DNA of 64,000 nt, from assembly GCA_011503125.2 (NCBI GenBank), contig WWBZ02000001.1:62001-126000 (forward strand), given 5' to 3'. The translations under genes were made by a program, and so were the position numbers. Source of the DNA: Botryosphaeria dothidea (taxonomy: Eukaryota; Ascomycota; Dothideomycetes; Botryosphaeriales; Botryosphaeriaceae). This document shows, one piece after another, positions 1 through 64,000 of the stretch. Every line of letters begins with the position of its first letter. Position 1 is the first letter of the stretch. The notes under the pieces were generated by a model. That model searched no databases, was not told the DNA's origin, and worked only from the letters and a program-made list of their open reading frames with translations.

Positions 1-1041
1 GAGCTGACCCAGAGTGTTCCAGCGCACGTCGGTGTCCGCGAGATAGCCGCGATAAATCGGTGTCGCAGCGCTGAGTGCAAGCATCACGGGGCCGAGAGGC
101 GAAAGCGCATCATGCAAGCGGAGTGCGGCTTCGGCGGAGGGGGCTTGAATCGTGCACTGGATACAGCACTGTGTTGCGCCAAGGAGCATTTCGTCGGAGT
201 TGAATGTGATGTTGGCCCTGTTGCCGGTGGCGCTAGGGGCAATGAAGGAGGGGAGCGAGGAGGTGAACGTGTTGCGGTCGATGAATAAAGGCACAGTGAT
301 GGGTGGGATGGCGCCCCAGCGGCGGGTCGTGATATTGTGCTGAGCGGCGCGATAATGGGATGAAGCGACAAGGAGGGCGGCGCTGACGGTGAGGGATGCT
401 GAGACATCGGATTGAATTCCAAGAAGCGGGAATGTGGTGATAGTAAAGGGGAGAGCATTGGGACCAAGGCACGCGGTAATGGCGGACCTCCTGTTCAACA
501 GATTCTAGTTAGAAACGGTGTGCTAAGGGGTGGAGGAGCTACCTTGCGGCCATGTTCCGTTCTACGGATAGCAGAGATCCTGCGCTGTTATTAAAGGGTG
601 CCAAGGGCTTGGACTCGATCTGGAATCCTCCCAACTCCGGTGTATAAACTTCAGCTTCTGATGAAGTTTGAACTTGCCCCAAGATTTCGTCCGCCCTCAG
701 ACAAAGTTTCGCTTTCCTTATAATTTCATCTATCTCCAACAGCGTGTATTCAATCTTTTATTTCGTTAGCTTGCACATTTAAAGAAGATAGCGGGCGCTC
801 ATACCTCATCACCCCAAAGGGGCGGAAAATCCCTTATCTTCTGTCCTTTCTTCCAGACATCAATACACTCCTAGCAATTGGTTAGATTTGGTTATAGCAG
901 TATTAGTAAAAAGAGATTACGCCGATAGCTTTCTCGCGAACGAGAGGAGCAAGTTCGTCTGTCTCTGGAAAGAGGATAATTTCCCCCGCTCTTCGCGCAA
1001 TTAAAAAATGCATATGCTATGCGGATACGTTGGAACTTACA
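1..1041 (-). CDS. Gamma-glutamylcysteine synthetase-like protein, partial at left edge
   Basis: This is the N-terminal half of a glutamate-cysteine ligase, the first enzyme of glutathione synthesis in the cytosol. Reading right to left, the exons are about 870-805, 754-543 and 490-1, with GT-AG introns between them. Family landmarks are WGDE joined across an intron to IEYTLLEID, then FQIESKPLAPF, LLSVERNMAARR, TITTFPLLG, PPITVPLFIDRN, DEMLLGATQCCIQ and, at the window edge, AATPIYRGYLADTDVRWN. No stop interrupts these exons. The C-terminal half lies outside the window. The true 5' end is unclear: an upstream piece ending near 1041 (donor GTAAGT) does not join in a clean phase, and a LINE is inserted about 100 bp further upstream. 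It could be a live paralogue or a gene that has lost its start. Family assignment is confident; function is inferred. Confidence 0.8.
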
Positions 1042-1386
1042 TCTCCTTCATGTTTTCCAAGTTCTCAGCTGTCACGTCCGAGGATTCACATTTCCGGAGA
1101 GACTGAGGGTTTTAAGACAATTAGTGCTGAGGTAAGATTTTAGCCAAAAGCAGCAAAAATCCTACAGGATAAGGGGAACAAAATCTCTCTAGAATGGGTA
1201 CCTGGACACAAAGATATCCTTGGAAATGAAACTGCGGATAAACTAGCAAAAGAAGCTACTAGACTACCCATATCGAGCTCTAAAAATAGCTTAGCCTTCT
1301 ACGGAATGCAGCTAAAGGAAGAGCTTTATAAGGAGTAGGAAAAGAAGCTTAAAAACACCTCAGCCTCTACCTATAAGGAACTGTAC

Positions 1387-1570
1387 TGTCAGGGCTCAAC
1401 CTCAGGATGATCGCTGAAAGGTATATTGCGCTATGTACGTTAAGCTAGACTTAAGAAGAAAGAAGAGAAGACGTAGAAGAAAGGAAAGAGTTATATACAA
1501 GGGAGGCTTGGCGTCACGTGACCCGCCGATGATCCTCTGAGGCTTGATCCTGAGGCTTCAGACTCTAACA
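1387..1570 (-). repeat. Left LTR (3' LTR) of the Gypsy element
   Basis: 184 bp, starting TGTCAGGGC and ending CTCTAACA on the plus strand. It matches the LTR at 7255-7438 at all positions I compared except the second base. It contains GTCACGTGAC. Confidence 0.95.
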
Positions 1571-1636
1571 TCACTCCCCCCCTCCTCTTCCCGGTTCGAG
1601 AGGTTGCGGGTTCGAATCCGGGTGGGGACTGTTGCT

Positions 1637-1759
1637 TTTTTTTTTTTTTTTTTTTTTTTGACCTTTCTCTGTTTTTGACCCTTCCTGCCCTGCTTGCCTT
1701 GCTTGCCTTGCTTGCCCTGCTTGCCCTGCTTGCCCTGCTTGCCCTGCTTGCCCTGCTTG
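1637..1759. repeat. Poly-T tract and 9-bp minisatellite near the element's 3' end
   Basis: A run of about 22 T is followed by about eight or nine copies of a 9-bp unit (CTTGCCCTG or CTTGCCTTG). On the minus strand this lies just upstream of the polypurine tract and 3' LTR. Just beside it (1596-1632) is a stretch with a GGTTCGAATCC box resembling a tRNA T-arm. Confidence 0.85.
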
Positions 1760-2999
1760 TTTGTTGGTCGCGTTTTGGTGGGTGTGGGTATATGGGTTGA
1801 AAAAGCGAACCCTGAACCATCAAACGGCTACATGGCGTAGTTGGAAACTTGGCTAACCGACAGCAGGTGCGGTGATACGTGCCTTGGGGTGGCGACATCC
1901 CTCAGTTGACTGGCTCCTATGAGCTTGTCGACTGGCTGTCGAATTAAGGGCCTGCCTGTTGGCAGGAAGAGGGTTGTCCGGCACGGGACTAGGTCCTGTG
2001 GTCTGTAATGCCCACACTAGGTGACCGCTTGTGCCTCGCTCGCCCTCGGGGCGGGTAGTGCAGTGCTCATCTAGTGTGTGCAGGCTCGGCTCCGGCCGGG
2101 CTAAACCGCTTGACTTTTTGTCCACTGGTAGTCTACGCTTAGTTCCCTCCTAGTCCCATTCTAGTTCCCTTAGAGCTCTTGTCGGTCCTTCTGTTTTAGG
2201 TACGTGTCTAGCGCTGCTGTGTCCTGTAGTGCTAATGCCGGTTCCCATGTTGGCCTTGCATACCCTTCCTATTTGACTTGGTACTAGAGTTGGCGCCTCC
2301 TTTGCCCTAGTTTTCTTGCCATTCGTTTACTTAAGACTGCCTCTACTCTCTATTCGTCTTAACTATCTACTTAAACTAGTGGAGGTTAGTAGTCGTCTTA
2401 TTCTTAGCTTAGTAAGGGGTCTATTCCTGCTGGCCGGAGTAGGTCTATATTAAAGACGTTGTGTACCGCTCCGGGGATATCCAATTTGTAGCTATGGGAT
2501 CCAACTACCTCGATAATAGTAAACTTAGCTGCCTTATTATCGAGCTTCTTGCTTAGCCTATCCGTCCTTAGGTTCTTTAGGTGTAGCCAGACCTTATCAC
2601 CTACCTTATACGTAGGGGATAGGTTTCTTCGCCGATTTACTTGCCGTTCCTATTCTTGTTAGGTATCTGCCATAGCCATCTATGCCTAGTCCGTTACCTC
2701 TTTGATCTTTGCCACGATTACTTCTACCCTTACTACTAGAGAGTCCCTCTAGAGGTCGCCGGGCTAGAGGTCTTCGGATAACTCTAGAGGCTCGAGGTAA
2801 TATCCGTGGGAGAGAAAGAACGGGCTTGCCTGTGTTATAGCCGAGGTCCTCCTATTAAGAGCTAGCTGGACTATCGGTAGCTGGTCCGCCCAGTCTTATT
2901 AGTAGTAGTCCACGAATAGTGCTAGCTTCCTTTCTACTTTAGTGTTTATCCTCTCCGTTAATCCGTCCGTTTAAGGGTAGTAGGCCGTTAAGATGCGCC
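1760..2999 (-). other. Gypsy element interior, 3' part without readable protein
   Basis: This stretch lies between the minisatellite and the integrase-like piece. It has the same TA-rich, stop-filled texture as the rest of the element. I found no intact reading frame or independent gene here. Confidence 0.6.
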
Positions 3000-3015
3000 T
3001 CTTAATCTTAAGTAG

Positions 3016-3201
3016 TTAATAGATACGTTGCCAGAGAAGGCTAACGAACTGCGTTCCCCTATTAGATATAATTGCCGTTGGGATTCCGTGGTTCCGGTAG
3101 AAGTATATAATAAAGAGCCTTGTAATGGTTTCCGTCTTAGTATTCGGGCAGGCCTTAAGGGTCACTCCTTTCCCTAGTCTATCGGTAATTACTATAAGCA
3201 T
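3016..3201 (-). pseudogene. Integrase core fragment of the Gypsy element
   Basis: A short readable piece, with MLIVITDRLGKG at its start and GIPTAIISNRGTQFVS later. It corresponds to the retroviral integrase core, where the usual reading is DRGxQF; here the Asp is Asn, again a G-to-A change. The frame is broken on both sides. Confidence 0.75.
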
Positions 3202-4299
3202 CTCGCACCCGTTGCTTAATAGTAGGGGCCTAATAAAGTTAATAGAGATCTCTCTCCATTAACGACTTGGTACTAGTAACGGTTTAAGTAACCCTTGCTT
3301 CCGATCCCTCTAGACCTTAGTCCTTCCACAGACGTCATAGTTCCTATAAAACCTCCGGATATCGTTAACGAATCCTGGCTAGAAGAAGTGCCTTACCACG
3401 AGGGAGGTAGTTTAAACGCGTCCGGGGTGTGCCGAGAGGGGAGAGTCATGCATCTCTTGGATAATCCTTGTTCGTAGTGGCTCGGAGTCCGGTACCTATT
3501 TCCTTTCCCTAAAGAGGAGGTTTCCTTAATAGTCTAGTGAACACTCCGCGATCGAGATCTTGAACTTAGTTGCAAACTCCGGTGGGAAGGTCCTTTCTCC
3601 TCGTTGTACTGCTTCCCGGAGTTGCTTTAGTACTTAGTCTTATTAGAGTGCCTCTTACCATTGTTCCTCAAGGGGAGGTAGTTCTTATCCGAGTTGTCCT
3701 AGTCGTGCCTGTCGAGGTTCGACTACTATGGCTTCTTCTAATAATAGTAGGTCTCCGTTATCCTAGTTTCCTTACTCTTCTAGGTCTTCCGGTAAGCCTA
3801 TATTTAGCACGAGTCCTTAGGCCGTTATTTAGAGTAGTTGAGCCGTTCTTTATTCGAGCCTTTCGTCTATATCCGTGGTTAGTAGGTCCTAGTCCCTTCT
3901 TATTAATGCGTCCGCTAATCCGTTAGTCTTTCCTAGCGTATATTCAATAATAAAGGAGAAGCGGCTAAGCTCTCTCTACTATCGAATCTGCCTCTTAGAG
4001 AGTCTCCTCGTAGTAGTAAAGTACTCTAAGTTCTTATAATTAGTAAGGATCTTAAACTAGTATAGCCCCTTTAGTTTAGCATCCTACTAGCGTAAGTACT
4101 TAACTACTACGAGTAGTTCCTTATCGTAGATTAGGTAGTTGTATTCCGCGGGTAGGTTCTTTTTCGAGAAGAACGCTACGGGCCGTAGAAAACCATCGTT
4201 ATCGAACTATTAGAGCACCCCTCCAGTATAGTATCCTAAGGAGTCCGTGGCGAGAATTATCTCCCGTTCCGGGTCGAATTACATAAGGACCGGTGCCGT

Positions 4300-5300
4300 G
4301 ATAAAAGCCTTCTTTAATTTCCTAAACGCGAGCTCGGTTTCCTAGTTCTATTAGAAGGGCACGTTCTTCCTCGTAAGTAATACTAGAGGGGCTACTAGGT
4401 TAGAAAAGCCCTTAATAAAACGCCGATAGAAGTTCGTAAAACCGAGGAAATCGAGTACGCCCTTTGCCGTGGTAGGAGCTTTCCATTCTTAAATTACTTT
4501 AATCTTTTCCGGGTCTATATAGATACCTTTACCTACTTCGATAATATACCTAAGATACTTAGTCGACTAGACTTCGAATTCGTATTTCTTTAGGTCGAGT
4601 TGTAGACCTACAGCATCCAATTTCTCTAAGACCTTATCGACCTTTTCCTGGTGCTCCCGGCGGGATCCGTCCGTGAAGATTAGGATGTTATCTACGTACG
4701 CGGAGACAAAATCGTTAAGGAAGTCCTTTAGGGTCCAATTAATATACCGTTGGAAGGTACTCGGGGTATTTGCTAGTCTAAAAGGTGTCACTAGCTATTT
4801 AAAGAGTCCAAATCGGGTCCGGAATACTATTAACCACTCGCTTTCCTCCGCGATTCGTATCCGATAGAAGGTAGTAGTTATATCTAGTTTCGTAAACCAT
4901 CTTGCTTTGCTAATCCGATTAAGGGTCTCCTAGATTAGTGGTAGGAGATAGCGGTCCTTTCTCGTAATTCGATTAAGAGCCCGGTAGTTATAGCAGAAGC
5001 GTAGGCCTCCGCCTAGTTTCTTAATAAATAGTACGGGAGCAGCAGCCGAGGAATTGCTTACCCGGATAAACCCCTTATCGAGTAGTTCGTTAAGAGTCTT
5101 CCTAAGTACTAGAAGCTCGTCACGGGATATATTATATAGGGGTCCCCATGGGGCGTCCGGTGTTTTGCCGTTGCTATCCTTTTCTAATTCGATTTGGTGG
5201 TCAATTCCAGGCCGGTGCGGTGGGAGTTTGTCTGCCTCCTTCTTGTCAAATAGGCGTATCTATCGAGGGTCTACCCAGCTAGGTAGCCGGGCCTAAGTAT
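4300..5300 (-). pseudogene. Reverse transcriptase domain of the Gypsy element (degenerate)
   Basis: Readable blocks include MTPFRLANTPSTFQRYIN, FVSAYVDNILIF and, further on in broken frame, FLGFTNFYRRFIKGFS, which are the classic RT palm and connection motifs. The catalytic YVDD motif reads YVDN because GAC became AAC (TG to TA). Several in-frame TAG and TAA codons sit where CAG or CAA would be expected. The enzyme cannot be active. Confidence 0.88.
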
Positions 5301-5643
5301 CCGTGGGGGTTTTCTCTTAAAGAGCCTTATTAATATCCGCTAGGCTCGCTGTAAAGACTTAGTACCCTTTCTTTTCTCGGTTCCTTAAGAGGTAACTGAA
5401 GGTAGAGGCTCCGATAAGCTTGCCCTAAGGGCTAGGAAGATCTATTGCTTGTTTTACTACTAGCCCTATATCCTTAAAGGTAATAGTCCGTTTACTTTGA
5501 TCGAGTACCGCTTTTTCCTATACCATCTATGGGCTTCCTAATATTAGGTCGTAACCGGAAAGCCTAGGCACGATGTAGAAGAACATGCGCTTCTAGTAGT
5601 GGCCTCTAATGTCTACCTCAGCCTAGGTAACCTCGTCTATTTT

Positions 5644-6033
5644 CTATCCTATAGGTATAAGTCCGTTTAGTATCCTTGGGGAGATCTTTATACGCGGGAG
5701 GTTGTAGCGTTTAGCAAAACCGTAGCTTATAATAGCGTAGAATTCACAACTAGTATCGGCGAGAGCTTTACCGAAAGACTCTTTATTGATTATAACTGGG
5801 GTAAGGAGTAAATCTTGTTCTAGCTTACGTTGCTGCTTGCGCCATTCGTTCCGCACTTCCTGCTTTTCCTCTACTATAGGCTCCTGCCTGCGATTTTCGA
5901 TAGGAGCTTTTAGTTTTCCGACTGCTGGGAGGAGGACTCGTCCTCTAAGTCTTCTAGTTCCGGTCCCACGTGTTCCTCCTGTTGGGTAGGCTTTGCGAGC
6001 CTTACTGGCCTCCTTGGTGGCAGCCATGGGCAC
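5644..6033 (-). pseudogene. Gag-pol junction and aspartic protease fragment of the Gypsy element
   Basis: A 129-codon open stretch with a basic N-terminal part and, near its end, ALADTSCEFYAIIS. This matches the retroelement aspartyl protease active site, normally DTG or DSG followed by a small or aromatic residue. Gly has become Ser by CTGGT to CTAGT. It is the longest surviving open frame of the element. Confidence 0.75.
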
Positions 6034-7120
6034 TAGGCAACCCTATGCATAGAGTCGCCATAGCGTAGGCAACGACCCTCATCCTTGCGTCTTTACATCT
6101 CTTGCTCGTCTACCTACTTGACACGACGTCCTTAGGCGGCCCTTGCAGGCCCTGTAGGTTCCTATTCCATTTTATCTTGCTAGGGCGTGGTCGGCTTTGG
6201 CTTGGACCCTGGCTGCCTGCCAGTAGACCCTGCCGAGCTAACTTTATTCTAACCACGCCACTAGTCTTGTTGCTAGCCCTACTAGGGCTTCTTGCCCGTA
6301 TTACGTAGGTTGAACGCTTCTAGTTAGTCACTAACACGTTTCAACTCCGTGTAGTAGTCCTCGAAAGACTGGCTAGTATTCCTAAGGCCGATTATACTTC
6401 GCTGGAGCTCCTAGCTAAGCCCTGCTTCTAGGTAGGCCTTAAGGATCTCGTCCGGCCAGTTGGTGCCTCCCGCCTCTAGTACGAGTTTGCGGAATTTGGT
6501 GAAGTACTCTATAAAAGGCTTGTTAGTTTGGCGTAGCTTATATAGCTTACGTTAGGCCTTCTCTTGCACGTGGGGGTCGCTAAATAATAGGCGTAGCTGA
6601 TCTAGTAGGCACTGAGTAGTTATGCTAGTCGTGTTGGTGCTGGCTTGTACCTAGGGCTGTAGCTGACGAGCTGCTTCGCCCCTAAGCCGATTATAAAGCA
6701 TAAAAAACTTCGTAGCTTCAGTGCAACTCGTGTAGTCCACGACGAGTTTGGCTTGGGCCTAGGCAATCCAAGGCTCGAGTTCTTCTCTATTACCCGAAAA
6801 CTCGGCGAGAGGGCCGAGGTTCTTCGTGGGGCCTGTCTTGGTGTGGTGGCTGGTAGGTCCTAACTTAGGGGCAGGGGGGTCCGAGGAAATTCCGGCCACC
6901 CCAGCCTCCTTTTCTCCAGCCTCCCTTCTAGCCTCCCCTAAGGGTTGTGTGGAAGGGGTTTAGGCGCCTCCCACCTTTAAGAGTTCCTCCTTCTCTTCCT
7001 TAAGCTGTATAACCTCTTGGGTAAGAGTATCCATTCGTGCCATCATTTGTAGCAGTAACCGCTTCGTTTCTTGGTTCTCTTGAGCCTGTAGCTCTTGTCT
7101 ATGCTCTTGAGGACTCATAT

Positions 7121-7198
7121 CGAGTGATTCCAGTGATTCCAGTGATTCCAGTAATTCCAGTGATTCCAGTGATTCCAGTGATTCCAGTGATTCCAGTG
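7121..7198. repeat. 9-bp minisatellite near the element's 5' end
   Basis: About nine tandem copies of AGTGATTCC, one with a G-to-A change (AGTAATTCC). It lies in the gag region just inside the right LTR and is distinct from the 9-bp repeat at the other end of the same element. Confidence 0.9.
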
Positions 7199-7254
7199 CG
7201 CGACTGTGCCAGTGATCCGATGTCTAGTAAGTCCAATGTGGGAAGTCTAGCTAA

Positions 7255-7438
7255 TATCAGGGCTCAACCTCAGGATGATCGCTGAAAGGTATATTGCGCT
7301 ATGTACGTTAAGCTAGACTTAAGAAGAAAGAAGAGAAGACGTAGAAGAAAGGAAAGAGTTATATACAAGGGAGGCTTGGCGTCACGTGACCCGCCGATGA
7401 TCCTCTGAGGCTTGATCCTGAGGCTTCAGACTCTAACA
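7255..7438 (-). repeat. Right LTR (5' LTR) of the Gypsy element
   Basis: 184 bp, identical to the left LTR except that TG at its edge reads TA (7255-7256). The target duplication TGTAC follows directly. Confidence 0.95.
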
Positions 7439-8054
7439 TGTACGGCTATTAAGTTAAACGGAATCTAAAAGCCCCTCTAAAAGAGCGGGAATTAGCCTCC
7501 GCCTTTTACCAACTAAAGATAGGACACGGATACTTTAGATCCTATCTCTTTAGGTTTAAACACGCCGAAACCGATAGGTGCCCATGCACGAACACAGCAA
7601 AATAAACACCTAGATATCTCTTACTAAAATGCCCAAAATACTCCTACGAAAGAAGGAGTATAAAGGATATACTTAGAAGAGACTATCTAGACCTAAAAGA
7701 GCTTCTTACCTCGACAAAAGGAATATCTAGTACGCTAGATTTTCTAAAATAAACAAAGATATCTACACGGAGATAGTATCTAGAAAATAGCTCGGCGGAG
7801 CTCTAAATAAACGTATACCTACCGTATTTTCTTTTACTTTCCTTATATCTATTTCTCCTTTATTTCCTTTGGCTACTAGCCTGTTTAGGCGATAGACGCC
7901 ATACCGTTTACTGTACCTAAATTGCCTACCTTTACCAAAAAGAGGTATTACCCTTCTATAGCTACGAGTTCTAGAAAACTCCGTCTTTAATAGTCATAGG
8001 CTGAAAAAAGGACGTAAAACTAAATAAATAAATAAATAAATAAGATTTTAGCCA

Positions 8055-8812
8055 CTTATAAAATCAGGCTTGGGAATGATGACATCGTAAGCAATGCCTT
8101 CATCTTAGAGAAACTCGGAAATGCTGACATCGCCCATTGTGGGGATCATGTTACCGCGTTATTGGAATGTAGCTGAAGGATTCCAAGTTTTTTCAAGCTC
8201 AAGAATGTTGACATCGATATCAACGCTTTTATCTAAGGCAAGCTCATGGAAAACAAAATGACATCTCAGGAATTGCGATAAGTTCTAGAGTTCTATTAGT
8301 TGTAGTATGTTCTATTACTACTGTACCTGGAAGTCAACGCCCGAGCCGGATTGGGGGCCGCCCAGCCTACCCCGTCCGCTCAAGGAAAAATTGGTTGCCC
8401 CTCCAACGCTTCGACTGTCTATTTCGAAACGCCTGCAGGAGCTTGAGATCTTATAAAATGTTCGTTCTACCGAAATTAATGGTCCGGCATTCCATTAGCA
8501 AGTCTTAATGGCATTCGCCCATTTTGTCACCCAGGTGCCGTCGCATTTGTGAGGTCGGTGGTCAAGTAGGTACTCGCGGTCTTCGTATATGGTTAGACTG
8601 AGCGCTGTCTCGAAAGTAATGTTGCGCAGGTTTGATCAACCTATCGGGTCGGAGCGTAAAAGAGTCTTCGGCAAGACACCACTGTGAGCCGATCGGACCG
8701 ATAACAAGTGCGGAGTCACCCTTCAACACAACAAAGCTTCAACCTGTTTCTGCACGTCATAACACTACCCTTTCCGACGTGCATACCGGGTTGAGGTATT
8801 GCGCACATAGAT
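8055..8812. other. Intergenic region, regulator upstream side
   Basis: No intact gene seen. The first 200 bases on the minus strand show short protein-like stretches broken by stops, possibly a dead exon of the gene entered by the LINE. The rest is the 5' region of the Zn2Cys6 gene. Confidence 0.4.
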
Positions 8813-10944
8813 ATGAGTTGCTCAGGTCTCCGCCATGGACCTGCCTCCCGAGCTTCCTTTCGAGTGAAGGCAAGGACGAAGACCTTCACAGGATGCTGGA
8901 CATGTCGCCAGAGAAGACTGAAATGCGACAAAGCTCGTCCCGAGTGCGATGAATGCAGAAGAAAAGGATTGCCGTGCGGAGGTTACGGTGCCCGGCTCCA
9001 GTGGTTACCCCCGAACTCGGACTACGACGACAGGCGTGCAAGTATCAGGAATTCCGAAAGGCGACGCAGACTGCTCCCTTGTGAGTTTGAATCATTCTCT
9101 TATCACTTGTCGACGAACAAAGCTACTGGCTGATATGTCTCAGTATGTTCGCTCGCTCTCTTAACGGACGCGGAAATTGAGTCCGCCATCAAAGGTGTTG
9201 ATGACGCTTCACGTTCAGAAGAGGCAAATTCGTACGGTCCTTTCTCAGCATTCAAACTTGAGGCTGTCTCAGAATCCAGAGAACTTCCGATCCCAAGACA
9301 GGCTTTAAGAAATGATGCCCAGAGACCCAGCGACTCTGATCTTGATTCGTTGGGGGAAGTCACGTGCACGACTTTTGTGGAGAATGAACCCCGAGCTGTG
9401 ACTCTGAATGCAGGGACGCCACAAAATGACGAGGCTATGCAACTCCAGATTATGGACGATGATGCCAATGCTGTCCATTTGTATCGACCGCGTGCAGAGA
9501 CATCAGAAGTCTCTTCCTCGACCACAGAATTACAGCTGTCTTCTACTTCTCTGAACAAAAACTTTTCGACTACAGGAAGCCTACTTGACATCGTCCCCTT
9601 CAGGCCCTCGTTCATAACATCCCAGGTCAGACACCTTTTAGACCATTACCGCCAACACGTCATGTCCATATACACGATGTTAGACAATGAGAATACGCCT
9701 TGGCATAACATCCACATCCCAAGAGTGTTTCAGGGATGTACCGAAATGGAAGTAGTCGGCAAATCATCTCCAGCAAGAAGCGCACTTCTTCACGCCATAT
9801 TGTCTGTGAGCGCATACAACCTACAAAACAGACACTTACTGGAGAGCCGTACAGATCACGCCAGGAATTGGGAAGAGATAGGATTGAGCCACCGCACCCA
9901 GGCACTCAATGCTCTTCGAGCATCTGCATCAGACCCGTCGCCATCATGGACAAGCTCTCAATATAAGGAGCTTTTGGCTGCCATGCTTAGTATGGTTACT
10001 GTTGATGTATGTTTTGTTCCAAAAGAAGAGTTTTTGAACCATTTGTTGATGTTTCAGATCGTATCCGGAGACACAGAGACGTGCAAGATCCACCTGGATG
10101 GCTGTGAAAGTCTTATCCGAGCGCGAAGAAGAACTAGAGCGATCGATACCTCTGCAAAAATCAAGGCACTTCATCGAATATTCCTCTACCTCCGCATTAT
10201 TCAAGAAGCGATGCCAACTGCCAGCAACACACAATCAACGTACGACACTTTCGAATTTGGCGCTCATGATATCTACTACCAGACTGGATCAGACGACCTC
10301 GAGTCATACTTGGACCTCCCGAAGCTGACAGGTGATGCTACGATTCATCGTCATGGGAGCTCATCTACGGTCTGCCCCAGAGTCTGATCATGCTGGTCCG
10401 AAAAACATCGAAACTAATCGGATATATGCACCGGGGTGACGCCTTCATTAACGTGATACCAGATGTTCAACGAATCGTCTACATGTGTGACGATCTCGAG
10501 GATCAGATCCTGAACTTTCCAATTGAAGAGACGGTGGCGCGTTTTATGGACGCAAATCTGAACAATCACAATCGGATCATCCTCCAACACCATGTCCGAG
10601 CTTTTCACAGCGCTCTGATAATCTACTTTTCCAGTCGCGTTCGTCGCATGCATCGTAGATATCTTCAGCACTACGTTAAGACGGTCATCGATCATCTCGA
10701 GAAGATCGAGGAGATCAAATCCAACGCTGGAATCGTAGCTCAACCAATTCTCTGGCCTGTTTTCACTGCCGCATCACAAGCTCTCGACCCTTCAACGAGA
10801 TCTCAGTACCTACATTACCTAAATAGAGCCGAGATACATGGAGTTGGTGTTGCAACCAGAGCAAGGAGGGTTCTGGAAGAAGCCTGGCGAAATGATGGGG
10901 ACGAAGCGCTTCTACGAGCACAGAAATATCTCATGTTGGCTTAA
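8813..10944 (+). CDS. Zn2Cys6 transcription factor (ArgR2/Uga3-type finger), one frameshift
   Basis: A nuclear DNA-binding regulator. Exon 1 (8813-9080) carries the finger KTFTGCWTCRQRRLKCD followed by PECDECRRKGLPCGGYG, with all six cysteines. Introns are 9081-9143 and 10007-10057, both GT-AG and in phase. The long middle and C-terminal part matches the fungal-specific regulator domain (HAILSVSAYNL, then LEEAWRNDGDEAL near the end). Near 10345-10352 the frame slips by one base: the reading ends in PRV-stop at 10387, while the adjacent frame continues as SSWELIYGLPQSL to 10944. The total would be about 670 residues. It may be a recent pseudogene or carry an assembly error. The broken P450 and transporter just downstream suggest it once controlled a small metabolic set; that is inference. 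Confidence 0.82.
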
Positions 10945-11829
10945 CAATTTGTTGGAAATTGAGTTGATTTGATTATTGTCTGGATTGTTGGCATGTCTCA
11001 TGAGAGGGGTATGAGAGGGTGCCTGCTATATAGACTATTTGACGCTAAACCTAATTCGGAGCATTCTAAGACGATATTTTCAACACAATTCGAGCGGGAT
11101 CATGGACATCATGCGGGTGATGATGTTCACGGCATAATTTGGAGTCGGAAAGAGGAAACGTGCGTTGCTCGGAAGTCTGGACAGTTTTTTTTCTCTGGTC
11201 CGACCGAATTCAGGAGATCGTCTAGCTCACGATTTACTTGGGCTTTGACCACCATATCCACAATCACACTGTTTAAACGATCATTGGCTTAGAGAACATA
11301 TCCGCAGTACGTCTCGCAAGGTACACTGACATGGGTCCGAGACTAAGCATGTCGGAAGTGTAGATCGAGCAAATCCGGCTTCCGCATACATACCAAGAAT
11401 TCGGCAGGGCCACGACGCGAGTCATATTAATGGTACAGAACTGCAATACATCAACTCTATTCATACATATCATTAAAGAGCCGATTTTCTTACTTTGCAC
11501 TGCGGACAAGACTGGAGGCAAACTTCATTTTAAGCTTAATGTGCTTGGATACGACTTGCAGTGAGATTTTGTTGTCTGATTTCTCAAGTTCTACACACGC
11601 TATGGGCGGCAATACGCAGTATCTAGAAATATCCCTAAACGTCATACAAAGCTCCTTGGGGCTCGGGCTCGGGCCCGGAAAGGCGGAAATGCAGTGAGGC
11701 AAATTTCCCGAATTCCGAATTCCGAACTGGCTTCAAAATGCATCAACATACAATGTTCTCGTGTGGGATATTTAAAAGAATATTTGAATTTCCACAAATC
11801 ATCAATCTGTAGAATTGTCCATCTTCACA
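10945..11829. other. Intergenic, no gene seen
   Basis: No supported coding region on either strand. The last 60 bases precede the P450 start codon and presumably held its promoter. Confidence 0.5.
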
Positions 11830-11900
11830 ATGGAGTCGCGTGTTGGCCTTATCATAGGCGCTCTTGCAGCTATTTGGCTCTGCGCGGTATGAACACTATA

Positions 11901-12058
11901 TCTTGTGTTGGTATGTTGATGAACAATGATGATCTATTGATGATTGGCATGAGGAGGAAGGGCGTAGGTGGCCCACCCTCCTTATATACGTAAGTGAGTG
12001 ACTAAGCTATCTGGTGTTGCAAAAGCAATATGCAAAACACGTGATTTCCAACATCTTG
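11901..12058 (-). repeat. Solo LTR, 148 bp, copy 1, in P450 intron 1
   Basis: The LTR spans 11906-12053 (TGTTGG...CCAACA) and is flanked on both sides by the 5-bp target duplication TCTTG. It belongs to the same family as the copies at 14563 and 26889 and contains CACGTG. It lies about 20 bp after the first P450 splice donor. Confidence 0.93.
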
Positions 12059-12059
12059 T

Positions 12060-12480
12060 TACGGCGCAGCCTTCACAGGACCTGGTTGAATGGGATAAGG
12101 TGGGCGAGCGGGGCGCCGATACGCTCACGAGAGAAATTCACCCAGTAGGGTCACGTGACTCCCCAGTTCAACTGTTCAAAGCCTTGGCACTCTGAACTCA
12201 TGAACCCGCCAGTTCAGCAGTTCAACCTCTTGGCAAGCTGAACCTACGAACGAACAGATTATATAGAACTCTCCTACGTATATAAACTACGTTCCTTAGA
12301 TAGCTTTGACCTTCGTGGTCAACTTTAGCAATAGAACTTTAATAATAGAATTTGGACTTTATTGGTAATAAGGCCTTCGCACGTAGTGCTCAGTCTTCAG
12401 TCGTCTACTCGTTCCTCGCGTACCTCTTCTTGTACCCACTCAAGGAAAACCCTTCGATAGGTTTCCACCCTCTTTGGTGT
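12060..12480 (+). repeat. Diverged LTR-like sequence
   Basis: Contains GTCACGTGAC, two imperfect direct repeats built on CAGTTCAAC and CTTGGCA (about 12163-12245), a TATATAA box near 12280, and a block (about 12260-12345) that resembles 25975-26060. It is probably a solo LTR of another family inside the P450 gene. I could not fix its ends or a target duplication. Confidence 0.5.
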
Positions 12481-13530
12481 TTGGATCCTTAGAGGCAGAG
12501 GCCTGCTCGTTACATATCTCTGTTAGCACAATAAAAGATAATGTTGCCATTCATAGGTCTTGTCCAAATCAATCGCGTCAGGACTTGGAAATATACCCGG
12601 ATCATGGTACACAAAACTGTCGTCACTTCCGCTCCTCTTTTACACCCTATCCGGCCGCCGTATCTTCTTTGTGGACTCTTGACACAAAGCCTACGGAAAC
12701 ATAGTACGAATTTCGCCCACAGAAGTGTCAGTTTGCGGCCCAGCTGCGGTGAAGCCGATATACTCCATCGGAACGCGTCTTGAAAAAACGAAATGGTACC
12801 AGGATTTCTCCATGTCGAACGTCCTTGGCTTATTTGAGCTAAGAGATACCGCCGCTCATGGAAAACGGCGAAAGCTCCTTGCTGGGCCGTTGAGTAAAAC
12901 TCGGATCCGAAATACTTGGGAGAGGACGATGATGCATCTTACTGGAGTTGCTGTAAAGAAGTTGCAACAGGTCTCTACGGAGTAGAGCAAAGTTGACGTT
13001 GCGTGGTGGTGGAGGATGATGACAGCTGATGTCGCTGGAGAGCTGGTGTTTGGGGAGAACTTCAATACGATCGAGACAGGCGAGGTATGTTTGAACCTTT
13101 GGTGGCAGTGTCCAGCTCTTTACTGTTCCAAGCGCATTTCTGCCTTACAAAGATCACCTAGAACCGGGTGTTGGCGATCTTGTAGTTCATGGCTAACTAC
13201 TGTGGTGTGCGTGGTGTAGAAAAATGAGTACATAGAGGCAATGAACTGTCTCATGATCGTTGGAGGTATCAACGCTGAGCTTCCTTACGTGGTGAAGTTT
13301 CTTCAAGTGATACCTCTGCCAGGATTGCGCAAATACGTCAAGTACCGGGAGGTTCTCGACAAGTACAATTGTGCAGCAGTAAACAACGCGCACAAACACA
13401 AGGGGGAGCAGATCATCTTCTCTCCCCTGGTGGGTGAAAGCGAGACCTTGACGGACGAAGAAATCATGGTCGAAGCTACCGATCTCGCCATTGCTGGCAC
13501 GGATACCACTTCGATCCCTTTGACTTTCAT

Positions 13531-13765
13531 GGTATGTGAGGCAGCAAAGCCGAAATGATGGTATTGCTTTCAACTGAAAATCTATGTACAAGGAGAAAGG
13601 AAAGAGAGTCTGGAAAGAGAGGGCGAAGGGTAAATATACCCAGTCGCTTAGCGCTGGGCCCGTGCCCTAGTGCCTGACCGAGTTATCCTTGGTACAGCTG
13701 GGGCCTCTGGTTGCTGTTGAGTTTCTACCCAGTTGCCTGGGGTGGTAGCGCTTGAGGGGCCTGAC
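13531..13765. other. Extra sequence inside a P450 intron, possibly retroelement-derived
   Basis: The P450 exon ends at a GTATGT donor after the I-helix and resumes near 13766. The intervening DNA is several times longer than other introns here. On the minus strand it reads as a short basic tail (PRITRSGTRARAQR) that resembles retroelement polyprotein ends. No target duplication was found. Confidence 0.4.
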
Positions 13766-14557
13766 ATGGTATGGGTCATTCTATCAAGGCCGGAACTCCA
13801 ACACCAACTAAAAGAGGAGGTGGCAACATTGCCAGACGACTTCACCGACACACAAGTTGAGGAGCTTCGTCTCTTGAACGCAGTGATCAATGAAAGCATG
13901 AGACTTTGGGGTCCGTCCCAAGGAACATTCCCCCGTTGTTCACCCCGCGACGGCATGGATCTCGGCGGTTACTACATCCCGGCAGGTGTCACGGTTGGTT
14001 CTCAATCTTATACAGTTCACCGTCTGGAGAGTCTCTTCAAAAACGCCAATGAGTAAGTTATCCAATCTTTGACGGACCATATGATGTATTGAGTCACTCA
14101 TGTCTCGCAGATTCGATCCAACGAGATGGTACCAGCCCGTGTCCGAGCTTTCTAAAGCTTGCTACATGCCTTTCGGCGCAGGATCTCGGACGTGTCTTGG
14201 AATACACTTTGCACACATTGAGATGCGCCTCGCATTGGCGCATTTTTTTCAGGCGCTGCCGGGGAGCAAAACTTGCTCCATCAACTACTCCGCAGAGCAT
14301 GGAATTTGTCAATTTTTTCAATGTATGGCCTAGATCGGGCAAGTGTGAGCTTATTCTCACACCTTTACAAAGTTGAAGCATATAGCCAAACATTCAAGTA
14401 TTGCCCCCCGGAAACATTATCACCCCACTGTTTTCTTATCGATTGTCGGTACTCCCTATGGGGTATTTAAGTCTGATCCGCTGCCTTTGCACTTCTTGAA
14501 GGCCGGCTCTCATGACGCAAGTGTAATAGGTAAGGATAGAATAGAAATCTGTATTCG

Positions 14558-14715
14558 GAATCCGTTGGGAATCACGTATTTTGCATATTGCTTTTGCAAC
14601 ACCAGATAGCTTAGTCACTCACTTACGTATATAAGGAGGGTGGGCCACCTATGCCCTTCCTCCTCATGCCAATCATCAATGGATCATCGTTGTTCATCAA
14701 CAATCCAACAGAATC
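14558..14715 (+). repeat. Solo LTR, 148 bp, copy 2
   Basis: The LTR spans 14563-14710 in the opposite orientation to copy 1 and is flanked by the perfect 5-bp target duplication GAATC. The first base is C instead of T, and CACGTG has become CACGTA. Together with copy 1 it brackets the P450 pseudogene as an inverted pair. Confidence 0.93.
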
Positions 14716-14879
14716 ATCTCTACCTCGGTATTGGCATTATTTCCAAACCTTCTCTGGTATATCCGCAAAACTGGATGTGCCTGCGGAGCAGCCCGACTGC
14801 CAAGTACCCTGGAGTGGTCCCCAAATTTACCCAAGATATAGAGAGAGCAGCCATCTCCCAAGCCACAGAGATGGAGTAA

Positions 14880-15665
14880 GGTATAGGCGCTCCACTCTGC
14901 CAGAAATGTCTTAGACCTGAAGCATTGGCGGGCATGTTCTTCGGAGTACTTGGATCATATTACTTAGCTGAACACTTCAGCCGCAAACTATCTCTATCTG
15001 GTTTCATTTCTCTCTTTATGATGGGTGCAGCTCGATAACAGGATCAACTAGCAAGGTTTCTGTTCTCATCATAGGCCGTGCAATTGCAGGGATCGGAATT
15101 GGCGCTACGGCACCCGTCATCCAAATGCATACTTTTAGAACTGTAGGATGCCATGTGAAAGCACTGATGAAAATGCGCCAGATACATCGCAGAGATTACT
15201 CCGCCTTATAGGAGAGGCAGAGTCATTGGATTCTACGACATCGGTTCCCATGGCGCGCAGATGTGTAGGTTCTGCGTCAACCGCACCATCAATCCTGCAG
15301 ATACAGACAGTCTCAGCATTCACATTTTCTTAGAAACTCGTTAAGTTAATATTAAGGATGGCATGCCGCAGTGACAACCTCAATTGTATATCCAGATGCT
15401 TCCGGGACTCATCATGCTCGTCGTAACGCCGTTCTGTACGTAGACGCCGCGTTGTCTGGTCAAGAAAGACCGTTTCAAGGATGCGGAGCGTAAAATTTGC
15501 AAGATCAGAAACACCCCCGCCAGTGATCCATACATCGAGACGGGAGAGATGCGGGCAGAGGTTGCGTACGAGGCGGACCTGGCTGTGCAGAATCCTACCT
15601 TAAAGTCGCGGTTGAAGAAAGAGATCGGGAATAGGATTGCCATCGGTTTGTGTCTGATGTAAAAT
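14880..15665 (+). pseudogene. MFS transporter relic (sugar or quinate type)
   Basis: Fragments of a 12-helix permease appear in shifting frames. They include GVLGSYYLAEHFSRKLSLSG, then VLIIGRAIAGIGIGATAP (the helix 4 region), then LPGLIMLVVTPF followed in another frame by remnants of the loop after helix 6, and EVAYEADLAVQNPTLKSR with a TAA soon after. Order and spacing fit one ancestral gene that has lost segments and frame. It follows the P450 relic directly and may have belonged to the same lost set. Confidence 0.72.
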
Positions 15666-16658
15666 GGCCCAGAGGCTTGAATGCAGAGGTTGGATGCTGG
15701 CTTCTGCATGTGTTGAAACATAACCGGCGTGAACATCATCACTTGCGGATCCTTACCACTGATACTGCGCCCTCACTGGCAAAGATTACTACATACTCGC
15801 CATGAATATTGATGAACCTTGGATCTGCGTGTAGTCTTCCACAGTGCGAGTCCATTCGATGGAGTTACGACACCAATGGTGCTATTATATGTACAGAAGC
15901 ACGGACGAATTTATATTTCATTGGCGGCCTCAATCATAAAAGTAGAACTGCTCTACATGTTGGGAGGAACAGGGTCTGATTGAACCAAGGGTCAACACCG
16001 AGAATTTGTTATATAGCTACTATATAAGAGGGACCGGGTCACCTCGATGAACTTCACTCCCTATACAAACAACCCATTTGTTCAATACTACAGGTATAGA
16101 TGGCTGGTGTGGAAAGCCATGGAAGTCAACCAAATGAATATGGAAGTAGAGCCATGACTACTTCGTAAGATGAAGTTGCTGGCGAGGTAATGCGGGAAAT
16201 AGCCGTGATCGAGTACATGCACCGACTCGCGGAATTGCTTTAGGATAATGTTTCGGGAGTTGTTCCGAAATAAAGCAACGTTCTTCAAGTAACTAAGTGA
16301 TAACCCTCAGACTGCAGCAATGATCATGCTGGGAGACAGCTATTAGAAGGGTTTGATCTGTTGCCTATCCTTTTTGGATTGCGGATGGCGCGTACTGGAC
16401 TGCATGAACGCACGGGAGCCCGGCTTATCGGGCCAAGATCGCAGGCCACAGACTGTGGCACAGTCAGCCCTCGACCAACCCCGTGTCACGTCCGCTTCAC
16501 CTCCACCCCATCAACGCGAAGGTATGCAAGTTGCGACCGCTGCCCGCAATCGCGTCCTCGTTTGTATCCACCCTCTTCGATCGCCGGATTTGTGCTCTAT
16601 CTACTCTTCTTCAACTACTACCGTGCAACGCGTTCATTTTCCTTCCGCTACTGCAGTC
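15666..16658. other. Intergenic, kinase upstream side
   Basis: No convincing gene. A TATATAAGAGG box near 16020 is followed by short open stretches (from 16047 and 16100) that stop quickly. The frame upstream of the kinase ATG is open from 16353 but is low-complexity and is taken as leader. Confidence 0.4.
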
Positions 16659-18091
16659 ATGGCTTCTTCGCCAAACACCCCACCTGCCGATCAACCCACA
16701 GATCTCGAGGCCTGGCGGTTAATCGACACCGGTGCTCCTTGCGAGTGGGCAAAAGACTATCGGCCTGGTGATTTTCACCCAGTCAACCTTGGGACCAGTT
16801 TTCCGATGGCAGGTATAAGGTCATTTGCAAACTGGGAGATGGTTCATACTCCACCGTGTGGCTGTCCGTCGATTTACGGTGAGTCCTATAAGTTTTCACT
16901 CTTTCATTCTTTTTTCATGGTTTGTTCAATTAGATTCCAACGAAAACCTTCATTGCAGCACGCCACGGTATGTGGCTCTCAAGATCATGGTCGCGGAAGC
17001 ATCAACTACGGACATGGAGCTTTCCATTCTCAACCATCTCGCACAGCTGGCCCCGGAAGACACAAATTCTGAGCATGTGACTACATCGTTAGATACCTTG
17101 AGGTATGATGGACCCAATGGAACACACCGGTGCCTTGTATTTGAGCTCATGGGTCCGACCGCGGCATCGCTGGTCGAAGAACTGCCAGAGAACAAACCTA
17201 AGAAATTCGGAAAACCACAGAGATATCCATACTGGATTGCCAAGAGAGTCTTGCATCATACACTGCGAGGACTTGCCTTCCTGCACCAGAATGGCGTGGT
17301 GCACGGCGACGTGCAGCCTGGCAATCTACTCTTCGCAATCGACGACATCCGCGCCACGAGTGAGGCAGAACTGAAGCAAGATCAGACCAGTACAGCAGTA
17401 CCTGTGGAGTGCGTGGATTGTAAGGACGATAGATGGGCGCCAAAACAACTCTACCTCAAACAGTCTCTCCACCAACGCGTGCGATTGGGCTCCGATCTTT
17501 GTGTTAAGCTGTCGGACCTCGGAACAGGTAGGCTCTTCAGAAAGCAAAGGAATAGAGTGCGCTAACTGTTCGCATTAAGCTTTCTGGGCAACTAGCCCGC
17601 CAAGCAACACCCTCACGCCTCTGGAGCTGCGCGCTCCAGAGCTGATACTCCACAAACCCTTCGGCACTGGCATTGACATATGGAGCTTCGGGTGTCTTAT
17701 CTTCGAGGTCTTGACTGGCAAGCAGCTCTTCGCAGTGATGATGTTGGGACACGAGCAGGAGGAACAGGACGAGGCCGACAACGACCATCTGATCCAGATC
17801 AACGAGATCATTGGGCCACTGCCGCAGGCAATCATGGATGCCTGGCCGCGCGCTCCTAAATGGTACGGCCCAGAAAGCCAGCGCTTGCAGCCATACACCA
17901 ATCTCGATGGTGGGGGCGAGCCTTACAAATTCGAGTCGCTTGACGTTTTGTTCACGCAACAGAAGCCGCCAGAAATCAACGACGAAGAGTCCAGAACTGT
18001 GTGTAAGCTCATGCAGCATATTTTTCAATATGATCCAACCCAGCTATCGTCAGCGGTGGAGATACTTAAACACCCTTGGTTCTTGGAATAG
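16659..18091 (+). CDS. SRPK-like serine/threonine protein kinase, one frameshift
   Basis: A kinase of the fungal SRPK family, whose best-known members phosphorylate SR-type splicing proteins. Start ATG is 16659. Introns are 16879-16958 and 17528-17579, both GT-AG. The Gly-rich loop reads KLGDGSYSTVWL, the ATP lysine is in VALKIM, the catalytic loop reads HGDVQPGN (Gln where most kinases have Lys, as often in this fungal group), and the metal loop reads SDLGTG. Then come APELIL and IDIWSFGCLIFEVLTG. Near 16791-16793 the frame needs one extra base in a GGG run to join the N-terminus (DYRPGDFHPVNLG) to the Gly loop, so this is either a homopolymer error or a recent break. About 430 residues if continuous. 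Confidence 0.85.
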
Positions 18092-18174
18092 AAAAGAGAT
18101 ATGCATTTCGCCCTTAAGCTAATCTGTCCTCGTCATGCGCGAGTAGTAATGGACTTATTACCTGGCTTGATAGC

Positions 18175-18489
18175 CTAATCCTTCTTCCGTCCATAGTCCC
18201 AATCAACATTAGCCTCTGTTTCATCGACGCTTCTCTTTCCATAGTCCCAGTCGACATTGGCATCTGTATGGGCGGCCTCATCACTCCTCTTTCCGTAGTC
18301 CCAATCAACGTCAGCCTCTGTCTCGCCGGCTTCAACGCTTCTCTTTCCATAGTCCCAGTCGAGCTCGGCATCAGACGTTGTGGATTCCGTAGAGGGGGCC
18401 TCCACAGCGCTGGGGTTTGCGATGGGATTGGCAATGGCTCTCGTGGCGAGGAGGCCCAGAAGGGCGCTAAGAGTGATAGAGGCCTTCAT
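18175..18489 (-). CDS. Secreted Kex2-processed repeat precursor with four DWDYG units
   Basis: A 104-residue single-exon protein. Residues 1-20 form a signal peptide (hydrophobic SALLGLLATRAIA). Four repeats follow, each with an acidic spacer (such as SVEAGETEA) and a core of LDWDYG or VDWDYG. Three cores are followed by KR, the Kex2 site, and the last by RKKD. The coding repeat has a period of about 54 bp and varies at the DNA level. This layout is known from fungal KEP proteins, which include the precursors of ustiloxin- and asperipin-type cyclic peptides and of alpha-factor-like pheromones. The product would be short WDYG-containing peptides exported through the Golgi. No DUF3328 (UstYa) oxidase or peptidase gene is visible nearby, so modification is unproven. 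It is transcribed convergently with the kinase. Confidence 0.85.
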   Translation of the reverse strand: MKASITLSALLGLLATRAIANPIANPSAVEAPSTESTTSDAELDWDYGKRSVEAGETEADVDWDYGKRSDEAAHTDANVDWDYGKRSVDETEANVDWDYGRKKD

Positions 18490-19680
18490 CTTAGTGACAG
18501 AAAGCTGGACGGTTCTACGTTAGCATCGCTTTGCCGTATCGAAACACCCAGATTAAGACACTTACGACGTTTGAAAGAGATTGCAGATGCAGAAGATGCT
18601 GTGTTTGGTGTACTAAAGAAATGGGATGTGCAGCACCATGGTATTTATGCGTTAGGAGGGGCTCAGCACCATGAGTTCCCAGCTCCGTGCACAACGGCGC
18701 TTTTTCCCGTTTGCACACGGTCAGGATTGAGAAGCTGACGATGACATGCGCAGTCTAGATCTTTCAACTGCTGGAGTAATGGCCGGACCTCGCTCCGTCG
18801 AGCCGAATGTAGTGGCAAAGCCGCGGTAAGCGATAGATTGTTGTGGGGCAACCTCGCATGGTGTGATTCAAAATAGCCTGGATGCTGACATCCGGATTTG
18901 AGACAGGATTTCGCCATGCTCACATCACTAGAATAGGCAAGTCAAGGATCAATTTTAGCGCCACCAACACCAATGTCATCTATCTTCTCCGTCGGAGAAT
19001 TCCATAACATTGCAGCCACCATGCGCCTATGACCAGGGACTTTGTCAGCTGGAGGACATTACGCGTACCGGACCGACTTCGAGCCTAAGTTCGATTACTG
19101 TGGGACAGGAATTAGCGACTACTACGGCTGTAGACACAGCTACAATCTCGAGTACTGTTGTATAGCTAAACTGGTCAAGTAGAGAAAAGGCGGCAACGTC
19201 TTAATACGAAGCGCGATAGAGTAGCGAGTAGAAGCACGCCATCAAGCAGTGGGCGTAAGGCGGACGCTGCGGTCATATTCTCGGGCGTGGTCGAGATGTA
19301 GGCCGGGCATACCTTCACTTTATGACTTGTCCGTTGAAAAATTGCCCTATTCTAATTATCTGCAACCCCGAGCATGTTTGTGGAAAGCGGCAGGATTGAT
19401 CCATGTGGCTGCGCAGGGGGGAGTATGCTACCACGCGGATATGTCGTTAAAGTTTCCATGGCGTTCCATGATTCTTGTTCGGGTGGCATATAAAATGCAG
19501 TGGGGTAGAGATGTTGGCTTATGCTTAAGCAAACCAATGGGAGGACGGACAAAGTATCTTATGACGGTTTGTGTGGGGAATAAGTTCAGATTACTAAGGG
19601 TGGACTCAGGCATATATCTTGGCACATATACGACTTATGTTGCAAGCGCTACGATGACAATGGCCCTATCCAGAAGCAGA
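18490..19680. other. Intergenic, upstream of the repeat precursor
   Basis: Nothing recognisable as a gene. The first several hundred bases are the 5' region of the minus-strand precursor. Beyond about 19000 the sequence grades into retroelement debris. Confidence 0.4.
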
Positions 19681-19689
19681 GCATCTGAC

Positions 19690-20160
19690 AGCAATGGATC
19701 TCCATGCAGTTGCAAGATAACGAGGACGTCAAGAAGTATATTGAGAAATGGACAAACGCTCTCAGAGCCTATCAACGCGCGAAGATGAAGGTCAGCGATG
19801 AAGAGCTTGAGGCCCTCCAATTGTTCACCAGCGTCACCATCAGCAAGCGCTTCACTCGTTGGGTTCGACGATATACACACTCGCCTGCGCCGCCAAGAGA
19901 CATATATGCTGGAGGGTATCATGAAGGACCTCATGGACGACGTGTGCGTCTCAAAGCAAGACGGCACTCCGACAATCGTTGCAGCCAGCCTTAGGAACAA
20001 CAATATCATCAAGCGAAAGGGCTGTCGCGGCAAGGGCAAGGGCAATAAGGGCAAGGATGACAAAACCAGCTAAGCGCGGTTGCTGCGGCAAGCGGCATAA
20101 AGACGCAGTTTGCTACCACTGAAAAGAGGTAGATAGGTTCAGTACAAAGCCGAAGGCTGA
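19690..20160 (+). pseudogene. Copia-type Gag relic
   Basis: Readable in two overlapping frames: VKKYIEKWTNALRAYQRAKM and ALQLFTSVTISKRFT, then a Lys/Gly-rich tail and, after a TAA, a zinc-knuckle-like CCGKRHKDAVCYH with a stop behind it. This is the order of a Copia Gag, helical core followed by CCHC knuckle. Frame changes and stops show it is dead. Confidence 0.6.
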
Positions 20161-22900
20161 CTACAGGGGAGAGTAGTCAGGCGTTCAATAGTTCAGCCGA
20201 AAGGAACTGGGGGTGACGACTATGAAATGCCGGGATCCGAGATGGAGCCTGGTAGCCCGGACAGACATGAGACTCGTGGTGCACAAGACAAGTAACCGTC
20301 CGACAAATCGGAGGAGTCGCGCTCTTCAAGGTGGACGATCATTCCACAGAACCCAGAAGCTTTGCAGTTGACTCAAGAACAAGAGGGCGGGTCTGGCGTG
20401 GTAGAAGAAGATATCAGTGCTGAAAATCCACCGACTTTGCTCTGAAAAGCCTATCAAGTTGCAAGAATCGAGCAATGACTTTTCTCGTTTCCGGGAATTT
20501 TCATCCTTGGAAGAGAACGCTCCAAAGATGGCCGAGAGAATTATTGATCACATGAAGAGAGTTTATCAGAATGTTCAACGCGACCATCGACTGGCTTACG
20601 TGGAGTATGAGACTGGAAATCAGAAGGGCAATGCGAAGAATGTCACCAAGGAGCTTTTGGATGGGAAGATGATTAATTGCTTTGTTGGACACTGCATCGG
20701 TAGGCGCACCAAATTCACCATTGGGAGGAGGTTCTACACCGCTTGTGATTCCTGCACGACCACGCATCGGGTATGTTTTAGTGGATGGGAGATAAGAATC
20801 AGTACAAGCAAGTGGAAGCGAAGTACACTGTCCTGACGCCTCTCGACAGCGAATATCGCGAGGGAAAGGAGTATGGATCGACGTCACTGCCGAGAAGGAG
20901 AGCAAGAACTAGCCGTCACCTGAAAGCAACACCAATGAGGAGGATGAGCAACAAGGCGATCAACAGCAGGATAAAGACTAGAGCGAGGACGAGGGTGAAG
21001 ATGGGAATAACAAAAATGGGGTTGGGGACAAGACTTTGGAATTGGATATTCATAAGGGACTCTGCAGATTTGATCTGGAGTAGGCCTGTTGACTGCACCG
21101 GTTTCAAGTGATCCCTGTTTCTTACGTGAATGCACAGGCGAGGTTAAGATCCGTCCTTAGGGCCCTTTCGAACTGATCTGTCTTAAGCCATTTTGGGTTG
21201 ACGCACACAATATCGGACACATGGAGAACCCCACTCATTCTTGTACTCTCAACGGAACGTCGAAAGCGTAGGGCAACAGCAGGTGTTGGTGGGGTTGATA
21301 GTACAACAAATCCCACATTTGGATTGCTTGCAGGGCTCCAACGCCCGGCATGATCAGAGAGCGACCAAGATCATCGTTTCTAACCCTAAGACCGGGAACT
21401 CAAGAGTCACAGGAGGTGTGCTGAAAGCGGCTGAAAAGTATCTCAAGCGGGTGACCGGCACAACGCGAGCGACAAAAATTTCAACTAGAGAATCTGTCAC
21501 GTGGAGGTCGCCGCAGTCTTTTTCGAGGAGGTTGCATGGTGATTTTCGCGTTGATCTTAGCAGCCTTCAGCAGAGATCTACGCTTCATTCCCTGCACGAG
21601 GAAAGTGTAAGACATGGAAGCGTGCCATGATCGCCCGGGCCGCTCATGGGTAAGCAGGCATGTTGTCTTCCAATAAGCCGCAAAGGGAACTACATAAACC
21701 GCAAAAGGAACTGCATCCACAAAATGGATGTTTGTGCAAGGGCTTGGGAGGGGCAGTCGCTCGCAAGATCGACCTCTGTTGAAGCGGGGCAGCCGTTCGC
21801 TTATGACTCGCAACGTGTTGGATTGTGTGGGTTCGCAATCACCAGATAACAAGTGGCATGGATTGAGAAGGAAAGGGTCTCCAAGCCCTTCTTATCCTCA
21901 GAGTCTAGGGCTTACTACTTTAGAGCACAACTTGTGCCAATGTTTGACCTCAAACATTTATGCAAATGATTCGGCCAACACTTATGCCAATGTTTAGCTT
22001 CATTCCAACACAACGGGCCTTCGTGCAGCTGAGAACAATGTGAACCAATACCAGATGCTCCGCACCTTCTACCAAGCAGCTCAGTGCGAGAGCGGAGTCA
22101 AGTTTAGTACAAGGCACCAAGGATTTTCTGGGCCAACAGTCACACCTGGGATATATTTGTTGCATGTCCTTTCCAGATCTGAAATAGCGGCCATTCGTAA
22201 CCGCCTTGACCTTCATATTCCGTTAACAGTCAGCTGCAGACATCCTGTGATGGATCAACGGAGAGCTATTGAAACAGCGAATTATGGATCAAGACGCACC
22301 CGACACTGGGGATCCACACGCAGTGGGGGCCAAATTCCATATGAGGTCAATCTATGTGACTGCAGAGGCAGGCATCCACGGCTGATTTTTGAAGTCAGGA
22401 CTACGGCCCATTGTGAAGAGGATTGCGGTCGGCTAACTTTACGGATTGTTGGAGCTACCCTAGCATTCCTATGGAACCCCTCAGTTCATACTGGACATTG
22501 ACCAGATTCGCTTGCTTTCTGATTTGGGAATGAAATATCGGGCCACCGGGGACCGACGTAAAGCACACTACGGAGTCACTTGGCGTAAAGCTTTTCGACG
22601 ACACTCTGACGCAAAAAAGCAGCCACCCTCGGCCAAGTGCGTGTGTAGAGCTTAGCCTCTTTCAGGTATGGGTGGGCCGTACGTGGAGATCCACCTTGGC
22701 AGAATCTCCCAGTCGTTTCTCTTCACATCTATCGAAGGTTGCAAGAGCAAAACACTACACGCAAAACAATACTCCCATATGTTTTTATTACAGCTTTGAA
22801 TCGTGCGCACAGGAATATGACTGATAAGTGGCAAAGTGACTGATCAGTTTCACCGTCCACGTTTCCTAATACTAGGTCTTGGAAGCCAACCTCGCTTTCT
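20161..22900. other. Degenerate repeat-like region
   Basis: Many short open frames but none with a recognised domain or plausible splicing. It probably contains the rest of the decayed Copia element. I do not support a gene here. Confidence 0.4.
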
Positions 22901-23227
22901 GCCAGTAGACCTGATGTGATGGACAACCTTGTTCTACACCGAACCGAAGATGCAGTCAGCTTATATCGATACTGTAGCATGCATGAGGGTGTGAGCGATG
23001 ACTTCCTCCTCACACCACCAGACAGGATCTACAGTCGGCTTCCAACTACGGACTCTGCAAGAAAGCAACTCACGAAGGACTCGACCTACCTCCAGTTCAT
23101 CTATAAAAGCTAGTCAGATGCTCACCAAGCTGCTCATCATCCAGCAGCCATTCACTCCAGCTCAGGACAAAAATCAATCCGCAAAAGCTACACCTAATTC
23201 TTTTTCCAGCCCCTCACTCCAGCAAAC

Positions 23228-23659
23228 ATGCGCTTCACTGGTCTGATTGCCTCAGTCCTGGCCATCACGGCTGCCGCTGCGCCAAAAGGCCTCGTTAAGA
23301 AGCAAGACAACATTACTAGTACGTTGTATCCACTTGCTTACCCACGTACTCCTCATACTGACTCGTCAAGTGGTCAACGCGACCCCTGAACAGCTCGCTT
23401 TTGCCGTTCAGCAGGCTGACTGCGATGTCTGGGGCTGCCTCGGTGTGGTTGGCGCCGCTGCTTGCATTGCCCCCAAGATCATCGCCGTCGACGTCCAGGG
23501 GGTTATTGACTGCGTCTCTGGAAACAAGGAACAGGTAAGTAGTTTCTCTGCCCCACGTGATGCGGTCTTCATACTGAGAAGTTACAGCTTTGCGGCTGCG
23601 CTAGTTGCATCGAGCCTCTCGGAGACTTCCTCGTCAAGTACGACATTTGCGATGCTTAA
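23228..23659 (+). CDS. Small secreted cysteine-rich protein (CBP-like)
   Basis: A protein of about 105 residues from three exons. Exon 1 starts at 23228 with MRFTGLIASVLAITAAAAP, a signal peptide. A GTACGT donor near 23320 and an AG near 23371 join it to MVNATPEQLAFAVQQADCDVWGC. A second intron after GNKEQ (GTAAGT...ACAG) leads to LCGCASCIEPLGDFLVKYDIC. There are eight cysteines. The spacing resembles fungal calcium-binding-protein (CBP, PF12192-like) and related small secreted proteins; I am not certain of the family. The role is likely extracellular, possibly at the host or substrate interface. All three exons are open, so it looks functional. Confidence 0.75.
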
Positions 23660-24637
23660 GCGGGCAGACAAGCCAAGCCATTCCCGTACCTCTCTTTGAT
23701 TTAATCTCAGTCTTTAAATGTGTTGGTATCACCATCGTCACTCGCTAAGTTCTCTGGTAAGAGGTTCGGAGGGAAAGAACAGGGTTTGGGTTCGTTCTGC
23801 TATAGTCACTGAGCTAGTCTCGTAAACCTATCATGGCAACGAATACAAACTCTACAACCCCATAATATCTCTTCAGATTACGTGAAACCTTAACCAAAAC
23901 GCCCTTCTATCCAGCGCACGCAGAACCTCGACTTCCCTAAGATATATACGCGAATGCACCGTACTTTTTCAATGCACCCTAGGATATATGCTCGAGTCGA
24001 CTCTTCTTTCTAAGTCGACTCTACATGGGTCTTTCCGGTTCTATACAAGGCTTCTCGCCTCACCAATATTCTACCATATCTTCGTAGAGAGAAGAGATAG
24101 ATAATATCCTATAATGAGACCTTATTTAAACGCGACGCGCACACGCTTTAGTAGAGGTAAGAAAATAATCTAGACGTATTAAGTAAGGCTCTTTCTTCTA
24201 ATTTTTCTCTACTACACCTTCTCGTAGTAGACGTAAAATAAACTAAATTCTTTATCTTTAACTATTTATTTTCAAGTAAAATAGCGTAACGTACTCCATA
24301 AGCGAGCGGACCACACAAGCGAGTGGACCACTCCACCACTGAAACGCGTCCTCCTCACTTTGCAACGCGATGTATTAACAACTACAACGCCAATCTTCTT
24401 TATATAAAGCAAATATACTCTTAGCATCACAGTCTATTAATCGAAACTAAATTAAAAGCAAAAGACGCGCTATAGATACGTATAACGTCTCCCATACTAT
24501 ACTAACGCGATAACGCGACGGAATTATAGTATAACGCGATTATTGTTACGAACCCCAAGACATACGGACTTTAGTACCCCAAGGGCAGAAAGCCCGCACG
24601 GGAAAAACCACCGCAGGGACCAAGTTCCCGCACGACC
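23660..24637. other. AT-rich region, no gene
   Basis: AT-rich DNA with many TA steps, consistent with old repeat DNA altered by RIP. No coding potential was seen. Confidence 0.45.
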
Positions 24638-24811
24638 TGTTGCAAATAGGTAATAGGTGCTGGAACAAGTGATTAATTATTCGTGCTCTGGTACAGAGAG
24701 GGAGATAACATATATATATTCCCACGTGTTTCGGACCCCTGTCGTGGTGGACGGACCCTGTCATGCGCGAAGACCACCATGACACCTGAAGCACCATCTT
24801 CATATTTAACA
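24638..24811 (+). repeat. Solo LTR, about 172 bp, left member of an inverted pair
   Basis: TGTTGCAAATAGG ... TATTTAACA. The left flank is CGACC and the right flank is TTCCT. It is nearly identical in inverted orientation to 25163-25334 and contains CCCACGTG. Confidence 0.9.
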
Positions 24812-25162
24812 TTCCTTCCCGTACGGGCCTTGGTGTAGACTTTCTTGCCTTACTACCTCAGGCATCTCAGTTATCTCGAATGTTCTATCCTTTATACAAC
24901 AACACTCTTTGATGCCCAACCCCGCATCGGCACTCTCTCTCGGATCTTTAGTATCCTCGGTTATGTAGTCATCACTCGTGTATATAAGCAAGCCTACCGA
25001 CCTCCCTCTCAGGAGATAGGCAGAATCTACTCTCTTTTCTGACCTCACAACTCTTCACTCTCAAATCCAACACTTGGTCTCGGTAACTAATCCCTTAAGC
25101 GCCGGTTCCCTTGGGGCTGACCTTCCCGTGCGGGATCTCTGGTGGTGCGGCTCTGCTGGTCG

Positions 25163-25334
25163 TGTTGAATATGAAGATGGTGCTTCAGGTGTCATGGTGG
25201 TCTTCGCGCATGACAGGGTCCGTCCACCACGACAGGGGTCCGAAACACGTGGGAATATATATATGTTATCTCCCTCTCTGTACCACAGATAACAATTAAT
25301 TACTTGTTCCAGCACCTATCACCTATTTGCAACA
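25163..25334 (-). repeat. Solo LTR, 172 bp, right member of an inverted pair
   Basis: On the minus strand it reads TGTTGCAAATAGG ... TATTCAACA, preceded by TTCCT and followed by CGACC. These are the same two 5-mers as at the left copy, in swapped positions. Confidence 0.9.
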
Positions 25335-25849
25335 AGGAAGCCCACAAGGCACAAGGAGGCCAGCGAAGCGCCGAGTCAGAGAACCCGCAGGGGAGCAACG
25401 CGACCGAGGGCCGTCGGCAACGCTGGGCGGTTAGGTAGGCAGAACACACGCCTGCTAAGAGAAAGAGGCAGGTTCCGGGAAACCGACAAAGGGCGCAGGG
25501 AACGGCCAAGAGAAAGGTGGTGTCAACCAGAATCCCCTTATTTCTCACGCAGTACTTCGTATTCAGTTTAGTGTCAAACTCCAATTACCTTCGCTTTCTT
25601 TGCCGCGATCAGTTGCCGAGCTCTCTTTGCTTTTCCTTATACACCAAGGCGAAACTCTCACTCAAACGCCTTCCCAAACACTGCACACGCAATCTACCCC
25701 TTTGCTTTATCACGTTACTTCTTAAGAATCATGTATTTAAGAACCTACTTTAGCTGCTCATTCCAAGAATCAGCAGTGTACAATTCAATCGCTTTGCACT
25801 GTTCAACAGGTGGTTATCACGTCCGTTCGCCAAGTCAGAAAAACGGGTT

Positions 25850-26110
25850 TCGGAAAAGAGGCCTAAGCGCCCGAGTCACGTGCGGACCCACACTTGGATC
25901 AGAGCTGATCCAAACCTCTGATCTAAACCTCTGATCCAACACCCGGATCCAAACACCATATCAGATTGTCATAGCTCTCCTACTTATATATAACTATACT
26001 TATTAGATAGTACTTTGACCTTCGTAGTTAACTTAAAGTTCTAATACAATACTATTAGAGGTAACGAGCCTTTCGCACACCGTGCATCAACCTATTGTGA
26101 TGGCTTGCAT
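25850..26110 (+). repeat. Diverged LTR-like sequence, relative of 12060-12480
   Basis: Contains GTCACGTG, repeated TGATCCAAA/CTCTGATC units, a TATATATAA box near 25988 and a block (ACTTTGACCTTCGTAGTTAAC) shared with the sequence near 12305. Ends are not defined. Confidence 0.5.
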
Positions 26111-26888
26111 CCGGTGCACTCGCGGAAATGCAGTGGCATTACTATCTACGAGAAGACTAAGCTAAAGAGAAAAGGAAGCAAGGTTTTAAGCAAGATAGCG
26201 CTGCTTATATATCTCTCCAGGGTTCCTTTTGCTGGTAACGAGTTGCAGAGTTTTCTTGTTGAGCTTCAGGGTCCTCTCGACCCAAGATCTCGCCGCAGGA
26301 TCCATCCAAGGCACCCTCAGGGTTCAAACCGTAACAATATTCGTCTACTTACCGTAGGCTCTAGTAGTAAATAGCCGAAGTAATTAGTCTAGTGCTATAG
26401 TAACGGCTATAAGTACGGCTCTCTTTACTTACTTATCTTTCTCTTTCTAGCGGAAGAGATCCTCTATCTTTTCCTAGATTCTATAAAGTTTAGGGGCTAG
26501 GTAAGGGCTTTCCTATACTATCCTTAGGGGTACTAGGTGGACGGTAATATTAATAGTCCTCTAGGCCTTACGAAGGATAGGTTCAAAGAGTCCTATGCCT
26601 AAAAGCCGGGAGTTCGTGACTATCGGCTCTCGGTTATTGTTCGCGGGCCGAGGCGTTATTGGGGAGTCCGGAGAAGCCGTTGCCTGCCTCTTAGAAGGCC
26701 GCCCCTAGCTTTATTCGACCTCTATAACGTCTAGCGGCGTTATATTGTCGGGGTAGGTTGTGTACTATAAGCACTGGTGCGCAAAAGCGCGGGTGGTTGC
26801 TTGGTAGAACCCTCAGGCGTTTTAGTTACTTTTTAGTGGGTTGACGCTTGAAATCCTAGGTGCGGATTCGAGCAGGACGAAGAGGATA
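26111..26888. other. Repeat-derived DNA, no gene
   Basis: Rich in TAG and TAA in every frame, with a texture like the Gypsy element interior. No domain recognised. Confidence 0.4.
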
Positions 26889-26989
26889 GGAGGAAGGGCA
26901 TAGGTGGCCCACCCTCCTTATATACGTAAGTGAGTGACTAAGCTATCTGGTGTTGCAAAAGCAATATGCAAAACACGTGATTTCCAACA
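26889..26989 (-). repeat. Truncated solo LTR, 148-bp family, copy 3
   Basis: About 100 bp match copies 1 and 2 from the TGTTGGAAATCACGTG end. The other terminus is missing, so no target duplication can be scored. It abuts the expansin relic. Confidence 0.85.
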
Positions 26990-27309
26990 GCAGAGCTACG
27001 GAGTCATACTGCATTCAAAGTACAACTCACGAAACCACAAAATGGAAAGAAGACTGCCAGGCGCCGAAGAAGCGGCGTTCCAGCCAATCATGCCGCGCGC
27101 GATCGCCAAGTATTTGAGCTAAAGCTATCTCGGAGCCGGGCGGAGACAGTACTGTGTGTACGTTTCCAGATAGCAGCATCATTACTATTCAGTCGTTGAA
27201 GAGTCACCACCCAACATCCACCCAGAACTGTATGTCGCGGGGATCTGCTTAACCAACTCCAGTGCCACTTGGTCAAGCGGGCTCTCAAGACTAGCCAGGG
27301 TACTCGTTA

Positions 27310-27868
27310 CGGCGATGACTGCACGAAAGAGAACTGTTGGCAGGGTGGGGCATGCTAATTCACAGACTACACACTGCCAGAAGGCGTTGATGGTTCAACC
27401 TGCGTGTCGGAAGAAATCTGGAACAACGGCGCGGACTACGGTGGATGCATTTCGGTTGCTTATGTACGAAGGAAAGACCTCGACATGACCCCTGCAACTT
27501 GGTCCAACCTTGCCAATGGACTCTCAGCCGGAGGCGTCGACAGCATTGAGTGGGATTGGGTGACTTGCCCGATTGCTAAGACTGATCCACTCAAGGTCAA
27601 GATGCACAATGGCGCGTCGCAGTACTAGGTGTGGGTCACGGTCGAAAATGCCCGTCGCCGCGCGGATAAGCTCGAAGTCAGCGATGACTAGGGTGCGAGC
27701 TAGAAAGCGACGACGCGCAACAAGTATAACTTCTTCGTGATGGACGGAACTCTATATGGCGATACCGCTTGGATGAGGTTGACAAGTCACGCGGGAACGC
27801 AAGTGGTGGTCAAGACTGTGGCGCAGAAGTCTGGTGGAGTTACGAAGGCTGATGGAAACTATTCTTAA
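27310..27868 (+). pseudogene. Expansin-like (EglD-type) secreted protein pseudogene
   Basis: Fragments of a fungal expansin, a protein that loosens plant cell-wall polysaccharides without hydrolysis. Visible are FTDYTLPEGVDGSTC, GGCISV, LSAGGVDSIEWDWVTCPI, and a C-terminal beta-sandwich with VTVENARRRADKLEVS, NKYNFFVMDG and TSHAGTQVVVKTV. In-frame stops are TAA at 27356 and TAG at 27626, 27689 and 27701; several fit TGG to TAG. About 25 residues of the barrel domain, including the usual DQCPEC-type segment, are missing after GGCISV. The 5' end is lost, near a truncated LTR. Confidence 0.8.
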
Positions 27869-28086
27869 ACAGGTAGAGAGATCGAATTGGCATTGTGCTG
27901 GAGACTCTTCTTTATTTCTTTGAATACCGGGATGCAATCGAGACGGAAAGCAAATGCATCTTTCAGGTGGTGCATATTCAGGAGAAATACCTCACTTACT
28001 TGGCCGACAAGATATAGTAGGTCAGCCAATGAACAAACGATGGTTCTGCATTTCTTGATATTTTAACCGAAAAAAACCACTCAGCT

Positions 28087-32146
<4,060 letters not shown>

Positions 32147-34194
32147 TCAACATATATACTCAAAGTTGAATGCAATAGATGGTACTCCAGAGAAACTCGA
32201 CGGGACAACATAGCTGATGTTGTAGAACAAATGATCTCTAAGCTGACTTCCATACGTTGTGGGCTGCAACTTAAGTCCCGGCGCCGAGACGTTTACTGAA
32301 AGGCATGGTAAGCTGTCGAAACCATTGATGCTATTGCCCTTAAGTAGCCATCTTGGAGATACTCCTGACAAAGCGAATGTAAAGATGTTCGAACCGTCCT
32401 GCGTCGTATTCGGGTAGCTGACAAGTAGAGACCCAGGGCCTACCACGGCATTTATAGTTGAGGCGGAAGGGTACAAGCTGAAAAAACCAACATACGGGAA
32501 GGGCTTGTGATCCGGATCGGAAGCCCAGTGGACGATGGCAGGGACAAACTGATCCCCACGATTTTCTGTCTCCGCAATGCTTTCGGCACCAGCCATGAGA
32601 GATTTACTGATCCATGACGTTGCTACTCTGACGTAGTCAGATGTTAGATCTTCCTTAATTGTCTTGTTGAGCAGACGATCTTGATCCGTGAATGTTCCTT
32701 TCAGTTCCGATATGATGGTTTCTGGAATGTATTTTGCTGCTTCCTCTGCTAAAATGGCTACCTGAGGCGCTTGTGCTATGTCGTAAAGCAAGTCAGTCTC
32801 GGCTTTTGGCGGCTGTGGACCGAATTCGTGGCCGAAGATTGCCCAAAACCACATGGACAAGATTGAGGAGTGTGTGGTCATGTCTCTCGTATATGCGCGG
32901 TCGTACGGACTAACCATGTTTTTGAGATATCCATTGTAATGGGATGCAATGTCTTTCCATAGCTCTGATAAGACGTAACGAGATGTGGATTTGATGGTTG
33001 AGTTTGCTGGAGCATATTTGATCGCCGCAACAAGCGCATAGATGTCCATTCCGTAGTACGTAGGTGCATTATATTCCCCTTGAATAGTTAGTATGTGATC
33101 TTGACGATTAATGGTTGAAAATACCTAGGGTGTTCGAGCTGTTCCAAGTGAAAAGCTCCAGGAGGAGCTTCCCTTGCAAATCGGCAAACTCGGTGAGTGT
33201 CTGGTTGTTCAGACGCTTCCCAGCCCAAGCCAACATGAATGCTCTCATGTAGCCTGGGTTGGAGTATCCCAAGATGAGGTTATCGTATTCCGGATATGTC
33301 CCATTACGCCTCATACTTCCAATAGCAGCATTGGAAAGAGAGGCCTCGATGTCCGAAACGAGCTCATCTCCAATAAGATCCTCGAATTCCTCGATAACCT
33401 GGATCAACGTTGTGCCAACAAACTCCCTAGAGCCCGGAATCAGCTTTTCTGATCACTTAAGCAGCATTGTATTGAGCGGCTGCGTCACTGAGCGCCCCAG
33501 ATGACAGAAGGTAATCGGTGAGAAACTCGGGAGAGCTCGTTGGGACGACTCTTTGGCAGAGCTTACCTCCAATTGGGATCGTAGGTTCCCTGTGGAGGTT
33601 CTGTCAGTGAATGCCCAACAGCTTGGGTGGGGGTACCTGCATATATCTTTGGCGAATACAGCTCTGAGTCTGGAGATGGATCAGGTTCTAGAAGCAGGTT
33701 AAGTTCGGGCGTTATAGTAGATTGATCTAGCTTACCATCGGGAGAGAGCTTAAATGTTCCAAACCAAGCTGTTCCCGGATCTCCTGTATACTGACAAGCA
33801 AGACTGAATTGTATGAGCTTGCGTTCCGCCCACGTTCTTGAGAACTCGTACATATTTTTAAGCGCTGCTCTTGCATGTGCAACATCATCTCCCTGGTTGC
33901 GCTTTAAAAGCCCAACAGAATACCAAGCAGTGAATCTGACGGACCAGGGTCCATTATCGAAATACCAGATAAAGTTGTAATACGGGTCATATCTCAAGTC
34001 CTGTACGGTCATGGAGTAATCGAAGAGGTCCTGTGCAGCTGGTGGAATGTCATCCAGTGTCAGCATGTACGTACTGCAACTCACGTTCGCTTGGAATTAC
34101 CGGCCGAAAGTGATATATTGCCACTTGCACGAGCGCCAAAGGCCACGTTACAAGCGAGCAGGGACAGAAATGCCAGCGTGGGTGAGAAACGCAT
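32147..34194 (-). CDS. Secreted protein of unknown function, possible helical glycan-active fold
   Basis: The start at 34194 gives MRFSPTLAFLSLLACNVAFG, a signal peptide. The body is spliced from several exons (about 34084-33563, 33407-33108 and 33065-32147). Recognisable stretches include YDPYYNFIWYF, EYNAPTYYGMDIYALVAAIKY and YDRAYTRDM, which occur in a fungal family of extracellular proteins that I cannot name with certainty. The helix-rich pattern and several N-glycosylation sites suggest an alpha/alpha toroid, as in some glycosidases and lyases. The joint after the signal peptide (near 34085-34100) lacks a normal intron and may be a frameshift. It shares a short divergent promoter region with the permease gene. 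Confidence 0.6.
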
Positions 34195-34624
34195 GATGAA
34201 TGGATTCAGATGCTGGCAGATGTCATGACTGGTCCCAGGTATTCTCATTTATCTCTCGGGCGGGACTGTACTGCATACCACCGCTGAATGAAACTATTCC
34301 CCGCAGTGTTCCTCGGCGCATTTGGTGAACGGAACTGTGCCACGGTTTGCGGGAGGATTCTTGATGGGGACCATCTGCTAACCAGATAGAGCAGGAGCGC
34401 CGCTCGCTCTTACGAACCCCATCTTTGAGGCGCATGATCACGCAGCCACTACACGATGATCAGCACAGAATGCCTTCACTCATTCAGATAGGTGAAGTGC
34501 CGTCCTGTGTTCGCCGCGTCGGCGATTGCGGTGAAGATCCCGAGATTGCCGTGCAATAAGCCAGGCTCTCTTAGCCGCACTGCGATGGATAATCATGGTG
34601 TTTTGCGATGATTCCCTTAGCTTC
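34195..34624. promoter_or_regulatory. Divergent promoter region, secreted protein and permease
   Basis: About 430 bp between the start codons of the minus-strand secreted protein and the plus-strand permease. No specific operator recognised. The arrangement allows co-regulation. Confidence 0.4.
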
Positions 34625-36681
34625 ATGGGTAATGCGGCACATGAGGCTGATCAAAAAGAACGTCTGGGAAAAGAATGCGCAACTGTTGCAATTCACCAAA
34701 GATCACCCACAATGCCCACGAACACTTCACTGAACGACCAGGAGGTCGGCTGGTTCCAAAATTACAACATTATCAAACTGAATATCATCCTACTCTTATC
34801 AATGATCTCCAGCTACGCCACTGGATTTGATGGATCTATGATGAGTCTGTCTACCAAAACCTAAGTTCTGCTTACAACTGACAATGACAGATGGCCTGCA
34901 GTCTCTCGAAACTTGGCAAAAGTTCTTCAGCTATCCCCACCCTTCAACCTTGTATGTTTCTTCACTGGAGTGACTAAGACCGAGGCCTGATTGAATCTGT
35001 AGAGGTCTTTTGAATGTAATTCAAAATGTTGGACAATTGGTCGCACTTGTAAGTAAACGCTCAAGTCAGAAAGACAATGTCAGTAAATGGGCGAGTTTAC
35101 AAACACAGCCTTTCTGCGCCGTTGCCTGCGATCACTTTGGACGGCGTGTGACACTTGTCGGAGGAGCATTGTTAATCTCCGTAGGAGTGGCACTGCAGGG
35201 CGGTGCCCAAAACAGTGAGCTCCACAGCATCTGGAAACGGTCAAATCTTTCTGAATTATACTAGTTGGCATGTTCATCGCTGCACAGGGTCTTCTTGGAT
35301 TTGGTCTTGCCTTCAATATAACTGCTGCACCTCTCCTCATCCCCGAGTCAGCACATAACTCTCACAGGGTATGTAATCATGCATTCCATCTATGCGAGAC
35401 TGAAAGTCGCACAGGCCCCGCTTGTCAGCATCTACAATTCTTTGTACTCAACCGGAGCTGTAGCTGCGGCCTGGATCACCTTTGGCACATTCCGCATGGC
35501 CAATGACTGGGCTTGGAGAACCCCCTCCATTCTTCAAGCTTGTTCAAGCCTACTTCAAGTACTACTTTGCTACTGCATCGAAGAATCTCCACGATGGCTT
35601 GTGGCAAAAGGAAACACTAGCAAGGCACGTGAGTTCATCACGAAGTACCATGCTGCCGGTAACAGTGAGTATCTTACTGTATCTCTCGAGCTTGCCGAGA
35701 TTCGTGAAGCACTTCGTCTGGAAGCGGAGGCCGCTAAGTCTACAAGTTTTCTTTCTTTCTTTAACACTAAAGGCAACAGACACCGCTTCTTCATTATACT
35801 GGCTGTCGGGTTCTTTTCGCAGTGGAGTGGCAATGGCCTTATCTCGTATTACCTGAGCCTTATACTTAACTCCATCGGGTATGAGTCCGAAGCAACGCAA
35901 ACTCTTCTCAATGCGCTGCTACAGATTTGGAGTCTTTTCTGGGGAGTTTTGTTTGCTCTTTTAGTTGACCGCTTTGGTCGGAGACTCCTTTTCTTAACGT
36001 CAACCATAGGGATCCTCGCCGTGTATATTGGTAAGCGCACTCAACAATTGAGCATGGAGAACTACTGCTGATGACAGTATTCTCAGTTTGGACCGCCCTG
36101 GAAGCAACGTACGAACGACGGACAGACCTCAATGGCCAAGGCTCTCGTGGTGTTGCGAAAGGTGTGCTGGCAATGATCTTTCTATACAATTTCTTTTTCT
36201 CCATTGGCTGGGGGCCTCTTCAGGTAACATACGTGGTGGAAATCCTGCCCTTCAACCTACGTGCAAGAGTAAGTCACCTGTCCAGGGTTCCCTTAATCTT
36301 CTAGAACTGAGATCTACTCAGGGACTGGTTCTTTACAACTTTTTCGTGGCTCTAGCCCTTATTTTCAACCAATATGTCAATCCTGTGGGGGTAGAAAACT
36401 CAAAATGGAAGTGTAAGTCTAATTCCTCTGTCTTAAAGTATGTACATTCGGCATTCTCACCCAGTTCTTCAGTTTATATAACGTACGATGTCTGGATCTT
36501 TATTGAGCTCGTTATTATTTTCTTCCTCTTCGTTGAAACGGGAGGAAAGACGCTGGAAGAGACCGCAGCGCTACTGGACGGTGAAGAAGCGGCTGGGAAA
36601 CTCGAAGAGGATGCAAAGCAAGCGGCCAAAGAGATTGCGGTTCATATTGGGGATGAAAAGGGAAATGATACTCACGTTTGA
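34625..36681 (+). CDS. MFS sugar permease, lactose-permease (Lac12) type
   Basis: A plasma-membrane H+/sugar symporter of about 520 residues with twelve helices. The start at 34625 or nearby is followed by NIILLLSMISSYATGFDGSMM, then ACDHFGRRVTLVGGALL (loop 2-3 motif), LLIPESAHNSHR, IEESPRWLVAKG, LLVDRFGRRLLF and VETGGKTLEETAALLDG. At least six short introns are needed, most with consensus sites; the first uses a weak GTCTGT donor. Near 36482, in the stretch before the last helix, one base appears to be missing (LYN then YDVWIFIELV), so the C-terminus reads only after a one-base shift. The cytosolic GH2 enzyme nearby suggests uptake of lactose or another beta-galactoside. Confidence 0.82.
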
Positions 36682-37330
36682 GCACATGTAGGCGTCAGTC
36701 TATATATGGAAGGAAGACACACAGTGGCGATGCAGTCGACGCTTCATAGCACTGCCTTCCACAAAGTTGACCAATCAAAACTCCCGCACGCCGCAGTTGC
36801 CCGGCGACAAGCCGCTTCCGTAACAGGCTTGGTCCATTGACTACATGGCAAGCTGGGTAGTAGATGAATGAGCACGCATGGTAAATTCACACACAGACAC
36901 ACGCACATACGTTGGTGTACTGATCGGAACCGTCTCCCTATTAATCTCAGGACGAATGCTTGAGCTCCGCGTGCTTTGGGTTCGCATCTGGATTTTGGCT
37001 TGGAGAGCAGTATGCAATTTCATGGTCGGGTTTATCAGCTCTAAAAGGACAGTCTTTCGATCGATTGGATCGACTGTTCCGGTAGTGGACAAGCGTTGCG
37101 GCCCATCTGGCTCCGACTCAGCATCATGTGTGTCCGCGCCGCATTGGCGTGTGGCACAGGCAGACGAGACCGCGACAAGAACTTCTCGCCCGTTTCCCAG
37201 CATCTCCACGTCTGAAACCTCATTCTCCAGCTCTTTGAGCTCCCGTGGACTTTGCGTCACTGATTCTTTCCCACATCTCTAAGATCAACGTTCTCGCTTT
37301 TTTCGATGGGTGCCATTTGGGCTGCGCTAG
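36682..37330. other. Intergenic, no gene supported
   Basis: Open stretches exist on both strands (about 36841-37282) but show no domain, splice structure or start context. Confidence 0.4.
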
Positions 37331-37354
37331 TCCTGGGACCGCCCGCCGCATTGT

Positions 37355-39137
37355 TTGTCCACGATTCTCACGCTGCTCAGAAATTATACTGTTACGCTTG
37401 AAGTCGGCTTGCCCATCACTGTGGTTTCTATAAGTCCCGAAAACACTGTGGAGATGATGCTGGCTCGACATGTGGTCCCTTGGTTGAAATATATCCCGTT
37501 TGGAAATGGCGATTTCAGCAAATTCGCTCACGTTGGTTGGGAATGGGAGCTCAAGTATCAAGCTCATATCGATATCGGAGATGCCATTTTGATGGTATCA
37601 CAAGGAAAGAATTGGGTTTACCTATGCAATGCAGAGACGATTCACGACATCATCCAACGTGAGCGCCGCCATGAATTTGAGAGGCCGGTGGAGCTCTTAG
37701 GTGCGTGTGCTACAAACCGAGAATGCACGCGCAATTTCTGACTCATAAGTAGCCATGCTTGATGTGTTTGGAGCAAATGTATCTACTGTACGCAACTTGA
37801 CAGCTTGGCTCTCGCTTCGGCTAATTATCACTGAGGCACATGGTCAAGATTGGCAACGGCAACGCAAAGTGGTCGGCACCGTCTTTATGGAGAGAACTTA
37901 CCAGATGGCTTGACAAGAGGCATTGCAGCAGGCACGCCAGATGATTGCTTTTTGGAAGGGTGCAGGCGAGATCCGATCCACCGCAGCCGACTCTCGAACG
38001 CTGGCTCTTGATGTCTTGGTCAGTGCAGGATACGGAAAATCATATGCTTTTAAAGGGTCATCTGAAAACACGGACTCTCAACTTACGTACAGGGACTCAC
38101 TTGGACTGATTTTGGAGAACACATTACTGATCCTCGCCCTCGGACCGGACCTTATTTCCCATATCACGTTTCATACAAGCTTAGCGCGTGTAGGCTAGGC
38201 GATCGGAGCCTTCAAAGAGTATATGACTCAAGACTTCGAGGAGGCAAAGAACGGTATTGCGGAGAAATGCGCCGCTGGAGAGAATCTGATGAAGAATCTT
38301 GTCTAGGCGTCTGTTGCAGAATCTGATACTGGTGACGGCTGTAGAGAAACAAGCAGGCGGAAGGCTGCATTATCAAGATCTGAAGTCTTTGGGAGCATGT
38401 TTGTGTTCAACTTTGCCGGACACGACACTACCGCACACACTCTGACTTTTACTTTCTATCTACTCGCGGTTAATCCTTCTGTTCAAGACTGGATGAGTGA
38501 GGAGATCAGGCATGTATCCAGCGACGATGACATCTCGAGCTGGAAGTATGATTCTTTTCCAAAGCTTAACAAATGTTTAGCAGTTTTGGTATGTTTCATG
38601 CATGTTCTGCCGACAGACGCGCTACGGATACTGATCATAAACAAGTACGAGACACTGCGTCCATACAATCCTCTCCTCAGTATCGTCAAAGGCGCTCAAA
38701 ACCACACAACCGACCTTACTATTGACGGCAAATCGTACACGGTACCTCCAAACACGCGTATAATTCTCAACTGTAACGCTGTTCATACCCATCCTCGATA
38801 TTGGGGCGATGACAGCTTGGAATGGAAGCCGTCACGTTGGATGCGAGCCTCCAAAGGAAACAGCTTGGCCATTGACCAGGAGTACATATTCACACCCCCG
38901 CGCGGTGCATTTATAGGTTGGTCTGATGGCAACAGGGCCTGCCCCGGAAAGAAATTTGGACAGGCGGAGCATGCAGCAGTGATGGCGGCGCTGTTCCGTG
39001 ATCATCGGGTGGGACCGGCGAAGTTGGAGGGCGAGGATATGGACCAGGCGCGAAAGAGGGCGGCCGATTGCATCGCTGACAGTGGGATGAGACTTCTTTT
39101 CCAAATGCGTCGGCCTGAGAGTGTTGCATTAATTTAG
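37355..39137 (+). pseudogene. Cytochrome P450 pseudogene (second)
   Basis: A P450 of the group with a long N-terminal linker. It shows LRNYTVTLEVGLP, WLKYIPFGNGDFSKFAHVGW, GDAILMVSQG, MLDVFGANVSTAEGHDWQRQRK (across an intron), the I-helix AGHDTTAHTL, ExxR as YETLR joined after an intron, TRIILNCNAVHTHPRYWGDD and the haem site WSDGNRACPGKKF. The first haem-loop residue is Trp where Phe is usual. Three in-frame stops break it: TGA at 37911 (probably from TGG), TAG at 38196 and TAG at 38304. The N-terminal anchor is not readable from a clear ATG. It is dead by these changes, although the 3' half is well kept. Confidence 0.87.
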
Positions 39138-39327
39138 TCGAGAAGATGTACAACGCAGGGGCATTAGTATCAAAAAATCCTTATACAGAAGAAGTAGTAC
39201 CGGTAGCGCTTTCTATGCAATCGAGATACATGTTATCCAAGACGCTAACTATTTACGGGCGGGCCCTACAAGACTAAAATTCTTTGCACTTGCGATAATA
39301 CCGATGTCAAACTCAATTCTCTGGGTA

Positions 39328-41106
39328 TCAGTATACTAAGCCATCGGAAGTGGGAGGGCCCTTGTAATCTGTGATGAAGTAGTCAGTATATGGCTATCCA
39401 TGAGAAAGAATGGGTACGCACATGTTCTTGAGTGGGCCATATACCAGACGGCCGAGATGGCAAGGAAGCCAGCCAGCACCACAGAAGCGTAGTTCATAGT
39501 GACTTTGTCCACTGGTAGGGCAGTGGGCATGCTGAAAAGAACCAGCTCAAATGCGATCCATGCCAATGCGATCAAATTCACGGTCGTCCCAATCAGCGAA
39601 CCGCAGTGGAAGCGAGCGCGGGCCACTTCTCGACGTTTGTGAAGCAGACTGATGGCAATAGGAAAGGCATAAGACAGTGCAAGAGCAATGACACCCACGG
39701 AGACGAAGGCGGTAAAAGCCGAGGTGCTGCCGAGATTGATGAGGCCGAGGAGCATCTGTACGAGGGTGATGAGGACCAGGGACCAAATGGGAACGCCGAA
39801 TCGGTCGTCAACGCGGGACCAGATGCGGGCCAACGGTACTGCGTCGTCGCGAGAAAACGCCCAAGTGCAGCGTGAGGCGGCGTTTGTGATGCTTATGGAG
39901 CAGAAAAGTGTGATCGCCAGGACCAGGAAGATGAGACCGAGTCCGCCCCCCGCAGGCCGGGAATGTTAATGATATGACACAACATCGGGGAAGGAATGGG
40001 TCTTACCAGGACTACCCATCACTCTGTGAAAGATATATGGCAGAGCCTGGGCATTTGGAGCCTCCAGGATGTCCGCAAGTGGCGGAAGAGTGAAGCAGAT
40101 GGGAAGGATGAAGAAAATGCCAAAGATGCCGCCGACCGGGATGCTGTTCCTCGGTTAGCAGGAGATTTGAAATGCTGGGTTCCGAGCGAGTGGCTTACCA
40201 CAGGCTGATAGCTTGGGGGACCTTAATGGCAGGGTCGTGGACCTCTTCCGCCATACTCGAGATCATGCCAAGAGCGGAAAAGGTATATGCTGCAGGAAGC
40301 AGGCCGATGAAGAAGGTGAAGCTGCCCCACCCGGAAAACGAGGTGTCGTAGTGACCGAGAGCGTAAGAGGCGGAGTGTCTTCCCTCCTTTGCAGAGACTG
40401 AAAGAGCAATCAAGATGATGAAGATCGACACGGCGGTCCAAGCAGCGCACATTGTATCGACCAGCGGGAGAAAGCGGTTACCGAAAGCGCAGATGAAAAA
40501 TGTAATGATGCATATGGCGTAAAATATTAGCAGGAGCTGCCAGTCCGTCGCGACGAAATCCTCGTGGTACATTGAAACGGTAGCTGCGATGAGGGACGCA
40601 AATCCAAAATTGACAGACAGCGTAATGGTCCAGTTGCCGATCAACCAGGTCCATCCGTTGATGAAGGAAAGAACAGTCTTCGTATTCGCTGGCGCCAGCT
40701 GAAATGTCCAGTAGTATGGCTAAAGCAAGGTCAGCGCATGTCGGTCCTCCTCGCATGCAGAAACTCACTCCAGCGCTGGTGGGGTAGCGGCTCGCAAGCT
40801 CGCTGAGGGACAGGGCAACGCATTCATCAAGGACAAGAACTACAATCCATCCAACGAAGATGGAGAGCGGACCACCACCATAGATTGCGCTGATCAAAGG
40901 GCCGCCCTCGCCATATGGAATTGCTGCGATGGAAAGGGTCTGAAAGAGGAGATGAAACATGGACCGATTCCGTTGCAGCTCGGGTTTGTAGCCAAGGACA
41001 GCCAGCTGGTCAACCTCATCCGAGACAACGCCAACATGGCTCGGCGGCTTTTCAACGTCCGCCGTATGTGGGCTGGTAGGCGCCTTTTCGTCTGCTACAG
41101 AGTCCA
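39328..41106 (-). CDS. APC-family amino acid, GABA or choline permease
   Basis: A plasma-membrane permease of about 510 residues with twelve predicted helices. Start at 41106 (MDSVADEKAP). Four GT-AG introns join MFHLLFQTLSIAAIPYGEGGPL, the helix with ASRYPTSAG, PYYWTFQLAPANTK, MAEEVHDPAIKVPQAI, CTWAFSRDDAVPLARIWSRV and the short last exon reading YYKGPPTSDG. All exons are open. The E-x-x-x-P-x-x-x-P-x-A-I helix and the YxGPP tail are typical of the fungal Hnm1/GABA-permease branch. The substrate cannot be fixed from sequence. It is divergent from the ammonium transporter, which suggests a nitrogen-acquisition role. Confidence 0.85.
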
Positions 41107-41640
41107 TGGTGTAGAAGGTTTCCTGTGGGGCAGGGGAGCGACAGGGCTTGGCCTGCAGAACAGGATGCGCGACGAGGAGGCCGAGAGATGCGATCAAATG
41201 CTTGTCAGCTCCACCAGTCTTACATGGCTTTTATAATCTTGTGGTTACATCTAAAACGGCAGTAAACTTGTCCACCCAAGGGCTGGGTTTTGTTTCTTTC
41301 TTTGGATGCGCGTCCCAAGCCAATCGTGCCTATCGAGGGCGGGCGCGGAGCAGAAATAGAGAGCAAGGCGATTGGTTGGCACTTATTATAGTTACGCAGC
41401 CTGTATGTTTGGCTTGCGTGTTCCCCGCATCAAAGCAAGCTTAATGGACGGCCAACCCGATAAGGCCCTAGCTTGGCTGCTGTGCCATTTTAACAACTGC
41501 TTTGGGTAAGCTCCGAACACGGCGGCGTGATAAGACCTGACTCGCGCCGCTGCTGAATCACCCAGAGATTCCACCCTATATAGAGGCCGACGGGAGGCTG
41601 AGGCTCAAAATGCCGCAATCAACTCTCGCTCTCCCTGAAA
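41107..41640. promoter_or_regulatory. Divergent promoter with GATA sites
   Basis: 534 bp between the permease and ammonium transporter start codons. It has HGATAR sites CGATAA (41458-41463) and TGATAA (41528-41533), and a TATATAG box near 41577. HGATAR is the binding site of AreA/Nit2 nitrogen regulators. Confidence 0.55.
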
Positions 41641-43234
41641 ATGCTTTCCGAAGCCGTTCTGCAGGCCTGGGAGACCTGTGATAAGACTGACACTGCTTTC
41701 ATTCTAGTCTGCACCGTCTTCTGCTGGCCAATTATCCCGGCCGTTGGCCTTGGGTACTCAGGCTACTCCACAAGGAAGAGCGGACTGGCCTCATTTTACC
41801 CCTCCATACTGGTAATCGCATGTTGCTCCATACAGTGGTTCGTCGTCGGATACACTCTTGCCTACGGGGATGGTGGCGGCGTCTTCGGTGATTTCAAATA
41901 TGCCTTCCATCGCGGTGTGTTGTCGGATCCCGTCGGCACTATCCCAGCTATCCTCTTCAGTGAATTCCAGCTGGTGTTCGAAGCAACAGGTGGGTATTGA
42001 TCTAGCACCAGACGCCTGAGTGCTTGGCTGACCGCGTGTACCCGTAGTTTGTGTCATCGCCATCGGTGGCGCATGCGAGCGGGGACGTCTCCTGCCGCTG
42101 ATTCCTTTCATCTTCGTAAGTGTCCCAACCTTTGTCAACGTACAAGAGGCCTAACGCGTTCGCTCAACATAGCTCTGGTCGACTTTCATATACTGCCCTC
42201 TTGCCCACATGGTATGGTCTGACACTGGATTCCTTGGGAAGCTTGGTGTCCTTGATTTCGCCGGCGGCACCCCTGTACACATTTGCTCCGGAGCATCTGC
42301 CAGCGCCCTGAGTCTGTACCTGTCATATCCGCTCTTCCGCTCACGTAAGTCTGAGAGGCGCACGCCTTCTCATCTGGCTTTGCACCGGCCGCACAATAGC
42401 ATGTGTCAACTCCTTGCGCTGGTCATCATCTGGGGCTCATGGCTTGCTTTTGACGCTGGCACGACATTGGCGCTCAACTTCAAGTCAGTCTTCGCGCTCT
42501 GTGTTACCAACATATGCGCCTCAACCGGTGCGCTCACATGGGCTTGCATGACGTACTATGAGACCGGGAAATGGTCACTGGACTCGACGTTCATGGGCGC
42601 CATTGCCGGTCTGGTGATGATAACGCCATGTAAGTCCGCGAACCCGGTATCGCTGTTCTTGGTTATTGACTTAGCATCGCAATATAGCTGCTGGATTCAT
42701 TGACATGCCTACTGCTTTCTTCTTCGGAATTGCGGGGGCTGTCGTATGCCGCCAGGCCTTGCGGATCAAGTTCACAAACCTCGCCCGCCGGTTTAAGTGG
42801 GTTGACAACGGTGACACTTTTGCCACGCACTGCGTCGGAGGCATACTAGCGACCGTTGCGACCGGGCTGTTTGCACGGAAGGAAGTGGCCGCATATGACG
42901 GCGCGACCATCGTAGATGGCGGGGTCTTCTTTGACGGCAACTTAAAGCAACTCGGTATCCAGGTCTTGGAAGCGGTCATCGGGTTCACGTGGTCCTTCGT
43001 CGGATCTTTCGTGTTGTACGCGCTGATCGATTGCATACCCGGCCTTGAGGTTCTTGCCGATGATGAGTAAGTTGGATCTTCCTGGTGTCTTCGAAACAGT
43101 GCTAAGGATTTGATTACAGGAATGTCGTTGCTGGGATGGACGCATCTCAGATGGACGAATCTCTATATGAAGCACAGTGGGCGGAGGAGATTGACTATCA
43201 TCCGTTCTCAAAGAATTCGGTCAGATTAGATTGA
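41641..43234 (+). CDS. Ammonium transporter (Amt/Mep family)
   Basis: A plasma-membrane ammonium transporter of about 450 residues with eleven helices. Start at 41641 (MLSEAVLQAWETCDKTD). Four introns with GT-AG ends are visible near 41992, 42117, 42630 and 43069. Signatures are FILVCTVFCWPIIPAVGLGYSG, FSEFQLVFEATVC, GGTPVHICSG (first pore His), WLAFDAGTT, WVDNGDTFATHCVGG (second pore His), TWSFVGSFVLYALIDC and a C-terminal cytosolic tail with GMDASQMDESLYEAQW. All exons are open. It pairs with the upstream permease through a promoter with GATA sites, so nitrogen repression is expected. Confidence 0.92.
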
Positions 43235-43985
43235 TTACAAGTCGTCCTTAGAGTGGTGTAATAGTAGGAATACTCAAAGACTTTAGAGTAGTCATTCGAA
43301 TGTAAGCCATGAATGTAATCGAAGGATTCAATTAAGAGAAATCTTTTAAGCATACGTGAGAGTGACGTAGAAGAGGTTAATCCGATTGCTCTGCACACGA
43401 GGCCAAGTGATAGATTATGCCAAATGGGGAATGTCGACGCATCCAAGAGCTCGATGGACAAAATGCAGGGTGGGGTAGTGCGTCGAGCTGCCCCAACAGC
43501 CGGGGAGTGTGGACTCCGATCGACGTCAGATTCCCTGCCTGTACCTTAAATACTTTCATCCATGCAGGACCGTTCTTCTTATCTCTTCGTTACCGCACAA
43601 TTTACCGCAATTGTAATGTCGACCCCCTCATCGCTCGTACGCCGGATGCTGGATCTGCGAACGAAGACGGCGCAAGTGTGATGAGGCTCGACCCCGAATG
43701 CAATGTCTGCCCCCAGCAAAGCCAAAATATTCGATGGTTACGGAACTCGTCCTCGTTTGGGTGCGGGCATCACATGCATCACAGCTGAAATCGGGACATG
43801 CGGCTGCCATGACTATTTATCTTTGTCCGCAAACTCTTCTCTCATTATGCTGATGGCACTTCTGCGTGATGAAATATCAGTTGGTAGTGATATTAGCTAT
43901 TAAAAAGCTTTCGACAAGAGGGCAAAACAGGACTCTCGACCCATAGTTAGTCTGATATGCCAGAATACCAAAAAGAGGACATTCG
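43235..43985. other. Intergenic between convergent genes
   Basis: No gene supported. It lies between the 3' ends of the ammonium transporter and the next minus-strand gene. Confidence 0.5.
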
Positions 43986-45359
43986 TCAGAAAACCGCCGT
44001 CCGGTACGCAATGTCCGCAAATGACTGCCACCAAGAGCAGCTCTCCATTCCATTGCACCACTTTTCCTTCAGAAACCGGTCAATGAGAGGAATACTCTTG
44101 AAGCTGAGATATGCTGCATTCGTGCTCAAAGCTTTCAGAATGCCCGTCCTCTGTTGGTGGTTCAAACAGTGGGAACCGATAATGAGTATGGGGAAAAGCA
44201 TGCAATGCGCTATGTTCCCCGCCAGATGGTCCTTACAGATGGCCCGGGCGCCCTCGTCGGTGGCCTTCTGGACAAGATCATGGTCGGGCGCGAGGTTGCA
44301 CAGGGCCCGGTACATGTATATGAGTGCTGTCGACCGGTAAGCGGTACAGAATGTTGCCCACGACTCCTCGAGCGTCCTCAGAGCCGCAGGATGGTCTTTC
44401 GCTGATGCGGCTCTAGCGGCCAGATGAGAGCAGCAATTCTCACTGCATCTTTCGAGTGCGGATTGGATGGAAAGAAGATCAGCAATGCTGACGGGGGTTT
44501 GAGACCGCCGGGCTTCGTGACCCAGCCGGGCGAGGCGGAAGAGGATACACAAGACTACCAGAAACGGATCATCATCACCCAAGCAGCCCCACCAGGAATG
44601 CCTATGAGGTCGAGTCATAACCCAAGCCTCGTCAAAAAATGGTTCCTCTCCGCTGAGCAAAGAGTGTACAAGGTCCATGGTGGCAAAGATGGAGATGGCA
44701 AAAGACGAGAGGCTGTTGTCGGCAGAGTTCATAGCCTCCAGGCATCCGTTGTAGGAAAGGAGGGCTTTGCCGCCCTGGAAATGACACAGCATGGAAGCTG
44801 TCTCATCGGTTGGCTCGACGATGCCGTCGAGGACACAATGGAAGACATTGGCCAAGAACAAGTCCTCTGGGGAAGCGGGCTCACCATCAAGCTGTTTTCT
44901 GAAGGTCTCCAGGGCGGTGAGGCGAGCTCGACCATTGGCAAGCACAATGTCATCGGTGGTGAGATGGGCGTCTAGGGCGCGATGGGCATTGGCAAGGGCG
45001 ATAGCGGCTTGCTGAAGGACGGGGTCGCTGCTGACGGCAGCCAGGTCGATGGGCAAGCTCCCGATGCCCAGATTGAAGCGAGGGACAACAGCATGGGCGA
45101 AATAAAGCAGCAGGCCATCTTGGGTGATCAGAAGCGGGATTGGCCGGGGTATCGCGGGTTCAACAGGCACGCTGCGGCCTGCAAGTTTGCCGCGGGCTGC
45201 AACTCCATCGATCCATTTGAGGCGGGTTTGCGAATATTCACAGGGTTGGTGAGAGGAGGAGCAGCGGGCACAGGCTGGACGGGTCAAGTCGCAGAGTACT
45301 CGGCGCTTCCGGCATTGCCAGCAAGAGCCCTCGACTGTCCGCGATCTTTTCGGTGGCAT
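43986..45359 (-). CDS. Zn2Cys6 transcription factor
   Basis: An intact single-exon protein of 457 residues. The finger lies at residues 13-40: GSCWQCRKRRVLCDLTRPACARCSS, then PCEY, with six cysteines. A short basic linker is followed by a helix-rich domain of the fungal regulator type, including LQQAAIALANAHRAL and FLANVFHCVLDG. No stop or frameshift. It is convergent with the ammonium transporter, so a role in nitrogen uptake is possible but unproven. Confidence 0.9.
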   Translation of the reverse strand: MPPKRSRTVEGSCWQCRKRRVLCDLTRPACARCSSSHQPCEYSQTRLKWIDGVAARGKLAGRSVPVEPAIPRPIPLLITQDGLLLYFAHAVVPRFNLGIGSLPIDLAAVSSDPVLQQAAIALANAHRALDAHLTTDDIVLANGRARLTALETFRKQLDGEPASPEDLFLANVFHCVLDGIVEPTDETASMLCHFQGGKALLSYNGCLEAMNSADNSLSSFAISIFATMDLVHSLLSGEEPFFDEAWVMTRPHRHSWWGCLGDDDPFLVVLCILFRLARLGHEARRSQTPVSIADLLSIQSALERCSENCCSHLAARAASAKDHPAALRTLEESWATFCTAYRSTALIYMYRALCNLAPDHDLVQKATDEGARAICKDHLAGNIAHCMLFPILIIGSHCLNHQQRTGILKALSTNAAYLSFKSIPLIDRFLKEKWCNGMESCSWWQSFADIAYRTAVF

Positions 45360-46278
45360 GATTCAGGGGCAAATGCCTTCGAACTGGTGGCAGGCATGAC
45401 AAGAGGCGTGTGCAGTTGCGGGTTGGGCCGTTGCGGCGAGTGCAGAGATGCTTCCGATGGCGTCTTTATGGCGCCGGGCAAAAGGCTCTCGAGAGCGTGC
45501 GGGAGATTGTGGTGAAAAGCGAACGATAAGAAGGCTGATAAGGAATTGCGAATTTCCATTCGTCAGTCGTCGACGAATGAGAGCCACCACTGGTCAACAA
45601 GCCATCGGCTCAGGCGGGTGTCTCTGCAGGAGAGATCGAAGTGGCCGGCCGGATGTTTCCCGGTGTAGTGAATTGTATGTGCAGAACTCCCATAAGTGCA
45701 GGAAGGTGCTGTCGAATGCGAAGATAAGATTAGGACACGCAATGCCACAGGGAGTCGAAACAGTCATCCAGAGAGCTATAGCACTAAAGTATGCGACACT
45801 TAAATCCAAGCGAACGCTTCAGCCCCCAGCTGTGGTTCTACTCTGATCTTCACATAGAATATCTCTATCTCTATGAGAGTGCCATGCTCTGATTGGCCAG
45901 CGTGACTGAGGACGGTTTTAGCGCATCAGTGTTCGTTTTGCTCGCACAATCCTCCCACCCGACCGGCCGATTCCGACCCATCAACTCCAGACCCTTTGCC
46001 CTCAGCATCAGCGGTTTCTTCCAACTGATAACTTCCAGAAATCCCAACTCTCGCCCGCTGTTGCCTACCCGCACGGCCGGTTCACTCACCGCACCGCGCT
46101 CCAGCGGCCTTGTTTGAGTGATGCCAAAATGGCTGCAGATCGACACAACAGATGGTTGGCGTGGGGGCCAAACTCGCACCTTTTGTTCTCAGGAGCTTCA
46201 CTCGACACGCTTGCCTCTCTTTCTCTTTCTTAACCTACCAAGCACGCTAGATCCCGCGTGCCGCATCCATTCCACAAC
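45360..46278. other. Intergenic between divergent genes
   Basis: No gene seen. Promoter regions of the Zn2Cys6 gene and the CorA-like gene. Confidence 0.45.
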
Positions 46279-47847
46279 ATGGAGTTCAAGGTAGCTCCTC
46301 TCGACGGTATGTACAATACTTGCTGGCTCTTCTCTTGGACAACTAGTCATTAACCGTGAGCAGCTGATTGGACGAGGGAGATGGCATACGCACGGCTGAC
46401 AGAGCGCGTAAAAAGAGACCTCGAGCTCCCCGACAGCCCGTGGCATCAATGCTCAACCACTCATCATGGGGCCGTGTCCATTTTCGATTTCTCCAACGGC
46501 GACATGGCGGGTTGCACTTCTACCAGCACTGCCGAAGAGTTGCGAGACTATTTGACCCGTGATGCATTGTCAGGAACCGCTTCCAGGGCTCCGAGGCGGC
46601 GATTAATCGTGAGCAAGGGCCAGGATCAACGAATGATGACGATCTTGGGTGCCGCCTTGGGCATGCCGCCCGCCCTACTCCTGTTGCACTGTTTCGACAC
46701 CGACAACTTCAAGCCAGACGGCCCAGCTGCCACAGCCACATACCTACGAGTGACGGATATTCGGGTAGATCAGCGACTGCGACCGGAGGAGATACTTTCG
46801 ACTTCTCATTCCACGCGGGCTCGCGGCCAGTGACATCGTCAACATGCCTCCGTTAAATACGATGTACCGCGAACACCACTTTGTGACTTTCTGGAGCAAG
46901 GATGAGGGAGCGGGTTCATGGACTAGTGAGCATTACCCGACATAAATTCCGGGAATACCTACTGCAGAGACTCACCATCCATAGGCGTTATCCTCGGTGA
47001 CCCGGCCAGCCCAGGTAGATCATGTTTGGGAAGGCCGAGCTGCATCAACGTAAACCCGCTGACTTGGGACGACGACAAAGAACATTGGGAGGACTCTTCG
47101 ACGCTCTCAGCCAACTCATCCGATTCTCTACATCTGTTCCTGAAAAACACGTACGCCCACTCGCCCCACGGAGCCACGGCCGACCCGGGCTCGGCGTTGA
47201 AATACTGCATCCCCGCCATACTCGCCATGTTCAACGCCGAATACATGCGCAACCGGAAGCGGACGGCTCAAATCGGGCGGACGTATTCGAAAAACCTGGC
47301 CGAGGCCAGAGGCTCCCCGATCAGCGGCTGGCAATTCATGGAGCAGGAAAAGATTGGCGCGCTGCAGCTGGCCAACGCGCGCAACCTCAACAACCTCGCC
47401 GACTGCGTCACCCGCCTCGACGTCTACTCGGGGAACCCGTACGTGTCGTAGCACAACGTGCAGAGCTGGCGCTGGCTGTACGACCGGTTCCAGGGGCAGT
47501 TCGAGCAGGTGCAGCAGCTGCTGGAGATCTCCGCCGCCGCCGGGGAGAGTTTCTTGGCGAATCAACAGGCGCGCCACGTCGGGCAGTTGACCACCGTTGC
47601 CACCATCCTGGTCCCGTTCACCGCTGTGGCCGGCATCTTCTCCATGTCGGGCAGCTTTGCGGCCGGCGAGTCGCACTTCTGGGTCTTTTGGGTGGTCACT
47701 GTGCGCATCTCGGCCCTCCTTTTCCTCAATGTCCTTGCAGGCCGGCGTCCGGGGCTGGTCAGGAGTATTTGGGAAGCCTGGCTGCGGTGTAAATTTATGA
47801 GGCAATGGCGAGCACCAACGGGGAGCAGTAGGAGTGGCAAAGTTTAA
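46279..47847 (+). pseudogene. CorA-like Mg2+ transporter family protein, broken
   Basis: Start at 46279 (MEFKVAPLD), intron 46307-46363, then ADWTREMAYARLTERVKRDLE. The soluble domain continues (YLRVTDIRVDQRLRP) until the frame changes near 46800 to one with NTMYREHHFVTFWSKDEG. After a probable intron come SCINVNPLTWDDD, a long helix and a TAG at 47449 within YVS-stop-HNVQSW. The C-terminus has TTVATILVPFTAVAGIFSM and a second hydrophobic segment, the two-helix layout of CorA. The classic GMN motif is absent (GIFSMSG stands there), as in many fungal relatives. One stop plus one frame change make it a likely pseudogene. Confidence 0.7.
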
Positions 47848-48013
47848 TATCTTTATCAGAGTTTAGACGCAAGTGTGTCTCGATAGAATCTACATCTCCA
47901 GTGCAGCTGCATATCAAAGATCCTCCAATACAAGAAACACGCGCGCTACCACCGCAACAGCTACTCGACTCACTTGCATATCCTCATCATAATTCGTCAC
48001 TAACCTTCGTAAC

Positions 48014-49718
48014 TCATGCCAAGCTCTTCGCCGCCGCCGCCGCCTTCTTCTCCTTGCGCAGCTGCCTGGTGTACTTGACGCCGAAGCCGTGCTTGAAGAC
48101 CTCCTGGATCTCCTCGAGCGTCAGGCCGCTAACCTCGGGGTAGAAGAAGATGATGAGGACCCAGCCGATGCCGCAGATGGCGGCGTAGAAGCCAAAGGCG
48201 CCCGAGGGCGTCATGCTCTTCATCATGGTCAGGAAGGTGCTGCTGACGATGATGTTGGAGCCCCAGCACGAGCAGGTCATGAACATGGTGCCGACCGCGC
48301 GCACCTCCATCGGGAAGAAGTCGGTGCTCATCCATGCCGTGTTGCCGACCGAGACGCCGTAGAAGAAGACGAACCACACGATGAAGACGAGCACGACGAT
48401 GGCGGGCGCGGTGACGTGGTTCTCGCCCAGCTCGAGAGTAGAGGTGTCGACGGGGATGAAGCTGAAGGCGACGGCAACGGCGAGCAGACCCGCGGACATG
48501 CCCCAGACGGTGCTGACGAGGACCTTGCGGCGGCCCCACGGGTCGACGGCCATGGCGTTGACCCAGGTCATGACGAAGTTGGTGCCGGCGACGACGAGAC
48601 CGACGGCGACTGGGTTGGAGAAGCCGACGAGGGCGAAGAGGGTGGAGGAGTAGTACATGAGCGTGTTGAAGCCGGACATCTGGCTGATGACCATCAAGCC
48701 GCAAGCGCAGACTAGAGCGCGGAAGTTGCTGGGGACGGTGTGCAGCTTCTTGACGAGGTACCAGGTCGACTTGCCCTCGGTAATCTCCTTGGCCTCCTCG
48801 ACGGAGCGTGCAATCAGGCGGACCTTGTCGCTGACCTGCTGGGGAGTGGCGTGCTTGTAGATACGGGCAATGACGCGCTCGGCCTCATCCAGCTTGCCGT
48901 GGAAGACGAGCTGGCGGGGCGACTCAGGGCAGAACGGCAGGAGGCAGGCAAGGATGATGGAGGGAACACCACCAAGGCCGACCATGTACCTCCATCCGTG
49001 CGGGACATGGGCGAAGGCGGCTCCGATGCCGTAGGAAATAACCTGGCCACCGGTGATGGACATGTTGTTCAGACCGATCATGCGTCCACGGACCTTGGTC
49101 GGGGCGATTTCCGCAATGTACATGGGGACCTGAAAAGAGTCAGTCATTCCTCTCCGTGGATGGGGGACCACAAGCAGTACATACCACCATGGCGGCCGAT
49201 CCGACACCGAATCCAACGATCAAACGACCGACAGCCATCTGGGCCAGCGTGTAGGAAGCTTCCTGGATAATAGCGCCAATCGTGAAGAGGAAGCAGCTAC
49301 GCGTCTGTTAACACTGCAAACGACGTAGAATCGCAATTCAGACTCACTTGGCGTAGATGGCGGCCTTGCGTCCATAGCGGTCGGCGGTCAATCCAGCAAT
49401 GATGGCGCCAATGAAAGCTCCACCAGAGCAGAGGGAAGTGATCAGCTCCTTCTCATTTGCCGGAAGCTCATGCCCCAAGCTTGTCCCAAGGTACACAAGA
49501 ACTGCTGAGATGATGCCGGTGTCATATCCGAACAGGGCGCCAGCAATGGACGCGCACAGAGCAACCAGCCAGATGAAGCTTCCAACCTTTGTATCCTCAA
49601 TCGAGTCATCGATTGACGTGGCCAGATCCTCGGTGGACGCGTACTCGACCTTCTCGGCCATGATCTTTTCCTGGAGCACGTCGTGCTGGAGGGCGGTTTT
49701 CTTGTTATCAGTCGACAT
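48014..49718 (-). CDS. MFS transporter, myo-inositol (Itr) type
   Basis: A plasma-membrane sugar-alcohol symporter of about 540 residues. I chose the start at 49718 (MSTDNKKTAL, A-rich context); 49757 is an alternative. Two introns lie near 49350 and 49190-49130, with GT-AG ends. Motifs are ALFGYDTGIISAVLVYLG, ADRYGRKAAIY, VGRLIVGFGVGSAAM, VPMYIAEIAPTKVRGRMIG, PESPRQLVFHG, WVNAMAVDPWGRRKV and a C-terminal GLTLEEIQEVFKHGFG. The NNMSITGGQVISYGIGAAF stretch is characteristic of fungal inositol transporters. All exons are open. Confidence 0.88.
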
Positions 49719-51966
49719 TTTCGCGAAGTTCGGTCCGAATGCTGAACACGGTGGCACTGGCCTGGCGGTTGGACTGTAGGGAAATAAACGAGAGAGAAGT
49801 GAAGAGGAGTTGGTCAGCCCTTGTCAGGCCTTGCGCTCGAGACTGGAGGTGGAGTCTCAAATACTGGGATTGCGCCGAATTATATAGAAATCTGGGTTGA
49901 CTTCTCATCCAGGGCTGGGTAGGCCGGTGCTCAACTGCCCCTTCCAGACCCAGCGGGTTGGGAGCCGTTTGCGATTACCCCGGATGGCATTACCAGGTTA
50001 AAAGTGGACTGCCTGACTACGCGGCTCTGGGCCACTTTAGTTACAGTGGCGGGTGGCTGGCAGCCAAAGTAGCGTGCGGCAAACGCCCCAAAGACTGCAC
50101 TCGGCCCGTGGACCGCTGCAGCGACCAATCATCTTCCCGGATATCTCATCAAGAACCGTCGGTGGCGCCCGCTGGGTTCGGCAGCGCAAAGACAGATGAG
50201 AAGGTCTGATCCGAACCGGGGCAGTCTGGAGAACGTGGGGAAAGTCTGGGGATGCGGGGGTGGAGCTGAGCGTCGCGGGGAGGCTAACCACACCGTTGGA
50301 ATCGCAGCAATTTTCTCCTGACGCGAGTTAAATTAGAAAGTCAAGCCGCCCGAGACACTCACCTCGCCGGTTGTTGCCAGTTCTACCAACCGGAGTAATC
50401 ACAGCCCGGCTTCTCCCGTCTGAAACATGCCATTAGCCCGACCCATTCCATGCTGCAGGAACACAACCATGTGCATATCGGTCACCAACATGCTGTGAGT
50501 CTGCTCGGAATTGGGAATGCGCGCTCAAGCCACTCTGCGCCGTTTATGCAAGCGGCTTTTCTCACGCAACAGCAATGCTGATGTATGTCACTGGTACGCT
50601 TTGGATGTTTACTGTCCGGGAAGACATTATGCTAGCAAGTGCTAAAACATGGATGGTATTGAGAATAAATGTAGTATACGACTGTGTCGATAGAGCGTCA
50701 TGACGTTCATCCTTGGAATGAATCTTCTACCTCCTGGTATATCGTGATAGCATTTGTAGATCGGTTCTCTTATCAGACACTGCTTAAGGATTCCATATTG
50801 CATAGCGTCCGATTGAGTTCGTATTGGAAAGGTGGGATGGATACTCATGTGGGGCTCTCCAGTTTCTCCAGTTTCTCCAGTCTCCACAAAAACCACGCAG
50901 TGGTCATGTTTCTCTACATTTTCATTCACCCAGACAACAGTGCAGCAACTGTGATGGACCTCAACATACCCACGCGAACGGTGACTGGATCTGGCCCGAT
51001 GAATGGCGTGTTCATGTACGTAAACGCGCGGGAGGGCCGCGCCGGTACGCTGGGCTGGTGCAGGACTTGCATACAGCTACATGACGGCGCCGGACTCGGG
51101 TCACAGGTCTGTCGGTTCGGAAAGTTCCAGATCGGCGCTGCGATCCTGTCGGTAGTTGGGCACTGTGAGCTTGGGGCAACCCCCACGTGCGCCGGAGGGA
51201 TGTTCGCGCCTACACTTTCCTGATGGGCCACCCCAGCTGGCTGAGATATCATGGGGCATTCGCCAGCCGTCCCATCAATCCACTTTCCGTGTACTGTCAA
51301 CTACACCATCTCAAGAAAATGCGTAGTCCGTATTGTGATCTCCAGCCCGATGAACCGGCTTCGGCCGGGCGAGTGATAATCTACGAAGGCCGCAGCCTCT
51401 AGTAACAGATAGCCCACTTCAGCTCAATGTACACGTACTTGCTTAGCGGCTGTTAACAATGGTGTTTCTGTGCTTTGTCTAACTCAGACCAGCAGATTCG
51501 CGTTAGGCAAGACTGGGAGGGACAAGTATTGGTGAGGATTGTTTCTGACAGACAAAGTTACTGATGCGTTTCCCTCGTCAGTGATCTGAGAACGCCTTGT
51601 GAATGTCCTCCTATCATTCATATTCGGCGCATATGTGCTGCATCAAGTTGAGACTCTACGCCAATTTTCATCGGCATAGAGCTTTCGTGGTGGCTGAATT
51701 GCCACTGCTTGATGACCTGGGTCAGCTGTCCCGAGTAGCCAGATCAGCCGCATGTCGATGAAGAGTGGGATCCTTTCCAGGTCTTTGGGCCAGCCAGGAA
51801 CATTATAAGCAACAGCATGCTCGCATTTTGAATTCCGACGCCGATTGAAAGTTCCTTGCCCAACAGAACTGGGTTCTGGACCTGGTCTGGAATGGCCTTC
51901 TCGAATCTAGAAGCCATGAAGCGATACCCCTTACCAGCAGGAGAGTCAACAAAAAATACCTTCGCA
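49719..51966. other. Long intergenic region, no gene supported
   Basis: Over 2 kb without a supported gene. It includes the inositol transporter promoter. The open stretch at about 50684-51223 has no domain or coding signature. A short CAGTTTCTC repeat lies near 50862-50884. Confidence 0.4.
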
Positions 51967-52045
51967 GGGAGTGGAAGCATTCGTCCGGACGAGAATGTAA
52001 CTTTTTCCCCAAAACACTTGCGTCCAGACGAATGCTTCCACTCCC
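51967..52045. repeat. 19-bp perfect inverted repeat with 41-nt loop
   Basis: Left arm 51967-51985 (GGGAGTGGAAGCATTCGTC) and right arm 52027-52045. A related single copy is near 55651-55685. A poly-T run follows at about 52144-52164. Confidence 0.8.
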
Positions 52046-52340
52046 CACAACAGCAGATTTTTCTGACCTTCCATTGGACTGTCGCATTTGGCACTGACCG
52101 TCTGCTGCAAGCCTCCTATGTACAGTCGATTGAAATTTCGCGGCTTTTTTTTTTTTTTTTTTTTGGAATGGAATCCAGACAAGCTGACATACAAAGTTTT
52201 ATACATGAGTCGGAAAGTATATACATAGAACATGCGAGCGTCAAAAGGCTGATCCCAAGACACGGCCCCCAACTTCATCAGAAGATCATACACACCCCAC
52301 CACGGCTTTTGACAATGCAACATCCACGGCACGCACTCAT

Positions 52341-53585
52341 TTACAAGTCATCCTCAAGCGGGCTCTTACCCTGCGCAGAGCCGATCTTGTCCTCGAAGAA
52401 GAACCTCAGCCTCTCGACGGCGGCGCGGTCGCTCATGAACTTGGCGAACTCGGTCGGGTTGGTGCCGGGCTGGTCGAGGGCGTCGGGGAAGCCCGCGGGG
52501 GCGGCGACGTCGTTGCGGACGCTCCAGCTGCCGGTGGCGTTCTGGTACTCCTCGCTCAGGAGGAACGAGTGCAGGAGCTTGGCGCTCTCCGGGTGGGGCG
52601 CGTCCTTGAGGATGGCGCCGGTCTGCGGCCAGGTGACGAAGCGGCCCTCGGAGGGGAAGGAGTTGTTGTAGGGGGCCGGTGCTTGCAGGCCGAGGGAGGT
52701 GGTGAAAGTGGCAACGTAGGTGCCGTTCGAAGCACCGATCAGAGTAGCTGGGGTGGCCGTGCCACGCACCCAGAGCGGGTTATTTTCGAGCAGCTTGTCG
52801 AACCATTCGGTGCCATATTGCTTGAGGACGAGGTCGAAGGCGTAGAGGACGGCATCCTGGTTGGTGTCAGTGTATGATCAATTATTTTCCGATTATCCGT
52901 GGAGTACGCACGTCATCGTTGGGGTAGGTCAGAACAAGCTTGTTCTTGAACTCGGGGCGGAGGAAGTCCTCGTACTCCTTGGGGCCGTCGGTGACGTATT
53001 TCGTGTTCCAGACGTTGGACCAGCCGAAGATGTACAGGCCGGTGAAGAAGCCGTCGTCGTCCTTGTAGTCGTCGTGGATTTTCTCCCAAGCCAAGGGCTT
53101 GTAGGGCAGCAGAGCACCCTGGGACTTCCAGCGAGGGTAGTCGTGCAGGGTCTGCAGGATGATGCTGTCGACGTAGACGTTGTCGGTGGCAAGTTGACGG
53201 TCGAGCTGCAGACGGGTGAGTTGGAGTTTAATTCGAGACAACGGGAATACATACGTTGACATCGTGGTACTTGGAAAGGTCCACGGTGATGTTCAGCGTG
53301 AGGCCGGGAAACTTGGCCTCGAAGGCCTCCTTGAGGGAGTCTTGCTGGTTCTTCTCATCACTGTTCCGGGGTCAGCCGACTGAGATCCGAGAAGAGCTGA
53401 TTTCTTTGAACTCACCCGCCGTGCCACACAGTGAGAGTGCCACCCTCCTTCAAAGCGGCCTGGTAAATCTCATCCAGGGTGCGGTTCTCGACCTCGACGT
53501 GGTTGTTGAAGCCCAGCTGGGGGTCGAAAGCGGAAGACACGGCAGCGCCGGCCAACAGGCAGGAGATCAAGGTTGCGGAAACCAT
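52341..53585 (-). CDS. Secreted periplasmic-binding-protein-like (PBP2-type) protein
   Basis: A protein of about 355 residues resembling the solute-binding subunits of bacterial ABC importers (iron/thiamine/polyamine class). Start at 53585, signal peptide MVSATLISCLLAGAAVSSAF. Three GT-AG introns (near 53415, 53250 and 52910) split it. Stretches include ALKEGGTLTVWHGG, ATDNVYVDSIILQTL, WKSQGALLPYKP, YKDDDGFFTGLYIFGW, YEDFLRPEFKNKLVLTYPNDD and HSFLLSEEYQNATGSWSVRNDVAAP, which are the usual lobe-closing and substrate-pocket regions. Fungi lack the partner ABC importer of bacteria, so the role is open: perhaps metal or thiamine-precursor scavenging. Intact in all exons. Confidence 0.82.
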
Positions 53586-55469
53586 ATTGGCGATAAAGTT
53601 TAAGGTTGATGCACGATCTTGGGCCGCGTTAAGCTCAGGGGACTTGAGGCTCGATATATACTTCCTGGCAGCTCTGCATGATGGCAAAGCACCTGAGATT
53701 TCTAAGCTCCGAGTTGGCCGATGATTTTGGGCAGGAGGTGGTCTTAGTGCCCTGATGATGGCCGCGGAAGCTGGCCGCAGGAAACATGTTTGGAATAGGT
53801 TGAGGCTTGGAGATGAGAATACATGGAAGAATACGAGCTCGGAGCACGCAAGCGGGCCTGGTGTCCGGTATGGCAGGCCATCCGGAAGCTCAGGAGACGG
53901 CCCGACCAGGATAGATGCAGCTAGTGTGCCCGGGGCGCAGTCAGTAAACACTCGCCGGCCTCGGCACCAGCACGCGCGATCAGGCAAGGCTTTTCCTGGC
54001 AGGCGTTCGATGGAGGGACAGTTACAGCGTGTCGGCCGGCCCTACAAGCTTCCCTTTCGTCTCATCTTGCAGTCCCCGCCGTAGGACAATTAGTTGCGGT
54101 CCGCAGGAAACATCCGCAACTGCTTCGAAACATGTCACCGCCTGGGGCCGGTGTGCCGGGCACGGTAAAAATCCCTGATGATGAAAGGACGCCAGTGAGG
54201 CTCGTGCTGGGAGAGGCAAGTTCCGTATAGCCGTAGGCTAGGCTCGCAGAGGTGTTTTTGAGCTCATAGACGATCATGTAATTCGGGCTGACGAGTCGCG
54301 TTGGCGGCCGAATTGGTCATCCTGCTGAGCGGAATTTCGCCGCATCCGCCTATAAGTGAGAAGTGGACCAATCACAACGCACACAACCATTTGATGTCAT
54401 TCGCTGCCTGACTCGTGCGCCCCAGGAACAAGAAGGTCGAGTGATAGCGGCACAGCCTTGGAGACGTGAAGAGGCCAAAGCGCGTGGGGGATAAGGAGCG
54501 AATACGGAGGAGAGTGGCCAAAGGCGAGCTGCACCCGACTGTCAGTCGCGTCATATTCCGCCCGCAAGCAAGGCGAAGCTGCTGTGGATGGACGAGCTGT
54601 GGCGTGCCATAGCTGTTTCGAAGGTGTTGCACGAAGATCGTGTTCGAAATTACAACATGCGATAGGCGCCCGATCAGTCCGATTCGACAGTTTGCACCAT
54701 CATGTCATTTATCATGTGGAGCCGGCCCTGTCAAACAGAGAAACACGACCATCCGCCGGGGGGCGGGGGGACGGAGGCTCTACGTTCCACAATCTCAGCC
54801 TGTCTTCTCTGCTCTTGGACCGCCAAGTGGTCTCTCCGTCGCCGCTGTTTGAAACGAAAATTCCCCGCGGGCAACCTCCGCACTCCAGAAACTCCGTAAT
54901 GCGCGCCCTCGTCACTTCTGGACAATGTCCACGCCGTCCGGGTTGAGCATAAATATGGCTTAAAAAATCTCGGCCGAGAGAACGGTGACGCCACGTCTCA
55001 AGGTTTCAACGACCATGACGAAGATATCGGTATTCTAGAATTGACTGGTTTGAGGCGGTGTAGGGCAGGGAGTGAAAGGCCCGTCACGGTTCCAATTTTT
55101 ACCAATATTGACCTCCAGTCATGCAGTGGGTCCTCGACCGCACCCTGGATCCAACGGGTAGATCAGAAGGTTCCGCTTTTACCGAAAGCCAAGAGCAGAT
55201 AAGCCTCTTTCCACCGTTTTCTGGCAATCTTCGGCGCATCCTCTCGCCAGCCGGACAATCCCAAAAGCTTGCACTGCCACGGACTCCCAGCTCCAGCAGG
55301 CTCATGAAGCTTTCGCTCAGCCTCTGCACAGTTGGTCAGCAACGGAACCCAACGGAAGCATTGATGGAACGGCATTACGAACCTTCTACAAGAACGTACA
55401 GCGCATGGCAAGCAGAGGCTCACTACTGCCTTCATATCTTTTCAACAACATATTTGCTGCTCCAAAGCA

Positions 55470-55513
<44 letters not shown>

Positions 55514-55650
55514 CATCTCTGCCGGCAGAGTAGCATCTTGGCAGGAATAGTGGCCGCAAGGAATCGGAACGTCGGCATCTCTTGTCCTCCGCTTAATTGG
55601 CCGTGGGGAGTCGAAAGGTCCATCCGGATAGCTTTGTTCCCAGAAAAATG
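53586..55650. other. Intergenic region, no gene supported
   Basis: Promoter of the binding-protein gene and about 2 kb of sequence with no recognised coding domain. Confidence 0.4.
55473..55511. repeat. (CT)n microsatellite
   Basis: About 19 CT units with one break. Confidence 0.95.
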
Positions 55651-55685
55651 CAACACTTGCGTCAGGACGAATGCTTCAACTCTCC
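55651..55685 (+). repeat. Single copy of the motif found in the 52-kb inverted repeat
   Basis: Differs from 52013-52046 at only a few positions over about 33 bp (ACACTTGCGTC, then GACGAATGCTTC, then ACTC). Confidence 0.7.
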
Positions 55686-55751
55686 ATGGCAATCCTGATC
55701 CTCTTCCGGGCCAGGTCTCCCCGCAAGTTCTCCAGGACACGGACTGCTGCT

Positions 55752-57521
55752 TCAAGCCAGCAGCAAATCCATGCCCATGCTCTCCATGACCTTCTGCCTC
55801 TCCCTCGTGTCATAGTTTCCAGTGCGATCTCTCTGCTCCCACAGCCTCTTGACCACCGGCGCCGCTTTCTTGATGCTGCCGATCCCCAACTCCCAGCCCT
55901 TGTCGAACAGCGTGAAGATGCGCGCGCGCAGCGCATCGCCCTCGGCCTCGCACGCCGTCACGAACAGCGGCCAGCTGATGCCGCACACACGGACCGCCTG
56001 CTCGATGCTGTAGGTGAGCTCCAGGTGCTGCAGGCACTCCTCGACGAGGTGCTGGACGTCGGCGGGCGGCACTTTGCGGAACTCGCGGGCCAGGTTGATG
56101 CGGCAGGCGTAGTAGAAGACCATGTAGTGATGGACGAGCAGGCGCTCGCTGATGCCGTCGGACGGGCGCAGGCGCGACACCATGCCCCTGACGTCCTCGA
56201 CGCCGCTCTCGACGACGTCGATCTCGTCGGGGGACGGGGGGAAGGGGCGGCGGCGGAAGGCCTGCATGCTCTGGAGGGCGATGAAGATGGGCTTGGGCAG
56301 GCCGAAGTAGCGGTCCAGGCAGTAGAAGTCGGAGGCCGTGTATGCGGAGTCGTCGTCGGGCATCTCGGTGACGACGCTCGGCTGGGCGGACGGGTCGCAG
56401 TCGAGGAGGCGGACGTCGTTGTGCCAGAGGCCGATGACCTCGAGGCAGCGGAAGAGCTGGTACAGGATGGGGGCGAAGTGGCCTTTGCGGAGAGACGCCA
56501 CTTGGGATTTGAGCCAGTCGCGGCCCCCTTGGACGTGGATGCGCCAGTTGGAGGAGCTTCCGACGACCAGGTAGATGCTTACCATCAGGATGATGGTGGC
56601 GAAGACGGATTCGGGCTGCTCGCCCGTCTCGGCAACGCACTGGCGCAGGTAGGCCAGGCTGGTCTTGTAGTGCTTGATGCCGATGAGAGAGTGGTCCTTC
56701 CTGGCCTCGTCCGTCTCGGCGATGTGGAAGGCGGCGATGGCATAGATACCGTGCAGAAGCGCAGCATGGCCGGGATGCGCCACGGTGACATCACCGGAGC
56801 CCAGTGCAAGCGGGATGAAGACGCTGCGGAAGGGGTTGTCCGGGCGTGGTGTTGGCAGGAAGATCCCGCTCAGCGTTGACGACCAGTGGTCGAACAGGCG
56901 GCGTTCCTCGTGAGAGGCGGAAACAAGAAACGGCTGGAGCGGCGGCGACAGTCTCATACCCAGAGACTGTGGAGGGAAGGCGAAGGGCGAGGGGATATCC
57001 ACCGGAGAAGTGCCGCGCGAGTAGAGCACAATGCTGCTATCATGGCTGTTGAAGCTGGAGAGGGATGCAGCGGGCGAGCCAATGTCGGTATAGGCATCGT
57101 CACTGGAGACTGGTGAATGCTGGCGGTCCCGGGAAGGAAACACACCAAAGGGGTCGACGTGCAGCTCGCAGGGGCCGTCGAGTGCATCTAAGCTTGCGAG
57201 GGTGCTGTCAAGAAAGGCCTCCGAGTAGACAGGGTTCCGGCGGGAAGCATCGTCGAACATGCGCCTCATCTGCATGCCCTGCGGCGGGCCCGAGTCGTCA
57301 GGATCGACCCAGTACAAGCGGATGCCATAGCCTTCGCACTGGCGCTTGGAGCGGCTACAGCGATCGCAGTGGGGCTTTGCGCCATCGCACTTGAGGCCTC
57401 GCGCGCGGCAGGTCCAGCAGCCGGTGAAGGTCTTTGTGCGTTTCTTGGGGGTGCGGGTGGGCTTAGGGGACGGCATCCGCCTTCTGGGTAGTGCTGGCGG
57501 GGCACTGACACGGACCCCCAA
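55752..57521 (-). CDS. Zn2Cys6 transcription factor (ArgR2/Uga3-type finger)
   Basis: An intact single exon of 589 residues. The finger at about residues 32-60 reads KTFTGCWTCRARGLKCD, then PHCDRCSRSKRQCEGYG, followed by IRLYWVDPDD, nearly the same pattern as the regulator at 8.8 kb. A likely alternative start is residue 16 (MPSPKPTRTPKKR). A Ser/Pro-rich linker leads to the fungal regulator domain (RRLFDHWSSTLSG, HAALLHGIYAIAAFHIAE, then SIYLVVGSSSNWRIHVQGGRDWLKS split here by description). No breaks. It is the first gene of a block that leads to the polyketide synthase and may belong to that cluster or be a neighbour. Confidence 0.92.
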   Translation of the reverse strand: MGVRVSAPPALPRRRMPSPKPTRTPKKRTKTFTGCWTCRARGLKCDGAKPHCDRCSRSKRQCEGYGIRLYWVDPDDSGPPQGMQMRRMFDDASRRNPVYSEAFLDSTLASLDALDGPCELHVDPFGVFPSRDRQHSPVSSDDAYTDIGSPAASLSSFNSHDSSIVLYSRGTSPVDIPSPFAFPPQSLGMRLSPPLQPFLVSASHEERRLFDHWSSTLSGIFLPTPRPDNPFRSVFIPLALGSGDVTVAHPGHAALLHGIYAIAAFHIAETDEARKDHSLIGIKHYKTSLAYLRQCVAETGEQPESVFATIILMVSIYLVVGSSSNWRIHVQGGRDWLKSQVASLRKGHFAPILYQLFRCLEVIGLWHNDVRLLDCDPSAQPSVVTEMPDDDSAYTASDFYCLDRYFGLPKPIFIALQSMQAFRRRPFPPSPDEIDVVESGVEDVRGMVSRLRPSDGISERLLVHHYMVFYYACRINLAREFRKVPPADVQHLVEECLQHLELTYSIEQAVRVCGISWPLFVTACEAEGDALRARIFTLFDKGWELGIGSIKKAAPVVKRLWEQRDRTGNYDTRERQKVMESMGMDLLLA

Positions 57522-57823
57522 TCAGAGCGTTTCCCAGGTCGTACGGATGACCCGACACGGCGGTGCAGCGAGCAAGAAGGGGAGGAAGTGCGGAATGATG
57601 GTGGAGGGAGAGGAACAGACCGCGGCGCGAGAGCTGACGACGGGCGAGTCCTCCGGCCCGACACGAAACAGCCGGGGAAAGTCACAGCGAGCCCCTGACG
57701 TAATCCTGGCAACACATTCCGGCCGTCATTTATAAAGCTACTTTGCTTCCTACTCGCTGCGCAGCGCGGCTTAAACTTTGCCCTCCGATCTTCACGACCG
57801 ACTTCCCTGGATCATTGGAGAAT

Positions 57824-58881
57824 TCACGCAGCCTTGACGACGTACCCGTTCCGTGGAAAGTGCAGCCTGATGCCATTCTCCAGCTCAAGCACCGTCTCGT
57901 CGCGCCCAGCGCCAACCAATTTCCCATGCTGGGGATGCGAGCCCGGCGTCGAATCTGTACTCTCGATCGAGACCCTCGTTCCCGCCGAAATGCCCAGCAC
58001 GTCGTTTGGAGAAACATGCTCTGTCTCCTCCAAGTACTTCGATCCGAGGATGCGCTCTGCCGCCTGCGGCCCCGAGATCTCGTCAGGCTGAACGGTCGGC
58101 AAACTTGCTATCCTGCCATACGATTTAGCAAAACTCCGTCGCGCTTTCCACGTCGTTGTCTTACCATGCATGCACCCGAGGGAACTCCTCTTGCCCGAAC
58201 CCAACTTCCTCGCCAATGCCCAAGGTCCAAAGCGCCCATCGCGCAATAGGTGCAACATGCACGTCCGCCAGAGTAGGCTGGTCTCCGCCGAGATATTTTC
58301 CTCCGTGTCCGAGAAATTCGTTCTCGATGGTGGCAAGGACGGACTGGAGTCCGGCGAGGGAGCTTGGCCGGAGGCTCTCGAAGTCGGGTCGGCACAGGAC
58401 GGCTGCATTGTATCGTCATCAGCAAGATGTCTTCGAAGGCCTCGGATCCACTAACGGAAGATGGTTTCTCTGTCCTTCTTGAAAGCATCGTTGAGGAGGT
58501 TGACTGGCACCACGCGTAAGACGCTATCAAAGAGCTGTGCGCTGAAGGCTTCAAACGCCTTGTCCGCAGGCCCTGATGGAACCGGTTCCAGATTTTGCTG
58601 CACCATGTTCACTATTGCTGCAGTGTCGCAGTAGATGTCTTTTCCGACTGCGAGCAACGGCATGCGCCGATACGTGATCCCAAGTGCCTGCAGATCAGGT
58701 CGAGGAAGGACGGCCGGCTGGTCCACCCTTTGAAATGGAATCCCGGCAAGATTCAGGAGGTACCGTATCTTTTGGCCATACGGCGAGAAGTCTGTCACCT
58801 CCGATCAGCTACCTATCCCGACACCCTTTCGTCGACAGTGTTTCTCTCACCGTAGTCGTAGGCAATTACCTGGAGATCCAT
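57824..58881 (-). CDS. Glutathione S-transferase-like protein with C-terminal extension
   Basis: A cytosolic GST-fold protein of about 315 residues. Start at 58881 (MDLQVIAYDY), intron, then DFSPYGQKIRYLLNLAGIPF of the thioredoxin-like domain with SPYG in the catalytic position. A second intron (GTTAGT...GCAG, about 58464-58411) leads to the all-helical domain: GLQSVLATIENEFLGHGG, then PTLADVHVAPIARWALWTLG. A third intron joins PRVHAW to IASLPTVQPDEISG. The last 80 or so residues are a beta-rich extension (GTRVSIES, GKLVGAGRDETVLELENG, FPRNGYVVKAA) not found in standard GSTs. All exons are open. GSTs in such clusters add glutathione to reactive intermediates or protect the producer. Confidence 0.8.
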
Positions 58882-59504
58882 GGTCGTGTTTCACTGATTA
58901 TCTTCGTATCCCGAGAATGGGTTAGAGTGAGGGGTGTGAGTACTTCAATCCACCAACGCCCTTGAGCACCTCATGATCTTATACCATCACGCACGAGCGG
59001 AAGATCTAGTTTGGGTGGTCAGGAGCTGCCGCCGTGATTCTGCAATGTCCGAAATGTACCATTTGTCAGATTGACGCGAGATCTCCTGGGCTAGCACGTT
59101 CTGGAAGTAGGCGAGAGATAGTCAGCCCCCTTAGCGCGAATCACGTTTCCCTTCACGTCGTGCCCACTCGACCCCGCGCAGGTCCGGCTCAGATGCGTCA
59201 TCGACGGCAATTATACTTCGTCTACCGGCGTGCCAGAGCACCTTCCGCATCTGTCCAAGTTCAAACAGCGCTATCGCCCCTTAAAGCATCCTCTTGAAAG
59301 AATAAGCTGCACTGGATTATCAAGTTTCATCCGCGGGCCCATTTTCTATTCACAGTTGAAATTCTGTCACATCAACAGCCAGTTAAGCATCGGAAACCTC
59401 CCATTCAGCGTTCAGACCCGACCCTATCTCATCCCAGGAAAAGGACCAATCTACAACCCAAAGATAAATCCACAACACAAAAACGCAGCCCATGACCACT
59501 CCAC
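58882..59504. other. Intergenic, GST promoter region
   Basis: No gene seen. It lies between the GST start and the 3' end of the SDR gene. Confidence 0.5.
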
Positions 59505-60522
59505 CTACGCATCCGGCTTCACCTTCAACACAATCTTGCCCAGATCCGCATCCCTCTCAAACGCCCCCTTCAACGCCACCAGCTCATCCACATCCCAGTT
59601 GCTCAGAACGAACCTCCCGCTCAGAAACGCCGCCGCCGGACTCGCCAGCCACACCGCCAGCCCCGCCGGCAGACTGACGTCGTCCCACGGATACGCTAGC
59701 TCGCCGTACCCGGCCCTCCGCACCGCGTCCGTCATGACGCCGCCCGGGTGGAACGAGTGCACGCGCACGCCGCTGCCGGCGTACTCGGCCGCCACGTGGC
59801 GCATGTACTGCGTGAAGGCGGCCTTGCTGGCGCTGTAGAGCGCCTGGGTGGGGTAGCGCTCGTAGACGGAGTGGGTCGAGACGTCGAGGACGACCTTGGC
59901 GGTGGAGTTGGAGGCGGCGGCGTCGACGGGGGCGAGGAAGGCGCGCACGACGTTGAGGTTGCCGAAGACGTTGGTCGAGAAGGCGGCGTGGAGCTGGGCG
60001 GGGATGTAGGAGAGCGCGGGGGTGCCCGAGTCGATGGCCGCGGCGCTGAGGACCTGGAGGGGGTTAGCTTCTTTTTTGTTGATTATGGGTGGGAGGCTGG
60101 ACTGACGAGGATGTCGATGTCCTTGTCGGCGGGGAGGCGGTTCTGGCGGAGGTCGTGGAAGACGTCTTTGACGGCGCTTTCGTTGGTGATGTCGAGCGGG
60201 TAGGTGAGGATGTTGGTGGAGGGCACCTCGGCGGAGAGCTCTGCTGCCTTTTCCTTGAGCGTTTCGGGACGGCGGGCGACGATGATGACGGTCGACGCGC
60301 CGGCGAGTGCGAAGGCGCGAGCGGTGGCGTATCCGATGCCAGTGGCGCCGCCGGTGACGAAGACTGTCTTGCCCTTTGCGGAGTTGGCTGGGTTTGTGGG
60401 AGAGATGCTGGGATACTTGGAACTGGTAAGCACCGAATGCCCCGCGAGAGTAGCAATGGATGATATACCTCTTCCTTGTGCGTAGTCTTAACAAGATGCT
60501 TGAGCTCCGGGAGTCCTGCCAT
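59505..60522 (-). CDS. Short-chain dehydrogenase/reductase
   Basis: An NAD(P)-dependent oxidoreductase of about 290 residues. Start at 60522 (MAGLPELKHLVKTTHKE). Introns lie near 60473-60425 and 60107-60055. The Rossmann motif TGGATGIG follows GKTVFV, then PLDITNESAVKDVF; the catalytic Tyr-Lys is in YSASKAAFTQY with the Ser upstream in VSTHSV. The NAG-type position after DILV is Ser-Ala-Ala-Ala, across the second intron. The C-terminal substrate loop (HPGGVMTDAVR) resembles classical SDRs. It sits next to the GST and the regulator of the polyketide block, so a tailoring role is plausible. Confidence 0.85.
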
Positions 60523-60816
60523 TTTTGCTGCACGTTTTACTTTTCACACTTATACTTCTTGGATTGGTCAGTTGTAGCTGAGAAAATTGAATTATGTGGA
60601 TGTTGTTACACAGAGATGCTGCTTTTATACTTCTTTGCCTCACTGTGGTGATGGTGGAGCTACGACAGAAAGGCGGTTGCGTTTCCTCTTTCGGAGGGAA
60701 TTTCTCAGCAAGCACCATACTGCCGAGTTTCTTCGTCCGCGAACAGGGCCCCCTCCTAGTCATGGTGGTACACCCACACAGATAGAAGACGCTAATATAT
60801 GGACTTTCTGGCGTCC

Positions 60817-63369
60817 TTAGGCATCCCGCTGCCCTGAAACAGGGTCGAAACCCCACATCCAGTCTTCGTTCAAAAGGCTCATGTCGGCCATCGCGGAGTC
60901 ATTCGCACTAAGGCAGTCGATTGCTGATATCATCGTATCCGGATGTATGGCGCCAACTTCACCGTCGTCATTAGCAATCCAAGACCAGATTCCATCTGCA
61001 GCGGACTGGACACTGCTCCGAGGGGTCGTGTTGTATTGGTAAGCCGTGATTTCATCATGGTCATGGGGTTGAGCTAGGCTGTCACAGGCAGCGGCATGCA
61101 TGCTCCGCATCTTTTCATGAAGTTGCAGTAATTCGGTGAGGTCGGCCTTGAACGACTTTGCCGGTGCGATGCCTCTTGAGATAAACTCATCTAGTAGTTG
61201 CAGAACTTGGGGCAGATCCCAAAGAAGCTCCCTTGCTGGTTTGAGAATATCTATGATCACCAGTGCAAAGGCCGCGGAGAAAAGAGCGTCCACATCGTAG
61301 GGCAGGAAAAGGTCTACTTCAAATCAGCCGAATTGCTGCATGTCCGGAGCATCACACATACCGCATTGGGTCTGGAGTTTCGGAGCAAACAAAATCTTGA
61401 GAGTGCTGATGGATGACTCGACGCAGACCCTCAAAAGCCCATCCACCGAGCCGGACAAGCGTTCCGGAGTTGAAGAGCTCAGGCGTACTTTGAGAAGCGA
61501 ATGCAAGACGGGACGGACAGCCAATATGACGCACTGCAACATGTCAGCCTTACGAGAACCGGCAATCGTTTCGATGAAATACTTGATGAAGCAACAAATG
61601 CAGAGTCGCTGCCTTCCTTGACATTATGTCTATCGGCCGCTGCAGCTCTAGCTTGAGATGCTGACTAAGGATATTGGACGTATCTGCGAGGTTTGAGAGG
61701 ATGGATTGAACTTCGTTGACGAAATGACTCCGCCATTGCCCACGGATCCCGCACAACACTGCATTCGTGTTATTCAAGGCTATTACGTGACGAGTTTTGC
61801 TGTGCTCACCGTCCAGAATTTTCCCAAGTTGGGAAGATAATGAGACATGAATTGCGAACTCGGCGGAGATGGACGGGGTGTTCGGTCCTAGCGTTGGCAA
61901 CGGTAGTGAAATGTCCTCGTCTCGCATGACGGATGGCGTACCCAGTAACGCAGCGCTTTTTCGGTCGATGCAGTAAACCGTCCACCACAGTAGTGTTCGA
62001 TGCTCATAATCAGAAGGGCGCAGGTTCTCATCTTGAATAACTCTGTTGAGCCTCAGAAGGACCGCTATGCGCAGGGCCTGACCTATCTGCTTGGCCGTTA
62101 GCGGTGGGTTTACTTACATACAGCAGGATACATCACATATATGTAGGCCTCTTGCAGCATGTCTGCAGCGTGCATAAAGAGAGTGATGAGGCAGAGGATC
62201 TCAACAGAGAGAACGGGACAGTCATGCAGACAGCGGATATCAGGCAGTGCATCCATGGCCCGGGTAAAAATAAGACGATCCGGACGGGCCAGACTCAAAA
62301 TGCTCCCTCGCGAGAATGGACTTGCCCAAGGCGAAGACGAGCAGCATTTGGACATGCCAAAGCCCTGGCTTTTCGTGATTTCCAGTGCGTCGAGCGTCGT
62401 AGAGTGTCTGAAGGCGCTGCAGGAAAGCCTTCTTGTCAAACAGCCTGTAGAGCGGCTCGGCGTAAAAGCAAACAGTTGTAGCCAGATACTCAGCAAAATC
62501 AGGCGAGGGTAAGTCAATATTACCGAGATCCAAGTCGATTGTTGGACACGAAGATTGGTATGATGAGTCTTCGCGTTCATTTGTGGCACTCGCTGGGCTT
62601 GCGACTGCCGTTGAGGTGTGCAGCAAATTGCGGACGTTCTGGCTGAAACACAGGGTGGAGCTATGCCCCAGGTATCCTGTCCACGGTGAGGCAAGGTATC
62701 AGTCAGGGATCTGGAGGGAGTCTCACGCTGCTTTCCATTTCTTTTGCTCCAGATTTGAGGCTCCGAAGCAACAAGGGTATTGGTCAGCCGTTCATTATCT
62801 CGCGACTGCTGGACCCAATCAGCATCCTGGAAAGACTCATATCTCGATAGGCTCACACTGGTCGCAACCCCAGAAGTCTGCATCATTTGACAAGCCAGCG
62901 GGGTCTGAACATGGGGTGGGCTATTTTCTAAGGACGCGATTGGGCGTGATTCCACGGCAGGCGATTGATGTGCTCTCAAGCCCGACGAAGGCTGCAGCGG
63001 CTGTCCATCCTGAGACGTTGCTTGAGCAGCTTGCGTCTCGAGGATTTGTAGCCGATTCTGCAGCTCATCGAGATATCTTTAATGGTAGCATCAGAATTAG
63101 CACGCACAAACGGAAGCGTGCATCGGGCTGTACTCCTGTGAGACGAGGACACGCGCCTCTCTCTCCTCAAAGACAGACTGCTCTCTCCGTTCGCATGGCC
63201 GGTGTCCCGAACAGCGGCTTTTTCGATTGCGGCAGCGGATGCATCTTCGATGAGCCTGTCAGTCGATCGACTCAGGTGGCAGGCGGGTTGTGGGTCTTCA
63301 CGCATTGAGCGTCTTCTTCCTCTGTCGCGATACGCGGTTAGACTGATGCGGCGCAAGGTCAGCCTCCAT
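60817..63369 (-). CDS. Fungal transcription factor with reduced zinc cluster, one frameshift
   Basis: A regulator of about 700 residues. Start at 63369 (MEADLAPHQSNRVSRQRKKT). A phase-2 intron joins LNA to CIRCRNRKSRCSGHRPCER, giving Cys1-Cys4 of a Zn2Cys6 finger, but the expected Cys5 and Cys6 are not at their usual places (REQSVFEE follows). A helix YLDELQNRLQILETQ may be the dimer coil. Further exons carry RLTNTLVASEPQIW, LGHSSTLCFSQNVRNLLH, LYRLFDKKAFLQRLQTLYDAR, ALRIAVLLRLNRV and LLWWTVYCIDRKSAALLG, the fungal regulator core. At about 62270 a run of five T needs four to keep frame. It is the nearest regulator to the polyketide synthase and a likely cluster regulator. Confidence 0.8.
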
Positions 63370-63688
63370 GGTATTGCTGCCGAGCACGGGCGTGGCCGGC
63401 AGAGATGGGACATTTGGATGGCGAGGAGATGGCACGCCCTGCCATTGCACACAGTACACGCACTATTCCTCGATTGGTTAGGGGCTTTTCATCATCACTG
63501 ATAAGCCCCGCTTGAACCGTGCAGTAACTCCCGACACTGCCCGCCATCTGCCTTGGTGAGTGGAATGTATTCTCTATTAACTATTACCGCAGTCTGCCAG
63601 TAAAGAGATCTAGGTTATTGCATAGGTCGTTGTCTACCGTCCTCTTGCCTCTAAGAATCCTTGCGCACACTGAAACCCAGCCACAAAC
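63370..63688. other. Intergenic between regulator and polyketide synthase
   Basis: No gene seen; regulator promoter and synthase 3' end. Confidence 0.5.
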
Positions 63689-64000
63689 TCAAGGTGCTTT
63701 CATGAGGAGGTAGGTGTCTCCACCGCCCTGGACAACGGGCCGGAATTTGTTCTTCAAGCCTTCGGCAGCAGTCTTTGCCAATTGACGGATCGAGCCCGAG
63801 TTTGAAATCTCCAGAACGCTGATCTCCAATCCCAGGCTCTGGCGCCACCAGTTCTTGATCTCTATGGCCACCAACGAATCGATGCCGAGCGCAGTCAAAG
63901 ACAAGTCGACATCCAACTCTTCTTCTGGCTTCAACATCAGACTGTAGATGCGGGTGCCGATTTCCTGAGCGAGTATGTCCACGTTTGCGGGCACGTCCAG
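63689..64000 (-). CDS. Polyketide synthase C-terminus (acyl carrier protein), partial
   Basis: The last 100 or so residues of a fungal type I polyketide synthase; the rest lies beyond the right edge. The reading is open to the edge and ends in a stop at 63689. The carrier motif is [17 protein letters not shown], in which the Ser carries the phosphopantetheine arm, followed by EISVLEI. No thioesterase or reductase follows the carrier, as in highly reducing synthases that need a separate release enzyme. It marks the left border of a cluster or lies inside it. Confidence 0.88.

Follow-up and report, generated by a model that had tools for sequence, protein, structure and literature searches.

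A small gene of Botryosphaeria dothidea is predicted to encode a secreted Kex2-processed repeat protein (KEP), from which four small acidic linear peptides ending in DWDYG would be released for extracellular signalling or effector use; we give this reading a probability of about 0.58. Confidence is high that the precursor is a KEP, and moderate that its product is linear. The class is a known one, and the new part is that one tetrapeptide, WDYG, is reused on different types of precursor.

The WDYG precursor gene

The window, which is the whole 64,000-nucleotide stretch of DNA that was analysed, contained the following features in and around the WDYG gene.

18175..18489, minus strand: WDYG precursor open reading frame, 104 aa, with ATG at 18489 and stop at 18177-18175
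18430..18489, minus strand: predicted signal peptide, aa 1-20 (cut between AIA and NP), from hydropathy and the (-3,-1) pattern
18340..18360, minus strand: copy 1, DWDYG then KR
18286..18306, minus strand: copy 2, DWDYG then KR
18232..18252, minus strand: copy 3, DWDYG then KR
18181..18204, minus strand: copy 4, DWDYG then RKK, followed by D and the stop
18505..18565, minus strand: predicted 5'UTR intron, 61 bases (GTAAGT ... GCTAAC ... CAG)
18642..18649, minus strand: TATA-like CATAAATA, upstream of the WDYG gene
16819..18091, plus strand: protein-kinase gene, convergent neighbour, frames of two exons (PF00069 in 16819-17562 and 17579-18088)

The first-pass annotation had located the open reading frame exactly but left its strand unstated, and translation (104 aa and a stop) placed it on the minus strand. 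On the contig the gene lies at 80,178-80,489, with the nearer contig end 80 kb away. The predicted 5'UTR intron ends 15 bases ahead of the ATG, and because a consensus intron is found at this place the open reading frame is likely a real gene. The same intron pattern had 5 matches across the entire window on both strands. The stop of the protein-kinase gene is 83 bases from that of the WDYG gene, and this neighbour is not part of the WDYG system. Also in the window were a beta-galactosidase (GH2) gene (28090-31718, minus) and two frames for sugar transporters, one at 35.3 kb and one at 48.0 kb.

The predicted protein begins with MK. A hydrophobic stretch follows, whose best 9 residues average 2.38 in hydropathy, and hydropathy and pattern predict a cleavage-type site after residue 20. 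The four DWDYG cores begin at aa 44, 62, 80, and 96 (spacing 18, 18, and 16). The earlier annotation had also counted four cores, three of them with KR behind, and the translation agreed, with RKKD after the fourth. Once basic residues are removed, the predicted fragments are one of approximately 28 aa, measured from the predicted signal-peptide cut, followed by SVEAGETEADVDWDYG, SDEAAHTDANVDWDYG, and SVDETEANVDWDYG. Each has 5 or 6 D+E and no K or R, in line with the acidic spacers described at first pass, and the inner units are 14-16 aa long. KEPs are recognized by having three or more similar units with KR, RR, or KK between them, and this precursor has four, with three KR sites and a terminal RKK. 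A further rule is that the repeated motif makes up at least 15% of the protein (PMC6339444, methods); the smallest unit, 14 aa taken four times in 104 aa, amounts to approximately 54%. The precursor was modelled as unfolded, with no secondary structure and a mean pLDDT of 57.

A repetitive secreted layout of this sort would also fit a surface or wall repeat protein that is kept uncut, or a source of fibril-forming peptides like those of Rep1, which are Kex2-processed and surface-active according to PMC4617103. However, the inner WDYG units are short and strongly acidic, not 34-55 aa and amphipathic as in Rep1, and the open reading frame encodes no Cys and no N-glycosylation sequon, which argues against a protein of either sort. 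We consider an origin of this kind highly improbable. Adipokinetic hormone (PF06377) was also tried and rejected: the summed score was 27.3 bits against a cut-off of 22.9, but no single stretch passed E 1. A PF06377 label on the WDYG protein, which would come from summed repeats only, is a likely source of misannotation.

The repeat structure was then compared with chance. A scan for KEP-like open reading frames, defined by a four-residue word common to at least three fragments between dibasic sites, found a single example in the window, scoring 4 at best, versus none in 40 Markov-resampled windows (best score 2). In sums over the 6 copy pairs, which are not independent of one another, the DWDYG codons of the four copies had 7 synonymous and no nonsynonymous differences, while nine spacer codons of the same copies had 9 synonymous and 34 nonsynonymous differences.

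The WDYG gene is single copy in the 51.7-Mb genome. All three matches to WDYG plus KR-type codons were within this gene, and the reversed pattern, used as a control in the same genome, had one match. DNA coding for [D/E]WDYG had 20 matches, 16 of which were outside the WDYG gene in frames with a single WDYG. No homologue of the precursor was found in the genome; besides itself, there was one match, twice, at E 2.03. Two pairs of matches had identical translated context (C2:783212 with C24:12125, and C36:3732951 with C78:2847276), which suggests that the assembly contains duplicated stretches or that some of its contigs are redundant.

The WDYG core in other fungi

Three protein searches, with 8, 43, and 19 proteins, gave 49 relatives (P0003-P0051). 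Scoring in the 43-protein search was limited to the 7,996 candidates that had the most words in common with the query, and its 43 proteins include 18 without WDYG. The small number of relatives counts against the preferred reading. With the window's own protein counted, WDYG was present in 32 of 50 proteins, in 125 copies, and absent from 18. The KEP layout proposed at first pass was therefore borne out by the same repeated core on proteins of other fungi, and WDYG repeats near KR, which the first-pass annotation had suggested looking for there, were found.

Eleven precursors had no KP4-fold domain, namely the window's and those of ten relatives. The named relatives in this group came from Truncatella, Seiridium, and Pestalotiopsis (Sordariomycetes, Sporocadaceae) and from Didymella and Kalmusia (Dothideomycetes), and the others were P0003 (57% identical), P0006, and P0047-P0049. 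These relatives consist mostly of the array, except for C-terminal tails in P0006 and P0048. Across the eleven precursors, the eight residues ahead of the core had a mean identity of 13% in 793 between-protein unit pairs; by this measure the spacers are near random between proteins. Since W[DN]YG served to find these 42 units, a constant core among them follows from the method itself. Departures from the core were SDYG in a fragment of P0050 and WNYG, once, in P0007. P0006 is a WDYG KEP of hybrid layout, with EAQA and KREAEA dipeptides and a CaaX-like C-terminal GGGCSVM. P0051, from Kalmusia, carries a second repeated core, VDATYT, then SINW or ANNW before KK or RK, three times, in addition to two WDYG units.

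A dibasic pair was found at most 12 residues downstream in 118 of the 125 WDYG copies, directly after the Gly in 50, and not within 20 residues in 5, although the Colletotrichum rows among these copies are near-duplicates. Between WDYG and the nearest dibasic pair downstream lay 0 to 15 residues, so that WDYG is not a fixed Kex2 subsite, a point against the pro-region reading given below. The Didymella-type relatives have STEDKR or a comparable sequence after WDYG, not a Kex2-type site directly. Mature ends are not constant either, since the predicted fragments in relatives such as P0007 and P0050 would run beyond WDYG. The variable ends and the 5 copies with no nearby dibasic pair count against the preferred KEP reading.

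Among the repeat units of 3,398 KEP types and singletons (PMC7329392), chance alone would give approximately 0.06 WDYG sites, a rough figure that uses assumed residue frequencies and an assumed 13 positions per unit. Because so few are expected, the recurrence of WDYG across fungi points to either descent or selection, and a common ancestry of the arrays is no more than possible. The strings WDY, DYG, and YGK are absent from the main text of PMC6339444 and PMC7329392, whose supplements or logos may list the family unnamed. The first-pass annotation had not recognized the core, and in the titles and opening abstract lines of 40 of the 44 papers containing the string WDYG there was likewise no fungal KEP.

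In 19 named Colletotrichum proteins, the WDYG core was found in 1 to 8 copies ahead of a domain with the KP4-killer-toxin fold, and in 17 of these 19 the usual signal and pro-region precede the array. The domain after the array belongs to the KP4-like fold in these relatives, with the fold modelled for one of them (P0022). Another 17 named Colletotrichum relatives are without a WDYG array and have KR at the corresponding place.

Conservation of the core could instead mean a pro-region or processing role. WDYG would then be a discarded element serving folding, transport, or protease presentation, as in Kex2-processed effectors with pro-domains. The 19 Colletotrichum proteins fit this idea in that the array stands directly before a full-length KP4-fold-type domain, and pro-domains of Kex2-processed effectors are reported in PMC8528282 to be necessary for folding. 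On the other hand, the window's protein has no predicted fold for a pro-region to serve, the ten relatives without the domain are largely array, and the 17 Colletotrichum relatives without the array manage without WDYG. A discarded pro-region element is thus an unlikely explanation.

Proposed processing and nature of the product

Under the preferred KEP reading, the WDYG precursor would enter the secretory pathway by its predicted signal peptide. In the Golgi, Kex2 would cut after the three KR sites and the terminal RKK, Kex1 would trim the basic residues off the fragments, and four acidic peptides, each with a DWDYG end, would be released to the medium. There the linear peptides may act as signals or effectors, with WDYG as the part recognized by the target, which may be a receptor of the fungus itself, a host, or a competing microbe. 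The proprotein-convertase P domain (PF01483) was found once in the genome (C12:2802831-2803091, E 9.6e-30). The open frame around it is 886 aa long, and the gene that bears the domain is, to judge from this domain, the probable Kex2. By description, though not by sequence, the precursor may be likened to Laccaria MiSSP8, which is said to be a linear KEP effector. According to PMC7329392, an effector role has been verified for linear KEP peptides of other fungi. Against the preferred reading, six KEP knockouts in Coprinopsis are described as having no apparent phenotype (PMC9769878). An outward-acting role of the WDYG peptides, as effectors or in competition, is slightly favoured because the core recurs in the pro-region of KP4-fold proteins in Colletotrichum.

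The alpha-type mating pheromone of B. dothidea would be made by the same secretory and Kex2 logic. A STE2 receptor gene is in the genome (C47:1866202-1867091, L046), and no standard alpha-pheromone core was found in it by three patterns, which omit some known alpha pheromones; one of the patterns had two matches, both in frames broken by stops. Among the relatives, P0006 has the EAQA and KREAEA dipeptides that such a precursor could carry. Known ascomycete alpha-pheromone core motifs are WC..GQ.C(W) and PYGxPxG, and by its residues WDYG does not belong to the standard alpha pheromones. DWDYG is also unlike the pheromone motifs given in PMC6339444, PYG[L/M]P[I/V]G included. The Ste13 dipeptides (XA or XP) are absent after KR in the window's gene, which has SV, SD, and SV instead. 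Furthermore, KEP type G-2, where pheromone is the annotation of 121 out of 138, has Colletotrichum, a carrier of WDYG arrays, as one of its listed genera (PMC7329392, Table 2). Both the core and the lack of Ste13 dipeptides make a mating-pheromone role unlikely, and identity with the alpha-type precursor of this species very unlikely.

The first-pass annotation had also raised a dikaritin-type RiPP. By analogy with ustiloxin, the C-terminal WDYG would be cyclised between Trp and Tyr, here by UstYa oxidases from another locus. The general layout of the precursor matches that of ustiloxin-type precursors (PMC7329392), and the genome gave 18 matches to UstYa exons, 17 of them above the family cut-off, which indicates that such oxidases exist elsewhere. 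Six of these matches lie within approximately 5 kb (C47:3861518-3866581), and this group may be a RiPP cluster with no link to the WDYG gene. DUF3328 genes average 3.09 genes from the KEP gene (PMC7329392), but the sole UstYa match on the WDYG contig was at 4,406,705, 4.3 Mb off, although weak or short exons could escape the search. This agrees with the first-pass observation of no DUF3328 oxidase nearby; the genome search placed no UstYa/DUF3328 gene within about 15 genes, the range taken for a dikaritin. In 30 of the window's 99 stop-to-stop open reading frames of at least 130 aa, Pfam identified no UstYa or tyrosinase, and one oxidase, a P450 at 38.3 kb.

The dikaritin reading is weakened by the distant UstYa gene and by the several relatives that do not end at WDYG, and we consider it improbable. 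The linear or signalling product, which the first-pass annotation offered as its alternative, fits better. Since WDYG is followed by STEDKR in the Didymella-type relatives, neither cyclisation nor amidation at a C-terminal Gly would be general. The PAM profiles PF01082 and PF03712 had no match in the genome, and the control genomes gave none either, so that amidation is still conceivable.

Meaning and relation to known systems

KEP peptides are numerous and their functions largely unknown (PMC9769878), and most KEP types are confined to a single genus (PMC7329392). The WDYG core turns up again in other fungi, where the precursors are of different build, and the WDYG proteins may therefore form a family of fungal peptides, messengers or effectors, that is new to the literature. 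It is conceivable, though we put this forward tentatively and as rather less than an even prospect, that WDYG is a portable secreted tetrapeptide ligand, unchanged across the Sordariomycetes and Dothideomycetes, carried on at least three precursor types and directed at one shared extracellular receptor or target. If so, the three types would be peptide-only arrays, arrays in the pro-region of KP4-fold proteins, and an array on a protein whose end resembles a CaaX box, and the Colletotrichum KP4-fold precursor would yield both peptides and a protein effector. The presence of WDYG in the pro-region of a killer-toxin-fold protein suggests that effector pro-domains assumed to be discarded may be peptide messages. 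Because it is shared by two classes of ascomycetes amid changing surroundings, the tetrapeptide offers a handle on a receptor or host target, and it is open to immediate synthesis and testing.

Several known systems resemble the WDYG proteins in part. Ustiloxin- and phomopsin-type precursors likewise have a tetrapeptide core with Tyr, and the ustiloxin cores YAIG and YVIG end in Gly as WDYG does (PMC7329392). In contrast to them, the WDYG gene has no nearby UstYa, its core is another, and several relatives continue past WDYG. The Trichoderma h-type pheromone precursor HPP1 (PMC3068285) is a hybrid like P0006, in that both combine Kex2-type units with a CaaX-like end (CSVM in P0006). However, HPP1 repeats the (LI)GC(TS)VM motif itself (PMC3068285), and the window's gene is without a CaaX-like end. 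The KP4-fold effector Zt-KP4 (PDB 8acx) has its counterpart domain in the Colletotrichum relatives only, and this domain is absent from the window's gene. Ustilago Hum3, as described in PMC4617103, has Kex2-separated repeats before a folded domain, as do the Colletotrichum WDYG proteins, but its repeats are amphipathic and 31-36 aa long and its folded domain is a hydrophobin (PMC4617103). With the KEPs described in PMC6339444 and PMC7329392, the window's gene shares a predicted signal-type N-terminus, at least three near-identical units split by KR, RR, or KK, and a single small precursor predicted to be secreted.
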